DNA of 64,000 bases from Tautonia plasticadhaerens (GTDB taxonomy: Bacteria; Planctomycetota; Planctomycetia; Isosphaerales; Isosphaeraceae), in contig NZ_CP036426.1 of the NCBI RefSeq assembly GCF_007752535.1, forward strand, positions 744,001 through 808,000. Reading direction: 5' to 3'. The translations under genes and the position numbers were made by a program. Of this stretch, positions 1 through 64,000 are shown piece after piece. Position 1 is the stretch's first letter; each line of letters opens with the position of its first letter. A model generated the notes under the pieces. It did not search any database. It was not told the origin of the DNA and saw only the letters and a program-made list of their open reading frames with translations.

Positions 1-687
1 CGCTCCTTCTCTATCAGGCCCCCCCATTTCCCCACCCAACTCGGGTCAGCCCTCGACGGTGCGCCTGGCGCGGAGCGAACCCACTTTGCCCGCACTGCGG
101 TCCGCGACGAAGTGCTGCAAGCCCTTTCATGGGAAAGGGATCGGCCCGAATTTCCGGCCGACGCCCTCCCGCCCCGGTCGGCGCACCGACCCGGTCCCGG
201 ACCCGCCAAGGCCCGTCGAGCCGGGCACCACCCCGATCCCCGGAGGACGACCATGCAAACGCGCCGAGGAGCGACGCAGGTCGTCCCGGCGCGATCGACG
301 GAGCGAACCCATTTCTCGGCCGGGATTTCGAGCCAATTTGGGACGCAAGCCGATCCTCTCCAAAGAGTTCGGATGCAACCCTCCGATGCGGGCTCGGCGC
401 ACCCTTCGGCGCACCGACCGCGTCCGGCCCGCGTTTCACCCCGGCATCGCCGATCGGCCCAACGGAGCCCCGCCGCCTCGGATGTAGCCCGATCCAACCG
501 ACGGCGAACGGTCGCCGGTCGCCGTCGGCCCTCCCGGCGCAGTTCGACGGACCGAACCCATTTCCGGCCGAAATGAGGCCCGGAAAAATCGCCGCAACAG
601 TCGTTGTTTCAAAGATATCGGTCAGGAGACTTCGCCGGCTGTCGGGCGCACCGGCAAGCGCACCGACCCGGATCCGGGTCCTTCCGG
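1..687. repeat. Non-coding region with degenerate ~230-250 bp tandem repeats
   Basis: No convincing gene lies here; the open frames overlap on both strands and have arginine/proline-rich low-complexity translations. The stretch contains about three diverged copies of a long unit. The phrase GCGAACCCACTTT begins near 75, a close match (GCGAACCCATTTC) near 303 and another (CCGAACCCATTTC) near 552. Each of the last two is preceded by CCCGGCGC..TCGACGGA (285-302 and 533-551). A second shared word, GCGCACCGACC, recurs near 180, 411 and 667. The array may continue upstream of the window. Confidence 0.5.
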
Positions 688-2100
688 TCAGGGCCTGGCG
701 GCGTCGCCTTGCTCGGCCTCGGTTGGCGGGCGATGGCGGTCGATCTTGGCCCGGAAGTCCCCCAGGCTCGGCCATTCGGTCGGGTCGTTCAAGTCGACCT
801 CGGCCACGGCGACGGTCCCCCACTCAGTCGCCTGGGAGAGGACCGAGCCGGAGCGGTCGTACACCGCCGAGATCATCCAGTTGGAGGAGACGTCTTCGTA
901 GGTGCTGCTGACCACGAAGACGTGGTTCTCGGCCGCCCTCGCCTCGGCCAGGTGCGGGTTGCAGCCCCAGACCGGCCAGGCGATCACCTCGGCGCCGTTG
1001 ATGGCCAGCCGCCGGGCGACTTCCGGGAAGAACCCGTCGTAGCAGATCATCAGCCCGAGCTTGCCGAACCGGGTGTCGAAGACCGGGTACTCCGAGCCGG
1101 GCATGATCCCCGCGTCCGACTCCCCGGGCGGCAGCGTGACCTTCCGGTAGGTCCCCACCAGGTCGCCGTCCGGCCCGAGAAGGGCGGCCACGTTGTGGAT
1201 CAGGTGCCCGTCCCGCTCCACCAGCCCGGCCACGATGTACAGGTCGTGTTCCTTCGCCAGCCGGCCGAAGTACTCGGTCGAGGGGCCGGGCACCGGCTCG
1301 GCAACCTCCGGGAAGGAGAGGCCGGTGCCGTAGTAGGTCAGCGTCTCCGGCAGGACCACGAGGTCGGCCCCCTGGCGGGCGGCCTCGGCGACCATCGGCG
1401 CGAACTGGGCGCGCTTCTCCCCCGGGGTCGAGCCGTCCTGGGGCCGGAGGTGGACCGTCGCCAGGCGGACCTTCCTCGGCTCGATCGGCCCGACGGGCTC
1501 GAACTCGACGCCGCTCCACTCCACCTTCCCGCCGGGGGAGGGCCAACGGAGCCTCAACTCGACGAGCGCCGAGGTGGCCCCTCCCGGGGCGAGGTAGGTG
1601 CCGGAGACCTCGGTCCAGCCCTGTTCGTCGGTCGGGCCGTCGACCGGGTGCTCGGCCTCGGCCGGGGCGTCGGTCCACTGCCGGAGGAACCCGGGGACGA
1701 GCCCCCGGTCGTTCGGGACCTTCCTCCCCTGGTCGTCCCGCCACCGGATCATGGCCACGGCGCTGATCCGGGGCACCCCCACCCCGGTGACCCTCCGGGA
1801 GGCCCGGAACCGGTAGGTCGTGCCCCCCTCGACCGGGAATGAGGCGGTCCAGGCGCCGTCGAGCCCCTCGCGATCGTCGGCCGAGATGATCAGCCGGGGG
1901 GCGTCCCCCGGGCCGCCGCCGGGCTCGGCGGCGAAGTCGGGTCGGATCTCCTCCCGTGGAGCCTCGGCACGCCAGTCGGCCCCCGGGGGAGGGGCTGACT
2001 CGTCCTGGCCGGTGGCCGTCGGGCCGAGGATCATCGCGGCCAGACCGGCGAGCAGGGCCGGGCGGCACCGGGTCCGGGATCGAGGCGGGACGTCGTACAT
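688..2100 (-). CDS. Secreted carbon-nitrogen hydrolase (nitrilase superfamily)
   Basis: This 470-residue protein probably hydrolyses a non-peptide C-N bond (amide, nitrile or carbamoyl); the substrate cannot be told from sequence. A hydrophobic leader (about 12-31) suggests export. Residues 85-200 look like a beta-sandwich that could bind carbohydrate. The nitrilase domain begins near 210. The Glu-Lys-Cys triad is visible as E252 (VVLPET), K320 ([11 protein letters not shown]) and C353 ([11 protein letters not shown]). The ATG at 2098-2100 is chosen because it precedes the leader directly, although the frame stays open further upstream. The gene is transcribed alone, downstream of but separate from the ATPase operon. 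An exported nitrilase is less common than a cytoplasmic one. The family is clear; the substrate is unknown. Confidence 0.85.
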
Positions 2101-2197
2101 GGGCGGGGCTCCCGCCGGCCGAGCGGCCCCGAGCCGTCTTCGGGCCGGCCCCCCGAGGCTAACCCCGGCATGCCGGCCGTCGCAAGTGGGTCCCGCG

Positions 2198-2473
2198 TCA
2201 GTACCGGCCCGCGGCCCGATCCCCCCCGGCCGAGAGGCGGGCATCCATCTCCCGGTAGTAGGAGTACTCCTCGGCCTGCGAGGTGGGCCCCCCGAAGCCG
2301 CCGAGCCCGATCGCCTTGCCGGTCTCCACCCCCAGGCGATCGAGCGAGCCGACCGCGACCGCCTGGAACGAGCCGACGGCCTCCCCCATCCTCGGGGAGG
2401 CGCAGTACGCCCCGAGGGCGATGCCCACGCAGGCCAGATGGACCCGAGGGTCCGCAAGCATCCCAAGGCGCAT
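2198..2473 (-). CDS. Small hypothetical protein
   Basis: I do not recognise this 91-residue protein. The start MRLGML is supported by a GGAGG sequence six bases upstream of the ATG. The N-terminal half (about 8-20) is mildly hydrophobic and contains a cysteine (GAYCASP). The C-terminal third is polar and carries [12 protein letters not shown]. It lies just downstream of the ExeA-like ATPase gene on the same strand, so it may be the last gene of that operon. The function is unknown and the coding call is moderate. Confidence 0.5.
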
Positions 2474-2601
2474 CCCCCACCTCCGATCGGTCCGGGCCGT
2501 TCGGGCCGTCGCTCCCTCTCGTCCCCCATTACGAAGGAATCGAGAAGATGGGACACCCGGCGACGCCGACATCCGCCCGGGCCGGAGGGATCCGGAGGGG
2601 G

Positions 2602-3417
2602 TCAGGCGGCGAGCAGGTCCGGTGAGGCCTCCCGCGAGGCGACCTCCAGGCACCGGGCGTCGGGGCGGGGCAGGCCCTCGGCGAAGGCGATCAGCAGGGC
2701 GAGGTCGGCCAGCCGATTCAGGCGCCTGGGGAGGCCATCGGCCATCAGGTGGAGCGCGGCGAGCTGGTCGGGGTCGAAGAGCGGGCGATCGGCCCCGACC
2801 GCCTCTAGCCGGCCGACGACGTAGGAGGCCGACTCGGACTCGGAGAGCGGCCCCAGGGCGTAGCGGGCCGTCAGCCGGTCGGCCAGCCCCGGCGGCAGCC
2901 GCAGCAGCAGCTCCGGGGCGCCGACGATCATCAGGCCCAGGTCGGGGGCCGTGCCGGGGTTGAGGTTCTGGAGCAGCCGGAGGGCCTCGAAGGTCGCCGG
3001 ATCGTCGATCAGGTGGGCCTCGTCGACGATCAGCAGGGTGGGCCGGCCCCGCCTCGAAGGGCCGGCGAGCTGCCCCCGGAGCCGGCGGAGCGTCGCGTGC
3101 AGGCCGGGGGCGGTGGCGCTCGAGGCCCGTTCCAGGCCGTCCAGCTCGTCGGCGAGGAAGGCGAGCAGCTCCGGGGCGGGCATCGCCGGGTAGGAGAGGA
3201 GGACCGACCGACCCCCCAGCTCCCTCGCCAGGGTCGAGGCCACAACCGTCTTGCCCGACCCGGGGGGGCCGAACAGCAGGACCGGCCCCCGCCCCTGTTC
3301 CAGCCCGTACCGGAGGCGACGCCGGGCCGCCTCCCGGCTGGGGAGCGACACCGGGGCGTCGGGTCGGGAGGTCTCGGCGAAGGGCAGGGCGTTCAGGCCG
3401 AAATGGTCCTGGTACAC
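2602..3417 (-). CDS. ExeA-like AAA ATPase (exopolysaccharide/PEP-CTERM-locus type)
   Basis: This 271-residue P-loop ATPase resembles ExeA of general secretion and the putative secretion ATPase found at exosortase/EPS loci. The family signature is at the N-terminus, MYQDHFGLNALPF. Walker A is GPPGSGKT (50-57) and Walker B is LLIVDEAH (about 126-133). After Walker B come the LRLLQNLN-type sensor region and the GLADRLTARYAL arginine region expected for this AAA_22 group. No C-terminal peptidoglycan-binding domain is present, unlike classical ExeA. It follows the CpsD-like ATPase by 84 bp. In EPS loci such a pair helps control polymer assembly or export; that role here is inference. Confidence 0.8.
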   Translation of the reverse strand: MYQDHFGLNALPFAETSRPDAPVSLPSREAARRRLRYGLEQGRGPVLLFGPPGSGKTVVASTLARELGGRSVLLSYPAMPAPELLAFLADELDGLERASSATAPGLHATLRRLRGQLAGPSRRGRPTLLIVDEAHLIDDPATFEALRLLQNLNPGTAPDLGLMIVGAPELLLRLPPGLADRLTARYALGPLSESESASYVVGRLEAVGADRPLFDPDQLAALHLMADGLPRRLNRLADLALLIAFAEGLPRPDARCLEVASREASPDLLAA

Positions 3418-3501
3418 GGCCGGCTCCGGGTCGAAAACCGAGCGGGGGCGACTCAGAGGGGAGGGAAGCCGCTCGTCCCGGGCCCCCCGCGTCGCCCGGC
3501 G

Positions 3502-4290
3502 TCAGACGAAGGTCTCGGCCAGGCCGAGCAGCGGGATCCCGCCGGCGTCGAGGACCTCCCGGGCCCGGAGCCGGGCCCGGTCGCCGGTCAGGGCCCGGTG
3601 GGTGACGAGCACCGCGGCGTCGACCGCCCGGTGCAGGACCGCCGCCGAGAGCCCGGCGAACAGGGGACTGCCGTCGATGAGCACCAGGTCGTATTCCCGC
3701 CGCAATCGGGCCATCAGCAGCGTCCAGCCGGGTTCCCCCAGGAACTCCCGGGGGCGTGCGACCGGCGCCCTCAGGGGGAGGACGCTGAGGTGGTCGTCGG
3801 GGGCCTCGACCACCGCCTCGGGCAGCGGCAGGCCGTCGAGCACCACGTCGTCCAACCCCGACCGGGGCTTCAGCCCGAGCAGCCGGGCGATCATCGGCCC
3901 TCCCAGGTCGCCGTCGACCAGCAGGGTCCGGCCGGGCCGCCGGGCCAGGGCCCGGGCCACGGTCAGCACCAGCGTCGTCCGGCCCTCGGCCCGATTGCAG
4001 CTGGTGAACAGCAGGACCTTGACGCCCTGCCGGTCCCGGGCCCCGATCAGCCGGTCGGCCAGCGACTCGAACCGGGGGCCATGCTCGCGCTCCAGGGCCC
4101 GGACCGTCGCCGGCCAGGTCAGCAGCGGTCCCCGATGCCCCGGGACGTGGAAGTGAGGCGCGGGGGGGAGCGTCGCCGGGTCTCGATCGTCCGAGGGGCC
4201 GTGGACGCTGCTCGGGAGCGGTCGGGGGGCGGCCGGGCCGACCGGCTCGCGTTCGTAGGCCTCGGCAAGGGCGCGATCAAGGTCGCTCAT
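3502..4290 (-). CDS. CpsD/BY-kinase-like P-loop ATPase with altered Walker A
   Basis: This 262-residue protein has the fold of ParA/MinD-like ATPases and bacterial tyrosine kinases that regulate polysaccharide chain length. Walker A' (TLLVDGDLGGP) and Walker B (YDLVLIDGSPLF) are clear. In Walker A, however, the region reads TSCNRAEGRTTL, with Arg where the catalytic Lys of GKT/GKS should be. The C-terminus (LLGLAETFV) has no tyrosine cluster, so autophosphorylation of the usual kind is unlikely. The start MSDLDRAL at 4288-4290 overlaps the upstream membrane protein gene by 14 bp, which implies translational coupling. It is probably a partner of the membrane protein, as Wzc/CpsD ATPases are with CpsC-like anchors. 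Confidence 0.75.
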   Translation of the reverse strand: MSDLDRALAEAYEREPVGPAAPRPLPSSVHGPSDDRDPATLPPAPHFHVPGHRGPLLTWPATVRALEREHGPRFESLADRLIGARDRQGVKVLLFTSCNRAEGRTTLVLTVARALARRPGRTLLVDGDLGGPMIARLLGLKPRSGLDDVVLDGLPLPEAVVEAPDDHLSVLPLRAPVARPREFLGEPGWTLLMARLRREYDLVLIDGSPLFAGLSAAVLHRAVDAAVLVTHRALTGDRARLRAREVLDAGGIPLLGLAETFV

Positions 4291-4747
4291 GGCTTTGCTC
4301 CTCTTCGCCATCGAGGCCGAACGCCCCGTCCCCCGGGAGGAGGTAGCCGGGGAAGGCCACCGGCATCGGCCCGGGGTCGGTCCCCGGCCTGATCGACCCG
4401 GCCGGCTCGGGGATCGGCTGCTCCAGCTCGATCGGGAAGGGATCCGGGACGCCCGGCGGCGGGCCGACCGGCCGATCGACCTCCCCGGACGGGCCCCCCC
4501 GGATCGCGAACGCCGCCGAGGCGGCCAGCGCGCCCACGACCAGGGCGACCGCGGCCACCCGGACCTCCCGCCGGAGGCGACGCCTCGGCCCGGGGGCCGA
4601 GGCCTGGCGGCGGGACGAGGGCCGGGCCCGATGCGGCCGGGAGCCCGGCAGGGTCGGGACCTCGATGAGCACCGGGGGGGGGACGGGCCTTGAGGGTCCC
4701 GGCCGGGTCGGCGCGGGCGCCTCGCGGACGAGGGTGGTTCCGAGCAT
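4277..4747 (-). CDS. Single-pass membrane protein, putative activator/anchor for the CpsD-like ATPase
   Basis: The protein has 156 residues. A proline- and arginine-rich N-terminal region (1-60) is followed by one clear membrane helix (about 62-84, VRVAAVALVVGALAASAAFA). The remaining tail is proline-rich and acidic. By the positive-inside rule the N-terminus is cytoplasmic. The gene heads the minus-strand operon and overlaps the CpsD-like ATPase gene by 14 bp. That arrangement is reminiscent of CpsC/Wzz-type activators, but the protein is far shorter and shows no Wzz motif. I recognise no family; the partner role is inferred from context. Confidence 0.6.
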   Translation of the reverse strand: MLGTTLVREAPAPTRPGPSRPVPPPVLIEVPTLPGSRPHRARPSSRRQASAPGPRRRLRREVRVAAVALVVGALAASAAFAIRGGPSGEVDRPVGPPPGVPDPFPIELEQPIPEPAGSIRPGTDPGPMPVAFPGYLLPGDGAFGLDGEEEQSHERP

Positions 4748-5000
4748 CGGAGTGGTCCCGGTCGGGGGTCGTCGAGGTCGGTCCCTGGCCCGAGTCGAGG
4801 GCGAGGGCGGGTCGGCCCGGGAAGGGACCGGCCGGCCGTCTCCTGCCCCCGATGATCGTCCCGGCTCCCGGTTAAACTTGAACGACCATGCCGAGGATGC
4901 CGCCCTCCGCAGATCAACCCTGCCGATTGTGCCGGTCGTGGCGACCGAGGGCGGCTGGCCGATGCCCGATGGTGTCCCCGGGCCGGGTGGGAACGAAGAC

Positions 5001-5038
5001 GGCCCCCGCCCGGCCGAGAGGGCGGCGGGGCGGGGGCC
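5001..5038 (-). terminator. Stem-loop downstream of the WPGHC protein gene
   Basis: GGCCCCCGCCC (5001-5011) pairs perfectly with GGGCGGGGGCC (5028-5038), giving an 11 bp stem and a 16-base loop. It lies 43 bp beyond the stop codon at 5082, in the correct place to end that transcript. No U-run follows, so termination efficiency is uncertain. Confidence 0.5.
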
Positions 5039-5081
5039 AGACGGGAGACGGGGGAGTCGGGGCGGGGCAGGGGCCGACCGA

Positions 5082-6656
5082 TCAGCGGGCGAAGAGGCGG
5101 GAGAGGACCCCCCGGCGGGGGGCCGGCGCCCCGGGCAGGTTGTTCTGGAACCCGGGGATCCCCATCCCGCCCTCGCCGAACCCGGCGAAGGCCGGGCCCC
5201 TGCCGGCCTCGTACGAGCCGACGGGCCGGAACTGCGGGGGCGCCCCGGCGAATCGGCCGACCTGGCCGCCGCCGTTGGCCAGGTCGACGGCCCGGATGTT
5301 GGCCTCGGTGACGTAGGGGTTATGCCCCTGCCAGCGGCTCTCGGCCAGCTCCAGGACGTTCAGCGGGGCGAACATCCCGTCCCCCCGGACGGCGATCCAG
5401 TCGCTCTGGTACGCCTTGGACTGGTCGATCTCGCCGTCGAGCCCGTAGACGAGCGTGTACTCGTAGATCACGACCCGAGGCTTGGGGTCCCCCTCGTTGA
5501 GGTTCGCCCCGGTGTTGGCCTCGGCCTCGACCAGCAGGCGGACCGACCGCTCCCCCTTGCCGGGGATGGCGTAGTAGGTGGTCGTCACCTTGCCGACGCC
5601 CTGGTTCCAGACCTCGTTCTCCTTGCCGTTGGGCGGGAAGGCCCTCATGTTGCTGAGCAAGGCCTGGCGACGGCCGCGGATGTGCTGCTCGAACATCCGG
5701 TGGACCTGCGGGGCGAAGCGGTCGGTCACGTCGACGCCGGGACGGGGGGGGCCGCCGGGGATGTCGGTGGCGAAGTCGCCGATCCGGTGATTGAGGTGGT
5801 TCTCCCCCAGCTCCGACCACAGGGCCTTCAGCTCGTCCCGGGTCATCCCCGAGCCCGGGGCCGGGATCGGCTCGTTCAGCAGGATCGAGGCCACCGCGCC
5901 GCCGAGGCAGTGGCCCGGCCAGCGGTTAATGTCCTGGTTCTGGGCGTTGGCCGATTCCCATCCCCTCGCCCCGGAGCCGAAGAGCTGGTCGTACTTCAGC
6001 AGGGGGGAGGGGGTCTGGTAGAGCGTGCCCTCGGGCCCCCGCCAGGTCAGGTCGTCGTAGAGGTTGGGGAACCAGGTGGCGGTGTCCCCTTCCGCCGGCA
6101 TCGTCTCCAGCAGACCGTTGGCGCCGGGCAGCACGATGTCCTGGCCCGGGGCAATGTAAGAGCCCGGCGTGGCGACCAGCCGGTCGTCGCCGTTGACGTA
6201 CGTGGTGTCGACCCGGCCATTGCCGCCGGCCCAGGGCTCGTGGATCGAGTCCCCCTTGGTCGGCCAGTAGTAGAAATTCCAGGGGCGTCGGGCGGCCTCA
6301 CCGACCTGGACGAACTTCGAGGAGACGCGATACGGCCCCTCGGCACCCTTCACGGCGAAGGTGTACCAGCCGTGCTGGTCCTGCCCGAGCTCCCCGCCGT
6401 TGGTCCGAGGGCGGCCGTCGGGGCCCATCAGGCCCTCGACGCTCCCTTCGCTGGCGGTGATCGTCAGCGAGCCGCCATAGCGGGTCGGGATGTAGACGCC
6501 ATAGAAACGATCCCCCCGCTGATCCGTGAGCGCCCCCCCCAGGGGGATGGGCGTGACCCGATCCTGCGGCGCCGTCGCCGCGATGCCGGATGACGTCATC
6601 GCCAGGGCGATCAATGCCCAGCCCGCCACCCCCCCCAAACCGATGCCGATGCGCAT
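5082..6656 (-). CDS. Secreted protein with WPGHC cysteine motif, possibly transglutaminase-elicitor-like
   Basis: This 524-residue protein begins with a signal peptide (MRIGIGLGGVAGWALIALAM..GIAA). The ATG at 6654-6656 is chosen because GGGAGG lies four bases upstream; an ATG five codons earlier lacks a site. A central motif, RWPGHCLGGAVAS, has the look of a papain-like catalytic cysteine. It is followed by VWNQGVGKVTTTYY and by a beta-rich stretch YEYTLVYGLDGEI. The order Cys motif, xVWNxP/G, then YxLxY resembles transglutaminase-elicitor (GP42-like) proteins, but I hold this assignment weakly. The C-terminus is Gly/Pro-rich and ends with a basic RRGVLSRLFAR. It is transcribed alone. The function is unknown; peptide cross-linking or cleavage outside the cytoplasm is a guess. 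Confidence 0.6.
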   Translation of the reverse strand: MRIGIGLGGVAGWALIALAMTSSGIAATAPQDRVTPIPLGGALTDQRGDRFYGVYIPTRYGGSLTITASEGSVEGLMGPDGRPRTNGGELGQDQHGWYTFAVKGAEGPYRVSSKFVQVGEAARRPWNFYYWPTKGDSIHEPWAGGNGRVDTTYVNGDDRLVATPGSYIAPGQDIVLPGANGLLETMPAEGDTATWFPNLYDDLTWRGPEGTLYQTPSPLLKYDQLFGSGARGWESANAQNQDINRWPGHCLGGAVASILLNEPIPAPGSGMTRDELKALWSELGENHLNHRIGDFATDIPGGPPRPGVDVTDRFAPQVHRMFEQHIRGRRQALLSNMRAFPPNGKENEVWNQGVGKVTTTYYAIPGKGERSVRLLVEAEANTGANLNEGDPKPRVVIYEYTLVYGLDGEIDQSKAYQSDWIAVRGDGMFAPLNVLELAESRWQGHNPYVTEANIRAVDLANGGGQVGRFAGAPPQFRPVGSYEAGRGPAFAGFGEGGMGIPGFQNNLPGAPAPRRGVLSRLFAR

Positions 6657-7219
6657 GATGCCTCCCGTCATTCCCGTCAGATGATTGATGTCGCCCGACC
6701 ACGCCCCCCGTCCCCATCCCTGCCGGACGCGCAGAGGGCGAGCGCTCCGCGGCGAGCTTTAGCCAACTGGATTTCGGCAGGCCGGGACCGGCCGGTCGAC
6801 GCTATTCCCGATCGCGGGGGGGACTCGCCCGTGAATCCCCGTAAACCCCCCAAAGTCCGTCGACTTGCCATTCGACCTCGACCTACGGAAACGCTCATCC
6901 CCCGCGGATCGCGGGCCGATACCCAGGATGCGACCCCGAGAGCGGGACGGCGCGGCCGAAGGACACGGGCCAGGCCGTCGCCCGTTCCGTACCCCCGACT
7001 TCGGGATCCCGGGTGGGAGACGCCCAGGGCCCCGAGATGACCCCATGGCCGAGGCGGGCGCGATGCCCGGAGGGCCGTGGAAGGCCTCGCAAGGCCGAGG
7101 CCGAGGTCGATCCCGACTGCGACGGTCGGAGCCCGGGGGTCGGGGAATTGCTCACCGTACCCGATCGAGACGTCGGTCGGAACGATCGACCCGTATCTCC
7201 TTGCCTCGAGGATATCGCG
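6657..7219. other. Intergenic region between divergent genes
   Basis: This stretch separates the minus-strand WPGHC protein gene from the plus-strand repeat protein gene and must hold both promoters. A 12 bp perfect palindrome GACCGGCCGGTC lies at 6786-6797. I could not place a convincing -35/-10 pair. Open frames here give arginine-rich translations and look spurious. Confidence 0.4.
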
Positions 7220-8143
7220 ATGACCAAGGCTTTGGTCCTGACACTTGCCCTGAGCAACGTGGGGACCGGGCACGGCGACCACCACCAGGAAATGGTGCAC
7301 GCCAGTGCTCAAGTCACCCCGACCGCCCAGGCCCCCGCCAAGGTGATGCCGGCCCCGCAGGCCCCGGCCAAGGTCGCCCCGGCGCCCCAGGCCCCGGCCA
7401 AGGTGCTGCCGGCCCCGCAGGCCCCGGCCAAGGTCGCTCCCGCGCCCCAGGCCCCGGCCAAGGTGCTGCCGGCCCCGCAGGCCCCGGTGAAGGTGATGCC
7501 GGCCCCGAAGGCCCCGGCCAAGGTCGCCCCGGCGCCCCAGGCCCCGGCCAAGGTGCTGCCGGCCCCGCAGGCCCCGGTGAAGGTGATGCCGGCCCCGAAG
7601 GCCCCGGCCAAGGTCGCCCCGGCGCCCCAGGCCCCGGCCAAGGTGCTGCCGGCCCCGCAGGCCCCGGCCAAGGTCGCCCCGGCGCCCCAGGCCCCGGCCA
7701 AGGTGCTGCCGGCCCCGCAGGCCCCGGTGAAGGTCGCCCCGGCGCCCCAGGCCCCGGCCAAGGTCGCCCCGGCGCCCCAGGCCCCGGCCAAGGTGCTGCC
7801 GGCCCCGCAGGCCCCGGCCAAGGTCGCCCCGGCGCCCCAGGCCCCGGCCAAGGTGCTGCCGGCCCCGCAGGCCCCGGTGAAGGTGATGCCGGCCCCGCAG
7901 GCCCCGGTGAAGGTGCTGCCGGCCCCGCAGGCCCCGGCCAAGGTCGCCCCGGCGCCCCAGGCCCCGGCCAAGGTGCTGCCGGCCCCGCAGGCCCCGGTTA
8001 AGGTCGCTCCCGCGCCCCAGACCCCGGTGAAGGTGATGCCGGCCCCGCAGGCCCCGGTTAAGGTCGCCCCGGCCCCGCAGGCCCCGGTGAAGGCGGCCCC
8101 TCAGGTGGCTCCCGCCCCGCAGGCCCCCGGCAAGGGGTGGTGA
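7220..8143 (+). CDS. Exported low-complexity protein with 26 ten-residue repeats
   Basis: The protein has 307 residues. A short hydrophobic N-terminus (MTKALVLTLALSNVG) is followed by a His-rich stretch (GHGDHHQEMVHAS). Next come 26 consecutive decapeptides of the form (A/L/M)PAPQAP(A/V)KV (residues 33-292). The tail is APQVAPAPQAPGKGW. Each repeat has one Lys and four Pro, so an extended polyproline-like, basic chain is expected. Such chains occur as cell-wall or nucleic-acid-binding spacers. GAGG at 7208-7211 precedes the ATG. The gene is monocistronic and ends at a strong terminator. No catalytic domain is visible and the function is unknown. Confidence 0.7.
   Translation: MTKALVLTLALSNVGTGHGDHHQEMVHASAQVTPTAQAPAKVMPAPQAPAKVAPAPQAPAKVLPAPQAPAKVAPAPQAPAKVLPAPQAPVKVMPAPKAPAKVAPAPQAPAKVLPAPQAPVKVMPAPKAPAKVAPAPQAPAKVLPAPQAPAKVAPAPQAPAKVLPAPQAPVKVAPAPQAPAKVAPAPQAPAKVLPAPQAPAKVAPAPQAPAKVLPAPQAPVKVMPAPQAPVKVLPAPQAPAKVAPAPQAPAKVLPAPQAPVKVAPAPQTPVKVMPAPQAPVKVAPAPQAPVKAAPQVAPAPQAPGKGW
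7316..8095 (+). repeat. 26 tandem 30-bp coding repeats
   Basis: The repeat unit is exactly 30 bp (10 codons), so copies recur in register over 780 bp. Variation is concentrated at the first codon (GCC/CTG/ATG), at the Ala/Val codon near the end and at one Gln-to-Lys change. Pairs and triplets of units recur as blocks, which suggests expansion by unequal exchange. The number of copies is likely to vary between strains and is easily mis-assembled. Confidence 0.9.
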
Positions 8144-8200
8144 TCCTCTCGGGGTGACGCTGCGTCGCCCTGGCTCCGGGGCAGTCCCGATGAAACCGCA

Positions 8201-8243
8201 GGCCGAGGCCGCCCGACTGATCGGGCGGCCTCGGCCATTTTTC
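8201..8243 (+). terminator. Rho-independent terminator of the repeat protein gene
   Basis: GGCCGAGGCCGCCCGA (8201-8216) pairs perfectly with TCGGGCGGCCTCGGCC (8221-8236), a 16 bp stem closed by the tetraloop CTGA. ATTTTTCGTT follows immediately. It starts 57 bp after the stop codon at 8143. Confidence 0.9.
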
Positions 8244-8439
8244 GTTGGAGTCGGGCCGACGGCGGCGGGCCTTCGGTCACCGAGAGCGCGGTGGGATTCC
8301 GCCCCGCCGCGTGGCCCCGGGTTCGGAGCGGTCGCCTCGATCACGAGTGCCCGACCGGTCTCGAGGCGGGATCGCATGCCTGGGATTCGCGGTCGGGGGC
8401 CGATCGGCATCTCTCATGTTCGGTCGGGGAATGTGATGG

Positions 8440-9408
8440 TCAATGGCTTCCATTGATGCGACGAGGTCGCCCGGGTGTCGAGGCCTCCGGCGGGTCCGGG
8501 ACGGGGGAGAGTCGGCCGAGGTAGGGCCCGACGTTGGGGATGGCCGGCCCGAGGATGACCGTCAGCCCGCTCCGCTTGGCGAGCCCCTGATAGTTCACCA
8601 CGCTCCGGCCCCCGACGAACACCGGCGCCCCCCGGAGCCCCGAGAGCTCCCCGAACCGCTTCCGGACGTTCCGGGAGAGCGTCATCGAGATCCCCACCGC
8701 GACGGGCTCCCAGTCGTGGATCGCCTGCTGGATCTCCCGGACCGCCAGGTCGGCGCCGAGGTAGATGGCCCGCCAGCCCGAGAGTTCCAGGGCCAGGCTC
8801 AGCATCAGCGGCCCCCCCTCGTGGCGATCCCCCTGGACGCTCAGGGCCAGGATGCTGCCCCTCGGCCTCGTATTGGATCCCTGGGCCTCGTCGACTAGGC
8901 CCGCCAGCTTGCGGAGCAGGTACATGCTGGCCAGGCGTTCCTTGGCCATCGAGCACTCGCCCCGGAAGAGCCGCTCCCCCGACTCGGTCAAGGAGGGGGA
9001 GATGACCCGGTCGACGATCTCCGGCAAGCCGAGGCCGGATGAGGCCCGGCGGTAAATCTCCTCGGCGGCGATGCAGTCGGCCCGCCCCAGGGCCGAGATC
9101 AGGCGATCCACCGGGTCGTCTCGCCCCGGGCCGTCCGGCATGCCGACCTCGGCGACGAGCCGGCCGTCCCGGGCGTCGGCGATGACCTTGCAGATCGCCT
9201 CCCCGGACCGGGAACGGCGGGCGATCTCGCGGATTAGGCGAACCTGCTCGGCCTGATAGCGCCGATGGCCGGCTTGGGTCCGGGAGGGGTCGGGGAAACC
9301 GTATCGCCGCTCCCAGACGCGCAGGGTGTGGCAGCTGACCCCGGTGAGCTTGGAGACCGCGGCGATCGAGTAGCGGGGAACGGAGAACAGTCCGGCGTCC
9401 ACGATCAC
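8440..9408 (-). CDS. MerR-family regulator with B12-binding-like domain (CarH/LitR type)
   Basis: This is a 322-residue transcription regulator. The MerR winged helix is at 11-80 (YSIAAVSKLTGVSCHTLRVWERRYGFPDPSRTQAGHRRY). A four-helix cap follows (about 98-180), then a Rossmann-like cobalamin-binding domain (about 183-300). The cobalamin-ligand motif DxHxxG is intact as D194-R-H196-E-G-G199. The W-x9-EH motif of light-sensing CarH proteins is replaced by L147-x9-E157-R158. B12 binding is therefore plausible, but CarH-type photochemistry is doubtful. The start is a GTG at 9406-9408; the GTG two codons later is better spaced from GGGGAGG and is an alternative. A 20 bp inverted repeat upstream (9619-9638) is a candidate operator. 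Confidence 0.85.
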   Translation of the reverse strand: MIVDAGLFSVPRYSIAAVSKLTGVSCHTLRVWERRYGFPDPSRTQAGHRRYQAEQVRLIREIARRSRSGEAICKVIADARDGRLVAEVGMPDGPGRDDPVDRLISALGRADCIAAEEIYRRASSGLGLPEIVDRVISPSLTESGERLFRGECSMAKERLASMYLLRKLAGLVDEAQGSNTRPRGSILALSVQGDRHEGGPLMLSLALELSGWRAIYLGADLAVREIQQAIHDWEPVAVGISMTLSRNVRKRFGELSGLRGAPVFVGGRSVVNYQGLAKRSGLTVILGPAIPNVGPYLGRLSPVPDPPEASTPGRPRRINGSH

Positions 9409-9759
9409 TCGCCTCCCCGGCTTCGGTGAAGTGGCCGGGGGCGGGGGCCGCTCGACGACCGGCCGAGTGGCCGACAGCCCCCGGACGAAGCCGTGTCAGA
9501 GCGGCGCGGCGCGCCTCGGGACGGCGACGTCACGTCCGGGAAATCGACGTTTCCATGATCTTCCCCCCTCCGGATGGCCAATGCAAGTCAACTTCCCACC
9601 CCCGGGGAATGCCCGGCGATGTTGCCGGGATGCAACATGGCGGCGGCATGGCCTAGGCTCCCTGAGGGGGAGGGCGGCTCACAGCCCCGGGCGATGGGAC
9701 CTTTCGCCCGGTCCGGGGGGGAACCCCGGACCAACTCGACTCGGAGAGAGGATCACGCG
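9409..9759. promoter_or_regulatory. Divergent intergenic region with MerR-type inverted repeat
   Basis: This 351 bp region lies between the minus-strand MerR/B12 gene and the plus-strand matrixin gene. It contains a perfect inverted repeat with 7 bp arms, ATGTTGC-N6-GCAACAT (9619-9638), of the size typical of MerR operators. TAGGCT at 9653-9658 could be a -10 for the plus-strand gene, 14 bp beyond the repeat. GGAGAGAGG at 9742-9750 is the ribosome binding site for the matrixin gene. Control of either gene through the repeat is inference. Confidence 0.45.
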
Positions 9760-11259
9760 ATGTTCGGCGACAGCACTCAAGGGGCTCGCGAGGGCCGTCG
9801 ACGGGACGCCAACGGCCTGAGGCCGACGCTCGAGGGGCTGGAACAGCGCCTGCTGCTCTACTCGACGCTCGGCGGAGAATGGGCCTACGGGAGCCGGATC
9901 ACCTACAGCTTCCCGCCCGACGGCGCGAACGTCGGCGGCGTGCCGAACGCCCTCTCCCAGGCGATGGCCGGCCGGGGGATCACGGAGGCGCAGTGGAAGG
10001 CCGAGCTGCGGCGGGCCTTCGCGGTCTGGCAGTCGGCCGCCAACATCAACCTCGCCGAGGTGCCCGACTCGGGCGCCTCGCTCGGGGTGCCGGGCAACCA
10101 GCAGAACGACTCGAGGTTCGGGGACATCCGGGTCTTCGCCACGCCGCAGCAGCCGGGGGTGCTGGGCTACGCCTTCGCGCCGCCACCGATCAACGGCGGG
10201 ACCAGGGCCGGGGACGTGGTGCTCAACAGCTCGGCGGCCTGGAACGTCGGCTCGACGTTCGACCTGCAGACGGTCGCCATCCACGAGGTCGGGCACGCGC
10301 TGGGCCTGGGCCATTCGAGCATCAGCACCGCGGCGATGTACGACGTCTATAACGGCCTGAAGCAGGGGATCATCAGCGACGACATCAACGGGCTGCGCTC
10401 CCTGTACGGGGCCCGGCAGCAGGACTGGCTCGACCAGTACCGCAACAACAAGGATCCCTGGAATGCCATCAACGTCTCCGGCTATCTCGACGCCTCCGGC
10501 CGGGTGACGCTGCCGAGCCTGGACGTCACCTCGAACCAGGACGACGACTGGTTCTACGTCAAGGCGCCGAGCAACGCCAGCGGGACGATGGTGATCACGA
10601 TGCAGGCCAAGGATCTCAGCTCGCTGAGCCCCCGGTTCGAGGTCTACAACTCGGCCCTGCAACTGGCCGGCTGGACCGTCTCGCCGAACCCGAGCACCAC
10701 CTACGGGTCGACCATCTCGCTGCAGTTCACGGGGGTGCCGGCCGGCACAGGGGTGTACATCAACGCCCGGGGCTGGAACGCCCAGAATAGCGGCGTCAAC
10801 GGCATCGGCGCCTACGCCCTCCGGGTGGACTTCAGCGGCGGGCCGGTCCCGCCGGCGATCGTCTCGCCGCCGGGCACGACCGTGCCCGAGAAGCCCGACC
10901 AGGGCGGGGGCTCCATCGCTCTGGCCGCCCCGGATCCCGCGAAGGGGGGCGGATCGTGGCGGAAGGACGCCACGCCGGCTCCCTCACCGATCGGATTGTC
11001 GAAGGGTACCCGGTTCTCGACCTGGGAAACACCGGACAACAGCGACCCCTCGTACGGGACCGTCGCGTTCCGATCGCCCGACCGCCCCGGGCTCGGGCGC
11101 GTCTTCGAGCCGACGACCGCGTTCGCGGCCCCCTCCCCGTGGTTCGTGCAGGCCATCGACGCCGCGTTGGAGGAGGTGGAGGGGGACACGCCCCCGTCGA
11201 AGAACGCCCGATTGGCCAGTTGGATCGACGAGGTCATGACGGTCGAACTCCCGACCTGA
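9760..11259 (+). CDS. Matrixin-type (M10) zinc metalloprotease with LExLExR N-terminal motif
   Basis: This 499-residue predicted secreted zinc protease shows the metzincin zinc site as HEVGHALGLGH (ligands H175, H179, H185; catalytic E176). A Met-turn candidate follows at M193 (AAMYDV). The N-terminus has no ordinary signal peptide. It carries GLRPTLEGLEQRLLLYS (19-35), matching the LEPR-XLL-like motif of planctomycete surface proteins. A beta-rich region at about 240-400 may be a pre-peptidase-type or jelly-roll domain. The last 100 residues are Pro/Gly-rich and probably disordered. The ATG is chosen for its GGAGAGAGG ribosome site. The next gene carries the same N-terminal motif and lies 183 bp downstream on the same strand. 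Confidence 0.85.
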   Translation: MFGDSTQGAREGRRRDANGLRPTLEGLEQRLLLYSTLGGEWAYGSRITYSFPPDGANVGGVPNALSQAMAGRGITEAQWKAELRRAFAVWQSAANINLAEVPDSGASLGVPGNQQNDSRFGDIRVFATPQQPGVLGYAFAPPPINGGTRAGDVVLNSSAAWNVGSTFDLQTVAIHEVGHALGLGHSSISTAAMYDVYNGLKQGIISDDINGLRSLYGARQQDWLDQYRNNKDPWNAINVSGYLDASGRVTLPSLDVTSNQDDDWFYVKAPSNASGTMVITMQAKDLSSLSPRFEVYNSALQLAGWTVSPNPSTTYGSTISLQFTGVPAGTGVYINARGWNAQNSGVNGIGAYALRVDFSGGPVPPAIVSPPGTTVPEKPDQGGGSIALAAPDPAKGGGSWRKDATPAPSPIGLSKGTRFSTWETPDNSDPSYGTVAFRSPDRPGLGRVFEPTTAFAAPSPWFVQAIDAALEEVEGDTPPSKNARLASWIDEVMTVELPT

Positions 11260-11442
11260 TCTCGGGCCCGCCCCCGAGAGGGCAGCCCGGGTGTCGGGCT
11301 CCCGGTCGGACGCGTGGTTTCTCGGCGACACCAGGACGGCGTGGACCTAGGCTTCCGAAGGCGACCCATGCGACCGGCAGCCGAACGCTTCGACGTGCTC
11401 CCGGATCGAGTCGTGCGGATTCGGGCGAGAAGGGCATTGTTC

Positions 11443-14421
11443 ATGAAGACCAGGATCCCCGAGCGACGAACCCTGCTCCGGGCGATTCGGCCCCGGGTCG
11501 AGCCGCTGGAATGCCGGATCGCCCGATCGGGCGATCCGCTCACGTTCCCGATTCCCCCTGACTTCTCCCCGTTGAGGATGCTCTTCGGGGACACGCTGCC
11601 GACGCCGCCGGACGACTCGCTCTCGCTGCCGACGCCGCCGGACGACTTCCCCACCCTGCCGACGCCGCCGGACGACTCGCCGCCCGAACCCTCGGATCCG
11701 ATCGACTTCCCCGGGCCGCCCGACCCGATCGACCCGGATTCTCCGGACGGGGGCGGAGTCGACCCGCCGACCCCGTTCCCCCCCCCGGTCGACCCGCAGC
11801 CCGGAGACGGCCCCTCGCCGACCGACCCCGGTCAGGGGCCGACGCCCCCGTCGCAACCGATCCCCAGGCCCCCCGAGCCGCCGACCTTGCCGGTCGCCGC
11901 CGTCCGTCCGGCCGACGGGGACGTGCTGGAGGCCGGGACGGTCGGGGAGATCTCGGTGACGATGGCCGAGGCCATCACCCGGGAGGGGCTCAACCCGGGC
12001 GATTTCCTGCTGGAGCGGATCCCCACCTCCGGGAAGCCCGAGCGGATCTTCGGCCTCCAACGCCCGCCCGGCTGGCGCCTGGAGGCGGGGGGGACACGCC
12101 TGGTCCTGCTGACCGGCCAGCCCCTGGCCGAGGGCCGCTATCGCCTGACCCTGATTCGGGGGAGCCGGTTCACCGGCGTCGGGGGCCGGACGATCGACTC
12201 GGTCCCGGTCGACACGGTCCTCTCGGAATTCCGGGTCGCGGCCCCGTCGAAGCCGCCGGCCCCGGTCGTCGAGGTCCCCGATCGCCCCCCGTCCGCCCCG
12301 GCCAAGCCGGTGCCCCGGCCGACCCCCGGGACTCCCTCACCGGGACGCCCCGAGCCGGCCCCGACCGGGGTGACGCTCGACCGTGCCGTCGCCATCGGGA
12401 CGATCGGGCCCGAGGTCCGGGACGTCTCCGGGACGCTCGGCCCGTCCGGCGCCCCGTCCTCGGTCCGGCTCTACCGGATCGAGCTGGCGCCGGGCCACTT
12501 CTGGAGGCTCGGCCTGGAGGTCTCGGGGGACCACGCCGGGAGCCCGATGCCGACCCGGATCTCGCTGTTCGACGCCGAAGGCCGGCTGATCGACTCCGGC
12601 GCCATGACCCTGGACGGCTCGCCGGACGACCCCTTCCTCTTCGCGGGCCTGGAGCCGGGGACGTATTTCGTCGGCGTCTCCTCGGTCGATGACGAACCGG
12701 GGAACGGCGGCTATGACCCGGTGACCGGGGCCGTCGGGGTGAACCTGAGGTCCCAGCCCGGAGGCTCGTTCTCGCTCTCCCTGGTGGCCGACCCCGCCGA
12801 TTCCCCGACCCGGGTCGTCGGCCTGGATCTCGACCGGCTCGACCCGGCCGACCCGGTGCCGACGGGTTTCACGATCCGCTTCGACGGCCCGGTCCGGGCC
12901 TGGGGGCCGGGCGGGGCGACCGGATCGGAGTCCTCGGGCCCGCCTGTCGAGGTCGTCGACCAGGCGGGGCGAGTCTGGCCCGCCACGGCGGTCTCCTACG
13001 ACGCCCAGACCGGCGCGCTCTCGATGCTGTTCCGGGACCGGCTCCCCAGGGGCCGCTACGAGGTCCGGCTGCCGGCCTCGGGCGGCCTCGTCGACCTGGC
13101 CGGACTCTCGCCGGTGGCCGACGGGATGCCCGGCCGCGTGCTCGGCCGATTCGAGGTCACCACGGTGCCGACCGCTCGAGACCCGAACGACCTCGGCGCC
13201 CTCCTGCCCGGCCGTGCCCCTGCGGGAGAGGCGGTCGAACTGCGACTCGCCCCGGGGGCGTCGGAGGCGGTCCGGTTCGTCGTCACCTACGAGACGCAAT
13301 ACGAGCTGCGGCTGCTCGACCCGTCCGGCGGGGTTTCGATCGAGCTGGTCGGCCCCGACGGGCCGATCCTCCTGGATCCCCTGCCGACGGGCGTGAACGG
13401 GACCCAGGTCCAGCTCCGCCCGGGGGTCTATTCCGTCCGCCTCGTCAACCTGGGGTCGGGGCCCGCCGGGGTCTCCCTCCGGATCCGGGCGCTGGATCCC
13501 CCGAGGGATTCGGTGCCGCTGAACGGGGTCGGCCAGGGGCCGGCGCTCGGGATGAGGCTGGTCTCCCCTTCGGCGGGCCCTCGTCCCTCGAATCCGATCG
13601 AGGTCGGCGGCTCGACCACGAATCCGGGCCCCCCGGCGACCTTCCCGGACGCGCCGGGGAGCGCGGCCGGGCCGATCGGCCCGGGGGTAGATACGGGGTC
13701 GGAGGCGATCGCGATGGGAGAAGCAGGGGCCTCGATCCCCGGCGGGCCCACGCTGTCGCTCGACGTCGAGTTGCTCGGCCGGCCGACATTGCAGTCGTTG
13801 AGGGTGGCCGCGGTGAGCCCCGACGGCGCCGAGGGCCTGGCGGCGACCGCCTCGATTGGGGGGGGGCCTGAGTTGTTCCGCTCCTTCGCGATCGGCCCCG
13901 GGCAGTCTGTCGGCCTCCCCGGGGTCGACCACGGCGGGTGGGGCGGGCCGGCTTCCGGCCCGACGGCCTGGGCCGGGGCCGAACCCGGCGAGGGCGGTGC
14001 GGTCGTGCTCGGGCCTCAAGAGTCCCGGGCCCCCGGCGGTGAGTCGGCGGTCGACCTGCTCGATGCCGTGCTCGCCCTGCTGCCCCCGGCCGGGGGCCCG
14101 ATCGGGGACGACCTGGCGATGCTCGACCTGGGAGTCGTCCCCGGGCCATCGGGCGGGGTCGACGAGGGGGCTCGGGAGCCCGATCCTCCCGGGGACCGGG
14201 AACCGTTGCCGATCTCGGTGGTCCAGGCCCTCAGCCTGGGAGTGGTCGTCACCTGGACCGCCAGGCGATGGTCGAGGCGCCGGATCCGGGCCGGTCGACG
14301 GACGGGGCGGCCGCCGGGCGTCGGGGGCCCCGATTCGTCGATCGCGGCGGCGAGGGACGGCGCCCTCCTCGACGGCCTGATCCGACGACACCCGGGATCG
14401 TGCGCCGGTCGCCTCAGCTGA
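11443..14421 (+). CDS. Large surface protein with LEPR-like motif, PPC-like domain and C-terminal membrane helix
   Basis: The protein has 992 residues. The N-terminus has RPRVEPLECRIARS (19-32), the same motif class as the upstream metalloprotease. A Pro/Asp-rich stretch (about 45-145) contains three LPTPPDD decapeptides. Residues 145-270 look like a bacterial Ig-like fold (VRPADGDVLEAGTVGEISVTM). Residues 305-450 resemble a pre-peptidase C-terminal (PPC) beta-sandwich (YRIELAPGHFWRLGLEVSG; FAGLEPGTYFVGVSS). A second sandwich lies at about 585-690. Near the C-terminus is one possible membrane helix (ISVVQALSLGVVVTWTA) followed by a strongly basic tail, which suggests membrane anchoring. No catalytic site was seen. 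Its stop codon overlaps that of the convergent gene. Confidence 0.75.
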   Translation: MKTRIPERRTLLRAIRPRVEPLECRIARSGDPLTFPIPPDFSPLRMLFGDTLPTPPDDSLSLPTPPDDFPTLPTPPDDSPPEPSDPIDFPGPPDPIDPDSPDGGGVDPPTPFPPPVDPQPGDGPSPTDPGQGPTPPSQPIPRPPEPPTLPVAAVRPADGDVLEAGTVGEISVTMAEAITREGLNPGDFLLERIPTSGKPERIFGLQRPPGWRLEAGGTRLVLLTGQPLAEGRYRLTLIRGSRFTGVGGRTIDSVPVDTVLSEFRVAAPSKPPAPVVEVPDRPPSAPAKPVPRPTPGTPSPGRPEPAPTGVTLDRAVAIGTIGPEVRDVSGTLGPSGAPSSVRLYRIELAPGHFWRLGLEVSGDHAGSPMPTRISLFDAEGRLIDSGAMTLDGSPDDPFLFAGLEPGTYFVGVSSVDDEPGNGGYDPVTGAVGVNLRSQPGGSFSLSLVADPADSPTRVVGLDLDRLDPADPVPTGFTIRFDGPVRAWGPGGATGSESSGPPVEVVDQAGRVWPATAVSYDAQTGALSMLFRDRLPRGRYEVRLPASGGLVDLAGLSPVADGMPGRVLGRFEVTTVPTARDPNDLGALLPGRAPAGEAVELRLAPGASEAVRFVVTYETQYELRLLDPSGGVSIELVGPDGPILLDPLPTGVNGTQVQLRPGVYSVRLVNLGSGPAGVSLRIRALDPPRDSVPLNGVGQGPALGMRLVSPSAGPRPSNPIEVGGSTTNPGPPATFPDAPGSAAGPIGPGVDTGSEAIAMGEAGASIPGGPTLSLDVELLGRPTLQSLRVAAVSPDGAEGLAATASIGGGPELFRSFAIGPGQSVGLPGVDHGGWGGPASGPTAWAGAEPGEGGAVVLGPQESRAPGGESAVDLLDAVLALLPPAGGPIGDDLAMLDLGVVPGPSGGVDEGAREPDPPGDREPLPISVVQALSLGVVVTWTARRWSRRRIRAGRRTGRPPGVGGPDSSIAAARDGALLDGLIRRHPGSCAGRLS
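11596..11685 (+). repeat. Three tandem 30-bp coding repeats (LPTPPDD)
   Basis: Units start at 11596, 11626 and 11656. Each encodes LPTPPDD plus three variable residues. They lie in the disordered Pro/Asp-rich linker of the surface protein. Confidence 0.8.
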
Positions 14422-15073
14422 GGGCCGGGACCCGGTACGCCCGCCGGCGGTCGAGGCAGCCGACCTGGACCGCCGAGCCGGCGACCCGGAGGCAATAGGC
14501 CGCCCGCCGTGCCAGCCACTCGGGGCGCCCGGACCGCTCGGCCAGGTCCCGGGTCGTGAACGGGTCGGGCAGGTCGTCGGGCAGCAGGGCCCGGAGGTCG
14601 GCCGGCACCCGGATCGAGGTCTCCGAGACGACCCGTCGCAGCCGACGGTCGGCGACCACATATCCCCGGCGTCCCCGGGCCGGGATCCGCTCCTCGTCGA
14701 CCTCGACGGCGAGCACGACGACCTCCAGGCTCGGATGTGAGATCAGGCCGGCGAGCCCGACGAGGTGCTCGAACGCGTCGAACGGCCCTCCCCGCCTCGG
14801 GCTGGTCCGGGAGGACCGGGCCGGGCCCCCCGGGGTTTCGAGCCGGAGGATCCGGCGGGCGGAGATCACCGGCTGGGCGACGAGGACCTGATTCCCCGGC
14901 AGCAGCCGCCCGAGCTTCGGCCGGAGGGCCGACGTCGGGCCGCACTGCACCTCGACGAGCCGGCCGTCCGGGGCGATCGCGTCGACCCGGTCCCGGCCCA
15001 GTCGCACCTCGACCCAGGAGCCGTCCCCCCCGGCGAATCGACGCTTCAACTCCCGGTGGAGGCTGGATTCCAT
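14414..15073 (-). CDS. Hypothetical protein, possible PD-(D/E)XK nuclease-like fold
   Basis: This 219-residue protein starts MESSLHRELKRRF. It has a stretch VEVRLGRDRVDAIAPDGRLVEVQ, which looks like the D...(E)xK core of PD-(D/E)XK nucleases (D near 29, E near 39). The expected Lys is Gln (EVQ), a substitution known in some nuclease branches. The middle (70-150) includes FEHLVGLAGLISHPSLEVVVLAVEVDEER. The C-terminal 60 residues (FTTRDLAERSGRPEWLARRAAYCLR) resemble a winged helix. It follows pyrE with only 8 bp between stop and start, so the two are probably co-transcribed. The nuclease assignment is inference from short motifs. Confidence 0.65.
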   Translation of the reverse strand: MESSLHRELKRRFAGGDGSWVEVRLGRDRVDAIAPDGRLVEVQCGPTSALRPKLGRLLPGNQVLVAQPVISARRILRLETPGGPARSSRTSPRRGGPFDAFEHLVGLAGLISHPSLEVVVLAVEVDEERIPARGRRGYVVADRRLRRVVSETSIRVPADLRALLPDDLPDPFTTRDLAERSGRPEWLARRAAYCLRVAGSAVQVGCLDRRRAYRVPALS

Positions 15074-15081
15074 CGCCCGGC

Positions 15082-15657
15082 TCAGCTCGAGGGGGGGAGC
15101 GGCTCCACGCCCAAATCCCGGATCGTCAGCAGCGCCCGGAACTCCAGGCCGGCGTCGGCGAAGGCGTCGGCAGCCCCCTCGAGGCGGTCGAGCATGACGA
15201 TGACCCGGGCGACCCGACATCCCATCGCCCGGGCCGCCTCGACGGCCTTGAGCGACGAGCCCCCGGTGGTCGCGACGTCGTCGAGGATCGCCACGGTCGA
15301 GCCCGGCTCCAGCGGGCCCTCGACCAGGTTCCCCGTCCCATGCCCCTTGGCTTCCTTCCGGACGAGGAACCCGCGCAGGTCGGGACGCCTCCCCGACCCG
15401 GCGACCGCCAGGGCGGCCCCCACGATGGGGTCGGCCCCCATCGTCAGGCCGCCGACCGCCGCCACCTCCGGCACCTCGTCGAGCAGCTCCAGCATCCCGG
15501 AGCCGACGAGTGCCGCCCCCTCGGCCGAGAGCGTGACCCGGCGACCGTCCACGTAATAATGCGAACTCCGCCCGCTGGCCAGCGTGAAGGTCCCCACCTT
15601 CAGGGCATCCCGCCGCAGCAGCCCGATCAGCCGATCCCGATCCCAGCCGACATCCAT
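15082..15657 (-). CDS. pyrE: Orotate phosphoribosyltransferase
   Basis: It converts orotate and PRPP to orotidine 5'-phosphate in de novo pyrimidine synthesis, in the cytoplasm. The 191-residue length is normal for the family. The PRPP-binding motif is VAILDDVATTGGSS (122-135). The catalytic flexible loop is RKEAKGHGTGN (100-110), with the usual Lys and His residues. The N-terminal FTLASGRSSHYYVDGRR matches the orotate-site strand. The ATG is placed for MDVGWDRDRL. The gene precedes the possible nuclease gene by 8 bp on the same strand. No other pyrimidine gene is in the window. Confidence 0.95.
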   Translation of the reverse strand: MDVGWDRDRLIGLLRRDALKVGTFTLASGRSSHYYVDGRRVTLSAEGAALVGSGMLELLDEVPEVAAVGGLTMGADPIVGAALAVAGSGRRPDLRGFLVRKEAKGHGTGNLVEGPLEPGSTVAILDDVATTGGSSLKAVEAARAMGCRVARVIVMLDRLEGAADAFADAGLEFRALLTIRDLGVEPLPPSS

Positions 15658-16017
15658 CCCATCGACCTCCGATCCCAGGACGAGCCGACCCGGCGGCCCT
15701 CACCCAGCCCGGGCCCAAGCATAGCCCGATCGAGGCCCCGCGACCAGCCGTCCGATCCGGCCGGGTTGTCCCATTCTCCCGGGATCGAGCGGTCGTCCCG
15801 GCCGGATCGAGGCAGGGGAGGGCGGCTGCGGAATTGACCATCGTGGCACGGTCTCGCCCAGCCCGATTGGCCGGGTCGATTCGATCAGATAATCGTTCAA
15901 ATCGTTCACGGCTCGAATCGCGGGTTGTGGCCCGAGGGGGTGCGTTTTTCGCGAATTTCCCGTATGTGTCGGGAAAAATTCTTTTGGCCCTTGCCGCCGC
16001 TTCGGGATCGGTTTAGG
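15658..16017. promoter_or_regulatory. Divergent intergenic region with duplicated direct-repeat element and promoter
   Basis: This 360 bp region separates pyrE (minus) from the MerR/B12-like gene (plus). AATCGTTCAAATCGTTCA at 15891-15908 contains ATCGTTCA twice with a 9 bp period. A near-identical copy (17 of 18) occurs at 16022-16039. TTTCCCG-N7-CGGGAAA (15956-15976) is a 7 bp inverted repeat between them. The region is locally less GC-rich than its neighbours. It is probably an operator/promoter zone for the regulator gene; that is inference. Confidence 0.5.
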
Positions 16018-16019
16018 AT
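15991..16019 (+). promoter_or_regulatory. Predicted sigma-70 promoter of the regulator-sigma factor operon
   Basis: The -35 is TTGCCG (15991-15996) and the -10 is TAGGAT (16014-16019), with an ideal 17 bp spacer. Transcription would start near 16026, inside the second direct-repeat element (16022-16039). A protein bound there could block initiation. Confidence 0.45.
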
Positions 16020-16998
16020 GAAATCGTTCAAAACGTTCATTCGAAACCGTGCAACTCGGTTGGTGCAAGTGGTCGACACGCTCCTCAAGACCCGACAGTT
16101 GGCGGGACTGCTGAACGTAAGTGTCAGCACGATCAAACGCTGGGTTGACCTGGGGGAACTCCCGGCGACGAGGACGGTGGGAGGACACCGCCTGGTGCCG
16201 TTGTCGGGGGCCTTGCGATTCGCGGCCGAGCGGGGCCTGCCGACGGACCGCCTGGAGCGGTTCCTTGCCGACTCGGCGTCGGCGACGGCGACCCCCGGGG
16301 AGGGGGCGGGTCCGGTGACCTGGGAGGACCTGGCCACTGCGTTGAAGCGGGGGCGATCGGCCGCGGCACGGAATTTGATTCTAAGGGCATACGCCTCGAG
16401 TCACGATGCTGCCGCGCTGGCCGACGATCTGATCCGCCCCTCGATGGAGTCGATCGGCCACGACTGGGAACGTCGATCGCTGGACATTTACCAGGAACAC
16501 CGCGCCTCCCGAATCGTCGAGGGGGCGTTGATGGAATTGTTGCGCTCCCGGACGCCGCCCCCGGTCGGGTCCCCCGTGGCGATCGGGGCGTCGCCCCAGG
16601 GGGATCTCTACACGCTGCCGGGGCTGCTCGCGGAGCTGACCCTCCGGGAGCTCGGGTGGGACGCCGTCAACCTCGGCCCGAACCTGCCGATGGCCTCGCT
16701 CGCGAGGGCGATCCGGGTGCAGCAGCCGAAGCTCGTCTGGCTGTCGGTGTGCCACCTGGGCGACGAGTCCCTTTTCATCCAGGAATACAAGTCATTCTAT
16801 GCCTCGGCTTCCAGGACGGGGGCCGCGGTGGTCCTGGGCGGGTCTGCATTGACCCCGGCTCTCCGGGCCTCGCTGGTCGCCGCGAGCTTCGGCGACCGGA
16901 TGGCCCACCTGCGCGAGTTCGCCCGCCGGATCAGCCCGACGGACGCCGGATCGCCTGATACTTCATCGATGGAACGCCCCGGGACGATCGAGCCTTGA
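16018..16998 (+). CDS. MerR-family regulator with B12-binding-like domain lacking the ligand His
   Basis: As drawn the protein has 326 residues. Because the predicted -10 overlaps this ATG, the true start may be one of the TTG/GTG codons at 16060, 16063 or 16069 (VVDTLLKTRQLAGLLNVS). The helix-turn-helix reads TRQLAGLLNVSVSTIKRWVDLGELPATRTVGGHR. The four-helix bundle carries a perfect CarH-type motif W150-x9-E160-H161 (HDWERRSLDIYQEH). In the following Rossmann-like domain the DxHxxG motif is replaced by D196-L-Y198-T-L-P201, so the usual cobalt-ligating His is absent. The fold is clear, but cobalamin binding is questionable. The sigma factor gene starts 25 bp downstream, so the pair is likely an operon. 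Confidence 0.8.
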   Translation: MKSFKTFIRNRATRLVQVVDTLLKTRQLAGLLNVSVSTIKRWVDLGELPATRTVGGHRLVPLSGALRFAAERGLPTDRLERFLADSASATATPGEGAGPVTWEDLATALKRGRSAAARNLILRAYASSHDAAALADDLIRPSMESIGHDWERRSLDIYQEHRASRIVEGALMELLRSRTPPPVGSPVAIGASPQGDLYTLPGLLAELTLRELGWDAVNLGPNLPMASLARAIRVQQPKLVWLSVCHLGDESLFIQEYKSFYASASRTGAAVVLGGSALTPALRASLVAASFGDRMAHLREFARRISPTDAGSPDTSSMERPGTIEP

Positions 16999-17023
16999 GG
17001 AGCCCTCCACGAGGGGAACGGCC

Positions 17024-18010
17024 ATGCGACCTGCACGACAGATCGGCGAGACGGACGGATTCGCGGGCCTCGACGACGCCGCCACCCGTGTCCTGGCACC
17101 GGCCGAGGAGCGGGCCCTGCTCCGGGAGCTGGGCGAGTGCAAGGCGAAACTGGCCCGGGCCATGGCCTCCGTCCCCGGCGCCGCGCCCCCCCAGGGCGAC
17201 CCGTCCGATCCGCAGGCCATGGCGGCCTACATCTCCGCGACCTGCTCGGGGGACGCTCGCCTGGAGACTCGGCTTGGCGCCGTCTTCCAGCAGTACAAGG
17301 ACCTCCGCACGAGGCTGGCGCTCGCCAACCTCCGGCTGGTGGCCCACGTCGCCAAGCGGTTCCGCGACCGGGGGGTCTCCTACGGCGACCTAATGCAGGA
17401 GGGGTTTTGTGGCCTGATCGAGGCGATCGACCGCTTCAACCTCACGCATGAGACCAAGCTGGCGACTTACGCCACGTGGTGGATCCGCCAGGCGATGCAG
17501 CGGGCCGTCGCGTCGGGCGCCTACCCGGTGAAGCTCAGCCCCCGGCATCTCCGCCAGCTCGCCCAAAACCAGGAGGAGCTGGGGGGCCGGGACTCGGACG
17601 ACTCCGAGGCCCCCCCGGCCCGCTCCCCCGGCGGCCACGGCCCCTCGAACGAGATGATCCGCCGGATCCATGCCGCCACCCGGCCTCCCGTCTCGCTCGA
17701 CGCGACGATCGATACCGATCGCAGCTTCACCCTGCTCCAGACGATGAGCGACCCGGACGCCGACCGGACCGACGACGTCGACACCGGCGAGACGATCACG
17801 CTGCTGCTCGACGCGCTTCGGCCCCGTGAGCAGCAGGTGCTCGCCCTGCGATACGGCCTGGGAGGGGCGCAGCGGCTCTCGCTCAGCCAGGTGGGCAAGG
17901 TGCTGCAGGTCTCCAAGGAACGGGTCCGCCAGATTCAGGATCGCGCCCTGGAGAAGCTCCGCGCCGTCGCCGCCGAGCACAACCTGACGGAGGCCCTGCC
18001 GATCACCTGA
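17024..18010 (+). CDS. Sigma-70 family RNA polymerase sigma factor (group 2/3-like)
   Basis: This 328-residue sigma factor directs core RNA polymerase to a promoter set. Region 2 is at about 97-165. It has the core-binding helix (LANLRLVAHVAKRF), YGDLMQEGFCGLIEAIDRF and the -10 recognition helix TYATWWIRQAMQRAV. Region 4 is near the C-terminus (about 265-320). It has LRPREQQVLALRYGL and the -35 recognition helix LSLSQVGKVLQVSKERVRQIQDRALEKLR. Region 1.1 is absent and region 3 is short, so this is an alternative rather than the housekeeping factor. A GAGGGGA site precedes the ATG. It follows the MerR/B12-like gene by 25 bp, similar to the LitR-LitS arrangement known in actinomycetes. Confidence 0.9.
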   Translation: MRPARQIGETDGFAGLDDAATRVLAPAEERALLRELGECKAKLARAMASVPGAAPPQGDPSDPQAMAAYISATCSGDARLETRLGAVFQQYKDLRTRLALANLRLVAHVAKRFRDRGVSYGDLMQEGFCGLIEAIDRFNLTHETKLATYATWWIRQAMQRAVASGAYPVKLSPRHLRQLAQNQEELGGRDSDDSEAPPARSPGGHGPSNEMIRRIHAATRPPVSLDATIDTDRSFTLLQTMSDPDADRTDDVDTGETITLLLDALRPREQQVLALRYGLGGAQRLSLSQVGKVLQVSKERVRQIQDRALEKLRAVAAEHNLTEALPIT

Positions 18011-18087
18011 GTCTCGCCCCCATCCTCCCCCCTGGCGCATTCCCGGCCATCCTCGATCAAGCCCGGCCTCTCGATGGCCGATGATCC

Positions 18088-18103
18088 CGGGAGGGCCCTC
18101 CCG
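18088..18103. other. 16-bp perfect palindrome between sigma factor and recombinase genes
   Basis: CGGGAGGGCCCTCCCG reads the same on both strands. It lies 78 bp after the sigma factor stop and upstream of the preferred recombinase start. With no loop it is not a typical terminator. It could be a protein-binding site or simply GC-rich chance. Confidence 0.35.
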
Positions 18104-18157
18104 AGATCGCCTCGACGGCGACCCGGGCGGGTCGAGATCCGGGGACGGGCGTCGGCG

Positions 18158-19237
18158 ATGGCGATGGCAAATGGACAGGATGATCGACGGGAGCAGAAGC
18201 CTCCCCCGAAGGTGCGGCCCTCGCGGGACGGCGACCTGATCGGGCCGTTCCTGCACTTCCTGATGGCCGAATGCGGCGTGTCGCCGAACACCCTTGCGGC
18301 CTACCGAGCCGACATCACCCGATTTTCCCGCTGGCGACAGAAGCACGCCCCGGGGCCAATCGAACGGGTCGGGATCGGCACGCTGACCGGCTACGTCGAC
18401 TACCTCGGCCTGCACGACCTGGCGCCGTCGAGCATCTGCCGGCACCTGGCCAGCCTCTCGACGTATTTCCGGTTCCTGATCGAGGAGGGCCGGCTGGCGG
18501 AGAACGTCGCCAAGCTGCTGATCGCCCCGAAGCTCTGGGACCGCTTGCCGACGGTCCTCGGCCCGTCGGCGGTCGAGACCCTGCTGGCGACGCCGAGCGC
18601 CGAATCGACGCTCGGCCGTCGGGACCGGGCGGCGCTGGAGACCCTCTACGCGACGGGGTGCCGGGCCTCGGAGGTCACGTCGCTGAGGCCGGGGGACATC
18701 GACTTCGAGTCGGGGACGGTGCGTTGCATCGGCAAGGGTGACCGGGAACGGGTGGTGCCGATCGGGGCCCGGGCGAGGGAGGTGGTCGGGGCGTACCTCC
18801 GCAGGGACCGCCCCCGGCTCGTCTCGCGGTGCCCGGAGACCGAGGTGGTCTTCGTCGCCCGGTCGGGGCGGCCGCTCTCCCGGACCGGGCTCTGGCGGAT
18901 CGTGAAGACGCACGCCCGGTCCGCCGGCCTGCCCAGCCGGGTGAGCCCCCACACGCTCCGCCACAGCTTCGCCACCCACCTGCTGGCCGGGGGGGCGGAT
19001 CTGCGGGTGGTCCAGGAGATCCTCGGGCACGCCTCGATCGGCACGACCCAGATCTACACCCGGGTCGAGATCGGCCACCTGCTCGACGTCCATGCCCGGT
19101 GCCACCCCAGGGGAGGGGGAGGGGCGAAGGCCGAGGGGAGGGGGGGGGCGTCGGGGGGGAGCCGTCCCTCTCCGGGCGATCTGGTAGACTATCCGCTCCC
19201 GGGGCCCGGGATGCCGGAGGACGATTGTGACGGATGA
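18158..19237 (+). CDS. Tyrosine recombinase (XerC/XerD family)
   Basis: This 359-residue site-specific recombinase shows the full catalytic set: R169 (TGCRASEV), K193 (GKGDRERVVPI), H265 and R268 (HTLRHSF), H291 (LGHASIGTTQ) and nucleophile Y300 (IYTRV). The N-terminal SAM-like DNA-binding domain spans about 27-110. XerC/D proteins are about 300 residues; this one has about 25 extra N-terminal residues and a Gly-rich C-terminal tail of about 50. The ATG at 18158 is the likeliest of several starts and is not backed by a strong ribosome site. No integrase-type neighbours, att repeats or phage genes were seen, so a chromosome-dimer resolution role fits better than a mobile element. Confidence 0.85.
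   Translation: MAMANGQDDRREQKPPPKVRPSRDGDLIGPFLHFLMAECGVSPNTLAAYRADITRFSRWRQKHAPGPIERVGIGTLTGYVDYLGLHDLAPSSICRHLASLSTYFRFLIEEGRLAENVAKLLIAPKLWDRLPTVLGPSAVETLLATPSAESTLGRRDRAALETLYATGCRASEVTSLRPGDIDFESGTVRCIGKGDRERVVPIGARAREVVGAYLRRDRPRLVSRCPETEVVFVARSGRPLSRTGLWRIVKTHARSAGLPSRVSPHTLRHSFATHLLAGGADLRVVQEILGHASIGTTQIYTRVEIGHLLDVHARCHPRGGGGAKAEGRGGASGGSRPSPGDLVDYPLPGPGMPEDDCDG
19182..19190 (+). promoter_or_regulatory. Extended -10 element upstream of the ABC-2 permease
   Basis: TGGTAGACT provides TGn plus TAGACT. It sits inside the 3' end of the recombinase gene, 177 bp before the permease ATG. No -35 was seen. The same nonamer occurs upstream of the kinase gene at 46039-46047. Confidence 0.3.
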
Positions 19238-19366
19238 TGGGCCTGCATGGCTCGTGGTCCGGGGCCGAGCGTCCCGAGCGATCGGCCGGGCCCTGGGATC
19301 GTACTCCTCCGCCCCGGGAGCCCCCTGAAGCCCCTCGGATCGAGCCCGAACAGGACGGCCCCCTCC

Positions 19367-20179
19367 ATGACCGGTGCGCTGCGCTACCTCCGGATGTACG
19401 GCCAGCTGGCGAGATACACGCTGGTACGGGAGTTGTCGTTCCGGGGGAACTTCCTGGTGAAGGTCTCGGTGGAGGTGCTCTGGCTGGGCATCCTGCTGGC
19501 GTTCTACCGGGTGGTGTTCTCGAAGACGAGCATGGTGGCGGAGTGGTCGGAGCCGCAGTACCTGTTCTTCGTCGGCTGCTACTTCGCCATGAATGGGCTG
19601 CTGGAGACGCTCTTCCTGGAGAACTGCAATGAGTTCTCCGAGCTGGTCCGCAAGGGGGACCTCGACTTCCTGCTCCTCAAGCCGGTCGACGAGCAATTCC
19701 TGGTGACGTGCCGCCGGGTCGATTGGTCGACGGCGCCGAACGTGTTGATGGGAGTGGGGGTGATGATATTCTCGCTCGTCAACATGGGCTGGAGCTTCGA
19801 CGCCGGCCGGCTGGGCGCGTTCTTCCTCCTCTTCGCCTGCGGGGCGTTGCTGGCCTACGCCTTCATGGTGCTGCTGACGGCCACCGGGGTCTGGCTGGTC
19901 AGGAACCAGAGCATGATGGAACTCTGGTGGCTCTTCAGCAGCCTGACGCGCTACCCGAGGGAGATCTACATGAGGGTGGCCTGGGCCGAGCCGATCGGCC
20001 AGTTCTTCACCTTCGTGGTGCCGTTCCTGCTCGTGGTGAACGTGCCGGCGCAGGCGATGGTGAAGGTGCTCGATTGGCGGATGGTCGCCTTCACGGTGGC
20101 GGCGACGGGGGTGAGCCTCTGGGTCAGCCGACGGTTCTTCCGCCGGGCGCTGCGGGCCTACCGCAGCGCCAGCAGCTGA
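19367..20179 (+). CDS. ABC-2 family transporter permease
   Basis: This 270-residue membrane protein has about six hydrophobic segments. Examples are VSVEVLWLGILLAFYRVVF, LGAFFLLFACGALLAYAFMVLLTA, FFTFVVPFLLVV and VAFTVAATGVSLWVS. It carries the ABC-2 membrane (DUF990-like) signature region FSELVRKGDLDFLLLKPVDEQFLVTCRR after the second segment. The start MTGALRYLRMYG suits the short cytoplasmic N-terminus usual in this family. No ATP-binding subunit gene is adjacent, so its partner must be elsewhere. The substrate is unknown. It is followed by the AI-2E family gene on the same strand after 54 bp. Confidence 0.85.
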   Translation: MTGALRYLRMYGQLARYTLVRELSFRGNFLVKVSVEVLWLGILLAFYRVVFSKTSMVAEWSEPQYLFFVGCYFAMNGLLETLFLENCNEFSELVRKGDLDFLLLKPVDEQFLVTCRRVDWSTAPNVLMGVGVMIFSLVNMGWSFDAGRLGAFFLLFACGALLAYAFMVLLTATGVWLVRNQSMMELWWLFSSLTRYPREIYMRVAWAEPIGQFFTFVVPFLLVVNVPAQAMVKVLDWRMVAFTVAATGVSLWVSRRFFRRALRAYRSASS

Positions 20180-20233
20180 GACGTGCCGGGCCGGGCGATC
20201 GACGGTGGGGCCAGACCGGGGGAGGGGCGACGC

Positions 20234-21322
20234 GTGTCGGACCGAGTGCCATGGCCGAGGGCGACCGGGCTGCTGTTCAACCTGGCGGCGACGGTGCTGA
20301 TCATCGCCGGGTTGAGGGCGTCGGCCGACCTGATCGTGCCCTTCCTGCTGGCGTTGTTCCTGGCTGTGATCGTCTCGCCCTCGATCAACGACCTGGCCCG
20401 ATGGGGCCTGCCGCGTTGGATGGCGGTGGGGCTGGTCACGCTGGGCGTGACGGTCATCTGCCTGCTCGGGCTGGCGTACGTCGGGGTCTCCCTCAACGAG
20501 CTGCTCTGGAGGCTGCCGGAGATCCAACGCCAGCTCAACTCGACGCGGGACGCGTTCTTCGAGTGGCTGCGAGGGCTCGGGGTCCCGGTCCCCTCGGAAC
20601 GGAGCGAGGCGGTGGTCTTCGACCCGGCCTACGGCGTCCGGATGCTCGGGGGCCTGCTCTCGGGGCTGAGCAACATCTTCAGCAACGGGCTGCTGATCCT
20701 GATCACCGTGGCGTTCATCCTGCTGGAGTCGACCGGCTTCCCGGCGAAGCTCCGGGCGATCGTGGGCCCGGACAGCCAGACGATGGCCCGGATCCTGAAG
20801 ATCCTGGCCGATCAGCGGCGATACATGGTCATCAAGACCTGGATCAGCATCGCCACGGGGGTGCCGGTGGCGATCGGCCTGGCGGCGATGGGGGTCGACT
20901 ACGCCGCCCTCTGGGGCGTGCTCGCGTTCCTGCTGAATTACGTCCCGACCATCGGCTCGCTCATCGCGGCGATCCCGCCGATCATGGTCGCGCTGGTGCA
21001 GGACGGGCTGGGCATCGCGATCGGGGTCGCCGTTCTGTTCTTGGCCGTGAACTTCGTGATCGGGTACCTGGTGGAGCCCCCGGCGATGGGCCGAGGCCTG
21101 GGGCTGTCGACGCTGGTCGTCTGGGTCTCGCTCGTCTTCTGGGGGTGGGTGCTCGGCCCGGTGGGGATGTTCCTGTCCGTCCCGTTGACGATGGCGTTCA
21201 AGATCATGCTCGAAGGATCGGACGAGACGCGATGGCTGGCGATCCTGCTCGGTCACTCGGCCGCCGCCGAGCCGGGGGCCGGGGCGGGCGGGCCGGGCGA
21301 TCCGCCGCCCCCCCCCGGCTGA
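20234..21322 (+). CDS. AI-2E family membrane transporter
   Basis: This 362-residue multi-pass membrane protein belongs to the AI-2E (PerM/TqsA) family. The N-terminal pair of helices (LLFNLAATVLIIAGLRASADLIVPFLLALFLAVIVSP) precedes an amphipathic stretch (LLWRLPEIQRQLNSTRDAFFEWL). The C-terminal half has the family core VLAFLLNYVPTIGSLIAAIPPIMVALVQ and GRGLGLSTLVVWVSLVFWGWVLGPVGMFLSVPLTM. The GTG start at 20234 is preferred because GGGGAGGGG lies about seven bases before it; an earlier in-frame GTG at 20183 lacks one. Family members export small molecules or exchange Na+/Li+ for H+. A role in autoinducer-2 is not implied here. Confidence 0.88.
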   Translation: MSDRVPWPRATGLLFNLAATVLIIAGLRASADLIVPFLLALFLAVIVSPSINDLARWGLPRWMAVGLVTLGVTVICLLGLAYVGVSLNELLWRLPEIQRQLNSTRDAFFEWLRGLGVPVPSERSEAVVFDPAYGVRMLGGLLSGLSNIFSNGLLILITVAFILLESTGFPAKLRAIVGPDSQTMARILKILADQRRYMVIKTWISIATGVPVAIGLAAMGVDYAALWGVLAFLLNYVPTIGSLIAAIPPIMVALVQDGLGIAIGVAVLFLAVNFVIGYLVEPPAMGRGLGLSTLVVWVSLVFWGWVLGPVGMFLSVPLTMAFKIMLEGSDETRWLAILLGHSAAAEPGAGAGGPGDPPPPPG

Positions 21323-21644
21323 CAGGCACCACGAATCCCAGGACCACGACGGAGACGCTCGTCACGAGGGAGGACCGGCGCCCCTCCCCATCGGCGGGAA
21401 GTCGCCGGCCATCGCCTCGAGCATCCCGGCGATCGTGCCGTCACCGCCGCCACCGCCGTCGACGATGGCACCGAAGTCGGCGGCGATCGTGCCCGGATCG
21501 GACCAGGGCCCGCTCATCGATTCGCCGTCCCTATCCGAAGCCCGCTCCCGGGCGTCGAGCCGGTCGCGAGAGGATCGGTGCGTAAGGCCCGAGATGACCG
21601 CGAGGGGCCGATGCTGGTAGGATATCGGCGAAGGAGGGGAGGGC
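21323..21644. other. Intergenic region with promoter for the RsmG-SpoU gene
   Basis: The 322 bp contain a predicted promoter near the right end (see 21594-21623). A possible minus-strand reading frame of 51 codons (21362-21517, beginning MSGPWSDPGT) has a Gly-run and no clear ribosome site. I do not count it as a gene. Confidence 0.4.
21594..21623 (+). promoter_or_regulatory. Predicted sigma-70 promoter of the RsmG-SpoU gene
   Basis: ATGACC (21594-21599) and TAGGAT (21618-21623) are 18 bp apart. The -10 is extended (TGGTAGGAT, 21615-21623). The GTG start codon lies 22 bp after the -10, so the leader would be very short and consist mostly of the GGAGGGGAGGG ribosome site. Confidence 0.45.
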
Positions 21645-23135
21645 GTGTCGAGCACACCGAATCGGGCGGCGTTGAAGGGGATCCTCGAGCGGTGCGGACT
21701 CCGATTGTCGGAGGGGCAGTACGACCTGCTCTGGTCGTATCACCGCCTGCTCCGCGAGGCCGACGCGGAGCTGAACCTGACCCGGATCCGCAATTTCGAG
21801 AACATGGTGCTGAAGCACTACGTCGACAGCCTGCTGGTGCTCAAGCACGTCGAGCTGCCTTCGCCGCTGGTGGACATGGGCTCCGGGGCCGGGTTGCCGG
21901 GGATCCCCTTAAAGATCGCCAGGCCGGGCGTCCACATGATCCTGGCCGAGCCGAGGGGGGCACGGGCGGCGTTCCTGCGGGCGGCCTGCGAGAGGCTGGG
22001 GCTGGACGGCGCCGAGGTCCACGAGGGCAAGGTCGGGCCGCATTTCACCCGACCGGTGGAGGGGGTGATCTCCCGGGCCGTGGCGACGATCCCCGAGACG
22101 CTGGGGCGGGTGGCCTACTGCCTCCGCCCCGGCGGCCGGATGATCTTCCTGAAGGGCCCGGACTGCGACCCGGAGGTCGCCGAGGCCCGGCAGGCCCTCG
22201 GCGAGGCGTACCGGCTCTCCGGGGACTTCGCTGACCGCATCCCGGGCACCGAGCATCGTCGACGGTTCGTCGTCTTCGAGCGGCTGGATGCGCCGGTCGT
22301 CTCGGCCTCGATGCCGGAGGCCACTCCGCCCCTGGAGCGTGCCTTCTCCGGTCCGGCGAAGGAGGTGACCAGCGCCTCCAATCCCTCGTTCCGCCTGGCC
22401 AGGGAGGTGCTCAATGGCCGGGGGATCCGCAAGCACGGCCGGGCGCTGATCTCGGGGCGGCGGATCCTCTCGGAGGTCGTCGATCGATTCGCCGACCGGG
22501 TCGAGTCGTGGCTCACGGGCCCCGGGGGCGACCCTCCTCCAGAAGGGCTCGACCCGGGAGTGACCTGGCTCCGGCTGGACGCCTCGCTCTTCCGGGAGCT
22601 TGACGTCTCCGGCACGAAAGGCCCGCTCCTGCTCGCCCGGGTGCCCGAGATGCCGACCTGGTCCGAGGCCGATCCCTGGCCCGACGGCTGCACGCTGTTC
22701 GTGCCGTTCCAGGACCCGGAGAACGTCGGCGCGGTCTTGCGGTCGGCGGCGGCGTTCGGCGTCTCCCGCGTCGTGCTGCTCCGGGAGGCCGCCCATCCGT
22801 TCCACCCGAAGGCGGTCCGGGCGGCCGGACCGGCGGTCTTCCAGGTCCCGATACTCTCCGGGCCTTCGATCGACGAGTTGTCACTCGGATCGGTGCCGAT
22901 GGTCCCGCTCGACGTGGACGGCCCGGCGATCGACCTCGACCCCTGGCCCGACCGCTTCGGCCTGGTGCCGGGGGTCGAGGGGCCGGGGCTGCCGGGGCAC
23001 TTGCGGGGTCACCCGGGTCGGCGTCGGGTGCCCATCGCGGCGGGGGTCGAGTCGCTCAACGCGGCGACCGCCTGCGCAGTGGCGCTCTTCTCCTGGAGGA
23101 GCGGGGCAGGGCGGCCGTCGGGTTCGTTGGGATGA
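21645..23135 (+). CDS. Fused 16S rRNA methyltransferase RsmG - SpoU/TrmH-type RNA methyltransferase
   Basis: This 496-residue protein joins two RNA methyltransferases. Residues 1-215 are RsmG, which makes m7G527 of 16S rRNA. Seen are the N-terminal helix LLWSYHRLLREADAELNLTRI, then HYVDSLLVL and the SAM loop VDMGSGAGLPGIPLK (76-90). Residues 235-490 are a SpoU-family 2'-O-methyltransferase. Its motif 1 is DPENVGAVLRSAAAFGVSRVVL and its motif 3 is VPIAAGVESLNAATACAVALFSW near the C-terminus. The SPOUT knot motif 2 (FGLVPGVEGPGLPGHL) is also present. The two lie in one frame with no stop or overlap between them. The GTG start has a strong GGAGGGGAGGG site. The fusion implies coordinated rRNA modification; the second target is unknown. 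Confidence 0.9.
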   Translation: MSSTPNRAALKGILERCGLRLSEGQYDLLWSYHRLLREADAELNLTRIRNFENMVLKHYVDSLLVLKHVELPSPLVDMGSGAGLPGIPLKIARPGVHMILAEPRGARAAFLRAACERLGLDGAEVHEGKVGPHFTRPVEGVISRAVATIPETLGRVAYCLRPGGRMIFLKGPDCDPEVAEARQALGEAYRLSGDFADRIPGTEHRRRFVVFERLDAPVVSASMPEATPPLERAFSGPAKEVTSASNPSFRLAREVLNGRGIRKHGRALISGRRILSEVVDRFADRVESWLTGPGGDPPPEGLDPGVTWLRLDASLFRELDVSGTKGPLLLARVPEMPTWSEADPWPDGCTLFVPFQDPENVGAVLRSAAAFGVSRVVLLREAAHPFHPKAVRAAGPAVFQVPILSGPSIDELSLGSVPMVPLDVDGPAIDLDPWPDRFGLVPGVEGPGLPGHLRGHPGRRRVPIAAGVESLNAATACAVALFSWRSGAGRPSGSLG

Positions 23136-23156
23136 GCGTTCGAGGATGAATCCCCC

Positions 23157-25775
23157 ATGCCGGGACGCGAGGGCGTGACGGGGGCGATGGCCCCGTTGGC
23201 GGTGCTCGTCATCGCCGTGTCGCTCGGCTTCGCCGGACTGGTGGCGAGGCCGGGATGGCTGATCGTCGACGGGGAGCGGTCCTGGGTCGACGAGGGTGGA
23301 CGGCCGGGAGCTCGGCCGATCGGCAACGACCTGACGGGCTTGTTCCTGCCGAGACACCTCTGGCAGGGCGAGCAGTGGCGGGATCGGGGACGGATCCCGC
23401 GCTGGGACCCTCGAGGATTCGCCGGCCGCCCGAACGCGGGGAACCCCCAGGCGGGGCTCTGGTATCCGCCGGCGTGGTTGGGATGGGAATGGGGTGCCCC
23501 GCAGGCCCCCGGATGGCTGACCGTCGGTCACCTGCTCTGGGCCGGGATCGGCGCGTTCTCGCTGGGGAGGGCGATCGGACTCGGCAGGACGGCGGCGACG
23601 ACCTCGGGGGCGGTCCTGATGCTCAATCCGTATGTCATCGCCCAGGTCCATGAAGGGCACCTGCCGCACGTCTGGGGGTCGAGTTGGTATCCCTGGGCCT
23701 TCCTGGGGGCGGTGCTACTCCGGCGGGGGAGACGGGCGGGCTGGGTGGTCCTGCCGGGGAGCGTGGCGTCGTCCCTGCTGGCGGGGCACCCCCAGGAGGG
23801 GGTGTACCTGCTCATCGCTCTGGCGGTCTGGGCGGCCGTCGAGGCGGGTCGTGGCGTGCTGGTTCGGGTACGGACTGCCCCCAATCCGAGGGGGAAGGGC
23901 CAGATGCCGGTCGAGGCGGCGTCCGAACCGCCCGCGATGGGGGCGGGGGAGGGGAGGGATGTGTCGTCGACGGCGGTCGGAGATCCCCTGGCCGCCGTCG
24001 ACGACGCTTCCCCGGGGGACGGAGTGTCGCGCGATCGTCCCCCTAACGATTCGAGCCGACACCGCCCGGACCACCTGGCGAATGCGACGAAACTGGTATT
24101 CGCGATCGTGCTTTCGATCGGCCTGGCCGGCGTGGGATGGGTTCCCGTCCTGGCATCGAGGCCTTGGGTGGCGGGCCCGCTCGGCGGGGAGGGGGGAGGG
24201 GGAGGGGGGCCGTACCACCTCTGGCCGTCGAACCTGATGCAGTTGGCCTCGCCGAGGGCGTTGGGCGGGCCCTCGGATTACATCGGCCGGGGGACGTACT
24301 GGGAGACGCTGTGCTCGATCGGCTGGGCGCCGCTGGTCCTCCTGGTCCTCGGGGTGTCAAAGAGCCCGGATCGTGGTGGGGTGCGGTTCTGGTCCGCGAT
24401 GCTGGCGTTGAGCCTCCTGCATTCCTCGGGCGAGGGGCTCGGCCTCGCCGCGGCCCTCGGGGCGTTGCCGGGGATGGAGGGCGCCCGGGTGCCCGCGCGG
24501 ACGCTGTTCCTGGCGGCGACGGCGGCGGCGGTCCTGGCGGGGATGGGGATCGACGCCCTCTCCCGAGGGGATCCCCGTCGGACCGCGAGGCGATACGTCG
24601 CGTCAGTCGGGCTGCTGGTGCTGGTCGTCGGGGCGGGCGTCGCCGCGGACCGGGGCCGGGGAGCGGGGGGAGATCGGAGGCCGCTCCGCCCGGCCGCTCG
24701 CTGGTCGCTGGCGTGTGCCCATCTCTCGGGGGACGGACTGCTCCTCGTCTCGGTGGTCGGGACCGGGGGGGGGCTTTTCTGGATGTGCGTGGTCCCATCA
24801 CGGGGCGATCGGTCGGCGAAGGTAATCGGCCTGGTCGCGGTCGCGGAACTCGCGGCCTCGGCCGCGATGGCGCTGCCCGTCTGCCCGCCGGATCGATTCC
24901 TCGGGGCCGACGCGGTCTCCGAGGCGATCGGGCGCGTGCGGCCGCCCGAAGGCTCCCGGCTCCGGGCGAGGGACGCCTTCTATTCGGACCTGCACGCGTG
25001 GCGGGACGGCATGGAGAAGGCGAACCTCGGCGACCTGTTCCAACTCCGCCACGCGGCGGAGATCTATCGGGCCCTCTATCCGATCTTCGACGAGCCGGGT
25101 CCCCGGCTCGGCCGGGGACTCGGTCGGCGGCTCGCCCGTTCGGCGCTCGACCGGCTGGGAGTCTCCCGGATCGTCTCGGATCGGCCGCTCCGGCTGCGGG
25201 TCGGCCCGGTGATCGGGTCGGGGGTCCGGGGCCGGACCCCATTCGAGGTGATCGGCAATCCCGAGGCGATGCCCAGGGCCTATGTCGTGCCGGGGGTGGA
25301 GGTCGTCCCGGAGGCCGAGATGGTCGAGTCGCTGCCCGATTTCGATCCGAGGATGGTCGTGCTGATGTCGGACGACCCGGGATTCGGGATCGGAGGCCCC
25401 CGCCAACCGTTCACCGAGGCGGAGTACGACGGGTCCGAGCCGGATCGGGTGATCGTCCGGGTCGCGAACGGGGCACTCGGCTTCCTGGTCGTGACGGATG
25501 CCTGGATGCCGGGCTGGTCGGCGACCCTCGACGGTCGGCCGGCTCGGCTGCTGCGGGGCGATCATGCGTTCCGGGTCGTGCCGCTGCCGGTCCCCGGGTC
25601 GCATCGGGTCGTCATGACGTACCGCGCCCCGGGCCTGGCCACCGGGGCGTGGCTCTCCGCGACCTCGGCGGCGTTGATGATCGGGATGGTGGGAGGGATC
25701 GCTCGGCTGCCGGGTTCGAGTCGTCGGGGGAGGGATCGTCGTCGGGATCGACGGGCACGGCGAGCGATCCCCTGA
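23157..25775 (+). CDS. YfhO-like polytopic membrane protein
   Basis: This 872-residue protein has about ten membrane segments in its first two thirds and a soluble C-terminal domain. The family resemblance is to YfhO (putative GT-C-fold glycosyltransferases). An early luminal loop has RWDPRGFAGRPNAGNPQAGLWYPPAWLGW, and HPQEGVYLLIALAVWA follows. The C-terminal beta-domain ends with DAWMPGWSATLDGRPARLLRGDHAFRVVPLPVPGSHRVVMTYRAPG and then a final helix, as in YfhO. A charged, probably disordered insert of about 65 residues sits near 245-310. The ATG at 23157 follows the RsmG-SpoU stop by 21 bp. It probably modifies a cell-envelope polymer; the substrate is unknown. Confidence 0.8.
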   Translation: MPGREGVTGAMAPLAVLVIAVSLGFAGLVARPGWLIVDGERSWVDEGGRPGARPIGNDLTGLFLPRHLWQGEQWRDRGRIPRWDPRGFAGRPNAGNPQAGLWYPPAWLGWEWGAPQAPGWLTVGHLLWAGIGAFSLGRAIGLGRTAATTSGAVLMLNPYVIAQVHEGHLPHVWGSSWYPWAFLGAVLLRRGRRAGWVVLPGSVASSLLAGHPQEGVYLLIALAVWAAVEAGRGVLVRVRTAPNPRGKGQMPVEAASEPPAMGAGEGRDVSSTAVGDPLAAVDDASPGDGVSRDRPPNDSSRHRPDHLANATKLVFAIVLSIGLAGVGWVPVLASRPWVAGPLGGEGGGGGGPYHLWPSNLMQLASPRALGGPSDYIGRGTYWETLCSIGWAPLVLLVLGVSKSPDRGGVRFWSAMLALSLLHSSGEGLGLAAALGALPGMEGARVPARTLFLAATAAAVLAGMGIDALSRGDPRRTARRYVASVGLLVLVVGAGVAADRGRGAGGDRRPLRPAARWSLACAHLSGDGLLLVSVVGTGGGLFWMCVVPSRGDRSAKVIGLVAVAELAASAAMALPVCPPDRFLGADAVSEAIGRVRPPEGSRLRARDAFYSDLHAWRDGMEKANLGDLFQLRHAAEIYRALYPIFDEPGPRLGRGLGRRLARSALDRLGVSRIVSDRPLRLRVGPVIGSGVRGRTPFEVIGNPEAMPRAYVVPGVEVVPEAEMVESLPDFDPRMVVLMSDDPGFGIGGPRQPFTEAEYDGSEPDRVIVRVANGALGFLVVTDAWMPGWSATLDGRPARLLRGDHAFRVVPLPVPGSHRVVMTYRAPGLATGAWLSATSAALMIGMVGGIARLPGSSRRGRDRRRDRRARRAIP

Positions 25776-25886
25776 GGCCCGGGCACGCGGTGCGGGATTC
25801 GGGCAAGGGGGAGACCAAATCGCCCCGAGGGATCGGGGGCGGGAGCCGGGGTCGGGGCCAGCCTTGGCGACGGGGGCGGCGAGGGA

Positions 25887-27206
25887 TCAGCCGAGCGAAG
25901 GGGGGGGATCGGGGCCGGGGAGGCGGGTCACGCGGAGCTTGTGGATGCGGTGGGCCGACACGTCCACCACCTCGAAGCGGTAGCCGAGCCATTCGAGCCG
26001 CTCGCCGACGGCGGGGATTCGGCCGAGCCGGGTGATGACGAAGCCGGCGATGGTGTGGTAGTCGCCGGGGGGGAGGTCTCGGTGGGCGATGCGGTCCCGG
26101 AAGGCGTCGGTCGAGAGCATGCCGTCGACCAGCCAGGAGCCGTCGGGCCGCTCGACGGCCCGGGGCCCGGGCGGCTCACCGGGTGCGGTCAGGTCGCCGA
26201 CGATCGACTCGAACAGGTCGGTCAACGTGAGCACGCCCTCGACCGAGCCGTATTCGTCGAGCACCACGGCGAAGTGCTGGCCGGTCTTCTGCAAGGCTTC
26301 CAGGACCTTGAGCCCCCGCGTCCCTTCATACAGGAAGAGGGGCATCGTCAGGCGCCCCTTCAGCTCGACGGGGTGGTGAGTCAGGCCGAGGTGCAGGAGA
26401 TCCTTAACGCGGACGATCCCCAGGACGGCGTCGATCGAGCCGTCGCAGACGGGGAAGCTCGAATGCGGGCTGGCCGAAACCCTGCGCCGGATCTCCTCGG
26501 GAGGGTCGTTGACGTCGAGCCAGATGACCTCGCTCCGGGGGGTCATCAGGGCCCCGGCGCGGCGGTCGCCCAGGCGGAGGACGCCCCGGATCATGTCATG
26601 CTCGACGGGCTCGAAGATGCCGTGCTCAATCCCTTCGAGGATCATCTGCTTGACGTCCTCGTCGGTCACCGGGGGCTCGGACCCGGGTCGGACGCCGAGG
26701 GCGCGGAGGACCAGGTCGGTCGAACCCCCCATTATCCGGACGAGGGGGACCGAGAGCCGGGAGAGGAGCCGGAGCGTCGGTGCCGTCAGGCGGGCGATCC
26801 GTTCCGGCGCGGCCAGGGCGATCCGCTTGGGCACGAGCTCGCCGAGGATCAAGGTCGCGTAGGTGATCCCAACGACGACGACGGCCAGGGCGATCGGCCC
26901 GGCGGAGTCGTCCACGATCGGCAGCGGTCGGATCGCCTCGGCCAGCGGCTCGGCCAGGGTGGCACCCCCGAAGGCGCCGGCGAGGGTGCCGATCAGGGTG
27001 ATGCCGATCTGCACGGTCGAGAGGAACCGATTGGGGTCGTCGGCCAGCTCCAGGGCGGCGGAGGCGCGGTGGTCGCCGGCCTTGGCCAGTTGCTCCAGCC
27101 TCCCCTTGCGGGCCGAGACGATCGCGAGCTCCGCCGTGGAGAACGCGCCGTTGGCCAGGATCAGGGCGAGCAACCCCGCCAGTTCGAACCAGGGCACGAT
27201 CGACAC
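25887..27206 (-). CDS. CNNM/CBS-domain membrane protein (HlyC/CorC family)
   Basis: This 439-residue protein of the hemolysin-C/CorC family is often linked to Mg2+/Co2+ efflux or resistance. The N-terminal CNNM (DUF21) membrane domain (1-185) contains ANGAFSTAELAIVSARKGRLEQLA and GELVPKRIALAAPERIA. A CBS pair follows (about 200-325; MTPRSEVIWLDV, then VLDEYGSVEGVLTLTDLFESIVGDL). The C-terminal CorC/HlyC domain (about 345-430) has VDGMLSTDAFRDRI and GDYHTIAGFVITRLGRIPAVGE. The gene stands alone between convergent YfhO and the MoxR-Bat operon. The length and domain order are standard. Confidence 0.92.
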   Translation of the reverse strand: MSIVPWFELAGLLALILANGAFSTAELAIVSARKGRLEQLAKAGDHRASAALELADDPNRFLSTVQIGITLIGTLAGAFGGATLAEPLAEAIRPLPIVDDSAGPIALAVVVVGITYATLILGELVPKRIALAAPERIARLTAPTLRLLSRLSVPLVRIMGGSTDLVLRALGVRPGSEPPVTDEDVKQMILEGIEHGIFEPVEHDMIRGVLRLGDRRAGALMTPRSEVIWLDVNDPPEEIRRRVSASPHSSFPVCDGSIDAVLGIVRVKDLLHLGLTHHPVELKGRLTMPLFLYEGTRGLKVLEALQKTGQHFAVVLDEYGSVEGVLTLTDLFESIVGDLTAPGEPPGPRAVERPDGSWLVDGMLSTDAFRDRIAHRDLPPGDYHTIAGFVITRLGRIPAVGERLEWLGYRFEVVDVSAHRIHKLRVTRLPGPDPPPSLG

Positions 27207-27356
27207 TCCTTCAAGCCCGCCCGGTCCGGGGAGGAGGGGTCTGGGCGGGTACCGAGTCCGGGGCCGTCATGACCCCCACCCCGTTTTCGGGGAGGGGGGG
27301 AAGGGGGACGCCCGGAAGTCGCCCGGGCGTCATGCCGGGGCGCGCTCCCCAGCCCG

Positions 27357-27388
27357 CCGGCCCACCATCCCCCGGGGTGGTGGGCCGG
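27357..27388 (-). terminator. Stem-loop ending the MoxR-Bat operon
   Basis: CCGGCCCACCA (27357-27367) pairs with TGGTGGGCCGG (27378-27388), an 11 bp perfect stem; four inner C:G pairs may extend it. It begins 23 bp after the last gene's stop codon on the minus strand. A second, weaker hairpin (ACGCCCGG / CCGGGCGT, 27308-27330) lies further on. Neither has a clear U-run. Confidence 0.55.
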
Positions 27389-27410
27389 GTCGAGAATCCC
27401 GACGCCGATC

Positions 27411-29657
27411 CTACACCCACCCCATCCGCTTCCTCACGAGCCATTCGACGCCCAGCACGCCGACGAACAGGAGCAGGAACGGCCAGTTGTCCCAGAGGCG
27501 ATATTCGACCTGGGTCTCGACCCGGCTGAAGGCCTCGGGGTCGAGGGCGTTGAGGAACTCTTCGAGTTGCTCGGGCCGGAGGAACTGGCCGCCGGTCAAC
27601 TCGGCGATCTGCTGCAAGAGCGCGATGTTCGCTGCGGGGTTCTCCAGTTCCAGGTCGTCCTGGAAGACGAGGAACCGGGACGAGGCCCGGCCGATCTCGG
27701 AGCCTCCCGGGCCCCGGCCGATGACCTCGACGGTGTAGACGCCCGGCTCACCCGAGGCGGCGTAGGTCCCCCGGGCGCGGTCCCCCTGGCTGAAGAGGTC
27801 GACCGGGACGGCGGCCGCATCGCCGCCGCCGCCGGCGGGGGGGGTGATGGTGGCCTCGAAGCGGGCGTCGGGGACGGGACGGCCCTGGTCGTCGATCGCG
27901 GTCGCGGTCAGCTCGACGGAGCCCCCGACGGCGACCCGGCGGCGGTCGAGCTGGAGCTCGACCTTGGATTGACCCTGGTCCTCCTGGTGGGCGAGCCAGA
28001 GGATCGCCTGCCTCCAGAATCGCCGGTGCCATTCCTGCGACTCCTCCGAGGCGCGATACCAGGGCCAGGTCTCGCCGCCGAAGGCGATCACCCGGCCCCG
28101 GCCGTCCTGGGCGACCATCAGGGGCTCCCGGGTCGGAGTCTGGGCCCAGACGACGGCCGAGGGCTTGGGGGCGCCGACGCGGCTGGCGCCGGGGATCGGC
28201 GGGAGCTTGGCCCACGCGGCGGCGCTCTCGGGGGCCGTCGAGCCGAGCTGGAGCACGAAGCCGTCGAGTGCCTGGTCATTGGGGAGGACCTGGAGCCCGC
28301 CGGCCGGCTCGATCTGGCCGTCTCCCCGCTGCATGACCGTCGGCAGGACATTGGCGAGCGGGGAGGCCCCCCAGCCGCCGTCGCCGAAGCTGTCACGGCC
28401 GCCGAGCATGATCAGGCCGGCCCCCCGGTCGACGGCCTGGGCGAGCAATTGCTGCTGGGCGACGGTCAAGAAGGTGGCGGGCACGTCGCCCAGGATGTAG
28501 ACGTCATGGGCCCCTGGTGCGAAGTCCGAGTCGGGGACCGCCGGTTGTCCCCCCCGCCCCGGCCCGAGGATGACCTTCAAATTCGCCTGGATTTCCCGGG
28601 AGGCGTCGAGGGACCGGGTGACGAATTTCCCCTCCCAGATCGTCCCCGGCCCCTGGAGGTGCAGCACGTTGAGCCCACCGGGCAGGACGCTCACGAACGT
28701 GCTGAAGCTGTTGTTCGACGCGATCAGCTCCCCGTCCCGGTCGGCCACCCGGACGGTGAGCAATTGCTCCCCCGAGGCCTGGGGCGCGAACCGCATCGGG
28801 GGGGTGGTGAGCACCTCCGAGTCGGCCGGCACCCGGACGGTCGTCCTCGCCACCGGCTGGCCGAAGCCCTCGGCCATCAGCTCGACCTCCAGGTCCTGGC
28901 CGGCGAACCCCCGGACTCTCAATGAGCCCCGGACCTCCATCTCGTTCTTGACGAAGACGGCTTCGGGGGCCTGCACGCCGGTCACGGAGATGTCCCGGGA
29001 GCCCGCCCCGGCCGCGGCCGAGCCGAATCCGACGGCCGTCACCGGCACCCCCTGGGCCCGGAGGTTCTGCGCGGCCGTCAACGGGGCGACCCCCGAGTTC
29101 GAGGCGCCGTCGCCGAGGAGCACGAGCTGGGCGATCGGGGCACCGGCCTCGGCGCGGACGGCCTCCAGCAGGGCGGCCCCGTAGGCGGACTGCATCCCCT
29201 CCGGCTCGCCCATCTCGTCCGGCGGGGGGCCGGCCTGGAGGGACCGGTCGAAGCGGTAGTATTTGACCGAGAGGCCCGACTCCGGGTCGGGCTCCCCTTC
29301 GTCGCCGCCGAGGATCTCGCCGGCCCGGTCGAGCGCCCGGCGGGCCATGTCCCAACGGCTGCGGTTATTCGCCTCGTCGCCGATCTTCATGCTGGTCGAG
29401 CTGTCGACCATGAAGATCAGCGAGACGTCCTGCTTCACCCGCTGGAGCACCAGGACCGACGGCCGGACGCACGCGAGTAATGCTAGCAGGACCGCGACCA
29501 TCCTCAGGCCGACGACCAGGAACTTCCGGCGGTCCGCGCTCTGGCGCAACCGCGTCCGGTACGGCCAGAGCGTCAGCGCCACCACGGCCGCCGCGGCGAG
29601 GACGACCAGGGCCCAGTTGGCGATCGGGCTGAGGCTCAGGCTGATTCGTTCGCTCAT
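27411..29657 (-). CDS. Membrane protein with VWA and glutamine-amidotransferase-like domains (Bat operon)
   Basis: This 748-residue protein has two N-terminal membrane helices (ANWALVVLAAAAVVALTLWPY and VVGLRMVAVLLALLACVRP). A von Willebrand A domain follows, with a MIDAS-like DSSTSMKI (about 85-92) and LVLLGDGASNSG. Residues 330-520 resemble the class I glutamine-amidotransferase-like fold seen in planctomycete Bat proteins (YILGDVPATFLT; LIMLGGRDSFGDGGWG; RVIAFGGETWPWY), without an obvious catalytic Cys. A beta-sandwich and a C-terminal helix (NWPFLLLFVGVLGVEWLVRKRMGWV) finish the protein. It is the last gene of the moxR-DUF58-batA operon. Such complexes are thought to act as metal-dependent chaperones or stress systems at the membrane. 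Confidence 0.85.
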   Translation of the reverse strand: MSERISLSLSPIANWALVVLAAAAVVALTLWPYRTRLRQSADRRKFLVVGLRMVAVLLALLACVRPSVLVLQRVKQDVSLIFMVDSSTSMKIGDEANNRSRWDMARRALDRAGEILGGDEGEPDPESGLSVKYYRFDRSLQAGPPPDEMGEPEGMQSAYGAALLEAVRAEAGAPIAQLVLLGDGASNSGVAPLTAAQNLRAQGVPVTAVGFGSAAAGAGSRDISVTGVQAPEAVFVKNEMEVRGSLRVRGFAGQDLEVELMAEGFGQPVARTTVRVPADSEVLTTPPMRFAPQASGEQLLTVRVADRDGELIASNNSFSTFVSVLPGGLNVLHLQGPGTIWEGKFVTRSLDASREIQANLKVILGPGRGGQPAVPDSDFAPGAHDVYILGDVPATFLTVAQQQLLAQAVDRGAGLIMLGGRDSFGDGGWGASPLANVLPTVMQRGDGQIEPAGGLQVLPNDQALDGFVLQLGSTAPESAAAWAKLPPIPGASRVGAPKPSAVVWAQTPTREPLMVAQDGRGRVIAFGGETWPWYRASEESQEWHRRFWRQAILWLAHQEDQGQSKVELQLDRRRVAVGGSVELTATAIDDQGRPVPDARFEATITPPAGGGGDAAAVPVDLFSQGDRARGTYAASGEPGVYTVEVIGRGPGGSEIGRASSRFLVFQDDLELENPAANIALLQQIAELTGGQFLRPEQLEEFLNALDPEAFSRVETQVEYRLWDNWPFLLLFVGVLGVEWLVRKRMGWV

Positions 29658-29714
29658 GGTCGTTGGCAGGGGACTTCGAGGGTCGACGGGGCCGGCCGGG
29701 GTGCCCGGTCGGGA

Positions 29715-31934
29715 TCATGCGGCCGAGGCGGTGGCCGCGGCCGGCTCCCGGTGGAAGCGGTTGGCCAGGTAATTCTCGGCCGTCAGCAACAGCAGGATCA
29801 GGACCATGAGCCAGGGGAAGATCTCGCGGCCGACTCGTGCGGTCTTCTGGACACGCTCGATCTCGTCGGGGGAGTCGGCCAGGGCGAAGGTCTCGGGGTC
29901 GCCGAGCAAGCCTTCCAGTTCGTCCGCCTCCAGGACCCGGAAGTTCGCCTCCTCGGGGCGGGGGTTGATGCTGAAGCCCAGCGGGGGCCTGCCGGCGGTG
30001 GCCTCGCGGCTGGCCGGGAGGACGGTCCACTGGCCGGGGGCCTCGGGCCCCTCGATGATCAGCTCGGCGGCGTCCCGGTCCGGGTTGATCCGCTCGTTGA
30101 GGCGGTCGGTCGGCCCCTGGACGACGTAGCTCGCGGCCCGGGAGGAGGGGTCCAGCGGGAGGATGACGATCTCCCCGGCCTCGTAGTTCAGCCGGGAGCC
30201 CGAGGCCCCGGCCAGGTACGGGACGGTCCGCTGCATCAGGGCGAGGAACGACCAGCCCGCCAGGGGATTGGGGAACTCGTTCCAGGCGTCGGGGTCGTCG
30301 GGGGTCGGGCGTCGGGAGAGGGGGGTGGTCCAGACGAGGACCCGGCCGATCTCGGGGCCGTCGAAGGTGGCCTCGACCAGGGCGGGGGCCCCGTCCTGGA
30401 AGGCCAGCAGGGGGCGGACGTAGGCGGCCTCGATCGGCCGGAACGCCCGGTAGGTGAAGACGGGGGTCGTCGAGAGGTCGGCCGCGATCTCCCGGGTGAA
30501 GGGGGTGAACAGCGGGTGGGCCGGGTCGACGAGGTCGCCGAAGGCGGTGCCGCCGGCCGGGGAGACGGCCGCGCCCGGCTGGCCGGGGACGACCGACCGG
30601 GCCGCGTCGGAGGTGTAGTCGGCCGGGTCGGTGTTCTCCCCGAGGGCGAGGACGAGCCCGCCGCCGTCGCGGAGGTACTCGGCGAGTTGCCCCCAGGCGG
30701 CGGCGGGGAGGCGGGCGACGTTATTCACGATGACGCAGGCGAACTCGTCCAGGTCCCGGGGGAACCGGCCGTCGAACTGGTCGGTCGCCAGGGTCTCGAC
30801 GCGGTTGGGGATGCCGGTGGCCTGGGGGTCGAGGGCCCCGGCGACGAAGGTTGCGTCGATGAACCGGGGCTCGTCGTCGGGGTCCGGGTCGTAGACCACG
30901 AGCACGTCGAAGGCGGGGCTGGACTCGAAGGTGACGAATCGGTCGTCGTCGTGGGGCAGGGGGTCGACGCCGACGAGCCGGACGGTCGCCTGGTGCAGGC
31001 CCGTTTCGAGGCTGGCCGGGGTCCGGAAGGTGACGTCGATCTGGCCGTCGGCCGGCAGATCGGCGTCCTGCTGCCCTCGCTTGGCGCCGTCGAGCTCGAA
31101 CTCGACGAGCCGGGAGGCCGCCGGGCCGGCGTTGCGGATCGTGGCGACGATCTCGAAGGCGCGGCGGCCGTCGGCCTCGGGTTCGGCGGCGGGCCGGGCC
31201 TCCAGGCCGACGACGGCGGCGTTCCGGACGCCCTCGGGGGCGAGCCGGATCAGGTAGGTCGCCACGTCGCGGCCGGACCGCTCCTCGACCCGGTCCCGGC
31301 CCGGGATCGCCCGCCCGGGTTCCCAGGAGGAGCGGGCCAGGTCGGTCAGGACGTAGGCCTCCAGCCGGGGGAGGTCGCGCCGGCTCTCGGCGAGGGCCTC
31401 GAAGGCCCGTTCGAGCCCCTGGTTGAGCGGGCGATTCGCCGCCCGGAGCTCCAGCCCCTCCAGGCGATTCCGGGCCGCCGAGGGGGAGACCGGTGCCGGC
31501 ACGGCGGGGACCCCGGAGTCGATCAGGAACACCTGGCTCGATTCCGGCAGCTTGCGGAGGATCTGCCCGGCGACCCGCTTGGCCTCGTCGAGCCGGGACT
31601 GGCCCTTGTCGACGTACCCCATCGACAGGCTCGTGTCGACCACCAGCGCCAGGGCGGTCGGGACCTCGCGGTCACCCAGGGGCACGCGGGCGTTCAGGGC
31701 GGGCCGGGCCAGGGCGAGGGCCATCAGCGCGACCAGGGCCATCCTCGCCAGCAAGAGCAGCCAGTTCTTGACCCTCAGCCGCTTGGTCGACCGCTGGTGC
31801 CGCTGCTGGAGCAGCCTCAGGGCGGGGAAGACGACACGCTTGGGGGTCTGCCTCATGACGAGGTGGATGATCAGCGGCACGACCGCCAGGGCCGCCCCCG
31901 CCGCCAGGCCCGCGTGGATGAGCGAGAAGTCCAT
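29715..31934 (-). CDS. BatA/VWA-domain membrane protein
   Basis: This 739-residue protein starts with the BatA membrane motif (MDFSLIHAGLAAGAALAVVPLIIHLVMRQTPKRVVFPALRLLQ) and a second helix (LLLLARMALVALMALALARP). The VWA domain follows, with DTSLSMGYVDK supplying the DxSxS MIDAS residues, then LTDLARSSWEPG. The long periplasmic part includes GATase-like strands (ACVIVNNVARLPAAAWGQLAEYLRDGGGLVLALGENTD). A final helix (FPWLMVLILLLLTAENYLANRFHR) anchors the C-terminus. It lies 46 bp after the DUF58 gene and 57 bp before the next VWA gene. It is a standard member of the aerotolerance (Bat)-type operons of planctomycetes. Confidence 0.88.
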   Translation of the reverse strand: MDFSLIHAGLAAGAALAVVPLIIHLVMRQTPKRVVFPALRLLQQRHQRSTKRLRVKNWLLLLARMALVALMALALARPALNARVPLGDREVPTALALVVDTSLSMGYVDKGQSRLDEAKRVAGQILRKLPESSQVFLIDSGVPAVPAPVSPSAARNRLEGLELRAANRPLNQGLERAFEALAESRRDLPRLEAYVLTDLARSSWEPGRAIPGRDRVEERSGRDVATYLIRLAPEGVRNAAVVGLEARPAAEPEADGRRAFEIVATIRNAGPAASRLVEFELDGAKRGQQDADLPADGQIDVTFRTPASLETGLHQATVRLVGVDPLPHDDDRFVTFESSPAFDVLVVYDPDPDDEPRFIDATFVAGALDPQATGIPNRVETLATDQFDGRFPRDLDEFACVIVNNVARLPAAAWGQLAEYLRDGGGLVLALGENTDPADYTSDAARSVVPGQPGAAVSPAGGTAFGDLVDPAHPLFTPFTREIAADLSTTPVFTYRAFRPIEAAYVRPLLAFQDGAPALVEATFDGPEIGRVLVWTTPLSRRPTPDDPDAWNEFPNPLAGWSFLALMQRTVPYLAGASGSRLNYEAGEIVILPLDPSSRAASYVVQGPTDRLNERINPDRDAAELIIEGPEAPGQWTVLPASREATAGRPPLGFSINPRPEEANFRVLEADELEGLLGDPETFALADSPDEIERVQKTARVGREIFPWLMVLILLLLTAENYLANRFHREPAAATASAA

Positions 31935-31980
31935 CGGTGAGGTCGTCCCGGGACAAGCGGTGCGGGGGAGCCGGCTCGGT

Positions 31981-32880
31981 TCAGCCCTGGGTCTGCCGGT
32001 TGAGCAGGTAGCTCATCAACGCCTTGTCGAACGGCATGCCCGTGTGCAGTGGCACGTAGTCGATGCGGGCCGAGAGGCATTCCTTGCGATAGCGCCGGCG
32101 GAAGGCGGCCAGCTCCTCGAGGTAGTCGGCCCGCATGGCGTCGGCGTCCACCAGGAGCTTCTGCTTCGTTTCGTTGTCCTCCAGCTCGACCATACCGTCG
32201 AACGGGAAGGAATCCTCGGCCTCGTCGAGCACGTGGAAGACGATCACGTCATGCCCGGCGTAGCGGAGGCGGTAGAGGGCCTTGAGGATCGGGTCGGGGT
32301 CGTCCAGCAGGTCGCTGAAGAGCATGATCAAGCCGCGATGGCGGATCATCCCGGCTAGCTGGTGCAGGCTCTTGGTCACGTCGGTCACGTCCGACGGGGT
32401 GAGCCGGGCCAGCAGCGAGAGGATGTTCGTCAACTGCGTCCGCTTGCTCTTGGGGGCAAGACTCTGGCGGATCTTGGTGTCGAAGGCGACCAGGCCGACC
32501 GGATCCTGCTGGTGGATCATCAGGTAGGAGAGCGCCGCCGCCAGGCTGATGCAGTATTCGAACTTGGTCAGCTCCTGGCGATAGGTGTAGCCCATCGACC
32601 CGGAGAGGTCCATCGCCAGGTAGCCGGTGAGGTTCGTCTCCGCCTCGAACTTCTTGATGTAGAAGCGATCGGTCTTGGCGTAGACGTTCCAGTCGATGTC
32701 GCTGATGTTGTCGCCGGCTGTGTACTTCCGGTGCTCGGAGAATTCCACGGAGAAGCCGTGGAAGGGGCTGGCGTGCAGCCCCGCGATGAATCCTTCGATG
32801 ATGAACTTCGCCCGCAGGTCCAGCCGCGAGACCTGTCGGATGACCTCGGGCTTCAGATACTGTTCGGCCGAGACGGCCAA
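31981..32880 (-). CDS. DUF58 domain-containing protein
   Basis: This 299-residue cytoplasmic protein belongs to the DUF58 family, which is nearly always partnered with a MoxR ATPase. The conserved segment GFSVEFSEHRKYTAGDNISDIDWNVYAKTDRFYIKKFEAETNLTGYLAMDLSGSM spans about 42-96. DLSGSMGYT resembles a VWA MIDAS site. MLFSDLLDDPDPILKALYRLRYAGHDVIVFHVLDEAE is in the second half. The length and residues match the family. In an uninterrupted operon it would follow moxR directly; here a broken Uma2-like gene lies in between. It probably acts as a substrate adaptor for the MoxR chaperone. Confidence 0.9.
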   Translation of the reverse strand: MAVSAEQYLKPEVIRQVSRLDLRAKFIIEGFIAGLHASPFHGFSVEFSEHRKYTAGDNISDIDWNVYAKTDRFYIKKFEAETNLTGYLAMDLSGSMGYTYRQELTKFEYCISLAAALSYLMIHQQDPVGLVAFDTKIRQSLAPKSKRTQLTNILSLLARLTPSDVTDVTKSLHQLAGMIRHRGLIMLFSDLLDDPDPILKALYRLRYAGHDVIVFHVLDEAEDSFPFDGMVELEDNETKQKLLVDADAMRADYLEELAAFRRRYRKECLSARIDYVPLHTGMPFDKALMSYLLNRQTQG

Positions 32881-32974
32881 GGCTCGTCCTCCGGATCGGG
32901 CCGCGTGATTCGCCCGGTTTCATTCTACCGGGTTCTGCGAGCGGAGGCCCCGTGGCTCTGGCCGATTGCGGCCG

Positions 32975-33527
32975 GAACACGTCGTCGAGCGGGAGGGCCG
33001 GGCCCGTCAGAAGAGTCGTCTCGTAGGCATCGCCGGGCCGAAGCAGGCGACGCCGGTCGTCGCGAGGGCCCCGGGTGGAGACGGTGACCGGTCGGGCCGG
33101 GCGGTCGACGACGGCGTATTCGCGAACCCCGAGCCTGAAGTGTTCACGACGCGTCTTCACAACATCCCGCCCATGGACCTCTCGGCCGGGGCCGACGACC
33201 TCGCACATGAGGCCCGGGGAGCAGTCGGGGATCGGGTTCGCCGGTGCGGTCGGGATGAAGTAGTCGCCGATGCGATCCGTCCCGTCGTCGACGCGGGCCC
33301 ATGTTCGGGTAACTGGCTCATCGACGATCTCGGGGGGCTCGATCCGGTATCGGCTCAGTCGCTGACGCCAGGGCTTCGAGTCGTCGAGGTGGCGTTGCCC
33401 TTCGGGTGACACGACGACCAGCCTCCCGTCCTCGCGCTCGTAGGTCCAGGGCTCGACGAATTCGGCCTCGGCGAACTCGGCCGGCGTCGTCGGGGCCGAG
33501 CACGAGCGAAGGGTGTCGGGTCGCCAT
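32975..33527 (-). pseudogene. Frameshifted Uma2-family (DUF820) nuclease-like remnant
   Basis: Translation shows a Uma2-like restriction-endonuclease fold split over two frames. One frame gives MATRHPSLVLGPDDAG from the ATG at 33525-33527. After a shift near 33478 the other frame continues TTPAEFAEAEFVEPWTYEREDG. It then reads through the core (SPGLMCEVVGPGREVHGRDVVKTRREHF; LGVREYAVVDRPARPVTV) to LLTGPALPLDDVF near 32975. I found no start codon in the second frame before the shift. The frame does not stop after the domain but runs on into the DUF58 gene in the wrong phase. A single-base indel, or a sequencing error, would explain this. It sits between moxR and DUF58. Confidence 0.55.
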
Positions 33528-33556
33528 GATCGGGGCTCACGCGAACGTCGAGGGGA

Positions 33557-34591
33557 TCAGGCGGCGCCGCCTCGGCGGTCGTACTTGGGGACGTCGGGCT
33601 CTCGGACCTCCTTGACGAGTCGGGTGATCAGGTCGTCGGCGTTCATCCCCTCGGCCTGGGCCTGGAAGTTGGTGCTGATGCGGTGGCGGAGCACCGGGAC
33701 GGCGACCTTGCGGATGTCGTCGAGCGAGACGCTGAAGCGGCCGTCCATGGCGGCCATCGCCTTGCCGCCGAGGATCAGGTTCTGCCCGGCCCGGGGGCCG
33801 GCCCCCCAGTCGATCAGCTCCTTGACGAACGCGGGTGCGTTGGGGTCGCCCGGCCGGGTGGCCCGGACGAGCTTGGCGACGTACTTCACCGCGTAGTCGG
33901 AGATCGGGACCGAGGTGACGAGCTTCTGGAGGTTGACAATCGCCTTGGCCGAGAGCACCTTGCGCAGCTCGGGGGTCTCCCCCTTGGTCGTGGCCGAGAG
34001 GATCTTCTCCTCCTCCTCCTGGGTCGGATAGCCGACCCGGATGTCGAACATGAAGCGGTCGAGCTGGGCCTCGGGCAGGGGATAGGTGCCTTCCTGTTCG
34101 ATCGGGTTCTGGGTGGCGATCACGAAGAAGGGCTCGGGCAGCTTCATCGTGTCCTGCCCCACGGTGACCTCGCGTTCCTGCATCGCCTGGAGCAGGGCCG
34201 CCTGGGTCTTGGGGGGGGTCCGGTTGATCTCGTCGGCGAGGATGATGTTCGAGAACAGCGGGCCGGGGACGAACCGGAAGGCCCGGCGGCCGGACTCGGG
34301 CTCCTCCAGGACGTTGGTGCCGGTGATGTCCGAGGGCATCAGGTCGGGGGTGAACTGGATCCGCTTGAAGCCGACGTCGAGGATCCGGGCCATCGAACTG
34401 ACGATCAGGGTCTTGGCCAGCCCCGGGACGCCCACGAGCAGGCAATGCCCCCGCGTGAAGATGGCCGCGAGGATCAGCTCCAGCACCTCACGCTGGCCGA
34501 TCACCGACTTGCTCAGCTCGGTGGTCATCACGTCCCGGGAGTTGCGGAACTCGTCGAGGAGCTGCGAGATGCGGTCGCCGGAGCTGGCCAT
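33557..34591 (-). CDS. MoxR-family AAA+ ATPase
   Basis: This 344-residue AAA+ ATPase is probably a chaperone for assembly of the Bat/VWA proteins encoded next to it. Walker A is GVPGLAKT (54-61) and Walker B is NIILADEINR (D120, E121). Sensor-1 is the ATQNP segment in FFVIATQNPIEQEGTYPLPEAQLDRFMF, the hallmark of the MoxR family. The C-terminal lid includes VPVLRHRISTNFQAQAEG. The start MASSGDRISQLLDEF is the usual position for the family, although the frame stays open further upstream. It heads the operon moxR - (Uma2 remnant) - DUF58 - batA - VWA. Confidence 0.93.
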   Translation of the reverse strand: MASSGDRISQLLDEFRNSRDVMTTELSKSVIGQREVLELILAAIFTRGHCLLVGVPGLAKTLIVSSMARILDVGFKRIQFTPDLMPSDITGTNVLEEPESGRRAFRFVPGPLFSNIILADEINRTPPKTQAALLQAMQEREVTVGQDTMKLPEPFFVIATQNPIEQEGTYPLPEAQLDRFMFDIRVGYPTQEEEEKILSATTKGETPELRKVLSAKAIVNLQKLVTSVPISDYAVKYVAKLVRATRPGDPNAPAFVKELIDWGAGPRAGQNLILGGKAMAAMDGRFSVSLDDIRKVAVPVLRHRISTNFQAQAEGMNADDLITRLVKEVREPDVPKYDRRGGAA

Positions 34592-34675
34592 GCGTCGGGG
34601 TGTCCCAGGCTTGGGGGTGGGCGTCGCCGGCGGCGATCCGACGACACGATCGCCGGGCCCGGCCGGCCTCGGAGC

Positions 34676-34705
34676 ATTGTAGAGGCCCCTCGCGATGCGA
34701 TTCAA
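34676..34705 (-). promoter_or_regulatory. Predicted sigma-70 promoter of the MoxR-Bat operon
   Basis: On the minus strand the -35 is TTGAAT (34705-34700) and the -10 is TACAAT (34681-34676), separated by 18 bp. TACAAT matches the consensus at five of six positions. It lies 85 bp upstream of the moxR ATG. Confidence 0.55.
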
Positions 34706-34922
34706 GGACGGCACGGCTCGCCACGGCCGGTGCCCTCGACCGGGCAGCGATGCCCGGACGACGGGCTCCGACCGGGGCTTCGACGTCTCGCGTGACGGGG
34801 ATGAGGACGGCGGGGACGAGGACGTCTCCTCGACGCAACTCGTTGCCGGAGCACCGGACATTGCCTCGGCCCACTTCGGCCGGGGACGCTTCATGCGAGA
34901 TTCACCCCATCTCCCAACCGTC

Positions 34923-34939
34923 TTGGCACGACCGGTGCT
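34923..34939 (+). promoter_or_regulatory. Sigma-54-like -24/-12 promoter element
   Basis: TTGGCACGACCGGTGCT matches the sigma-54 consensus TTGGCACG-N4-TTGCW in all but one core base, and has the invariant GG-N10-GC spacing. It points toward the gene at 35233, 294 bp away. No enhancer-binding protein gene is in the window, so this remains a candidate. Confidence 0.35.
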
Positions 34940-35232
34940 ATCATGCGGACAGGCCCGTCGAGGAGCCGATTCCTCGCCCGGACTTGGGGTTCGCCTTCGA
35001 GCCCTCTCAATCCGACGGCCGGGGAAGGAATCCCCCGGCCGGTCGTGGCCGAACACCCACCCTGTTTGCGCCCAGCCGGTCCGCCCCTCCCCGGACGGAC
35101 GGCGGGCGGCTGCTCGCCCCCTCCCTCCCCTCGCGGGGCGAGTACGCCGGGACGGATTCCTCCCCGTGAACGATCCGCACCCCCCGAGGGTTCGGACCCT
35201 GCCCCTTCCTCCGCCCGAGATGAGTCCCCGAC

Positions 35233-36330
35233 ATGGTTCGCACCGTCCATTCCCTGATCCGGATCGCCTCGATCGTCGGGACGCTCCTGGTGATGTTCGC
35301 GATCGGCCTGGGGCGGATCTCCCCGGGCCCCGAGGGGCGATCGGTCGCCCCCGCCCTGGTGGTCGGCGTCGCCCCCCGGTTCCCCGGGCCGAAGGCCGGC
35401 GAGCTCCGCCTGCTCGACATCGCCGAGGGCGCGATCCGATCGGTCCCGATCGGGTCGTCCGACCGGATCGACCTGGCGGTCGGTTCCCCCTGGGTCGATC
35501 CCTGGGACCAGGCCCACGTCGTCGGCCGATGGGCGTCGACCGATCCCGACGGGAACCTCCGGGGGGCCGGGCTGGCCAGGCTCGCCTATCCTTCCGGCCG
35601 TATCCTGGACCAGATCTCGCTCGACCGCTGCCCGACGACCGCGCCTTGCTGGGGATCGGGTACCTCCTCCCGGGTGCTCTACGTCTCCGGGGACGGGTCG
35701 ATGTACCGGTATGATTTCGAGGCGTCGGCCGGCGAGCCGGGGTACGAGGGCCAGGCCGGGTTGCACCGGGTCGAATGGGGGCCCGGCGTGGCGGGGGGGG
35801 ATCAGCCGGTCCTCCTCGACATCGGCCGCCCCGAGGGGTGCCTGCCCCCCGACATGCTCCTGGCCACCGCGATCTCCCGCGTGCCCGAGGAGGGCGAGGC
35901 CCGCGGGGAACGGTCCCAGATCTGGTGGCTCCGACTCGACCCCGACGAGCGGACGATCGTCTCCTGCGGTCAGGTCACGTCGAAGGACCCCTCGGCGCGA
36001 GATGTCGGCCGTCGTCGGCCCGCCCTCGGCCGCCGGCCCGATGGGTCGCTCTGGCTGGCCTACTTGAGCTGGAACGGGATGCCGGACCGGATGACCCTAC
36101 GTCTCGCCCCCGCCCGACTCGATGAACGGACTGGCGGCCCGGTCGCCGTGGGCCCCGGGATCCCGCTGGCGCGGAATTGCCTGAGCAATCCGCTGAACTT
36201 CACCGGGGGCGGCACCCGCCTCGTCTGCCTGACCTATGAGGACGAGCAGCCGACTGCCCTCCGGATCACCCTGGACGAGACCCCGTCCCCGACCGCCCTG
36301 GCCGTCGCCGGCACCTATGCGGGGTTTTGA
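35233..36330 (+). CDS. Membrane-anchored or secreted hypothetical protein
   Basis: I recognise no family for this 365-residue protein. Residues 7-26 (SLIRIASIVGTLLVMFAIGL) form a signal anchor. The rest has repeated strand-like segments (GELRLLDIAEGAIRSVPIG; RVLYVSGDGSMYRYDF; SQIWWLRLDPDERTIVSCG; GSLWLAYLSWNGMPDRMTL). This pattern is compatible with a beta-propeller. Four cysteines in the soluble part might form disulfides. The gene ends 113 bp before the DUF4159 gene on the same strand. The function is unknown. Confidence 0.6.
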   Translation: MVRTVHSLIRIASIVGTLLVMFAIGLGRISPGPEGRSVAPALVVGVAPRFPGPKAGELRLLDIAEGAIRSVPIGSSDRIDLAVGSPWVDPWDQAHVVGRWASTDPDGNLRGAGLARLAYPSGRILDQISLDRCPTTAPCWGSGTSSRVLYVSGDGSMYRYDFEASAGEPGYEGQAGLHRVEWGPGVAGGDQPVLLDIGRPEGCLPPDMLLATAISRVPEEGEARGERSQIWWLRLDPDERTIVSCGQVTSKDPSARDVGRRRPALGRRPDGSLWLAYLSWNGMPDRMTLRLAPARLDERTGGPVAVGPGIPLARNCLSNPLNFTGGGTRLVCLTYEDEQPTALRITLDETPSPTALAVAGTYAGF

Positions 36331-36443
36331 CCCGGTCCCGCGCCGCGACCCGCCGGAGATTGACCCCGCGCATGCCGGGCCCTAAACTTCGACAGTTGTC
36401 GGTGGTGTATTCCGGTCGGCGGGGCGCAGGGAGGGATTCGGCG

Positions 36444-38756
36444 ATGCGATGTTCCTGGGGGAGAGGGGGCCGGCTCTCCGCATCGGCGGCGGTGGCGATC
36501 GCGCTGGTCGTCGGCCCGTGGGCGGCCCGGCCGGCCCGGGCCGAAGTGACCTCGGAGCAGGTCGCGCAGGCGATCGCCGATGGCATCCGCTTCCTCAAGG
36601 GGGCGCAGCTCCGCGACGGATCGTGGCCGGAGTTCAACGTCCCCCGGTACGTCACCGGGACGACCTCGCTGGCGACGCTCTCCCTGCTGACGGCGGGCGT
36701 GCCGAAGGACGATCCGTCGATCGTCGCCGCGCTCCGCTACCTGGAGCAGTTCCCGGCTCGGCAGCTCAACCAGGTCTACACCGTCTCGCTGCAGACGATG
36801 GTCTACGCCGCCGCCGACCCGGACAAGTATCGCGTCCGGCTCCGGGAGAACGTCGAATGGCTGGAGGCCGCGCAGATCCGGCCCGAGGACCGAGTCGACG
36901 GCGTCGGTGCCTGGACCTACACCGTGCAGAAGGGCCAGTCGGCCGACAACTCGAACGCCCAATACGCCCTGCTCGGCCTGAACACCGCCGCCGAGGTCGG
37001 TATCGAGGTCGATGATCGGGTCTGGGATCTGGCCCGGGAATACTGGGAGGAGGCCCAGCGGATCAGCGGCGGCTGGAGCTACACGTTGCGGGGGGACAAC
37101 CGGGTCTCGGCCAGCATGACCACCGCCGGCATCTCCAGCCTGGTCATCGCCGGGCTGAGGCGGATCCAGAGTCGGGAACTCCTCGTCGGCGACGAGATCC
37201 GCAACTGCGGGGAAGGGGGCATCAACCCCAACATCCAGCGTGCTTTGGACTGGATGGGGGCCAACTTCCGCGTCGACACCAACCTCGGTCGCGGGATCAC
37301 CTGGAAATACTACTATCTCTACGGCCTCGAGCGTGCCGGCCGCCTCAGCGGCCAGCGTTACTTCGGCAGTCATGACTGGTACGTCGAGGGGGCCGAGGAG
37401 CTGGTCCACCTCCAGGACAAGCTGCTCGGCTCCTGGCCCGAGAACGCCGGTGAGGACAACTCCGTCCTCACCACCAGCTTCGCCCTGCTGTTCCTGGCCA
37501 AGGGGCGGGCGCCGGTGCTCATCAATAAGCTCCGCCACGGCACCGGGGACAACTGGGACATCCATCGGGAGGGGATCCGCAACCTCGTCGACGCCATCTC
37601 GACCGACTGGCAGACGCTGCTCACCTGGCAGGTGGTCAACCCGGACTTCGCCTCGGTCGAGGGGATGCTCCAGGCCCCCATCTGCTTCCTCAACTACCAC
37701 GAGCCGATCGGGCTGGGGCCCGACGGCAAGCAGAACCTCCGCTCCTACGTCGAGCAGGGCGGCTTCCTCTTCGCAGAGGCCTGCTGCGGCAGCCAGGAGC
37801 ACGACCAGGGCTTCCGCGCCTTCGTCGCCGAGCTGTTCCCCCCCGCCCAAGGCTATGAGTTGAAGCCCCTGAGCGCCGACCACCCGGTCTACCGCTCCCG
37901 ACACGCGTTGAGCCCCGAGAGCGCCCCCCTCTACGGCATCGACCTGGGCTGCCGGACCGTGCTGATCTACAGCCCCAGGGACCTTTCGGGCTACTGGAAC
38001 TTCATGGCGAGCCAGCCGGATAATCTGGCCGTGGGGCGGGCCACCCGGATCGGCGAGAACGTGATTGACTATGCCACCGGCCGGGAGCCACCCCCCGACA
38101 AGCTCGTCCCCCGCGACGTGATCGACTTCCAGCTCGAACTCCCCCGGCGGGGCGCCTTGCAGATCGCCAAGCTTCGCCACGCCGGCGGCTGGAACGTCGC
38201 CCCGCTGGCGATCCCGAACCTGACGACCATCCTCCGGGAGCGGATCGGCTACGACGTGGTCATCAACCACCGCGAGCTCCTGCCGGCCGACCCGAACCTG
38301 ATCAACTTCCCGCTGATCTACATCCACGGCAACGCCGCCTTCTCGCTCTCCGAGTCCGACGTCGAGGCCCTCCGCATGCACCTCGACCCCGGCGGCGGCA
38401 CCTTCTTCGCCGACGCCGCCTGCGGCAGCCCCGCCTTCGACGCCGCCTTCCGGCGCTTCGTCGCGGAGTTGTTGCCCGGCCGAGAGCTGGAGGTCATCCC
38501 GCCCGACGACGAACTCTACACCGCCCGGGTCGGCTTCGACCTCTCCGACGTCCAGTACACCAAGGCCGCCGGGGGCGGCAAGGACCTCCCCCGGCTGGAG
38601 GGGGTCAAGGTCGACGGCCACTGGGCCGTCATCTACTCCCCCTACGACGTCGGCTGTGCCCTGGAACGCCAGCAGGGGCTCGATTGCAAGGGGTACTCGC
38701 ACGAGAGCGCCATGAGGATCGCGGCCAACGTCGTCATCTATGCCACCTTGCCCTGA
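36444..38756 (+). CDS. Secreted alpha/alpha-toroid protein with two DUF4159 domains
   Basis: The protein has 770 residues. A signal peptide (about 1-34, ending ARA) is followed by an all-helical region (38-340) of prenyltransferase/squalene-cyclase type repeats (IADGIRFLKGAQLRDGSWPEF; AALRYLEQF; ALDWMGANF). Two DUF4159 domains follow in tandem (about 345-545 and 560-765). Each has the glycine-rich pair PICFLNYHEPIGL..LRSYVEQGGFLFAEACCGS or PLIYIHGNAAFSL..LRMHLDPGGGTFFADAACGS. The duplication is clear from these matching segments. GGGAGGGA precedes the ATG. DUF4159 has a GATase-like fold; no catalytic triad is evident. The role is unknown, possibly envelope ligand binding. Confidence 0.8.
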   Translation: MRCSWGRGGRLSASAAVAIALVVGPWAARPARAEVTSEQVAQAIADGIRFLKGAQLRDGSWPEFNVPRYVTGTTSLATLSLLTAGVPKDDPSIVAALRYLEQFPARQLNQVYTVSLQTMVYAAADPDKYRVRLRENVEWLEAAQIRPEDRVDGVGAWTYTVQKGQSADNSNAQYALLGLNTAAEVGIEVDDRVWDLAREYWEEAQRISGGWSYTLRGDNRVSASMTTAGISSLVIAGLRRIQSRELLVGDEIRNCGEGGINPNIQRALDWMGANFRVDTNLGRGITWKYYYLYGLERAGRLSGQRYFGSHDWYVEGAEELVHLQDKLLGSWPENAGEDNSVLTTSFALLFLAKGRAPVLINKLRHGTGDNWDIHREGIRNLVDAISTDWQTLLTWQVVNPDFASVEGMLQAPICFLNYHEPIGLGPDGKQNLRSYVEQGGFLFAEACCGSQEHDQGFRAFVAELFPPAQGYELKPLSADHPVYRSRHALSPESAPLYGIDLGCRTVLIYSPRDLSGYWNFMASQPDNLAVGRATRIGENVIDYATGREPPPDKLVPRDVIDFQLELPRRGALQIAKLRHAGGWNVAPLAIPNLTTILRERIGYDVVINHRELLPADPNLINFPLIYIHGNAAFSLSESDVEALRMHLDPGGGTFFADAACGSPAFDAAFRRFVAELLPGRELEVIPPDDELYTARVGFDLSDVQYTKAAGGGKDLPRLEGVKVDGHWAVIYSPYDVGCALERQQGLDCKGYSHESAMRIAANVVIYATLP

Positions 38757-38768
38757 CTCGGTACCCCC

Positions 38769-38800
38769 GACGGCCGAGGACCGGACGGTCATCGGCCGTC
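38769..38800. terminator. Possible bidirectional stem-loop at convergent gene ends
   Basis: GACGGCCG (38769-38776) pairs with CGGCCGTC (38793-38800) around a 16-base loop. It spans the gap between the DUF4159 stop and the last codons of photolyase. It lacks a U-run, so confidence is low. Confidence 0.3.
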
Positions 38801-40213
38801 GACCATCCCCGACTCCGCCGCCAGCCGATCGACCCGGCGGATGTACGCGGCCGAGTCGAACTTGCGTCGGGTGCTCTCGTAGCTCATGGAGCGGATCTTG
38901 CCGAAGATCGGCCGGTCGGGCCAGGGACGATCGTGCCTGCCGCCGATCGCCCAGCAGATGCTGGCGTAGCCGTTCGGGTCGCGGCCGTCCATCTCGTAGC
39001 GGTCGTTCAGGTCGACGGTGACGGCGAAGGCCGTCTCCGCGTCCGGGGTCCATTCGAGGATCTTCTTGGCCCAGTACATCCTCGTGTAGTTGTGCATGCG
39101 TCCGGTGAGGACCATCTCCAGCTGTGAGGCGTTCCAGAGTGGGTCGTGCGTCCCCCCGGCCTCGAGTTGCTCGGCGGAGTAGAGGCGGGGGCGAGGGTCG
39201 TCGGCATGGTCGGCGAGCGTCCGCAGGCCCCAGTCGGGGCAGCCGGCCAACCGGTCGTACTCCGGGTTCCGCGCGACGAAGTTGCAGGCGAGGCCGCCCC
39301 GGACGATCAGCTCTTCCAGGAAGTCGTCGACGTTCTCCCTGCCGGCATCGCTCCCCATCGCTTCCAGGGCGCAGGTCAGCGGGCTGATGTGGCCGAAGTG
39401 CAAGTGGGCCGACAACTCGCTCGAGGCATAGATCGACGCCTCGTTGCGAAGTTCGGCATAGCGCGGCAACCGCTCGGAGACGAAGCGGCCGAGCCTCCGC
39501 CTCGCCTCGGCCGGGCCACCCTCGTAGCCGGGGACCTCCCCGACGCCGCCGACCCCGAGCTTCTTCAGCAGGGCGTCCGGGTCGGTATGCTCCCCCTGGG
39601 GGATCTTCCGACCCCGCCAAGAGGTCTCGGCCATCGGGGGAGGGCCGGGGGGCTTTAGGTAGTCGCCCCAGACCTTGTGGATCTTCGCCCGGATCGTCCG
39701 GGCGGCGTACTCCTGCTTCGGGAACAGGGACATGGGCACGACGACGTCGCCGTCAACGCAGCGGAACGGGATGTCGACCCGCTCGGCGACGTTCGATCGC
39801 CACCGCTGGCCCACCCGGATCGGGTTCTCGTCGCCGACGAGGATCGTCGGGGCCGCTTCCCCGCAGAGTCCGGGGATGACCTCATCGGGGGGGCCGAGCC
39901 GGAGCACGAACCTGACCCCACGCCGCGCCAGTCCCGCCTCGACTTCCGGCATCGCGTCGAGCAGGAACCGGTAGTGCCGCCGCTGGGCCCCCGGGTAGTT
40001 CGCCGTCAATCCGAAGGCGGCCAGTACCGGCAACCCCTGGGCATTGCCCAGGGCGATCGCCAGGTCGAGCGCAGGGTTGTCCTCGGCCCTCTGCGATCGC
40101 TGCATCCAGTAGATGACACATCTCCCCTCCGGAGACGGCCCGCCCTCGCGGAGGATTCGGACCCGGGGATCCGGCCTCAGCAATCCCTCGATCCCCGAGA
40201 CTGATTCGCCCAC
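38789..40213 (-). CDS. phr: Class II CPD photolyase (deoxyribodipyrimidine photo-lyase)
   Basis: This 474-residue FAD enzyme splits cyclobutane pyrimidine dimers with blue light. Class II features are clear. The N-terminus has RVRILREGG..GRCVIYWMQRSQRAEDNPAL. The FAD/DNA-binding half has RNEASIYASSELSAHLHFGHISPLTCALEA. The C-terminus has THDPLWNASQLEMVLTGRMHNYTRMYWAKKILEWT and DLNDRYEMDGRDPNGYASICWAIGGRHDRPW. The GTG start at 40211-40213 is preferred because GGGAGG lies nine bases upstream; the frame stays open further up. It is convergent with the DUF4159 gene and divergent from the DUF1559 gene. Photolyase genes can be under B12-photoreceptor control, but nothing here shows that directly. 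Confidence 0.93.
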   Translation of the reverse strand: MGESVSGIEGLLRPDPRVRILREGGPSPEGRCVIYWMQRSQRAEDNPALDLAIALGNAQGLPVLAAFGLTANYPGAQRRHYRFLLDAMPEVEAGLARRGVRFVLRLGPPDEVIPGLCGEAAPTILVGDENPIRVGQRWRSNVAERVDIPFRCVDGDVVVPMSLFPKQEYAARTIRAKIHKVWGDYLKPPGPPPMAETSWRGRKIPQGEHTDPDALLKKLGVGGVGEVPGYEGGPAEARRRLGRFVSERLPRYAELRNEASIYASSELSAHLHFGHISPLTCALEAMGSDAGRENVDDFLEELIVRGGLACNFVARNPEYDRLAGCPDWGLRTLADHADDPRPRLYSAEQLEAGGTHDPLWNASQLEMVLTGRMHNYTRMYWAKKILEWTPDAETAFAVTVDLNDRYEMDGRDPNGYASICWAIGGRHDRPWPDRPIFGKIRSMSYESTRRKFDSAAYIRRVDRLAAESGMVDGR

Positions 40214-40684
40214 CGTTTCCCGCCTCCCGGCACCGGAAGAGTGTCCCCGATTCCCGAGGTTCGATTGTAGTTCGCCGGCCAGGCGGTCGGACCCCGGTTG
40301 GGACGGACGTCGGGAGTCGGGCCGACCGGTCCCATCGCCCGACACCGAGGCCCGAGGTGCCCTGCTTATCGACCCGGGCCGATCACCTGGCCTCCGCGTT
40401 CGCGTGGTCGGGATGCCTTCATTGATTTTTCGCATCATCTTCATGAATCGGTCCCGGGAGGTGATTACACTATCACCAATGCGATCGGATCGCACCTTTG
40501 CGTATCGTCCACCAGCCCGAGCGGTCCGGCGACGTGGCCGACCACCCGTGGCGACTCACCCCGGTACCTTGCCTCCCCCCGCCGCGCAGACCGGCGGCGG
40601 GGCGCCGGGATACGAGAGACCGACCGGATCGATCCCCCTCATCCGATTGTGAACTCCGCCTCCTGCACCCCGAGGTTACGCCCC
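40214..40684. promoter_or_regulatory. Divergent intergenic region with two adjacent inverted repeats
   Basis: This is 471 bp between photolyase (minus) and the DUF1559 gene (plus). GGTGAT-N6-ATCACC (40460-40477) is directly followed by GCGAT-CGG-ATCGC (40481-40493). The surrounding 70 bp are less GC-rich than the average. They are plausible operator sites; a clear -35/-10 pair was not resolved. Confidence 0.4.
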
Positions 40685-41836
40685 ATGCGACCCCACCCGC
40701 CGGCCGGAGACGCTCGAGGCTTCACGCTGATCGAGCTGCTCGTCGTCATCGCCATCATCGGCGTGCTGATCGCCCTGCTGCTGCCCGCCGTGCAGTCGGC
40801 CCGGGAGTCCGCCCGACGGGCCCAGTGCACCAACAACCTCAAGCAGATCGGCCTGGCCCTGGCGAACTACGAGAGTTCGCTCGGCGGCTTCCCCCCCGGC
40901 CGGCTCCATCCGGACCGGACCGACTCGGCCGGCGGCCCGGTGACCTCGCAGTACTCCAGTTACGCGTCGACGCCCGGCAATTGGACCGGCAACGTCTCGG
41001 TCCACCGCCACATCCTCAATTTCATGGAGCAGGCCAACGCGTATAACGCGATGAACTTCTCCGTCCCCAACTCGAACCGGCTGACGGTCAACGGCGTGGT
41101 GAGCAACCCGAACTACACGGCCTACAACGTCGCCTTCAACACCTTCATCTGCCCGTCGGACGCCAACACCGGGCGGGTGGTCGGGGAGAATAACTACCGG
41201 TACAACTTCGGCGGCTCCTTCACCCATGGCGGGGCTTCGGACTGGAGCAACAACGCCGATCGGGGCGCCCTGGGGAATGGGGCCTTCACCTACGGCCCGT
41301 CGATCGCGTCCTCGGGGTTCAAGGACGGCCTGAGCAACACGGTCACCTTCTCCGAGCGGATCAAGGGAAGCGGCCTGGACCTCCGCTCCGCCCCGCCGAC
41401 CAAAGCCGACATGATCACGTCTCCCCGCCGACAGACCGGGCCGATCTCCCTGGAAGAGCGCGACCTCCAGTTCCAGGCCTGCGCCAGCTATCTACCGGTG
41501 CCCGACACCAACGGGTTCCACTTCAATTCGATGGGCCGCTTCCTCGACGGCAGCGATTACGTCAACGGCTGGCCGACCTCGGCCTACTGCGGCTCGATCT
41601 ACAACCACGTCGCCCCGCCGAACTGGAAGGGCCAGGATTGCGGCATGGCGAGCGCCATCGCCGACGTCCCCGGCGAGCACGCCATCGTCTCCGCCCGGAG
41701 CGACCACCCCGGGGGCGTCAATGTCCTACTCGGCGACGGCTCCGTCCGCTTCGTCAAGGACTCGGTGAACCTGGAGGCCTGGCGGGCCCTGGGTACCCGT
41801 AACGGCGGCGAGGTCATCAGCGCCGACCAGTTCTGA
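40685..41836 (+). CDS. DUF1559 pseudopilin-like protein
   Basis: This 383-residue member of the large planctomycete DUF1559 family has a type IV pilin-like N-terminus. Cleavage is expected after G12 in [33 protein letters not shown], with the conserved Glu at position 5 of the mature protein. [23 protein letters not shown] follows, as in nearly all members. [22 protein letters not shown] and [24 protein letters not shown] complete the family signature (the H-X9-DG motif near the C-terminus). It is probably exported by a type II/IV pilus-like machine. The small lipoprotein gene follows 106 bp later and may be co-transcribed. Confidence 0.95.
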
Positions 41837-41942
41837 CCCGCAACCTCCCGCGATGATCGCCGCCCATCGACGTCGCCCGTCGCAATCGATCCGCCGGGCG
41901 TCGTCCCATCCCTCCCGACCCCCGCTCCGCAGGACCGCGCCG

Positions 41943-42413
41943 ATGCCTGAACGCGTCCCGACTCGATCGATCCTGCTGCTGTTCAGTCTGACCGGACTGC
42001 TCGGAGCCGGATGCGGCGGTCCCCGGGAGGTGGAGATCGCCCCCGAGGCCAACCCGACCTTCGGCGAGCACGGGGGCCCCCTCTCCGCCCTCCCCGGTGG
42101 CGGTTTTTTCGAGGTCACAACCGAGGCGGCCGGAGGGCAAGCCCGGTTGGTCGCCTACTTCTACTCCAGCGAGGCGATGGACGGCCCCCTCTCACCCCTC
42201 CCCTCCGACGTCCGGATCGACCTCGCGATGCCCGGCGGCGAGTCGACCAGCGTCACGTTGGCCGCCTCGGCTGGGGGAGGCGGGCGGGACCGGCCTGGCG
42301 TACGCTTCGCCTCCGAGCCGGGTGACTACGCCTTCGATCCCCTCGTCGGGACGCTGAACGCGACGATCGGCGGCCAGCCCGCGTCCGTCCCGTTCTCCGG
42401 CGCGCAGTCCTGA
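41943..42413 (+). CDS. Small lipoprotein of unknown function
   Basis: The protein has 156 residues. The lipoprotein signal is ILLLFSLTGLLGAGC, with the lipidated Cys at 24. The mature part is short and beta-rich (GGGFFEVTTEAAGGQARLVAYFYSSEAMDGPLSPLP; VRIDLAMPGGESTSVTL; GDYAFDPLVGTLNATIGGQPASVPF). Such small lipoproteins commonly follow DUF1559 genes in planctomycetes. The ATG at 41943 is preferred over one 30 codons upstream because it directly precedes the signal. The function is unknown. Confidence 0.75.
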   Translation: MPERVPTRSILLLFSLTGLLGAGCGGPREVEIAPEANPTFGEHGGPLSALPGGGFFEVTTEAAGGQARLVAYFYSSEAMDGPLSPLPSDVRIDLAMPGGESTSVTLAASAGGGGRDRPGVRFASEPGDYAFDPLVGTLNATIGGQPASVPFSGAQS

Positions 42414-42488
42414 TCCGGGCCGACCCTCACCCCGAAGGCCGGCCGATCCAAGCTCCATCATTCGCGGAGCCGGTGGGCGACCCGAGCC

Positions 42489-43499
42489 TCAGCCGACGAC
42501 CCCGGGTCGCCTCGACCGATTGGCCGAGACGGTCTCCGGGTCGTTATACGGCCGCAAGGGCGGATCCCCGCGGAGCACCCTCGACACGTCCTCGGCCACC
42601 CAGGTCGCCATGTTCCTGAGGCTCTCGACCGTCTGGGCGGCGCTATGCGGGGTGAGCATCACGTCGGGGCGGCCGATCAGCGGGTGGTCCGCCGGGGGCG
42701 GCTCCTCGGCGAAGACGTCGGCCCCGTAACCCCAAAGCTTGCCGGCGTCGAGCGCCTCGGCCACCGCCCGCTCGTCGACGACAGGGCCACGGCAGGTGTT
42801 GATCAGGATGGCGTCGGGCCTCATCAGGGAGAGGGCCCGTCGGTCGATCATGCCCCGGGTGCCCTCGTCGAGCGGCACGTGCATCGTCACGTAGTCGGCC
42901 TCGAGCAACGCCGTCTCGAAGTCGACGCGGAGCGCCCCGGCGGCGTTCTCGACATCCTCGGGGGCCGGCACGATGTCGTTGTAGAGCACCCGCATCGAGA
43001 AGGCCGCATGGGCGATCCGGCCCACGACCCGACCGACGTTGCCGAAGCCGACGATGCCGATGGTCTTCTCGAAGATGTCGCGGCCCATGTGCTTGGTCCG
43101 ATCCATGAACCGGCCCTCCCGCAGCGACGCCATTTGCAGGGGGAAGTGCTTGGAGAGACCGATCATGAAGGCGAAGACGTGCTCGGCCACCGCCTCCTTG
43201 TTCGCCCCCGGGGTCGAGACGACGAGGATCCCCCGCTCGGTCGCCGCGGGCACGTCGACGTGATCGACCCCCACGCCGTGCCTGCCGACCACCCGCAATC
43301 GCGGCCCGGCGGCGTCGAGCAACTCGGCGTCGATCGTCCCGTAGGTGCGCGTCACGATCGCGTCGGCCCCGGCGACCCCCTCCAGGAGCACCGCCCGGTC
43401 CAGCGAGGGGGTCATCACCACCTCGCCGGCCTCGTGGAGGAGGCGCATGCCATCCTCGTGCATGGTGGTCATCATGAAGATGCGCGGGCGGTCGGCCAT
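42489..43499 (-). CDS. D-isomer-specific 2-hydroxyacid dehydrogenase
   Basis: This 336-residue NAD-dependent dehydrogenase is of the phosphoglycerate dehydrogenase/hydroxypyruvate reductase type. The Rossmann loop is VGFGNVG (150-156). The catalytic residues are R237 (NTCRGPVVDE), E266 (DVFAEEPP) and H285 (TPHSA). The substrate-domain motif VGRHGVGVDHVDVPAATERGI is also present. No ACT or regulatory domain follows, so it is shorter than classical SerA. The substrate may be 3-phosphoglycerate, glyoxylate or another 2-keto acid. It stands alone, convergent with the lipoprotein gene. Confidence 0.88.
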   Translation of the reverse strand: MADRPRIFMMTTMHEDGMRLLHEAGEVVMTPSLDRAVLLEGVAGADAIVTRTYGTIDAELLDAAGPRLRVVGRHGVGVDHVDVPAATERGILVVSTPGANKEAVAEHVFAFMIGLSKHFPLQMASLREGRFMDRTKHMGRDIFEKTIGIVGFGNVGRVVGRIAHAAFSMRVLYNDIVPAPEDVENAAGALRVDFETALLEADYVTMHVPLDEGTRGMIDRRALSLMRPDAILINTCRGPVVDERAVAEALDAGKLWGYGADVFAEEPPPADHPLIGRPDVMLTPHSAAQTVESLRNMATWVAEDVSRVLRGDPPLRPYNDPETVSANRSRRPGVVG

Positions 43500-43665
43500 G
43501 GCGTCGGATCGCTCGGAGGGTTAACAGGGTGCCGATCAGGTCGAAGTCACTACAATAGCACTGTCCGGGGCGTCCGACCATGAATCAGGACCGTCGGCGT
43601 CGGCCGGATCATGAGCAGGGCGCCCCGCCATCCCTCATCTCGATCAGTTGAGAAATGATGCTCGG

Positions 43666-43694
43666 TTGGATCGCGACGCGCGACGGGCTAAGAT
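43666..43694 (+). promoter_or_regulatory. Predicted promoter of the rhomboid gene
   Basis: TTGGAT (43666-43671) and TAAGAT (43689-43694) are 17 bp apart. The -10 lies 39 bp before the ATG at 43734. Confidence 0.4.
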
Positions 43695-43733
43695 GTGGCG
43701 GATTGGTGAAGGTTGAGAATCGAGGATCGCTCC

Positions 43734-44678
43734 ATGCGCCAGATTGGCACGCTTCCCGAGGAGCAGGCGCTCCGATTCGCCGACTACCTGCTGACCAGGG
43801 GGATCACCTCCCGAGTCGAGGAGGCAGCTGAGGGCTGCGCCATCTGGATCCATCGTGAGGAGCAGCTCGACCAGGCCCGAGACGAACTTCGGGCGTTCGA
43901 GACCGATCCCGACTCGACCCAATACGTCGACGCCCGGAAGGAGGCCGAGGCCGTCCGACGTCGCCAGCGGGAGATCGAACGAGAGCACGCCCGGAAGACG
44001 GTCAACCTCCGGGGCCGGCTCGCCCGGGGAGGGCTCCACGCCGGGCCCCTGACGCGAGGGCTGGTGATCACCTGCGTCGCCCTCTTCGTGGTCCAGTGGC
44101 TCGTCTTCCGTGACAACCTGCTCTCCCCCCTGGCGAATGCCCTCTATTTCACCGAGTGGGGCGTCACCCCCGATCGCCAGCTGGCCAACCGAGGGCTCGC
44201 CCCCCTCTTCGAGGGGCAAATCTGGCGGCTCGTCACCCCGACCCTCCTGCATGGCGGTCCGCTACATTTGTTCTTCAATATGTATATGTTAACGGTCCTC
44301 GGCGGGGTCGTCGAGAGCCGTCGAGGCACGGCGGAATTCGCGATCCTCGTGCTCACCTCCGCAGTGCTCTCGGACCTGACCCAGTTCTTCTTACCAGACA
44401 TGTTCACCATCCCGACCGCCCGGTTCGGAGACGCCCCGTTCGTGGGGATGTCCGGCGTCCTCTATGGCCTCTTCGGATACGCCTGGATGCGGGGGAGGTA
44501 TGACCCGGCCTCGGGCCTGATCCTCCATCCCCAGACGGTGGTCTGGCTCCTCGCCTGGCTGGTCATCTGTGCGTTCAACCTGCTCGGGCCGATCGCCAAC
44601 ACGGCTCACGTCGCTGGCCTGCTCGCGGGGATCGGCTTCGCCTTCGCCTCGATGTGGCGGGACGGGGTCTTTCGGTGA
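43734..44678 (+). CDS. Rhomboid family intramembrane serine protease
   Basis: This 314-residue membrane protease cleaves transmembrane segments. The catalytic dyad is S240 (FVGMSGVLYG) and H292 (NTAHVAGLLAG). LLHGGPLHLFFNMYMLTVLG carries the HxxxN oxyanion region, with Asn in the second helix. The N-terminal 95 residues form a GlpG-type cytoplasmic domain (LPEEQALRFADYLLTRGITSRVEE) with a charged helix. GAGGA lies seven bases before the chosen ATG; an upstream TTG is less likely. The stop overlaps the next gene's GTG by four bases, so the two are translationally coupled. Confidence 0.93.
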   Translation: MRQIGTLPEEQALRFADYLLTRGITSRVEEAAEGCAIWIHREEQLDQARDELRAFETDPDSTQYVDARKEAEAVRRRQREIEREHARKTVNLRGRLARGGLHAGPLTRGLVITCVALFVVQWLVFRDNLLSPLANALYFTEWGVTPDRQLANRGLAPLFEGQIWRLVTPTLLHGGPLHLFFNMYMLTVLGGVVESRRGTAEFAILVLTSAVLSDLTQFFLPDMFTIPTARFGDAPFVGMSGVLYGLFGYAWMRGRYDPASGLILHPQTVVWLLAWLVICAFNLLGPIANTAHVAGLLAGIGFAFASMWRDGVFR

Positions 44679-45895
44679 GAGTCCCGGCGAGTAACCGTCG
44701 CCTTGCCCTGGCGGTCGTACTGCTCGGCGTGGCGAGCCGGGCGGCGGTCATGGTTCCGCTGCTGTGGGGCCCGCCGGGCGACCCCGACAACTACCTGGTG
44801 CTGGCCCGGTCCCTGGCCGAGGGGCGCGGACTTCGAGGCTTCGACGGGCCGACCGCGTATCGGCCCCCGCTCTATCCGATCGCACTGGCTCCCGGCGTTG
44901 CGCTGCTCGGCGATACTCCCACCGCCTGGGTCGCCCTGCTTCACCTCTCGCTCGGCGGGGCGACCGTCGCCCTGACCGGCCTGGCGGCCCGTCGCTGGGG
45001 GCTCCCCGCCCGTTCTGGCTTGCTGGCGATGGTCGTCGTCGCGTTCGACCCGGTCCTCGTCGCCCAGAGCCGGGGGGTGATGACGGAGACGATGGCGGCG
45101 GCGCTCGTGGCGGGCCTCCTCGCCGCCTCCACTCCGGCGCCGACGGTCGCCTCTGCGTCCATCCTCGGCGTGGTCGGCGGACTGGCCTCGCTCTGTCGGC
45201 CGAGCCTCCTTCCGGCCGCGATCCTGATCGCTTTGGTGATGGCGGTCGGCTCACCTGGGGGGCGGCGGGCCCGGGTCGCTCGGTCCTCGGCGATGCTCGC
45301 GGCCCTGGTCGCCTCGATGGCCCCCTGGGCGATCCGCAACACGGTCGCTCTCGGGGAGCCGATCTGGACGACCACTCATGGCGGCTACACCCTGCTGCTG
45401 GCGAATAATCCAGCATACTATGATGACGTGCTCGATGGCCCGATGGACGTCTGGTCCGGGGCCAATCAGCGGAGGTGGTTCGAGGAGGTCGGCCGGAGGG
45501 GGGCGGGCCTCCCCGAGCCGGAGGCCGACCGCATGTTCCGACGCGAGGCGATCCGGGTAATCGCCGATCGCCCCGGGGACTTCGCCCGGGCGACCCTCGC
45601 CAGGCTGGGCCGGTTCTGGGCGATCGCCCCGTCCGCCGCGGTCTATCCCGGATCGCTGAGGATCGCCTCGGCGGCCTGGACCGCCCCGCTCTGGGCCCTG
45701 CTAGTCGTCGGCCTGATGCGGGGTGGGACCTGGCGATGGCCCCGGTCGTCGGCAACGGCGGTCGTGATCGCCCTGACGGTAATCCATTGCGTCTACTGGA
45801 CCGACCTGAGGATGAGGGCCCCGATCGTCCCGGCGATCGCCCTGGTGGCGGCCGGTGCGTTCCGACCGGGTCACACGCCTCGACCGGCCCCGTAA
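44675..45895 (+). CDS. GT-C-like (PMT/ArnT-type) polytopic membrane protein
   Basis: This 406-residue protein has roughly nine membrane helices. After the first helix a luminal loop has GPPGDPDNYLVLARSLAEGRG and TAYRPPLYPIALAPGVALLGD, typical of lipid-linked sugar glycosyltransferases of the GT-C fold (Asp-bearing first loop, RPPLYP). MTETMAAALVAGLL and SLCRPSLLPAAILIALVMAVG match the family core. The donor and acceptor are unknown. The GTG at 44675 overlaps the rhomboid stop (GTGA), which favours this start over a GTG seven codons earlier. Coupling to rhomboid suggests a shared envelope role. Confidence 0.75.
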   Translation: MRVPASNRRLALAVVLLGVASRAAVMVPLLWGPPGDPDNYLVLARSLAEGRGLRGFDGPTAYRPPLYPIALAPGVALLGDTPTAWVALLHLSLGGATVALTGLAARRWGLPARSGLLAMVVVAFDPVLVAQSRGVMTETMAAALVAGLLAASTPAPTVASASILGVVGGLASLCRPSLLPAAILIALVMAVGSPGGRRARVARSSAMLAALVASMAPWAIRNTVALGEPIWTTTHGGYTLLLANNPAYYDDVLDGPMDVWSGANQRRWFEEVGRRGAGLPEPEADRMFRREAIRVIADRPGDFARATLARLGRFWAIAPSAAVYPGSLRIASAAWTAPLWALLVVGLMRGGTWRWPRSSATAVVIALTVIHCVYWTDLRMRAPIVPAIALVAAGAFRPGHTPRPAP

Positions 45896-46019
45896 CCCCC
45901 AGGGCGTCCGCGCCCGATCGCCGGCCGCGGGGCATGAAGGCCGGGATCGGGCGGTCGCGGCGAGAGGCCGGGTCGCACGGGGCCGGTCGAACGGCGGGTC
46001 TCCGGCCATCCAGAAGATG

Positions 46020-46047
46020 TTGCGACGGCCCACCCGCTTGGTAGACT
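46020..46047 (+). promoter_or_regulatory. Predicted promoter of the kinase gene
   Basis: TTGCGA (46020-46025) and TAGACT (46042-46047) are 16 bp apart, and the -10 is extended as TGGTAGACT. It lies 94 bp upstream of the kinase ATG. Confidence 0.4.
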
Positions 46048-46140
46048 CGATCGCATCGGCCCTCGTGCCCTTGACCTCGTGCCGGCCCCCCTCGGTTCGC
46101 CGGCGCCCCGCCGATCCATGCCCAATCAGGATGTTGCGCG

Positions 46141-47766
46141 ATGTCCGATTTCGACGCCGAGATGCTGCTCGAGCGGGCGACCCTGCTCGGCCTGATCTCC
46201 CGGGATCAGGCGAATGAGGCCCGGACCGACGCGAGGGACGGAACGGTCGACTCGATCCGCAGCTCGCTGACCCGGAAGCAATTCCTGACGAGCTGGCAGG
46301 TGGGCAAGTTGCTCAAGGGGGAGGCGGCCGGCTTCTTCTTCGGCGGCCATGAGGTCCTCTTCCACCTGGCCGAGGGGACCTTCGCCCGCGTCTACCGGGG
46401 CCGGAAGCAGGGGTCCGGAGAGCCGGTCGCGATCAAGGTCCTCCGCCAGCGCTTCACCCAGGACACCGAGTCGGTCGAGCGGTTCAACCACGAGGCCGAA
46501 GCCGGCATGAAGCTGGTCCACCAGAACATCGTCCGCATCTACGACTACGGCGCCCAGGACAACCGCCATTACATGATCATGGAGTTCGTCGAGGGCTCCA
46601 ACCTCCGCGACTTCCTCCGGTTCCGGCACCGCCTGGAGCCCGCCGAGGCGATGCCGCTGATGCTCGGCCTCGCCCGGGGCCTCCAGCATTCGTTGGGCCG
46701 TGGCGTCACCCACCGCGACATCAAGCCGACCAACATCCTGATCAGCTCCAGCGGCCAGGCCAAGCTCGTCGACTTCGGCCTCGCCACCATCGAGGGCGAC
46801 GAGCGCAAGCTGGCCCAGGCGCACGGCCAGCGCACCATCGATTACTCGGCCCTGGAGCGTACCTGCGGCAGCCAGAAGGGGGACCCGCGTTCCGACATCT
46901 ACTTCCTCGGCTGCGTCTTCTACCAGATGCTGACCGGCCGCCTCCCCCTGCCGGAGGTCGAGGCCGACGACATGCTCGCCAAGATGCTCAAGCGCAGTTT
47001 CGGCGCCATCAAGCCGATCAGCGAGATGGACCACGCCCCCGCCGAGGCGCTCAGCCGGATCATCGAGAAGATGATGAAGATGGAGCTGGTCAAGCGGTAC
47101 CAGAACATGGACGACGTGGTCCGGGACCTAGAGTCCTACTACCTCGAGATGACTGGCCAGGCGCCTCCGAAAGTCGAGTCCGAGGAGGAGCAGGAGTTCG
47201 ACATCGAGCGCCTCTACATGACTCAACGCCATGAGGAATCCGCGGCCAAGGCCGCGGAGGGGTCGTCGGTCGCCGTCGGCGAAGCCCAGCTCAAGGTCGA
47301 GCAGAACGACGAGGGGGATTTCGAGCTGGGGGCCGCCGACCGCGGCCGCGAGGGGGACGTCGGCTTCGAGATCCCGGCCTTCCAGCGAAAGCGCGTCCTC
47401 TGCGTCGAGGCCCAGGACCTGATCCGGGACGCCTTCCGCAAGACGCTTTCCCGCATGGGTTATCGAGTCCTCATCGTCGGGGACGCGGGGCTCGCCGCCG
47501 AGCGATTCCGGGAAGACCCGGTCGATGCCGTCGTCTTCGACATCGATGGCCTCGGCCCGAACGCCCTAGAAGCCTTCATCGAGATGCACGACAAGGCCCA
47601 CGATGACGGCCAGGAGCTGCACGCACTCGTCCTGCTCGGGCCCCGCCAGGGCAACCTCGCTTCGAAGCTCCCCAAGGACGACCGACTCGTCGTGCGGGTC
47701 AAGCCGATCAAGATGAAGGATGTCCAGGACGCCCTCAACCAGCTCGCCCCCCTCCAGGCCGGCTGA
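46141..47766 (+). CDS. Ser/Thr protein kinase with C-terminal receiver-like domain
   Basis: This 541-residue soluble kinase has no membrane helix. A 65-residue N-terminal helical region (LLERATLLGLISRDQANEA...LLKGEAAGFFFG) is typical of planctomycete kinases. The kinase domain (about 70-335) has the Gly loop LAEGTFARVYRG, Lys99 (VAIK), HRDIKPTN (D193) and DFGLA (D211), so it looks active. After an acidic linker, residues 417-535 resemble a two-component receiver. KRVLCVEAQD begins it, D467 (VVFDIDG) is the phospho-acceptor position, and VVRVKPIKMKDV has the Lys-Pro. The usual acidic pair is reduced to E423-A424, so phosphorylation is uncertain. The fusion suggests cross-talk between kinase and receiver signalling. 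Confidence 0.88.
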   Translation: MSDFDAEMLLERATLLGLISRDQANEARTDARDGTVDSIRSSLTRKQFLTSWQVGKLLKGEAAGFFFGGHEVLFHLAEGTFARVYRGRKQGSGEPVAIKVLRQRFTQDTESVERFNHEAEAGMKLVHQNIVRIYDYGAQDNRHYMIMEFVEGSNLRDFLRFRHRLEPAEAMPLMLGLARGLQHSLGRGVTHRDIKPTNILISSSGQAKLVDFGLATIEGDERKLAQAHGQRTIDYSALERTCGSQKGDPRSDIYFLGCVFYQMLTGRLPLPEVEADDMLAKMLKRSFGAIKPISEMDHAPAEALSRIIEKMMKMELVKRYQNMDDVVRDLESYYLEMTGQAPPKVESEEEQEFDIERLYMTQRHEESAAKAAEGSSVAVGEAQLKVEQNDEGDFELGAADRGREGDVGFEIPAFQRKRVLCVEAQDLIRDAFRKTLSRMGYRVLIVGDAGLAAERFREDPVDAVVFDIDGLGPNALEAFIEMHDKAHDDGQELHALVLLGPRQGNLASKLPKDDRLVVRVKPIKMKDVQDALNQLAPLQAG

Positions 47767-47965
47767 CCAGGTCACGACGGTCCCCCCACGCGGAGAGGGG
47801 AGCGGGCCCGAGGGCCCGATCCTCAAGCCTCGGGGCCCTCGTCTCGACAGGGGAGGGCCCCTGTTGTGCCCGCTTCATCGGGAGTCCAGACTCCTGCCCG
47901 ACCCACCGGCCACCGTCCTCGATGGGGGGCGGCTCTGCGAAACGTGGCCGACCGACCCGACTCGC

Positions 47966-49441
47966 TCAGGAGAGGATCTCGCGGATCGGGGAGCCGTGGT
48001 CGATGTCGAGGCGCTTGTAGCCGGGGATCTCCAGCTGCCGGGAGTCGAGCCCGAGCTGGTGGAGGACCGTGGCATGAATGTCGGTGACGTAGTGGCGGTG
48101 ATCGACGGCGTGGAAGCCGAGCTCGTCGGTAGCGCCGTGGACGACGCCGCCCTTGACGCCGCCGCCGGCCATCCAGGCGGAGAAGCCGAAGGGATGGTGG
48201 TCGCGGCCGTCGCCGTTCTGAGAGCCGGGGGTCCGCCCGAACTCGGTGGCCCAGACGACGAGGGTGTCGTCGAGGAGGCCGCGGCGCTTGAGGTCCCGGA
48301 TCAGGCCGGCGATCGGACGATCGACCTGGTGGCAGAGGCGTCCATGGCCCGCCCGGAGGCCGGAATGGGCGTCCCAGTCCCCGGCACCGCCGTTGGAACC
48401 GTGGAAGATCTGGACGAACCGGACGCCCCGCTCGACGAGGCGTCGGGCGGTGAGGCACTGCTGGCCGAACGTCCGGGTCTCCTCGTCGTCGAGCCCGTAG
48501 AGCTCCCGGGTGTCCGGGGACTCGGCGGCGAAGTCGACGACCTCGGGGACCGACATCTGCATCCGGAACGCGAGCTCGTAGGATTTGATCCGGGCGCGGA
48601 GCTGGGCGTCGTCGGGATACCGGACGGCGGACAGGCGATTGAGCCGGTCGATCAGCTCGAAGGACCCCTGCTGTTCCTCCCGGTAGACGTCGGTGCCGGG
48701 TGCGGCGAAGGGCAGGGGGTTCTTGGGGTCGACCTCGAGCTGGACGCCGTCGTGCTCCGGGCCGAGATAGCTGGCGCCGTGGCCGTTCATGCCGCCGCAG
48801 CAGTCGGCGATGGGCGTGCCGAGGACGACGAACTGGGGGAGTTCCTCGTTGAGCGACCCGAGCCCGTAATGGATCCACGACCCGATCGTGGGGAAGGGAC
48901 CTTCGAGCGAGTGGCGGCCGGTGTGGAACTGGAGCTGGGCGCCGTGGTTGTCGTTGGTCGTCCAGAGGGAGCGGATTACCGCGAGGTCGTCGACGCATCC
49001 GCCGACGTGGGGCCACCAGTCGCTGACCTCGATGCCGCTCTCGCCCCTCGGCCTGTACCCGACCTGGAGCGGGTAGAGCTCGTGCCTGATGTGGCCGTTG
49101 GCGTCGTTGGGGACGGCGATCCGGACGTTCTTCGTGTAGGGGGAATCGAGCACGTCCCCGTGCGGTGATTCCTCGATCGTCTTCCCGGCGTGGCGGTTCA
49201 GGGCGGGCTTGGGGTCGAAGCTCTCCAGGTGGCTGGTGCCCCCGATCATGAAGAGCCAGATCACGCGCTTCGCCCTGGGGGCGAAGTGGGGGAGGCCGTC
49301 GGGGGGGGCCCAGGCCCCGGTGTCTGCGGCCCGGGAGACGCCGTCCCGGAAGAGCATCGCCCCGAGGGCGAGCCCGGTGAAGCCCATTCCCAGGTCGGCC
49401 AGGAAGGCTCGTCGGGGGATGCGAGGCGTCGGGCGGTTCAT
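47966..49441 (-). CDS. DUF1501 domain-containing protein
   Basis: This 491-residue exported protein of the planctomycete DUF1501 family (sulfatase-like fold) begins with a Tat-like leader ([25 protein letters not shown]). Family landmarks are [50 protein letters not shown], and [44 protein letters not shown]. It follows the PSD1-type gene by 30 bp on the same strand. The two families are nearly always paired. The pair is thought to act in periplasmic polysaccharide or heme-linked metabolism, but no reaction is proven. Confidence 0.95.
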
Positions 49442-49471
49442 CGTCGAGGCTCCCGGGCGGGGCGAGGCGGG

Positions 49472-52144
49472 TCAGCGGATGGTCAGGAACTCGGAATGGT
49501 TCAGCAGCACGTGGATCAGGTTCTCCCGGGCCCGCTGTCGGGGATCGGGGGAGGGGGCGACGACGGCCTCGGGGCCGCTCTCAAACGGGGTGAGTCCGGA
49601 GGGGCCCGCCAATTGGGCCCGCTGCGCCCCCAGGAAATCCAGGCACGTGTCGCGTTCCTCGGCCTCGACGGCCCTGCCGAGGATCTGCTCGAAGGCGACG
49701 GCGAGGAACGCGTCGTCGTCCTCGGCCCCCGATTCCCCCGTGAGCCGCCCCGCCAGGATCCGGGCCTGGGCGAGGGTCAAGGGGCTATTGGAGAGGGCCA
49801 GCGCCTGCTGCGGGGCGACGCTCACGTCCCGGCGGTAGCAGGAGTTGACGTTGGCCGAGTCGAAGAGCCGGAGGAAGGTCGACCGCTTCTCCTTCGCGTG
49901 GCGGAAGTAGAGGCTCCGACGAGGGCTGGTGAGTGCGGAGACGGGGTCGAGGTCCGGGCCGCCGAGGGCGGGGTCGAGCGACCCCGCGACCCGGAGGACG
50001 TTGTCTCGGACCAGTTCAGACTCCATCCGCCTCGTGTTCATCCGCCAGAGCGACCGGTTCTCCGGGTCGATCGCCGCGTTCGGGTGATCGACCGCGGCCG
50101 AGGACTGCATCCGATAGGCGCGTGACGTGACGATCAGCCGGTGCAGGTGCTTCAGGCTCCAGCCGGACTCCATCAGCTCGACGGCGAGCCAGTCGAGCAG
50201 GTCCGGATGGGTGGGGGCCTTGCCGTTGATCCCGAAATCGAAGACGGATTCGACGAGGGGCGAGCCGAAATGCCGCATCCAGACGTGGTTGACCGCGACC
50301 CTGGCGGTCAGCGGATTGTCCCGGTCGGTGATCCATCGGGCAAGGGCGAGCCGTCTCCCCGTGCTGGTGGGGGGGCGGATCGGGGTCAGTGGGGCATAGT
50401 CCGAAGGGAGAGGGCCGTTGAGGGTATCCCCGGCCGCGTCGACCGCGGCCCGGGCGTCGGCCAGCGTCTTCTCGGCGGCCTCGATGCCCTTCAGCGGCGT
50501 CGAGTCGTCCCGGTCGATCGCGGCCCGGGCGTCGGCGAGCGCCTTCTCGGCGAGGACTCGGTCTCGCTCGGCCCCGGCGAGCGAGGCGAGTCGTTCGGCG
50601 AGCCCGGCGCGGATGGTCAGGCGATCGACGAGGCGAGCGTCGGGTCGGTCGGCGTACCGGGCCTCGTCGGCGTCCAGCCGGGCGTCGACGGCGTCCAGCT
50701 CGGCGAGGGCGGCCCGGACGCGGTGCTCGGCGAGGCGGAGCGGGGACCAGTCCTCACCCCCGGCGTCCGCTCCCTCCAGGGCCCGTGCCTGATCCAGGCC
50801 GTCCTGGGCCTCGTCCACGGCCCGCTCGGCGGCGGCGCGGGTCTCGCAGCGGATGAACCCGAGGAGGCCGGGATATGACGCCTCCTTCGGGAGGGCGACC
50901 GGCTCGATGCCCGACCACGGGCCGAACATGCCGGGGATGGATGGCGGGAGGGGGCTGTCCTCCACCGGTTGCTGCTCGTCCCCCCGAACGAAGAGGAAGG
51001 TCGGTCGGTCGGCGTGGGCGTCGAACACCCGGACGAGCCCCGCCTCCGAGGTGTCGGGCCGGCCGGGGAGCCGGTCGACCGCGACGTCGTGAGGCTCGAA
51101 GATCGCCCGGAAGCGGTAGTAGTCATCCTGAGGGATGGGGTCATATTTATGGTCGTGGCATCGGGCGCAGTTGATCGTCAGGCCGAGGAACGCCTTGCCG
51201 GTGTGCTCGACGGTGTTATCGAGCCAGATATTTCGGTTGAACTTGTACCAGTTCCGGGCCAGGAACCCGGTGGCGCGGAGCGTCTCGGGGTCCTCGGGCG
51301 CGACCTCGTCGCCGGCCAGCATCTCGAGCACCATACGGTCATAGCCGACGTCGGCATTGAGCGATTCGACGATCCAGTCCCGCCATCTCCAGATGTGGGG
51401 CTGGCTCTCGCGGACCTCATCGCCGTAGCCGTCCCAGTCGCTGTAGCGCCAGACGTCCATCCAGTGTCGCCCCCAGCGCTCGCCGAAGTGGGGGCTGTCC
51501 AGGTGACGATCGACCGCACGCTCGTAGGCGTCGGGATCCTCGTCCGAGTTGAACGCGTGCAACTCTTCCCGAGTCGGGACCAGGCCGGTGAGGTCGAGTG
51601 CGACGCGGCGGAGGAGCGTCGCGCGGTCGGCCGACGGCACCGGGGTGACCCCGAGGGACTCGTGCTCCCTTGAAAGGAAGGCGTCGATCGGATTCTCGCC
51701 CCGATTCGGGTCGACGGCGGCGGGGACATCGGGACGGACGAGGGAGCGGTAGGCCCAGTGGTCCATCGGGTCTTGCTGGGGCGCCTCGTCCTCGGGGGAG
51801 GGGGCGCCGTCGGCGATCCAGGAGCGGATGTGCCCGACCTGCTCGTCGGAGAGCGGCTCGCCCTCCGGCGGCATCCGCAGCCCTGCCTCGCCGGAGAGGA
51901 CCGCGAGGAGGTAACTCCCCTCGACGTCGCCCGGCTCGACGACCGGGCCGGCGTTGCTCCCCTTGATCATCAGGGCCGCGGTGTCGAGCCGCAGCTCCGC
52001 CTCCTGCTTCAGGGCCCCGTGGCAGGAGAAGCAACGCTCGGCCAGAACCGGCTTGACGTCCCGGAGGTAGTCGACCTCCTCGGCCCGGGGGGCGGGCGCC
52101 GCCAGCCCGACCAGGATCACGGTGGCCGAGGAAATAATGGACAT
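49472..52144 (-). CDS. Planctomycete cytochrome C / DUF1549 / DUF1553 (PSD1) protein
   Basis: This 890-residue exported multidomain protein has a signal peptide (1-21). A PSCyt1 cytochrome c-like domain follows with CFSCH (38-42) as heme site and RMPPEGEPLSDEQVGHIRSWIADGA. DUF1549 (PSCyt2) spans about 125-345 and contains a second CxxCH (NCARCHDHKYDPIPQDDYYRF). A Glu/Ala/Arg-rich coiled-coil-like region lies at about 440-590. DUF1553 (PSD1) is at about 610-870 (LALARWITDRDNPLTARVAVNHVWMRHFG; DLLDWLAVELMESGWSLKHLHRLIVTSRAYR; QQALALSNS). It is the first gene of the pair with DUF1501. It probably transfers electrons in the periplasm; the substrate is unknown. Confidence 0.95.
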   Translation of the reverse strand: MSIISSATVILVGLAAPAPRAEEVDYLRDVKPVLAERCFSCHGALKQEAELRLDTAALMIKGSNAGPVVEPGDVEGSYLLAVLSGEAGLRMPPEGEPLSDEQVGHIRSWIADGAPSPEDEAPQQDPMDHWAYRSLVRPDVPAAVDPNRGENPIDAFLSREHESLGVTPVPSADRATLLRRVALDLTGLVPTREELHAFNSDEDPDAYERAVDRHLDSPHFGERWGRHWMDVWRYSDWDGYGDEVRESQPHIWRWRDWIVESLNADVGYDRMVLEMLAGDEVAPEDPETLRATGFLARNWYKFNRNIWLDNTVEHTGKAFLGLTINCARCHDHKYDPIPQDDYYRFRAIFEPHDVAVDRLPGRPDTSEAGLVRVFDAHADRPTFLFVRGDEQQPVEDSPLPPSIPGMFGPWSGIEPVALPKEASYPGLLGFIRCETRAAAERAVDEAQDGLDQARALEGADAGGEDWSPLRLAEHRVRAALAELDAVDARLDADEARYADRPDARLVDRLTIRAGLAERLASLAGAERDRVLAEKALADARAAIDRDDSTPLKGIEAAEKTLADARAAVDAAGDTLNGPLPSDYAPLTPIRPPTSTGRRLALARWITDRDNPLTARVAVNHVWMRHFGSPLVESVFDFGINGKAPTHPDLLDWLAVELMESGWSLKHLHRLIVTSRAYRMQSSAAVDHPNAAIDPENRSLWRMNTRRMESELVRDNVLRVAGSLDPALGGPDLDPVSALTSPRRSLYFRHAKEKRSTFLRLFDSANVNSCYRRDVSVAPQQALALSNSPLTLAQARILAGRLTGESGAEDDDAFLAVAFEQILGRAVEAEERDTCLDFLGAQRAQLAGPSGLTPFESGPEAVVAPSPDPRQRARENLIHVLLNHSEFLTIR

Positions 52145-52371
52145 GAGAGCGATCTCCCGTCGCGCTGGTGCCCGACCCTCAGGTGGGTCGATCGGCCCGG
52201 CCGATGACGAGGCGTACAAACCTTTGTTTTACAGGCGATCGTCCGGGCCCACAATGCGGATCCGGGACCGGGAACCGCCCCATCCGGGTGGGCGAGGGTT
52301 CGGCATGGCCCCTCGACGGTTACAATCGGAGCGATCGGGCGACAACCCAGACTCGGCGAATGTGGGGGCGG

Positions 52372-53370
52372 ATGACCATGATGGAGCGTACCCTGGGACG
52401 CAGCGGCCTGAGGGTCTCCCCCCTCGGCCTCGGCTGCATGGGGATGAGCGAATTCTACGACCCGGGCGCGAGGGACGACGCCGAGTCGATCCGGGTCATC
52501 CACCGCTATCTCGATTCCGGCGGGAACTTCCTCGACACCGCGGACATGTATGGCGTCGGCCGGAACGAGGAACTCGTCGGTCGCGCCATCCGGGACCGAC
52601 GCGACCAGGTCGTCCTGGCGACGAAATTCGGCAACGTCCGGAGTCCGGACGGGGCCTTTCTCGGCGTCCGGGGCGACGCGGAGTATGTCCGGGCGTGCTG
52701 CGACGCCAGCCTCAAGCGGCTCGGGGTGGACGTGATCGACCTGTACTACCAGCACCGGGTCGACCCCAGGACGCCGATCGAGGAGACGGTCGGCGCGATG
52801 GCCGAGCTGGTCCACGCGGGGAAGGTCCGCTTCCTGGGCCTGTCCGAGGCGGCCCCCGCGACGATCAGGAGGGCGGCGGCGATCCACCCGATCGCCGCCC
52901 TCCAGACCGAGTACTCGCTCTGGAGTCGGGAGGCCGAGGAGTCCGTCTTGCCGACGGTCCGGGGGCTGGGCATCGGCTTCGTGGCCTACAGCCCGCTCGG
53001 CCGTGGATTCCTGACCGGCCAGTACAGGTCGATCGAGGACCTGCCGGCCGACGACTACCGGCGTCACGCTCCGAGGTTCCAGGGGGAGAACTTCCGGAAG
53101 AACCTGGACCTCGTGTCGGAGATCGGGCGGATTGCCGCCGGGAAGGGATGCTCTGCGGGACAGCTCGCGCTGGCCTGGGTACTGGCCCAGGGGGAGGACA
53201 TCGTGCCGATCCCCGGCACGAAGCGGGCGAAGTATCTCGACGAGAATCTCGGGGCGGCCGGCGTACAACTGACCGCCGACGAGCGGAAGGAGATCGACTC
53301 CGTCCTGCCGATGGGGGCGGCCTCTGGGGACCGCTACCACGCCCAGGCGATGCAGGCGATCGATCGGTGA
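52372..53370 (+). CDS. Aldo/keto reductase
   Basis: This 332-residue NADPH-dependent oxidoreductase of the aldo/keto reductase family has the full catalytic tetrad: D55, Y60 (FLDTADMYG), K85 (LATKFG) and H128 (LYYQHRVD). The TIM-barrel signature [19 protein letters not shown] and the cofactor loop [19 protein letters not shown] are present. It is closest to the YajO/AKR11-13-like group, judged from the [10 protein letters not shown] start and [21 protein letters not shown] gives two possible starts. It is divergent from the PSD1 gene and appears monocistronic. The substrate is unknown. Confidence 0.93.
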
Positions 53371-53528
53371 GGGGAGGGCGACCGACCGGGCGGCCTCGGC
53401 ATCGGTGACCGGCCGTCCGCCCCTGGCCTCCTCCCCGCCTGATCGGCAGGGCGGCTCGCCGACGGCCGAGAACAAGACGACCCACCGAGACTTCATAAGG
53501 GGGGATCGATCCCAATCAATCTTCCCCC

Positions 53529-53575
53529 TTGACGTCGCACGAGTGTCGCCGAATACTGTATGAGTTCAATAGAAC
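53529..53575 (+). promoter_or_regulatory. Predicted promoter and operator of the GntR-ABC operon
   Basis: TTGACG (53529-53534) is a strong -35. The -10 is either AATACT (53552-53557, 17 bp spacer) or TACTGT (53554-53559). Just downstream is an inverted repeat GTTC-AATA-GAAC (53564-53575), placed where a YtrA-type GntR protein could repress its own operon. Confidence 0.45.
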
Positions 53576-53597
53576 ACCAGGACAGAGGTGCGAGGTC

Positions 53598-54020
53598 ATG
53601 CTCCTACTCGGCCTGAGCCCGGGGGACGATCGGGCGATCTACGCCCAGATCGCCGACCGGGTGCGCTTCGCGGTGGCGGCCGGGGCGCCGAAGCCGGGGG
53701 AACTGGTGCCCTCGGTGCGAGAGCTGGCGAGGCAGCTCGTGGTGAACCCGAACACGGTGGCCCGGGCGTACCGGGAGCTGCAGGCCGAGGGGGTGCTGGA
53801 GGCGGTCCGGGGCACGGGGCTGGCGGTGACGGCCCTGGCGCCCGACCGGTGTCGGTCGAGCCGACGGGACCACGTCCGGTCGAGGCTCCGCGCGGCGATC
53901 GCCGAGGCGAGGGCCAGCGGGCTCGACCCTTCGGAGATCGAGCTGATCCTGAGGGAGGAGTGGGACGCAACCAACGGCGAGCCGACCGGGTCGGCGGCGA
54001 GTCGGGAGGGCCGGCGATGA
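53598..54020 (+). CDS. GntR-family transcriptional regulator (YtrA subfamily)
   Basis: This 140-residue protein has a winged helix (about 13-78). The recognition region is PSVRELARQLVVNPNTVARAYRELQAEGVLEAVRGTGLAV. There is only a short C-terminal extension, which marks the YtrA subfamily rather than large effector-binding GntR types. YtrA proteins repress adjacent ABC transporter genes. The ATG at 53598 is chosen for the family-typical start. The stop overlaps the next gene's ATG by four bases (ATGA). Autoregulation through the repeat at 53564-53575 is inference. Confidence 0.9.
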   Translation: MLLLGLSPGDDRAIYAQIADRVRFAVAAGAPKPGELVPSVRELARQLVVNPNTVARAYRELQAEGVLEAVRGTGLAVTALAPDRCRSSRRDHVRSRLRAAIAEARASGLDPSEIELILREEWDATNGEPTGSAASREGRR

Positions 54021-54979
54021 CTGGGGACGACGTGGCGATCCGGATCGAGGGGCTCGTCAAGCGGTTCCGGGGGGTGACGGCGGTCGATGGCCTGTCGCTC
54101 GACGTGCCGAGCGGGTCGATCTTCGGCCTGCTCGGGGAGAACGGCGCGGGCAAGACGACGACGCTGCAGGTGCTGCTCGGCCTGCTCGCCGCCGACGCCG
54201 GGCGCGTCGACGTGCTCGGGCTCGACCCGGGGGGGGACGGCCTGGAGGTGCGCCGGAGGGTCGGCTACGTGCCCGAGGTGCCGGCCCTCTACGACTGGAT
54301 GACCCCGGCAGAGACCGGCTGGTTCGCCGCCGGGTTCCATGGGCGGTCTCCGGGCGGTCCCGCCGGCTTCGAGGCCCGCTACTCCGGCCTGATCCGGGGG
54401 TTCGGGCTCCCGCCCGACCGCAGGATCAGGGCGCTCTCGAAGGGCATGCGGGCCAAGGTCAGCCTGGCCCTCGCCCTGGCCGGCGACCCGAGGTTGCTGA
54501 TCCTGGACGAGCCGACGTCGGGGCTCGACGTGATGGTCCGCCGGGAGTTCCTGGAGAGCATGGTGGACCTCGCCGGCTCGGGACGGACCGTCCTGCTGTC
54601 GAGCCACCAGCTCGCCGAGGTGGAGCGGGTGGCCAGCCACGTCGCCCTGGTCCACCGGGGCCGGCTGCTGCTGGCCGAGCCGCTCGACCGGCTCCGGGAC
54701 CGCACCTTCTTGCTGGCACTGACCTTCTCGGGGGGGACCCACCCCGATTCGCCCCCGGGCCATCTGCCGATCGAGCTGATCGACGCGGCCGATGCCCCCC
54801 GTCAGGCCCACTGGCTGGTCCACGCCCGGGACTCCGCCGCCTGCGAGACGGTACGGGCGCTGCCGGGGGTCGAGTCGCTCCAGGTCGAGAGGCCGACGCT
54901 CGAGGAAATCTACATCGGTTACATGAAGGGCCGCCGGCCCGATCGGCAGGGGCAGCCGCCGGAGGCGAACGTCGCGTGA
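54017..54979 (+). CDS. ABC transporter ATP-binding protein
   Basis: This 320-residue ATPase energises the permease encoded next. Walker A is GENGAGKTT (40-48). The Q-loop region is VRRRVGYVPEVPALYDWMTPAE. The signature is ALSKGMRAKVSLALAL (a variant of LSGGQ), Walker B is LLILDEPTSGLD, and the switch His is in LLSSHQLAEVERV. The C-terminal 80 residues form the CcmA/YtrB-like extension. It is translationally coupled to the GntR gene. A 150 bp gap separates it from the permease gene. Confidence 0.93.
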   Translation: MTGDDVAIRIEGLVKRFRGVTAVDGLSLDVPSGSIFGLLGENGAGKTTTLQVLLGLLAADAGRVDVLGLDPGGDGLEVRRRVGYVPEVPALYDWMTPAETGWFAAGFHGRSPGGPAGFEARYSGLIRGFGLPPDRRIRALSKGMRAKVSLALALAGDPRLLILDEPTSGLDVMVRREFLESMVDLAGSGRTVLLSSHQLAEVERVASHVALVHRGRLLLAEPLDRLRDRTFLLALTFSGGTHPDSPPGHLPIELIDAADAPRQAHWLVHARDSAACETVRALPGVESLQVERPTLEEIYIGYMKGRRPDRQGQPPEANVA

Positions 54980-55129
54980 GCCGGGGTCGACCGGCGGGCG
55001 GACCCCGGCGGGTCGATCCAAGGCCCGCGGCCAGCGGACGGGAGTCGGGCCGCTCGGTCACGGGTCGACGCGGCGGGGATCGGGATCCAGGGCGACTCGG
55101 ATTCATCACGTTCTCGGAGGGCGCCGGCC

Positions 55130-58100
55130 ATGTTCGCTCGCCTGTGGTGGAAGGACGCGAGGCAGTTCGGGGCCGCCTGGGTGCTGATCGCGCTGGCGGT
55201 GGGGGCGGGCTACCTGCTCGTCGCCTGGCTGGTCGCCGAGCAGATCGTACGCGATCGGATCGACTACGGGATCGCCTTCCTGGGGACCTGCCTCTACGCG
55301 ATGGCGATCTCGACGGCCGCGCTGGCCGGTGAGCGTGAGAACGGGACGCTCCGGACCCTGGACGCGATGCCGGGCCCACGGGGCCGGGTCTGGGACGCCA
55401 AGGCGTCGTTCTGCGTGGCGACGGCCATCCTGCTCGCGGTCCTGCTGCTCGGGCTCGCGGCGGTGCGGAGCGGGCCGGGGGGGATCGAGCGGGCCGGGGG
55501 GGCCTGGCCGGCGACCCTGACGGCGGCCCTGTCGCTGATCGGCGTGGGATGCTTTGTGCTGGAGGCGGTGGGGTGGGGCCTGCTCTGGTCGGCCCTGATG
55601 GGCCACGTTCTCCTTGCGGCCGTGCTGGCGGTGGGCAGCCTGGTCGTGGTCGGGCTGGCGGTCGGCACCTCGGGCGAAGTCCGCCCCGAGGGATTGGCCG
55701 GTGACGCGCCGATTCGGCTGATGATCGCCCTGGTCACGTCGGCCGTCTCGCGGGGGATCTTCCTCGCCTCCGGGCCGCCGCACCGATCGTGGTGGCCGGG
55801 GAGGGGCCGGGCGGCCCGGCGGGGCCGATCGGCCCCGGCCGACGCCCTCGCCGGGGCCGAGCCGCCGGTCCCCGGCCGATCCGGGATGCTCCGGATGGCG
55901 GCGAGCCTGGCCTGGCAGGCGGCCGTACGTCGTCGTCGGCTGCTCGGCCCTGGACTCATGCCCCGGATGGCGGCGAGCCTGGCCTGGCAGGCGGCCCGGG
56001 AAGTCCGCGAGGCCTGGCCGGCGCTCGCGCTGGTCGGGCTGGGCATCCCGCTGCTCATGCGAGGCCTCGCGGTGGGCCTCCGGGTCCGGCTCACCGACGA
56101 GGCCGGCCTGGCGATGCTCCTGAACGCGCTGGTCGCGCTGGTCGCCGGCGTGCTGGTTTTCCATCCGGAGCAGAAGGGGAGATCGTTCCGGTTCCTGGTG
56201 CACCATGGGGTCCATCCGACGATCGTCTGGCCGATCAAGCTGGTGGCCTGGATGCCGGGTTTGGCGCTGCTGTGGTCGCCCTACGTGGTGCTCTTCGCGG
56301 TCGGGGTCCTCGACCCGAGTGTCTTCGGTCCCGGCTCGTCGAGGCAGGTCTACCCGATCGTCCTGACCGGATGCTTCGCGTCGGGTTTGCTCTGCGGGAT
56401 GGCGATCCGGCGCGGGATCACGGCGGCGGTGGTCGCAGTGCTGGTGGTGCTCCTCACGGGCCTGCCGATCGTCATCCTGGCGGCGATCGGCCTGATGCCG
56501 GTGTGGTGGGCCTGGGAGGTCCCCGTGGCGGTCCTCCTGGTGTCGTGGGCCTGGGCCGGACCCTGGATGCACGACCGGCCCGGCCCGGGTCGATGGCTCC
56601 GCCTGGCGGGCCTGCTCGGGCTGGCATCGGTGATTCTCGTCCCCTCCTACATCGGCTCCCGGGCCTGGGGCGTCCCCGACGCCGGCCCGCTGCCCGCCGG
56701 GCTCCGGGCCCAGCTGACGTCGTCGGGGGCGGGGGACGGCGAGGACGCGGCCCCGCTCTACCGGCAGGCCGCCCTCGGGCTGGTCGCCCCGGGGGTCGCG
56801 ATGGGCTCGCCCCTGGCCGGGCCTGACGGCCTCGGCTCGGGGATGATCGCCATGATGGGCGACACATTGCCCGGGCAGGGTGAGGATGTGGACGAGGATC
56901 CGAGGCAGGCAATCGACCGGGTCGTCCGCGACGGCTGGGACCCCGAGGCGGAGGCGCCCGGGGCCTGGTTGAGGGCGAACGAGGACGTCCTGGACCTGAT
57001 CCGGCGGGCGAGCACGCGTCCCGCCTGCCGGTTCCGCGACCTCGACCGATTGACCCTGTTCAATCTAGATCCGCCCTCCTCGATGGAGGCCCCCCCGAGG
57101 TTGCCGTTGGCCCGGCTCGTCGCCGTGTCCGCCCGGGAGCGGCAGCACCGTGGCGACCTCGAAGGGGCGTGGGAGGACGTGATGACGCTCCTCCGCATCG
57201 CCCGGCAGAGGGTCGAGCCGATGGACTCGTCCCGGGCGATCGCGGCGATGGACATCGAGCGGACGGGATTGGGACTCGCGATGGATTGGGCGGGAGACGA
57301 GGGCCAGACGCCCGACCGGCTCCGATCGGCCCTGGAGTCTTTCCAGGGCCTCGCGGAGCCGCCGGCCCTGGAGCTAGTGATCGCCACCGAGCAGGTGCTC
57401 GCCGAGCAGACGCTCGCCCTCCCCCGGGAGGAACTGCGGGACGAATTGGCTTGGCTCCGCGTGCCGAAACGCCCCAGCGCGGCCACGTCGGGGATGGCCT
57501 CGGCCGTCACCACTCCCTGGGAGCTGGAGCGGGCCCGCCGGGCGACCCGGACCCTCTACGCGGAGCGGCGTACCGAGGCGGAGGAGGTGCCGGTGTGGTA
57601 CGGCGCCGGCCCGCAGACGCTCGGCCGACTGGATCTCCGGCGCGAGCTGTCGATCCTGGAGACGACCCCGATCGTCAACGGGCTGTTTGCCCCGATCGAG
57701 ACCCTGCAGACGGCCGAAACCCGCAACGAGATATCCCGGAGGGCCCTGGTCCAGGTCCTTGCGCTAAGGTCGTGGCAGCTCGGCCACGAGGGGACGCTGC
57801 CCGATCGGCTGGAACGGCTCGTCCCCCTGGAACTCGACCGCCTGCCGGATGACCCGTACCACCCGGGGTTCCCGTTCGGCTACGTCCTCGTGGACGCTAA
57901 CGCCCTCCCCCCGGGGACGACCCTTCCCGGGTCGGAGTGGGCCGGGCCGGGCGGCCTCCGGATCCGCCGGGGGGATGGGATCCTCTACAGCATCGGCCCG
58001 GACCGGGTCGACGACCTGGGCCTTGTGGCATCGAATCCCGATCGGATGAACCTGCCCGGCGACCTGGTGTTTCTCGTTCCCGGCCGAGGAGGGCCGGCGC

Positions 58101-58186
58101 CGTCGGGTTCCCAGGCCGGCCAGGTCGAGCCGCCCGCGCCCGGATCGGGCGACGATCAACCCCTGGACGACGCGGCCCCCCGATGA
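55130..58186 (+). CDS. Very large ABC permease with duplicated segment and long soluble C-terminus
   Basis: The protein has 1018 residues, far larger than the 250-600 usual for ABC-2 type permeases. Residues 1-215 are an ABC-2-like unit (LWWKDARQFGAAWVLIALAVG; AGERENGTLRTLDAMPG). A second similar unit (about 278-500) starts MAASLAWQAAREVREAWPAL and repeats the pattern with FHPEQKGRSFRFLVHHGV. Between them an exact 34 bp repeat duplicates RMAASLAWQAA (residues 254-264 and 278-288). From about 515 a soluble region follows, ending LALRSWQLGHEGTLPDRLERLVPLELDRLPDDPYHPGFPFGY. It is rich in acid and Pro. GGAGGG precedes the ATG. It is the partner of the ATPase upstream; the substrate is unknown. 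Confidence 0.8.
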   Translation: MFARLWWKDARQFGAAWVLIALAVGAGYLLVAWLVAEQIVRDRIDYGIAFLGTCLYAMAISTAALAGERENGTLRTLDAMPGPRGRVWDAKASFCVATAILLAVLLLGLAAVRSGPGGIERAGGAWPATLTAALSLIGVGCFVLEAVGWGLLWSALMGHVLLAAVLAVGSLVVVGLAVGTSGEVRPEGLAGDAPIRLMIALVTSAVSRGIFLASGPPHRSWWPGRGRAARRGRSAPADALAGAEPPVPGRSGMLRMAASLAWQAAVRRRRLLGPGLMPRMAASLAWQAAREVREAWPALALVGLGIPLLMRGLAVGLRVRLTDEAGLAMLLNALVALVAGVLVFHPEQKGRSFRFLVHHGVHPTIVWPIKLVAWMPGLALLWSPYVVLFAVGVLDPSVFGPGSSRQVYPIVLTGCFASGLLCGMAIRRGITAAVVAVLVVLLTGLPIVILAAIGLMPVWWAWEVPVAVLLVSWAWAGPWMHDRPGPGRWLRLAGLLGLASVILVPSYIGSRAWGVPDAGPLPAGLRAQLTSSGAGDGEDAAPLYRQAALGLVAPGVAMGSPLAGPDGLGSGMIAMMGDTLPGQGEDVDEDPRQAIDRVVRDGWDPEAEAPGAWLRANEDVLDLIRRASTRPACRFRDLDRLTLFNLDPPSSMEAPPRLPLARLVAVSARERQHRGDLEGAWEDVMTLLRIARQRVEPMDSSRAIAAMDIERTGLGLAMDWAGDEGQTPDRLRSALESFQGLAEPPALELVIATEQVLAEQTLALPREELRDELAWLRVPKRPSAATSGMASAVTTPWELERARRATRTLYAERRTEAEEVPVWYGAGPQTLGRLDLRRELSILETTPIVNGLFAPIETLQTAETRNEISRRALVQVLALRSWQLGHEGTLPDRLERLVPLELDRLPDDPYHPGFPFGYVLVDANALPPGTTLPGSEWAGPGGLRIRRGDGILYSIGPDRVDDLGLVASNPDRMNLPGDLVFLVPGRGGPAPSGSQAGQVEPPAPGSGDDQPLDDAAPR
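55891..55996 (+). repeat. 34-bp exact direct repeat inside the permease gene
   Basis: Bases 55891-55924 and 55963-55996 are identical, offset by 72 bp (24 codons). The spacer encodes a basic run (VRRRRLLGPGL) unlike the rest of the protein. This looks like a local duplication or insertion that kept the reading frame. Confidence 0.85.
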
Positions 58187-58649
58187 CCTCGAGGGGCGGC
58201 CCGGGGACCGGCACGTCGGGCGGGCATTTACCGGGCGTCGTGGGTCGCCGGGCCCAGCAAGCGGACGCCCTGCAACCTCGTCGAGGGTGAGGAAGCGCCG
58301 TCCTCGGCGATTACCCGGGCGTCGAGCGAATCGGATCGAGGCGCCCCCGGAATTCCCGTCCGGGCCGGGCCACATGCCGCGATTGCCAATCCGGCCGTGG
58401 CAGGGGGGCGACCCCGGGTCGTTCGGAGGCCGGGACGTCGCCGAGGGCAGCCCGCCGGCAGGTGAAACCGGGGGCCCGACGCCCCTCGGTGCGGCCGGGA
58501 ATCGTTGCGCCGTGGTTTTTTATGTCGCCTCGGCGGCACGGCGCCCGAATTTCGTTGACCGGCCTCCACTTCGTCGCGACTCTATGTTGAGCACGTCTGG
58601 CCGGGATGAGGCCAAGGGGCCGAATGCCCCTCCAATGTGGGAGTGACCG
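58187..58649. promoter_or_regulatory. Intergenic region upstream of the type VI secretion cluster
   Basis: This 463 bp region must contain the promoter of the T6SS operon. TTGACC at 58555-58560 is the best -35 candidate, but no well-spaced -10 follows (nearest TCTATG at 58580). TGGTTTTTTATG near 58513 is a local AT-rich spot. GGGAG at 58639-58643 precedes the tssB start. No gene was recognised. Confidence 0.4.
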
Positions 58650-59198
58650 ATGCCCCCCGAAAGTCAGCAGCACAAACTGGACCGGGTCCGCAAACCCCGG
58701 GTCCACCTGACGTACGACGTCGAGGTCGGTGGCGCGATCCAGGTCAAGGAGCTGCCCTTCGTGGTCGGCGTGCTGGCCGACCTCTCGGGCAAGCCGGAGG
58801 AGCCGCTGCCGAAGCTCAAGGACCGTTCGCTCGTCGAGGTCGACCGTGACAATTTTAATCAGGTTCTGGCCAAAATACGGCCAAGGTTGGCCTATCAGGT
58901 CGACAACCTGCTGCAGAACGACGGCACCAAGATGAACGTCGCGCTGCAATTCGCCCACATGGACGACTTCGAGCCTGAACAGGTCGTCCGCCAGGTCGAG
59001 CCCCTGCGGAAACTGCTCGAGGCCCGCAACCGGCTCGACGCCTTGCTGAGCAAGATGGACGGCAACGACAAGCTCGAGGAGCTGCTCCAGGACGTGATCG
59101 GCAACACGGAGCAGCTCAAGAAGCTCGGGGAGGAAACCGGCCGGGGCGCCTCGGGCGGCGAGGACGCCTCAACGGACGAGCCAGGGGCGGAGGGCTGA
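58650..59198 (+). CDS. tssB: Type VI secretion sheath small subunit TssB (VipA)
   Basis: This 182-residue protein, with TssC, forms the contractile sheath of the type VI secretion system in the cytoplasm. Family landmarks are RVHLTYDVEVGGAIQVKELPFVVGVLADLSG at the N-terminus, DRSLVEVDRDNFNQVLAKIRPRL, and the acidic-helix region FAHMDDFEPEQVVRQVEPLRKLLEARNRLDALLSKMDGN. The C-terminal 25 residues are Gly/Glu-rich. The gene is three bases upstream of tssC. It is the first gene of the T6SS cluster. Confidence 0.95.
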   Translation: MPPESQQHKLDRVRKPRVHLTYDVEVGGAIQVKELPFVVGVLADLSGKPEEPLPKLKDRSLVEVDRDNFNQVLAKIRPRLAYQVDNLLQNDGTKMNVALQFAHMDDFEPEQVVRQVEPLRKLLEARNRLDALLSKMDGNDKLEELLQDVIGNTEQLKKLGEETGRGASGGEDASTDEPGAEG

Positions 59199-59201
59199 TC
59201 C

Positions 59202-60695
59202 ATGTCGACGGCCGAACAATCGCAGAACCGGGGTGCCGCGTCGACCGAGGCCCAGGCGGCCGAGGGCGGCCTGCTGGATCGGATCATCTCCGAAGGGCGG
59301 CTCGCCCGGGACGAGGAGCAGCGCGTCCTGGCACGCGATCTCATCGGCGAGTTCGTGGACCAGGTCATGGGCGGCACCATGACCGTGTCCAAGGACACGC
59401 AGGCGATGATCAACGCCCGAATCGCGCAGATCGATCAGCTGCTCTCCCGGCAACTCAACGCGGTCATGCACCATGAGGAGTTCCAGAAACTCGAGGGCTC
59501 CTGGCGCGGCCTGCACTACTTCGTCCACCAGAGCGAGACGGGCAAGGATCTGAAGATCCGGGTGCTCAACGTCTCCAAGAAGGACCTGCTCAAGGACATG
59601 GAGCGGGCGCCCGAGTTCGACCAGAGCGCCCTGTTCAAGAAGGTCTACGAGGAGGAATACGGCACCTTCGGCGGCGAGCCGGTCGGCGCCCTGATCGGCG
59701 ACTACGAGTTCGGCCGGGGGCCCCAGGACGTCGCCCTGCTGGAGAAGATCGCCGGGGTGGCCGCCGCGGCGCACGCGCCGTTCATCACGGCGGCCAATGC
59801 CGAGATGTTTAACATCGACCGTTACACGCAGCTCGGCGAGCCCCGGGACCTGGCCAAGATCTTCAACTCCCCCGACTACGCGAAGTGGCGATCGTTCCGG
59901 GACTCGGAGGACTCCCGATACGTCGGCCTCTGCCTGCCCCACGTGCTGATGCGGATGCCCTACGGCCCGGAGACGACCCCCGTCGAGGCGTTCAACTTCG
60001 TCGAGGACGTGGACGGCACCGACCACTCGAAGTACCTCTGGGGCAACGCCGCCTACGCGATGGCCACGCGGCTGACCGATTCGTTCGCCAAGTTCCACTG
60101 GTGCGCCACCATCCGGGGGGTCGAGGGGGGCGGCCTGGTCAGCGGGCTGCCGACGCACACCTTCAAGACCGACCAGGGGGACGTGGCGCTCAAGTGCCCG
60201 ACCGAGATCGCCATCACCGACCGCCGCGAGAAGGAACTCTCCGACCTGGGCTTCATGCCGCTGGTCCACTGCAAGAACACCGACTACGCCGCGTTCTTCG
60301 GCGCCCAGTCGTGCCAGAAGGCCAAGCTCTACGACACCGACGCGGCCAACGCCAACGCCCGGCTGTCGACCCAGTTGCAGTACATCCTGGCCGTCTCCCG
60401 GATCGCCCACTACCTGAAGTCGATCATGCGGGACAAGGTCGGCTCGTTCATGAGCCGGGACGAGTGCGAGACGTTCCTGAACCGCTGGATCAAGCAGTAC
60501 GTGACCAGCGACAGCACGGCCAACCAGGAGACCAAGGCCAAGCGGCCGCTCAACGCGGCCCGGATCGACGTGATGGACGACCCGGCGCGTCCGGGCTGCT
60601 ATCGCGCCGTGGCCTTCCTCAAGCCTCACTTCCAGCTCGACGAGCTGACGGTGTCGCTCCGGCTGGTCGCCGAGCTGCCGCCCCCGGCGAAGTGA
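59202..60695 (+). CDS. tssC: Type VI secretion sheath large subunit TssC (VipB)
   Basis: This 497-residue protein pairs with TssB to make the sheath. Landmarks are QLNAVMHHEEFQKLEGSWRGLHYFVHQSETGKDLKIRVLNVSKKDLLKD, EEYGTFGGEPVGALIGDYEF, FNSPDYAKWRSFRDSEDSRYVGLCLPHVLMRMPYG and QLQYILAVSRIAHYLKSIMRDKVGSF. The C-terminal ERPL-like segment (AKRPLNAARIDVMDDPARPGCYRAVAFLKPHFQLDEL) is conserved. The length is normal. A strong hairpin follows 6 bp after the stop. Confidence 0.96.
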   Translation: MSTAEQSQNRGAASTEAQAAEGGLLDRIISEGRLARDEEQRVLARDLIGEFVDQVMGGTMTVSKDTQAMINARIAQIDQLLSRQLNAVMHHEEFQKLEGSWRGLHYFVHQSETGKDLKIRVLNVSKKDLLKDMERAPEFDQSALFKKVYEEEYGTFGGEPVGALIGDYEFGRGPQDVALLEKIAGVAAAAHAPFITAANAEMFNIDRYTQLGEPRDLAKIFNSPDYAKWRSFRDSEDSRYVGLCLPHVLMRMPYGPETTPVEAFNFVEDVDGTDHSKYLWGNAAYAMATRLTDSFAKFHWCATIRGVEGGGLVSGLPTHTFKTDQGDVALKCPTEIAITDRREKELSDLGFMPLVHCKNTDYAAFFGAQSCQKAKLYDTDAANANARLSTQLQYILAVSRIAHYLKSIMRDKVGSFMSRDECETFLNRWIKQYVTSDSTANQETKAKRPLNAARIDVMDDPARPGCYRAVAFLKPHFQLDELTVSLRLVAELPPPAK

Positions 60696-60700
60696 CCCTG

Positions 60701-60731
60701 CCTCCGGCCCTCCCCGGGCGAGGGCCGGAGG
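60701..60731 (+). terminator. Stem-loop between tssC and hcp
   Basis: CCTCCGGCCCTC (60701-60712) pairs perfectly with GAGGGCCGGAGG (60720-60731), a 12 bp stem with a 7-base loop. CCGCAAGCTTTT follows. It may partly end tssBC transcription or stabilise the 3' end, so that hcp is expressed at a different level. Confidence 0.6.
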
Positions 60732-60867
60732 CCGCAAGCTTTTCGACGACCCCCGTGTCAGCCCGATGCCGGATTCTGCGATGTAATAGTAGTGCCGGGT
60801 TGAATCGGTCACCCGGACGAAACGAGGCGGATGTCAGCCGAATCGCAAGGAAAGGGAGAACATATCA

Positions 60868-61353
60868 ATGGCTGCAAATTATTTCCTTAAGATGACCCCC
60901 GACGTCCCGGGCGAGTCGCAGCAGGAGGGCTTCGAGAAGCAGATCGAGATCCTCAGCTTCAGCTGGGGCGTCAGCCAGTCCGGCGGCTTCTCCTTCGCGG
61001 GCGGCGGCGGCGTCGCGCAGGCCAACGTGCAGGACCTGAGCATTTCCTTCCGCCAGAACAAGTCGTCGCCCAAGCTGATGGAGGCCTGCGCCAGCGGCAA
61101 GCACTACGACGAGGCGGTGCTGACCTGCCTCCGGGCCGCGGGCGACAAGGCGGAGAAGTACCTGGAGATCACGCTCACCGATGTGATCATTTCCAGCTAT
61201 CAGACCGGCGGCAGCGGCGACGACTTCCCGGTCGAGTCCATGAGCCTGAACTTCGCCAAGGTCAAGCAGGAGTTCTTCACCCAGGACGACAAGGGCGCCG
61301 CCGAATCGGCCGGCGTGGGGACCTGGGACCAGGCCAAGGCGACGACGAAGTGA
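60868..61353 (+). CDS. hcp: Hcp family type VI secretion tube protein (TssD)
   Basis: The 161-residue Hcp forms hexameric rings stacked into the inner tube and is itself secreted. It has YFLKMTPDVPGESQQEGFEKQIEILSFSWGVSQ at the start, VQDLSISFRQNKSSPKLMEACASGKHYDEAVLTCLRAAGDK in the middle and YLEITLTDVIISSYQTGG..ESMSLNFAKVKQEF at the end, as expected. A Gly/Ala insertion (FSFAGGGGVAQ) lies in the extended loop. AGGGAG lies nine bases before the ATG. The 172 bp leader and the hairpin suggest separate control from tssBC. Confidence 0.95.
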   Translation: MAANYFLKMTPDVPGESQQEGFEKQIEILSFSWGVSQSGGFSFAGGGGVAQANVQDLSISFRQNKSSPKLMEACASGKHYDEAVLTCLRAAGDKAEKYLEITLTDVIISSYQTGGSGDDFPVESMSLNFAKVKQEFFTQDDKGAAESAGVGTWDQAKATTK

Positions 61354-61400
61354 CCCGGAGTCCCGTCCCGGCCCCCCCCCGATCCGGCCGGGACGCGATG

Positions 61401-61440
61401 CCGACCGGCGGGGGGCCGACCGGCGGGGGGCCGACCGGCC
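61401..61440 (+). repeat. Short 15-bp tandem repeat between hcp and tssE
   Basis: CCGACCGGCGGGGGG occurs twice in tandem and is followed by a partial third copy (CCGACCGGCC). It lies in the 128 bp gap after hcp. It is likely a slippage product. Confidence 0.7.
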
Positions 61441-61481
61441 GTCGCGCCCCCCGGCCCTGATCCGCTCGAGGCCCGATCACC

Positions 61482-61964
61482 ATGGCCCGCCCCGAACCCG
61501 ATCAGCCGCTGCTCCCCTCGGTCCTGGACCGGCTGATCGACCTCGAACCGGGCACCACCACCGAGGCCCGCCCGAGGGCCTCCGCCCGGCTGGAGGAGCT
61601 GAAGCGCTCCGTCAGGCGCGACCTGGAGTGGCTGCTCAACTCCCGGAGGCTGCTGGCCTCACCGCCACCCGGGGCGGAACACGCGCCCCGATCGCTGCTG
61701 AGCTTCGGGCTGCCCGACTTCTCCCACGTCAGCCTGGAGAACTCGGAGCACCGCGAGGCCCTCCGCCGCACCGTCGAGGAGGCCATCTCCCGCTTCGAGC
61801 CCCGTCTGATGGCGGTCGAGGTCACCATGCCCGAGGGGGACGCCCTCCGGCGCGGGGTCCGGTTCCGGATCGAGGGGCTGCTCCGAGTCGAGCCGAGCCC
61901 GGAGCCCGTCTCCTTCGACTCGACGCTCCGACTGCCGACCCGGGACTTCGTGGTCGAGGACTGA
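61482..61964 (+). CDS. tssE: Type VI secretion baseplate protein TssE (gp25-like)
   Basis: This 160-residue protein is homologous to phage T4 baseplate wedge gp25. Landmarks are LLPSVLDRLIDLEPG at the N-terminus, SVRRDLEWLLNSRRLLAS (the family's conserved Arg-rich start of the gp25 domain), RSLLSFGLPDFSHVSLEN and the terminal FRIEGLLRVEPSPEPVSFDSTL. The Glu-Arg-Asp pattern of the family is conserved at RRDLEWLLN. It is six bases upstream of tssF. Confidence 0.93.
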   Translation: MARPEPDQPLLPSVLDRLIDLEPGTTTEARPRASARLEELKRSVRRDLEWLLNSRRLLASPPPGAEHAPRSLLSFGLPDFSHVSLENSEHREALRRTVEEAISRFEPRLMAVEVTMPEGDALRRGVRFRIEGLLRVEPSPEPVSFDSTLRLPTRDFVVED

Positions 61965-61970
61965 GCCGAC

Positions 61971-63800
61971 GTGGACGACGAACTCCTGGCCTATTACGAG
62001 GGCGAGCTCCGCTTCCTCCGCGAGTCGGGGGCCGAATTCGCACGCCGATACCCCAAGGTCGCCGCCCGCCTCCAACTCGACCCGCACGGCACCTCCGACC
62101 CCCACGTCGAGCGCCTGCTCGAGGGCTGCGCCCTGCTGACCGCCCGGGTCCGCAAGAAGCTCGACGACGAGTACCCCGAGATCACTGCCGGGCTGCTGGA
62201 GGTGCTCTACCCGCACCTGCTCCGCCCCACGCCCCCGATGACCATCGTCCAGTTCCTGCCCGGCCCCGACCCGGCGGGCGTGGCCGGCGGGTACGAGGTC
62301 GTCGCCGGGACGGGACTGATCTCCCCCCCCGTCGAGAACTCGCCGGTCCGCTTCCGCACGGCCTACCCCGTGACGCTCTGGCCGATCGAGGTGGCCGAGG
62401 CGAAGCTCCTGACCGGCCGGGTCGACGACCCGGCCCGCCCCCCCCGCGCCACCGGCCTGCTCCGGCTGACGCTGCGAGGGGCCGGCGGCCGGCCGATCCC
62501 CGGCGGGATCGATCGCCTCCGGTTCTTCCTCGACGGAGACACGGCGCCGGTCCTGGGGATCTATGAACTCCTCTCCACCTGCGTCGTCAAGGTCGTCGCC
62601 CGGATTCGGGACCCCTCCGGCGGGGCGACCGACGTGCCCCTGCCGGACGACGCCCTCCGGGCCGTCGGATTCGGGCCGGACGAGGGGATGATCCCGTACT
62701 CCCGCCGCAGCTTCCCCGGCTACCGGCTGCTCCAGGAATTCTTCGCCTTCCCGGCGAAGTTCCACTTCGTCGACGTGATCGGCCTGGACCGCCTCGGGGG
62801 CCTCGGGCCGTCGACCTCCGTCGAGATCTTGCTGTTCCTGGAACGGGTCCCGGCGGGGCTCCCGGACGTCGAGAAGGAGAATTTCAAGCTCGGCTGCGCA
62901 CCGGCCGTGAACCTGTACACCCTGACGGCCGAGCCGATCACGCTCGACCAGGCCCACCACGAGTACCGGCTGATCCCCGACGTGCACCGCCAGGGGACCA
63001 CGGAGGTCTATTCCGTCGATTCCGTCCGCCTGGCTGCCTCGTACCTCCACGAGGCGGTGCCCGTCCCGCCGTTCCACGAGTCGAGGGATCCGGACCCGGA
63101 GTCTCCCTGGCGGCGGACCTCCTGGTACGCCGTCCGTCGCCCGTCGCCGAGGAGGGGGGACCTCGGGACCGAGGTCTCGCTCGTCTTCGTCCAGCCGGAC
63201 TTCGAGCCGTCGAGGGAGGGGGAGGGGGTGGTCACCGCCCAGGTCACCTGTACCGACCGGGACCTGGCCGATCGCCTCCCCTTCGGCGGCGACCGCGGGG
63301 ACCTGGAGATGGAGGCCCCCGGGCCGATCGGCCGGATCCGGTGCCTCCGCAAGCCGACGCCGACCCGGCGCCCCCGGCTCGGCGGCGACCTGCACTGGCG
63401 GCTGATCTCCACGCTGTCGCTCAACCACCTCTCCCTGGTCGACTCGGCCGAGGGGATCGAGGCCCTCCGGTCGGTGCTCACCCTGCACGACCCGGCCGAC
63501 TCGGCCGTCTCCCGGCAGCAGATCGCCGGGATCGTCGGGCTCTCCAGCCGGCGGGTGGCCGGCCGGGTCCCCGGCGTCGGCCCGGGAGGGGCGGTCTGCC
63601 TCGGGCAGGAGGTCACCGTCGAATTCGACGAGACCCACTTCGTCGGCAGCGGGGCGTTGCTGCTGGCCAGCGTGCTGGAGCGGTTCCTCGGCTCCTACGC
63701 GACGCTCAATTCGTTCACCCGCCTGGTGGCGAGGACCCGCCAGCGCGAAGGGATCCTCAAGCGATGGCCACCCCGGGCCGGAGACCGGACGCTCCTGTAG
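61971..63800 (+). CDS. tssF: Type VI secretion baseplate protein TssF
   Basis: This 609-residue baseplate wedge protein works with TssG and TssE. The N-terminus is diagnostic: LLAYYEGELRFLRESGAEFARRYPKVAARL, then DPHVERLLEGCALLTARVRKKLDDEYPEITAGLLEVLYPHLLRPTPPMTIVQF. The C-terminal half has RLGGDLHWRLISTLSLNHLSLVDSAEGIEALRSVLTLHD and GSGALLLASVLERFLGSYATLNSFTRLV. The start is GTG. It overlaps tssG by 37 bp in another frame, so the two are probably translated together. Confidence 0.95.
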   Translation: MDDELLAYYEGELRFLRESGAEFARRYPKVAARLQLDPHGTSDPHVERLLEGCALLTARVRKKLDDEYPEITAGLLEVLYPHLLRPTPPMTIVQFLPGPDPAGVAGGYEVVAGTGLISPPVENSPVRFRTAYPVTLWPIEVAEAKLLTGRVDDPARPPRATGLLRLTLRGAGGRPIPGGIDRLRFFLDGDTAPVLGIYELLSTCVVKVVARIRDPSGGATDVPLPDDALRAVGFGPDEGMIPYSRRSFPGYRLLQEFFAFPAKFHFVDVIGLDRLGGLGPSTSVEILLFLERVPAGLPDVEKENFKLGCAPAVNLYTLTAEPITLDQAHHEYRLIPDVHRQGTTEVYSVDSVRLAASYLHEAVPVPPFHESRDPDPESPWRRTSWYAVRRPSPRRGDLGTEVSLVFVQPDFEPSREGEGVVTAQVTCTDRDLADRLPFGGDRGDLEMEAPGPIGRIRCLRKPTPTRRPRLGGDLHWRLISTLSLNHLSLVDSAEGIEALRSVLTLHDPADSAVSRQQIAGIVGLSSRRVAGRVPGVGPGGAVCLGQEVTVEFDETHFVGSGALLLASVLERFLGSYATLNSFTRLVARTRQREGILKRWPPRAGDRTLL

Positions 63801-64000
63801 GGCAATCGCTCTTCGGGGAGCCCTACCGGTACGAGTTCTTCCAGGCCGTCCGGCTGCTGGAGCGGCTGGATCGCGCCCGCCCCCCCGTCGGCCGCGACTC
63901 CCGGCCCGCCCGGGAGGCCGTGCGCTTCCGGGTCGCCCGCGGACTGGCCTTCCCGCCGAGCGAACTGGTCGACCTCGTCCGACCCGCCGAGGGCTCCCCC
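63764..64000 (+). CDS. tssG: Type VI secretion baseplate protein TssG (N-terminal part, cut by window end)
   Basis: The frame from the ATG at 63764 is open for 79 codons to the window end. FGEPYRYEFFQAVRLLERLD matches the conserved TssG start, followed by EAVRFRVARGLAFPPSELVDLV. It overlaps the tssF end by 37 bp. The rest, and other T6SS genes, must lie downstream. Confidence 0.9.
   Translation, partial: MATPGRRPDAPVGQSLFGEPYRYEFFQAVRLLERLDRARPPVGRDSRPAREAVRFRVARGLAFPPSELVDLVRPAEGSP

Follow-up and report, generated by a model that had tools for sequence, protein, structure and literature searches.

Tyrosine at the place of the axial histidine in a planctomycete clade of predicted B12-type MerR repressors linked to a sigma-70 gene and a tandem 9-bp operator

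The closest solved relatives of the two regulators described here are CtMerR and TtCarH. CtMerR of Chloracidobacterium thermophilum (8JBS/8JBT) is a light-responsive AdoCbl tetramer with the signature GxxW, EH, GxxH and GxxxP, in which the Trp and the Glu contact the adenosyl group, a proline comes from the neighbouring subunit and His204 is the cobalt ligand (PMC11796333). In TtCarH, the CarH protein of T. thermophilus and a class I CarH/LitR protein, the H177A replacement abolishes AdoCbl binding and tetramer formation (PMC4557120). CarA of Myxococcus xanthus is B12-independent after losing the Wx9EH motif (PMC9304148). Light-induced targets of class II LitR include FolE and photolyase (PMC9758184), and BldC binds 9-bp repeats of the form AATTXXXXC head-to-tail (PMC5859096).

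We analysed a window of 64,000 nucleotides from Tautonia plasticadhaerens (contig NZ_CP036426.1, positions 744,001 to 808,000), which contains genes for protein A (8440..9408, minus strand) and protein B (ORF 16018..16998, plus strand). A sequence-only reading, which gave no strand for A, had proposed that both are MerR/B12-fold regulators, and this was borne out by Pfam, by the nearest solved structures and by fold matches of the AlphaFold models of the two proteins (mean pLDDT 81.7 and 88.6). Protein A joins a DNA-binding domain (MerR_1/MerR) to a B12-binding domain in a CarH/CarA-like arrangement; its closest solved sequence is TtCarH (110 bits), which its AlphaFold model also matches by fold. 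Protein B matches HTH_17/MerR and B12-binding_2, with a weaker match to B12-binding, and consists of a BldC/HTH_17-type winged helix, a four-helix cap and a Rossmann B12 fold. Its nearest solved relative is CtMerR (8jbs, full-length alignment, 117 bits), its AlphaFold model superposes on 8jbs/8jbt with a TM of 0.83-0.85 on target, and its DNA-binding domain matches the BldC structures 6ama/6amk. In both proteins only about 20 residues follow the final helix of the B12 fold, which leaves no space for a biliverdin-binding domain beside the CBD such as photocobilins have. The residues had also been read correctly: A has L147-x9-E157-R158 (GERLFRGECSMAKERLAS) with D194, H196 and G199 within GDRHEGG, and B has W150-x9-E160-H161 (GHDWERRSLDIYQEHRAS) followed by D196-x-Y198-x-x-P201 in the ligand region GDLYTLPG. 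Each protein thus differs from CarH in another half, as had been noted; the further claim that the two losses are complementary did not stand, the losses having two unrelated histories.

Judged from its sequence, A is an independent CarH relative in which the adenosyl pocket has decayed in the window's genus: the Trp is replaced by Leu, the His by Arg, and the GxxxP proline is gone as well (LGADLA), with DxHxxG kept. In an alignment of 17 A sequences, made up of orthologues from close relatives, the Trp position holds Leu only in the four genomes of the window's genus, Arg in one other and Trp elsewhere, and conservation of Leu147 is thus confined to the genus. The second residue of the EH pair varies between genera, some having His and others Arg, and DxHxxG is kept in all sequences except L043. 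Most sister genera have an A ortholog with W-x9-E[H/R] and DxHxxG. Like CarA, A is a B12-fold MerR protein that has lost Wx9EH, and by this analogy it is likely to be B12-independent; the suggestion that one of the two proteins has lost cobalamin is therefore fair for A. Unlike CarA, A has no CarS or carotenoid neighbours that we could see, and is adjoined by a divergent gene for an M10 (matrixin) metallopeptidase (9574..11259, plus strand; Pfam and synteny). This divergent pair is kept in most A orthologous loci of the family. Perhaps, as a guess, the metallopeptidase is a direct target of A; by eye, no shared repeat that could be an operator was seen in the regions upstream of A.

That A and B form a co-evolved pair with split functions would fit their distance of about 8 kb in the window's genus, yet it is highly improbable given their distribution. 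Tyr-type B proteins coexist with an A ortholog having both motifs in four genomes (B/A pairs L007/L035 in G027, L005/L037 in G020, L014/L038 in G021 and L010/L045 in G005). Clear A orthologues were found only within the window's family, whereas B is phylum-wide and was found in many planctomycete genomes where no close A ortholog turned up. The two losses also differ in age, the His-to-Tyr change being placed by the tree described below at the root of a clade that spans the phylum and the Trp-to-Leu change of A being seen only in the window's genus. Because the losses are unlinked in history, the complementarity of A and B does not denote a functional pairing.

The B family was gathered by scanning public genomes and, within the phylum, 294 genomes, and nearly all titled loci from the public-genome scan were planctomycete records. 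It comprised 140 non-redundant members and later 175 rows, the added rows not being de-duplicated, and the search patterns favour close relatives, one of them covering the stretch just before the ligand with the ligand itself excluded. Across the 175 rows, read with this redundancy and bias, G147, E160, P224, G274 and G275 are conserved in 100%, W150 in 99.4% and D196 in 94.9%; the 99-100% conservation of W150, E160, P224 and G274-G275 is more than chance would give. S243 is present in 125 of 138 relatives, and the last residue of EH is His or Arg across the clade. With the same architecture and full-length similarity, B keeps GxxW, EH and GxxxP of CtMerR together with the GG motif, which belongs to the nucleotide-tail pocket. 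It departs from CtMerR at the cobalt ligand, where CtMerR has His204 and B has Tyr198. An alignment error at this motif was ruled out, since B aligns over its full length with CtMerR and Y198 stands opposite the ligand His. No other conserved His in place of the ligand was found among B relatives. Conservation of Tyr198, a check suggested by the sequence-only reading, was confirmed in the close-relative B family (Tyr in 28 of 30, Ser in two), and among the 140 non-redundant members the position holds Tyr (118), His (7), Ser (7), Ala (2), Phe (2), Thr (2), Gly (1) or Asp (1). The His at W+1, from which TtCarH in the light takes its second ligand, is rare in the clade (8 of 138 B relatives).

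With the motif columns left out of the alignment, a tree made by a quick method with SH-aLRT only and with several open forks separates the planctomycete B clade from CtMerR and TtCarH, both of His type, and His appears within this clade only in a few scattered rows. At least five changes between His and non-His and at least 17 between Tyr and non-Tyr are needed on it. The simplest reading would be a single early His-to-Tyr change, after which His was regained a few times and the residue was lost on several later occasions. Two sequences fall outside the general pattern. L154 (G058, 1702882-1703637) is a second, tandem B-like gene with degenerate motifs, on a long branch and without the W and the E. 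L214 (G200) is a planctomycete sequence with the canonical W-x9-EH and His that lies outside the Tyr clade and is possibly a true CarH-type paralogue.

The effect of H177A in TtCarH implies that the loss of the His in B could mean loss of AdoCbl, and this is the main counter-argument to the reading that we prefer, in which B remains an AdoCbl-dependent repressor. B would then be ligand-free, as CarA is, or controlled by a partner, its CBD serving only to oligomerise and the partner bringing the light signal; class II LitR with its LOV protein is a precedent (PMC9758184), and the variation of the ligand position across B relatives, which tolerates Ser, Ala, Thr, Phe and Gly too, counts in the same direction and against the preferred reading. 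We nevertheless consider such a loss rather unlikely. The CarA-type loss is the loss of exactly the Wx9EH motif (PMC9304148), which B keeps, and the almost invariant W150, E160 and P224, which accompany the GG motif, in CtMerR are adenosyl contacts or lie close to that group. No LOV gene was recognised adjoining B in an unsystematic look at the neighbourhoods. Full loss of AdoCbl is less likely because the adenosyl pocket is conserved phylum-wide and the family operator stands by photolyase genes.

Tyrosine is a common ligand of haem iron. On this ground B might bind a different tetrapyrrole or a ligand that bears a nucleotide (haem, biliverdin or MeCbl), with Tyr198 as metal ligand or contact, and related CBD proteins are reported to combine cobalamin and bilin (PMC10979010; PMC11796333). 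This is improbable in view of the conserved W and E, which are adenosyl contacts in CtMerR (PMC11796333), and of the scattered His in the clade, which suggests that the site is still used for cobalt. For B the evidence favours a light response that has been kept while the cobalamin site was altered, and the suggestion of a lost cobalamin therefore does not carry over from A to B. Tyr198 in the place of the proximal His would either bind cobalt weakly or switchably, or fill the site of a five-coordinate form. As some members carry Ser, Ala or Phe at the site, a strong protein ligand would not be needed, and a five-coordinate or water-ligated cobalt form is possible. Genes for methylmalonyl-CoA mutase, for methionine synthase and for a PduO-type adenosyltransferase are present in the host genome, and from the mutase and the adenosyltransferase AdoCbl is likely to be present in the host.

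A gene for a sigma-70 family sigma factor (regions 2 and 4; 17024..18010, plus strand; Pfam and synteny) starts 25 bp after B and probably shares an operon with it. LitR of Streptomyces also adjoins a sigma-factor gene. A phosphoribosyltransferase-like gene (15082..15657, minus strand), just under the Pfam cut-off and by synteny a conserved neighbour across the B family, is divergent from B, and the order phosphoribosyltransferase-like gene, B, sigma factor, XerC-like gene is kept in most family loci. In the 80 wider homologous loci the sigma factor is the second most widespread gene cluster and is adjacent to B in 65, divergent in 41 and directly downstream in 21; fasciclin, DUF1365, SDR and TIGR01777/SRPBCC-type proteins also recur.

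A probable promoter of B and the sigma factor (15991..16019, plus strand; TTGCCG - 17 bp - TAGGAT) was read by eye, a consensus promoter scan having found none for B at its threshold, and its TA...T box is conserved in the upstream regions of orthologues that were compared. Directly 3' of the -10-like box lies the predicted operator 1 (16021..16039, plus strand), which consists of the tandem 9-bp direct repeats AAATCGTTC AAAACGTTC A, and the predicted operator 2 (15892..15908, plus strand; ATCGTTCAAATCGTTCA) is located between B and the divergent phosphoribosyltransferase-like gene. Because ATG 16018 overlaps the promoter/operator element, B probably starts at GTG 16063 or 16069; its orthologues begin about 16-19 residues after this ATG. 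The element AAATCGTTCAAAACGTTCA recurs upstream of B genes, likewise directly 3' of the conserved TA...T box, and defines the predicted operator as a tandem of 9-bp direct repeats AAAWCGTYC. Its 15-bp core CGTYCAANNCGTYCA is found exactly in 52 of 134 B upstream regions and with at most one mismatch in 84, compared to 0 and 0.2, respectively, in mononucleotide shuffles of the same regions, and the best sites are nearly all in the orientation of B. Exact CGTYCAAAWCGTYCA occurs at only two sites in the 9.4-Mb host genome, both at B. A looser pattern has two further exact matches, each within a long frame (judged by eye, one DUF1501-like and one maltooligosyltrehalose-synthase-like), and these were set aside as looking like chance.

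The 9-bp period fits BldC and not CarH, whose tandem repeats are of 11 bp (nnnnTnnACAn). The sequence of the B domain and the spacing of the repeats would fit BldC-type direct repeats, built of an AT-rich 4-mer, four further positions and a C, and the winged helix of B matches that of BldC, which differs from B in having no sensor domain. With TtCarH, B shares a MerR-like and an AdoCbl-type domain, a direct-repeat operator at the promoter and a predicted role as repressor; apart from the repeats, B differs from it in having neither the axial His nor, in most of the clade, the W+1 His, and in an output that is a sigma-70 gene and not carotenoid genes. For CtMerR, the cited sections of PMC11796333 mention neither an operator nor a link to a sigma factor.

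The exact operator pattern was scanned against 249 genomes of the class and gave 150 sites (summed by hand), compared to 28 for the same pattern reversed. Within 1.5 kb of 108 fetched sites, partly hand-chosen, 74 loci hold genes for a sigma factor (58), B (49), fasciclin (16), a photolyase-type protein (4) or a TIGR01777-like protein (3), whereas none of the 28 reversed-pattern control loci holds any such gene. Most operator sites without these neighbours are inside long open frames, as expected of chance matches. The operator-linked B proteins have Tyr in 35 of 37 cases. A Pfam-verified photolyase gene stands beside the operator in four loci (L265, L299, L300 and L351). In L265 the operator, which is not near B, has a sigma gene on one side and a divergent photolyase gene on the other, and L299 and L300 share the arrangement B - operator - sigma - photolyase. 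Photolyase calls made by phmmer for L303 and L304 were dropped for want of Pfam support. In L320 (352-3823) an exact operator is followed at about 10 bp by the start of a gene for GTP cyclohydrolase I, verified by Pfam, and DUF1365 was identified by Pfam at L325, L326 and L353. The gene before GTP cyclohydrolase I in L320 encodes an amine-oxidase domain with a weak photolyase-like N-terminal domain. In many planctomycetes the operator is also found just upstream of fasciclin-domain genes, often away from B (L266 at 1501, L267 at 1501, L276, L316, L319, L347 and others).

Photolyase and FolE are thus part of the candidate light regulon of B as they are of class II LitR (PplR/PmlR2), which differs in that nothing but the four-helix part remains of its B12 domain and, for PmlR2, in using a LOV partner. 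Sensing of the AdoCbl level instead of light by B would agree with the conserved pocket and with a host that uses AdoCbl; it is nevertheless very unlikely, as the genes beside which operators stand (photolyase, GTP cyclohydrolase I, DUF1365, TIGR01777-like) fit light and not B12 metabolism. In the host genome (G000) neither a FAD_binding_7 photolyase nor an exact operator outside B's promoter was found, and the light link for the host B is therefore drawn from its relatives.

Taken together, these comparisons make it most likely that B represses its own gene, responds to light and acts through the sigma factor. In the dark, B would hold AdoCbl base-off, oligomerise, bind head-to-tail on the repeats and block transcription of the B-sigma operon; in the light, the Co-C bond would break, B would leave the DNA and the sigma factor would be expressed, in other lineages alongside photolyase, FolE, fasciclin and DUF1365-type genes. 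We consider it probable, with some reserve, that B is a CtMerR/CarH-like repressor from a Tyr-for-His clade which works by this dark binding of AdoCbl and release in the light, control of the B-sigma operon included. More tentatively, planctomycetes may have AdoCbl photoreceptors without an axial His, in which Tyr is a cobalt ligand or an exchangeable ligand of the light state and which follow a photochemistry or signalling route other than that of CarH.

The component parts are of known kinds, and the new side is the ligand swap at the scale of a phylum, the operator and the sigma/photolyase regulon. In the open-access literature searched, which leaves most subscription journals outside, no paper joining planctomycetes with CarH, cobalamin and photoreceptors was found, nor a description of such a swap, operator or linked regulon. 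B12 photoreceptors are generally taken to need the axial His as a key residue. The published search signature includes it (GxxH; PMC11796333), and the Tyr clade would therefore be missed by that signature. If B is light-responsive, a phylum with little-known light biology gains a sensor, an operator, a sigma factor and a partial regulon, and the clade is a natural test of the role of the axial ligand in B12 photochemistry.

Elsewhere in the window, an open frame at 7013-8143 (plus strand) consists of many near-identical PAPQAP(A/V)KV repeats.
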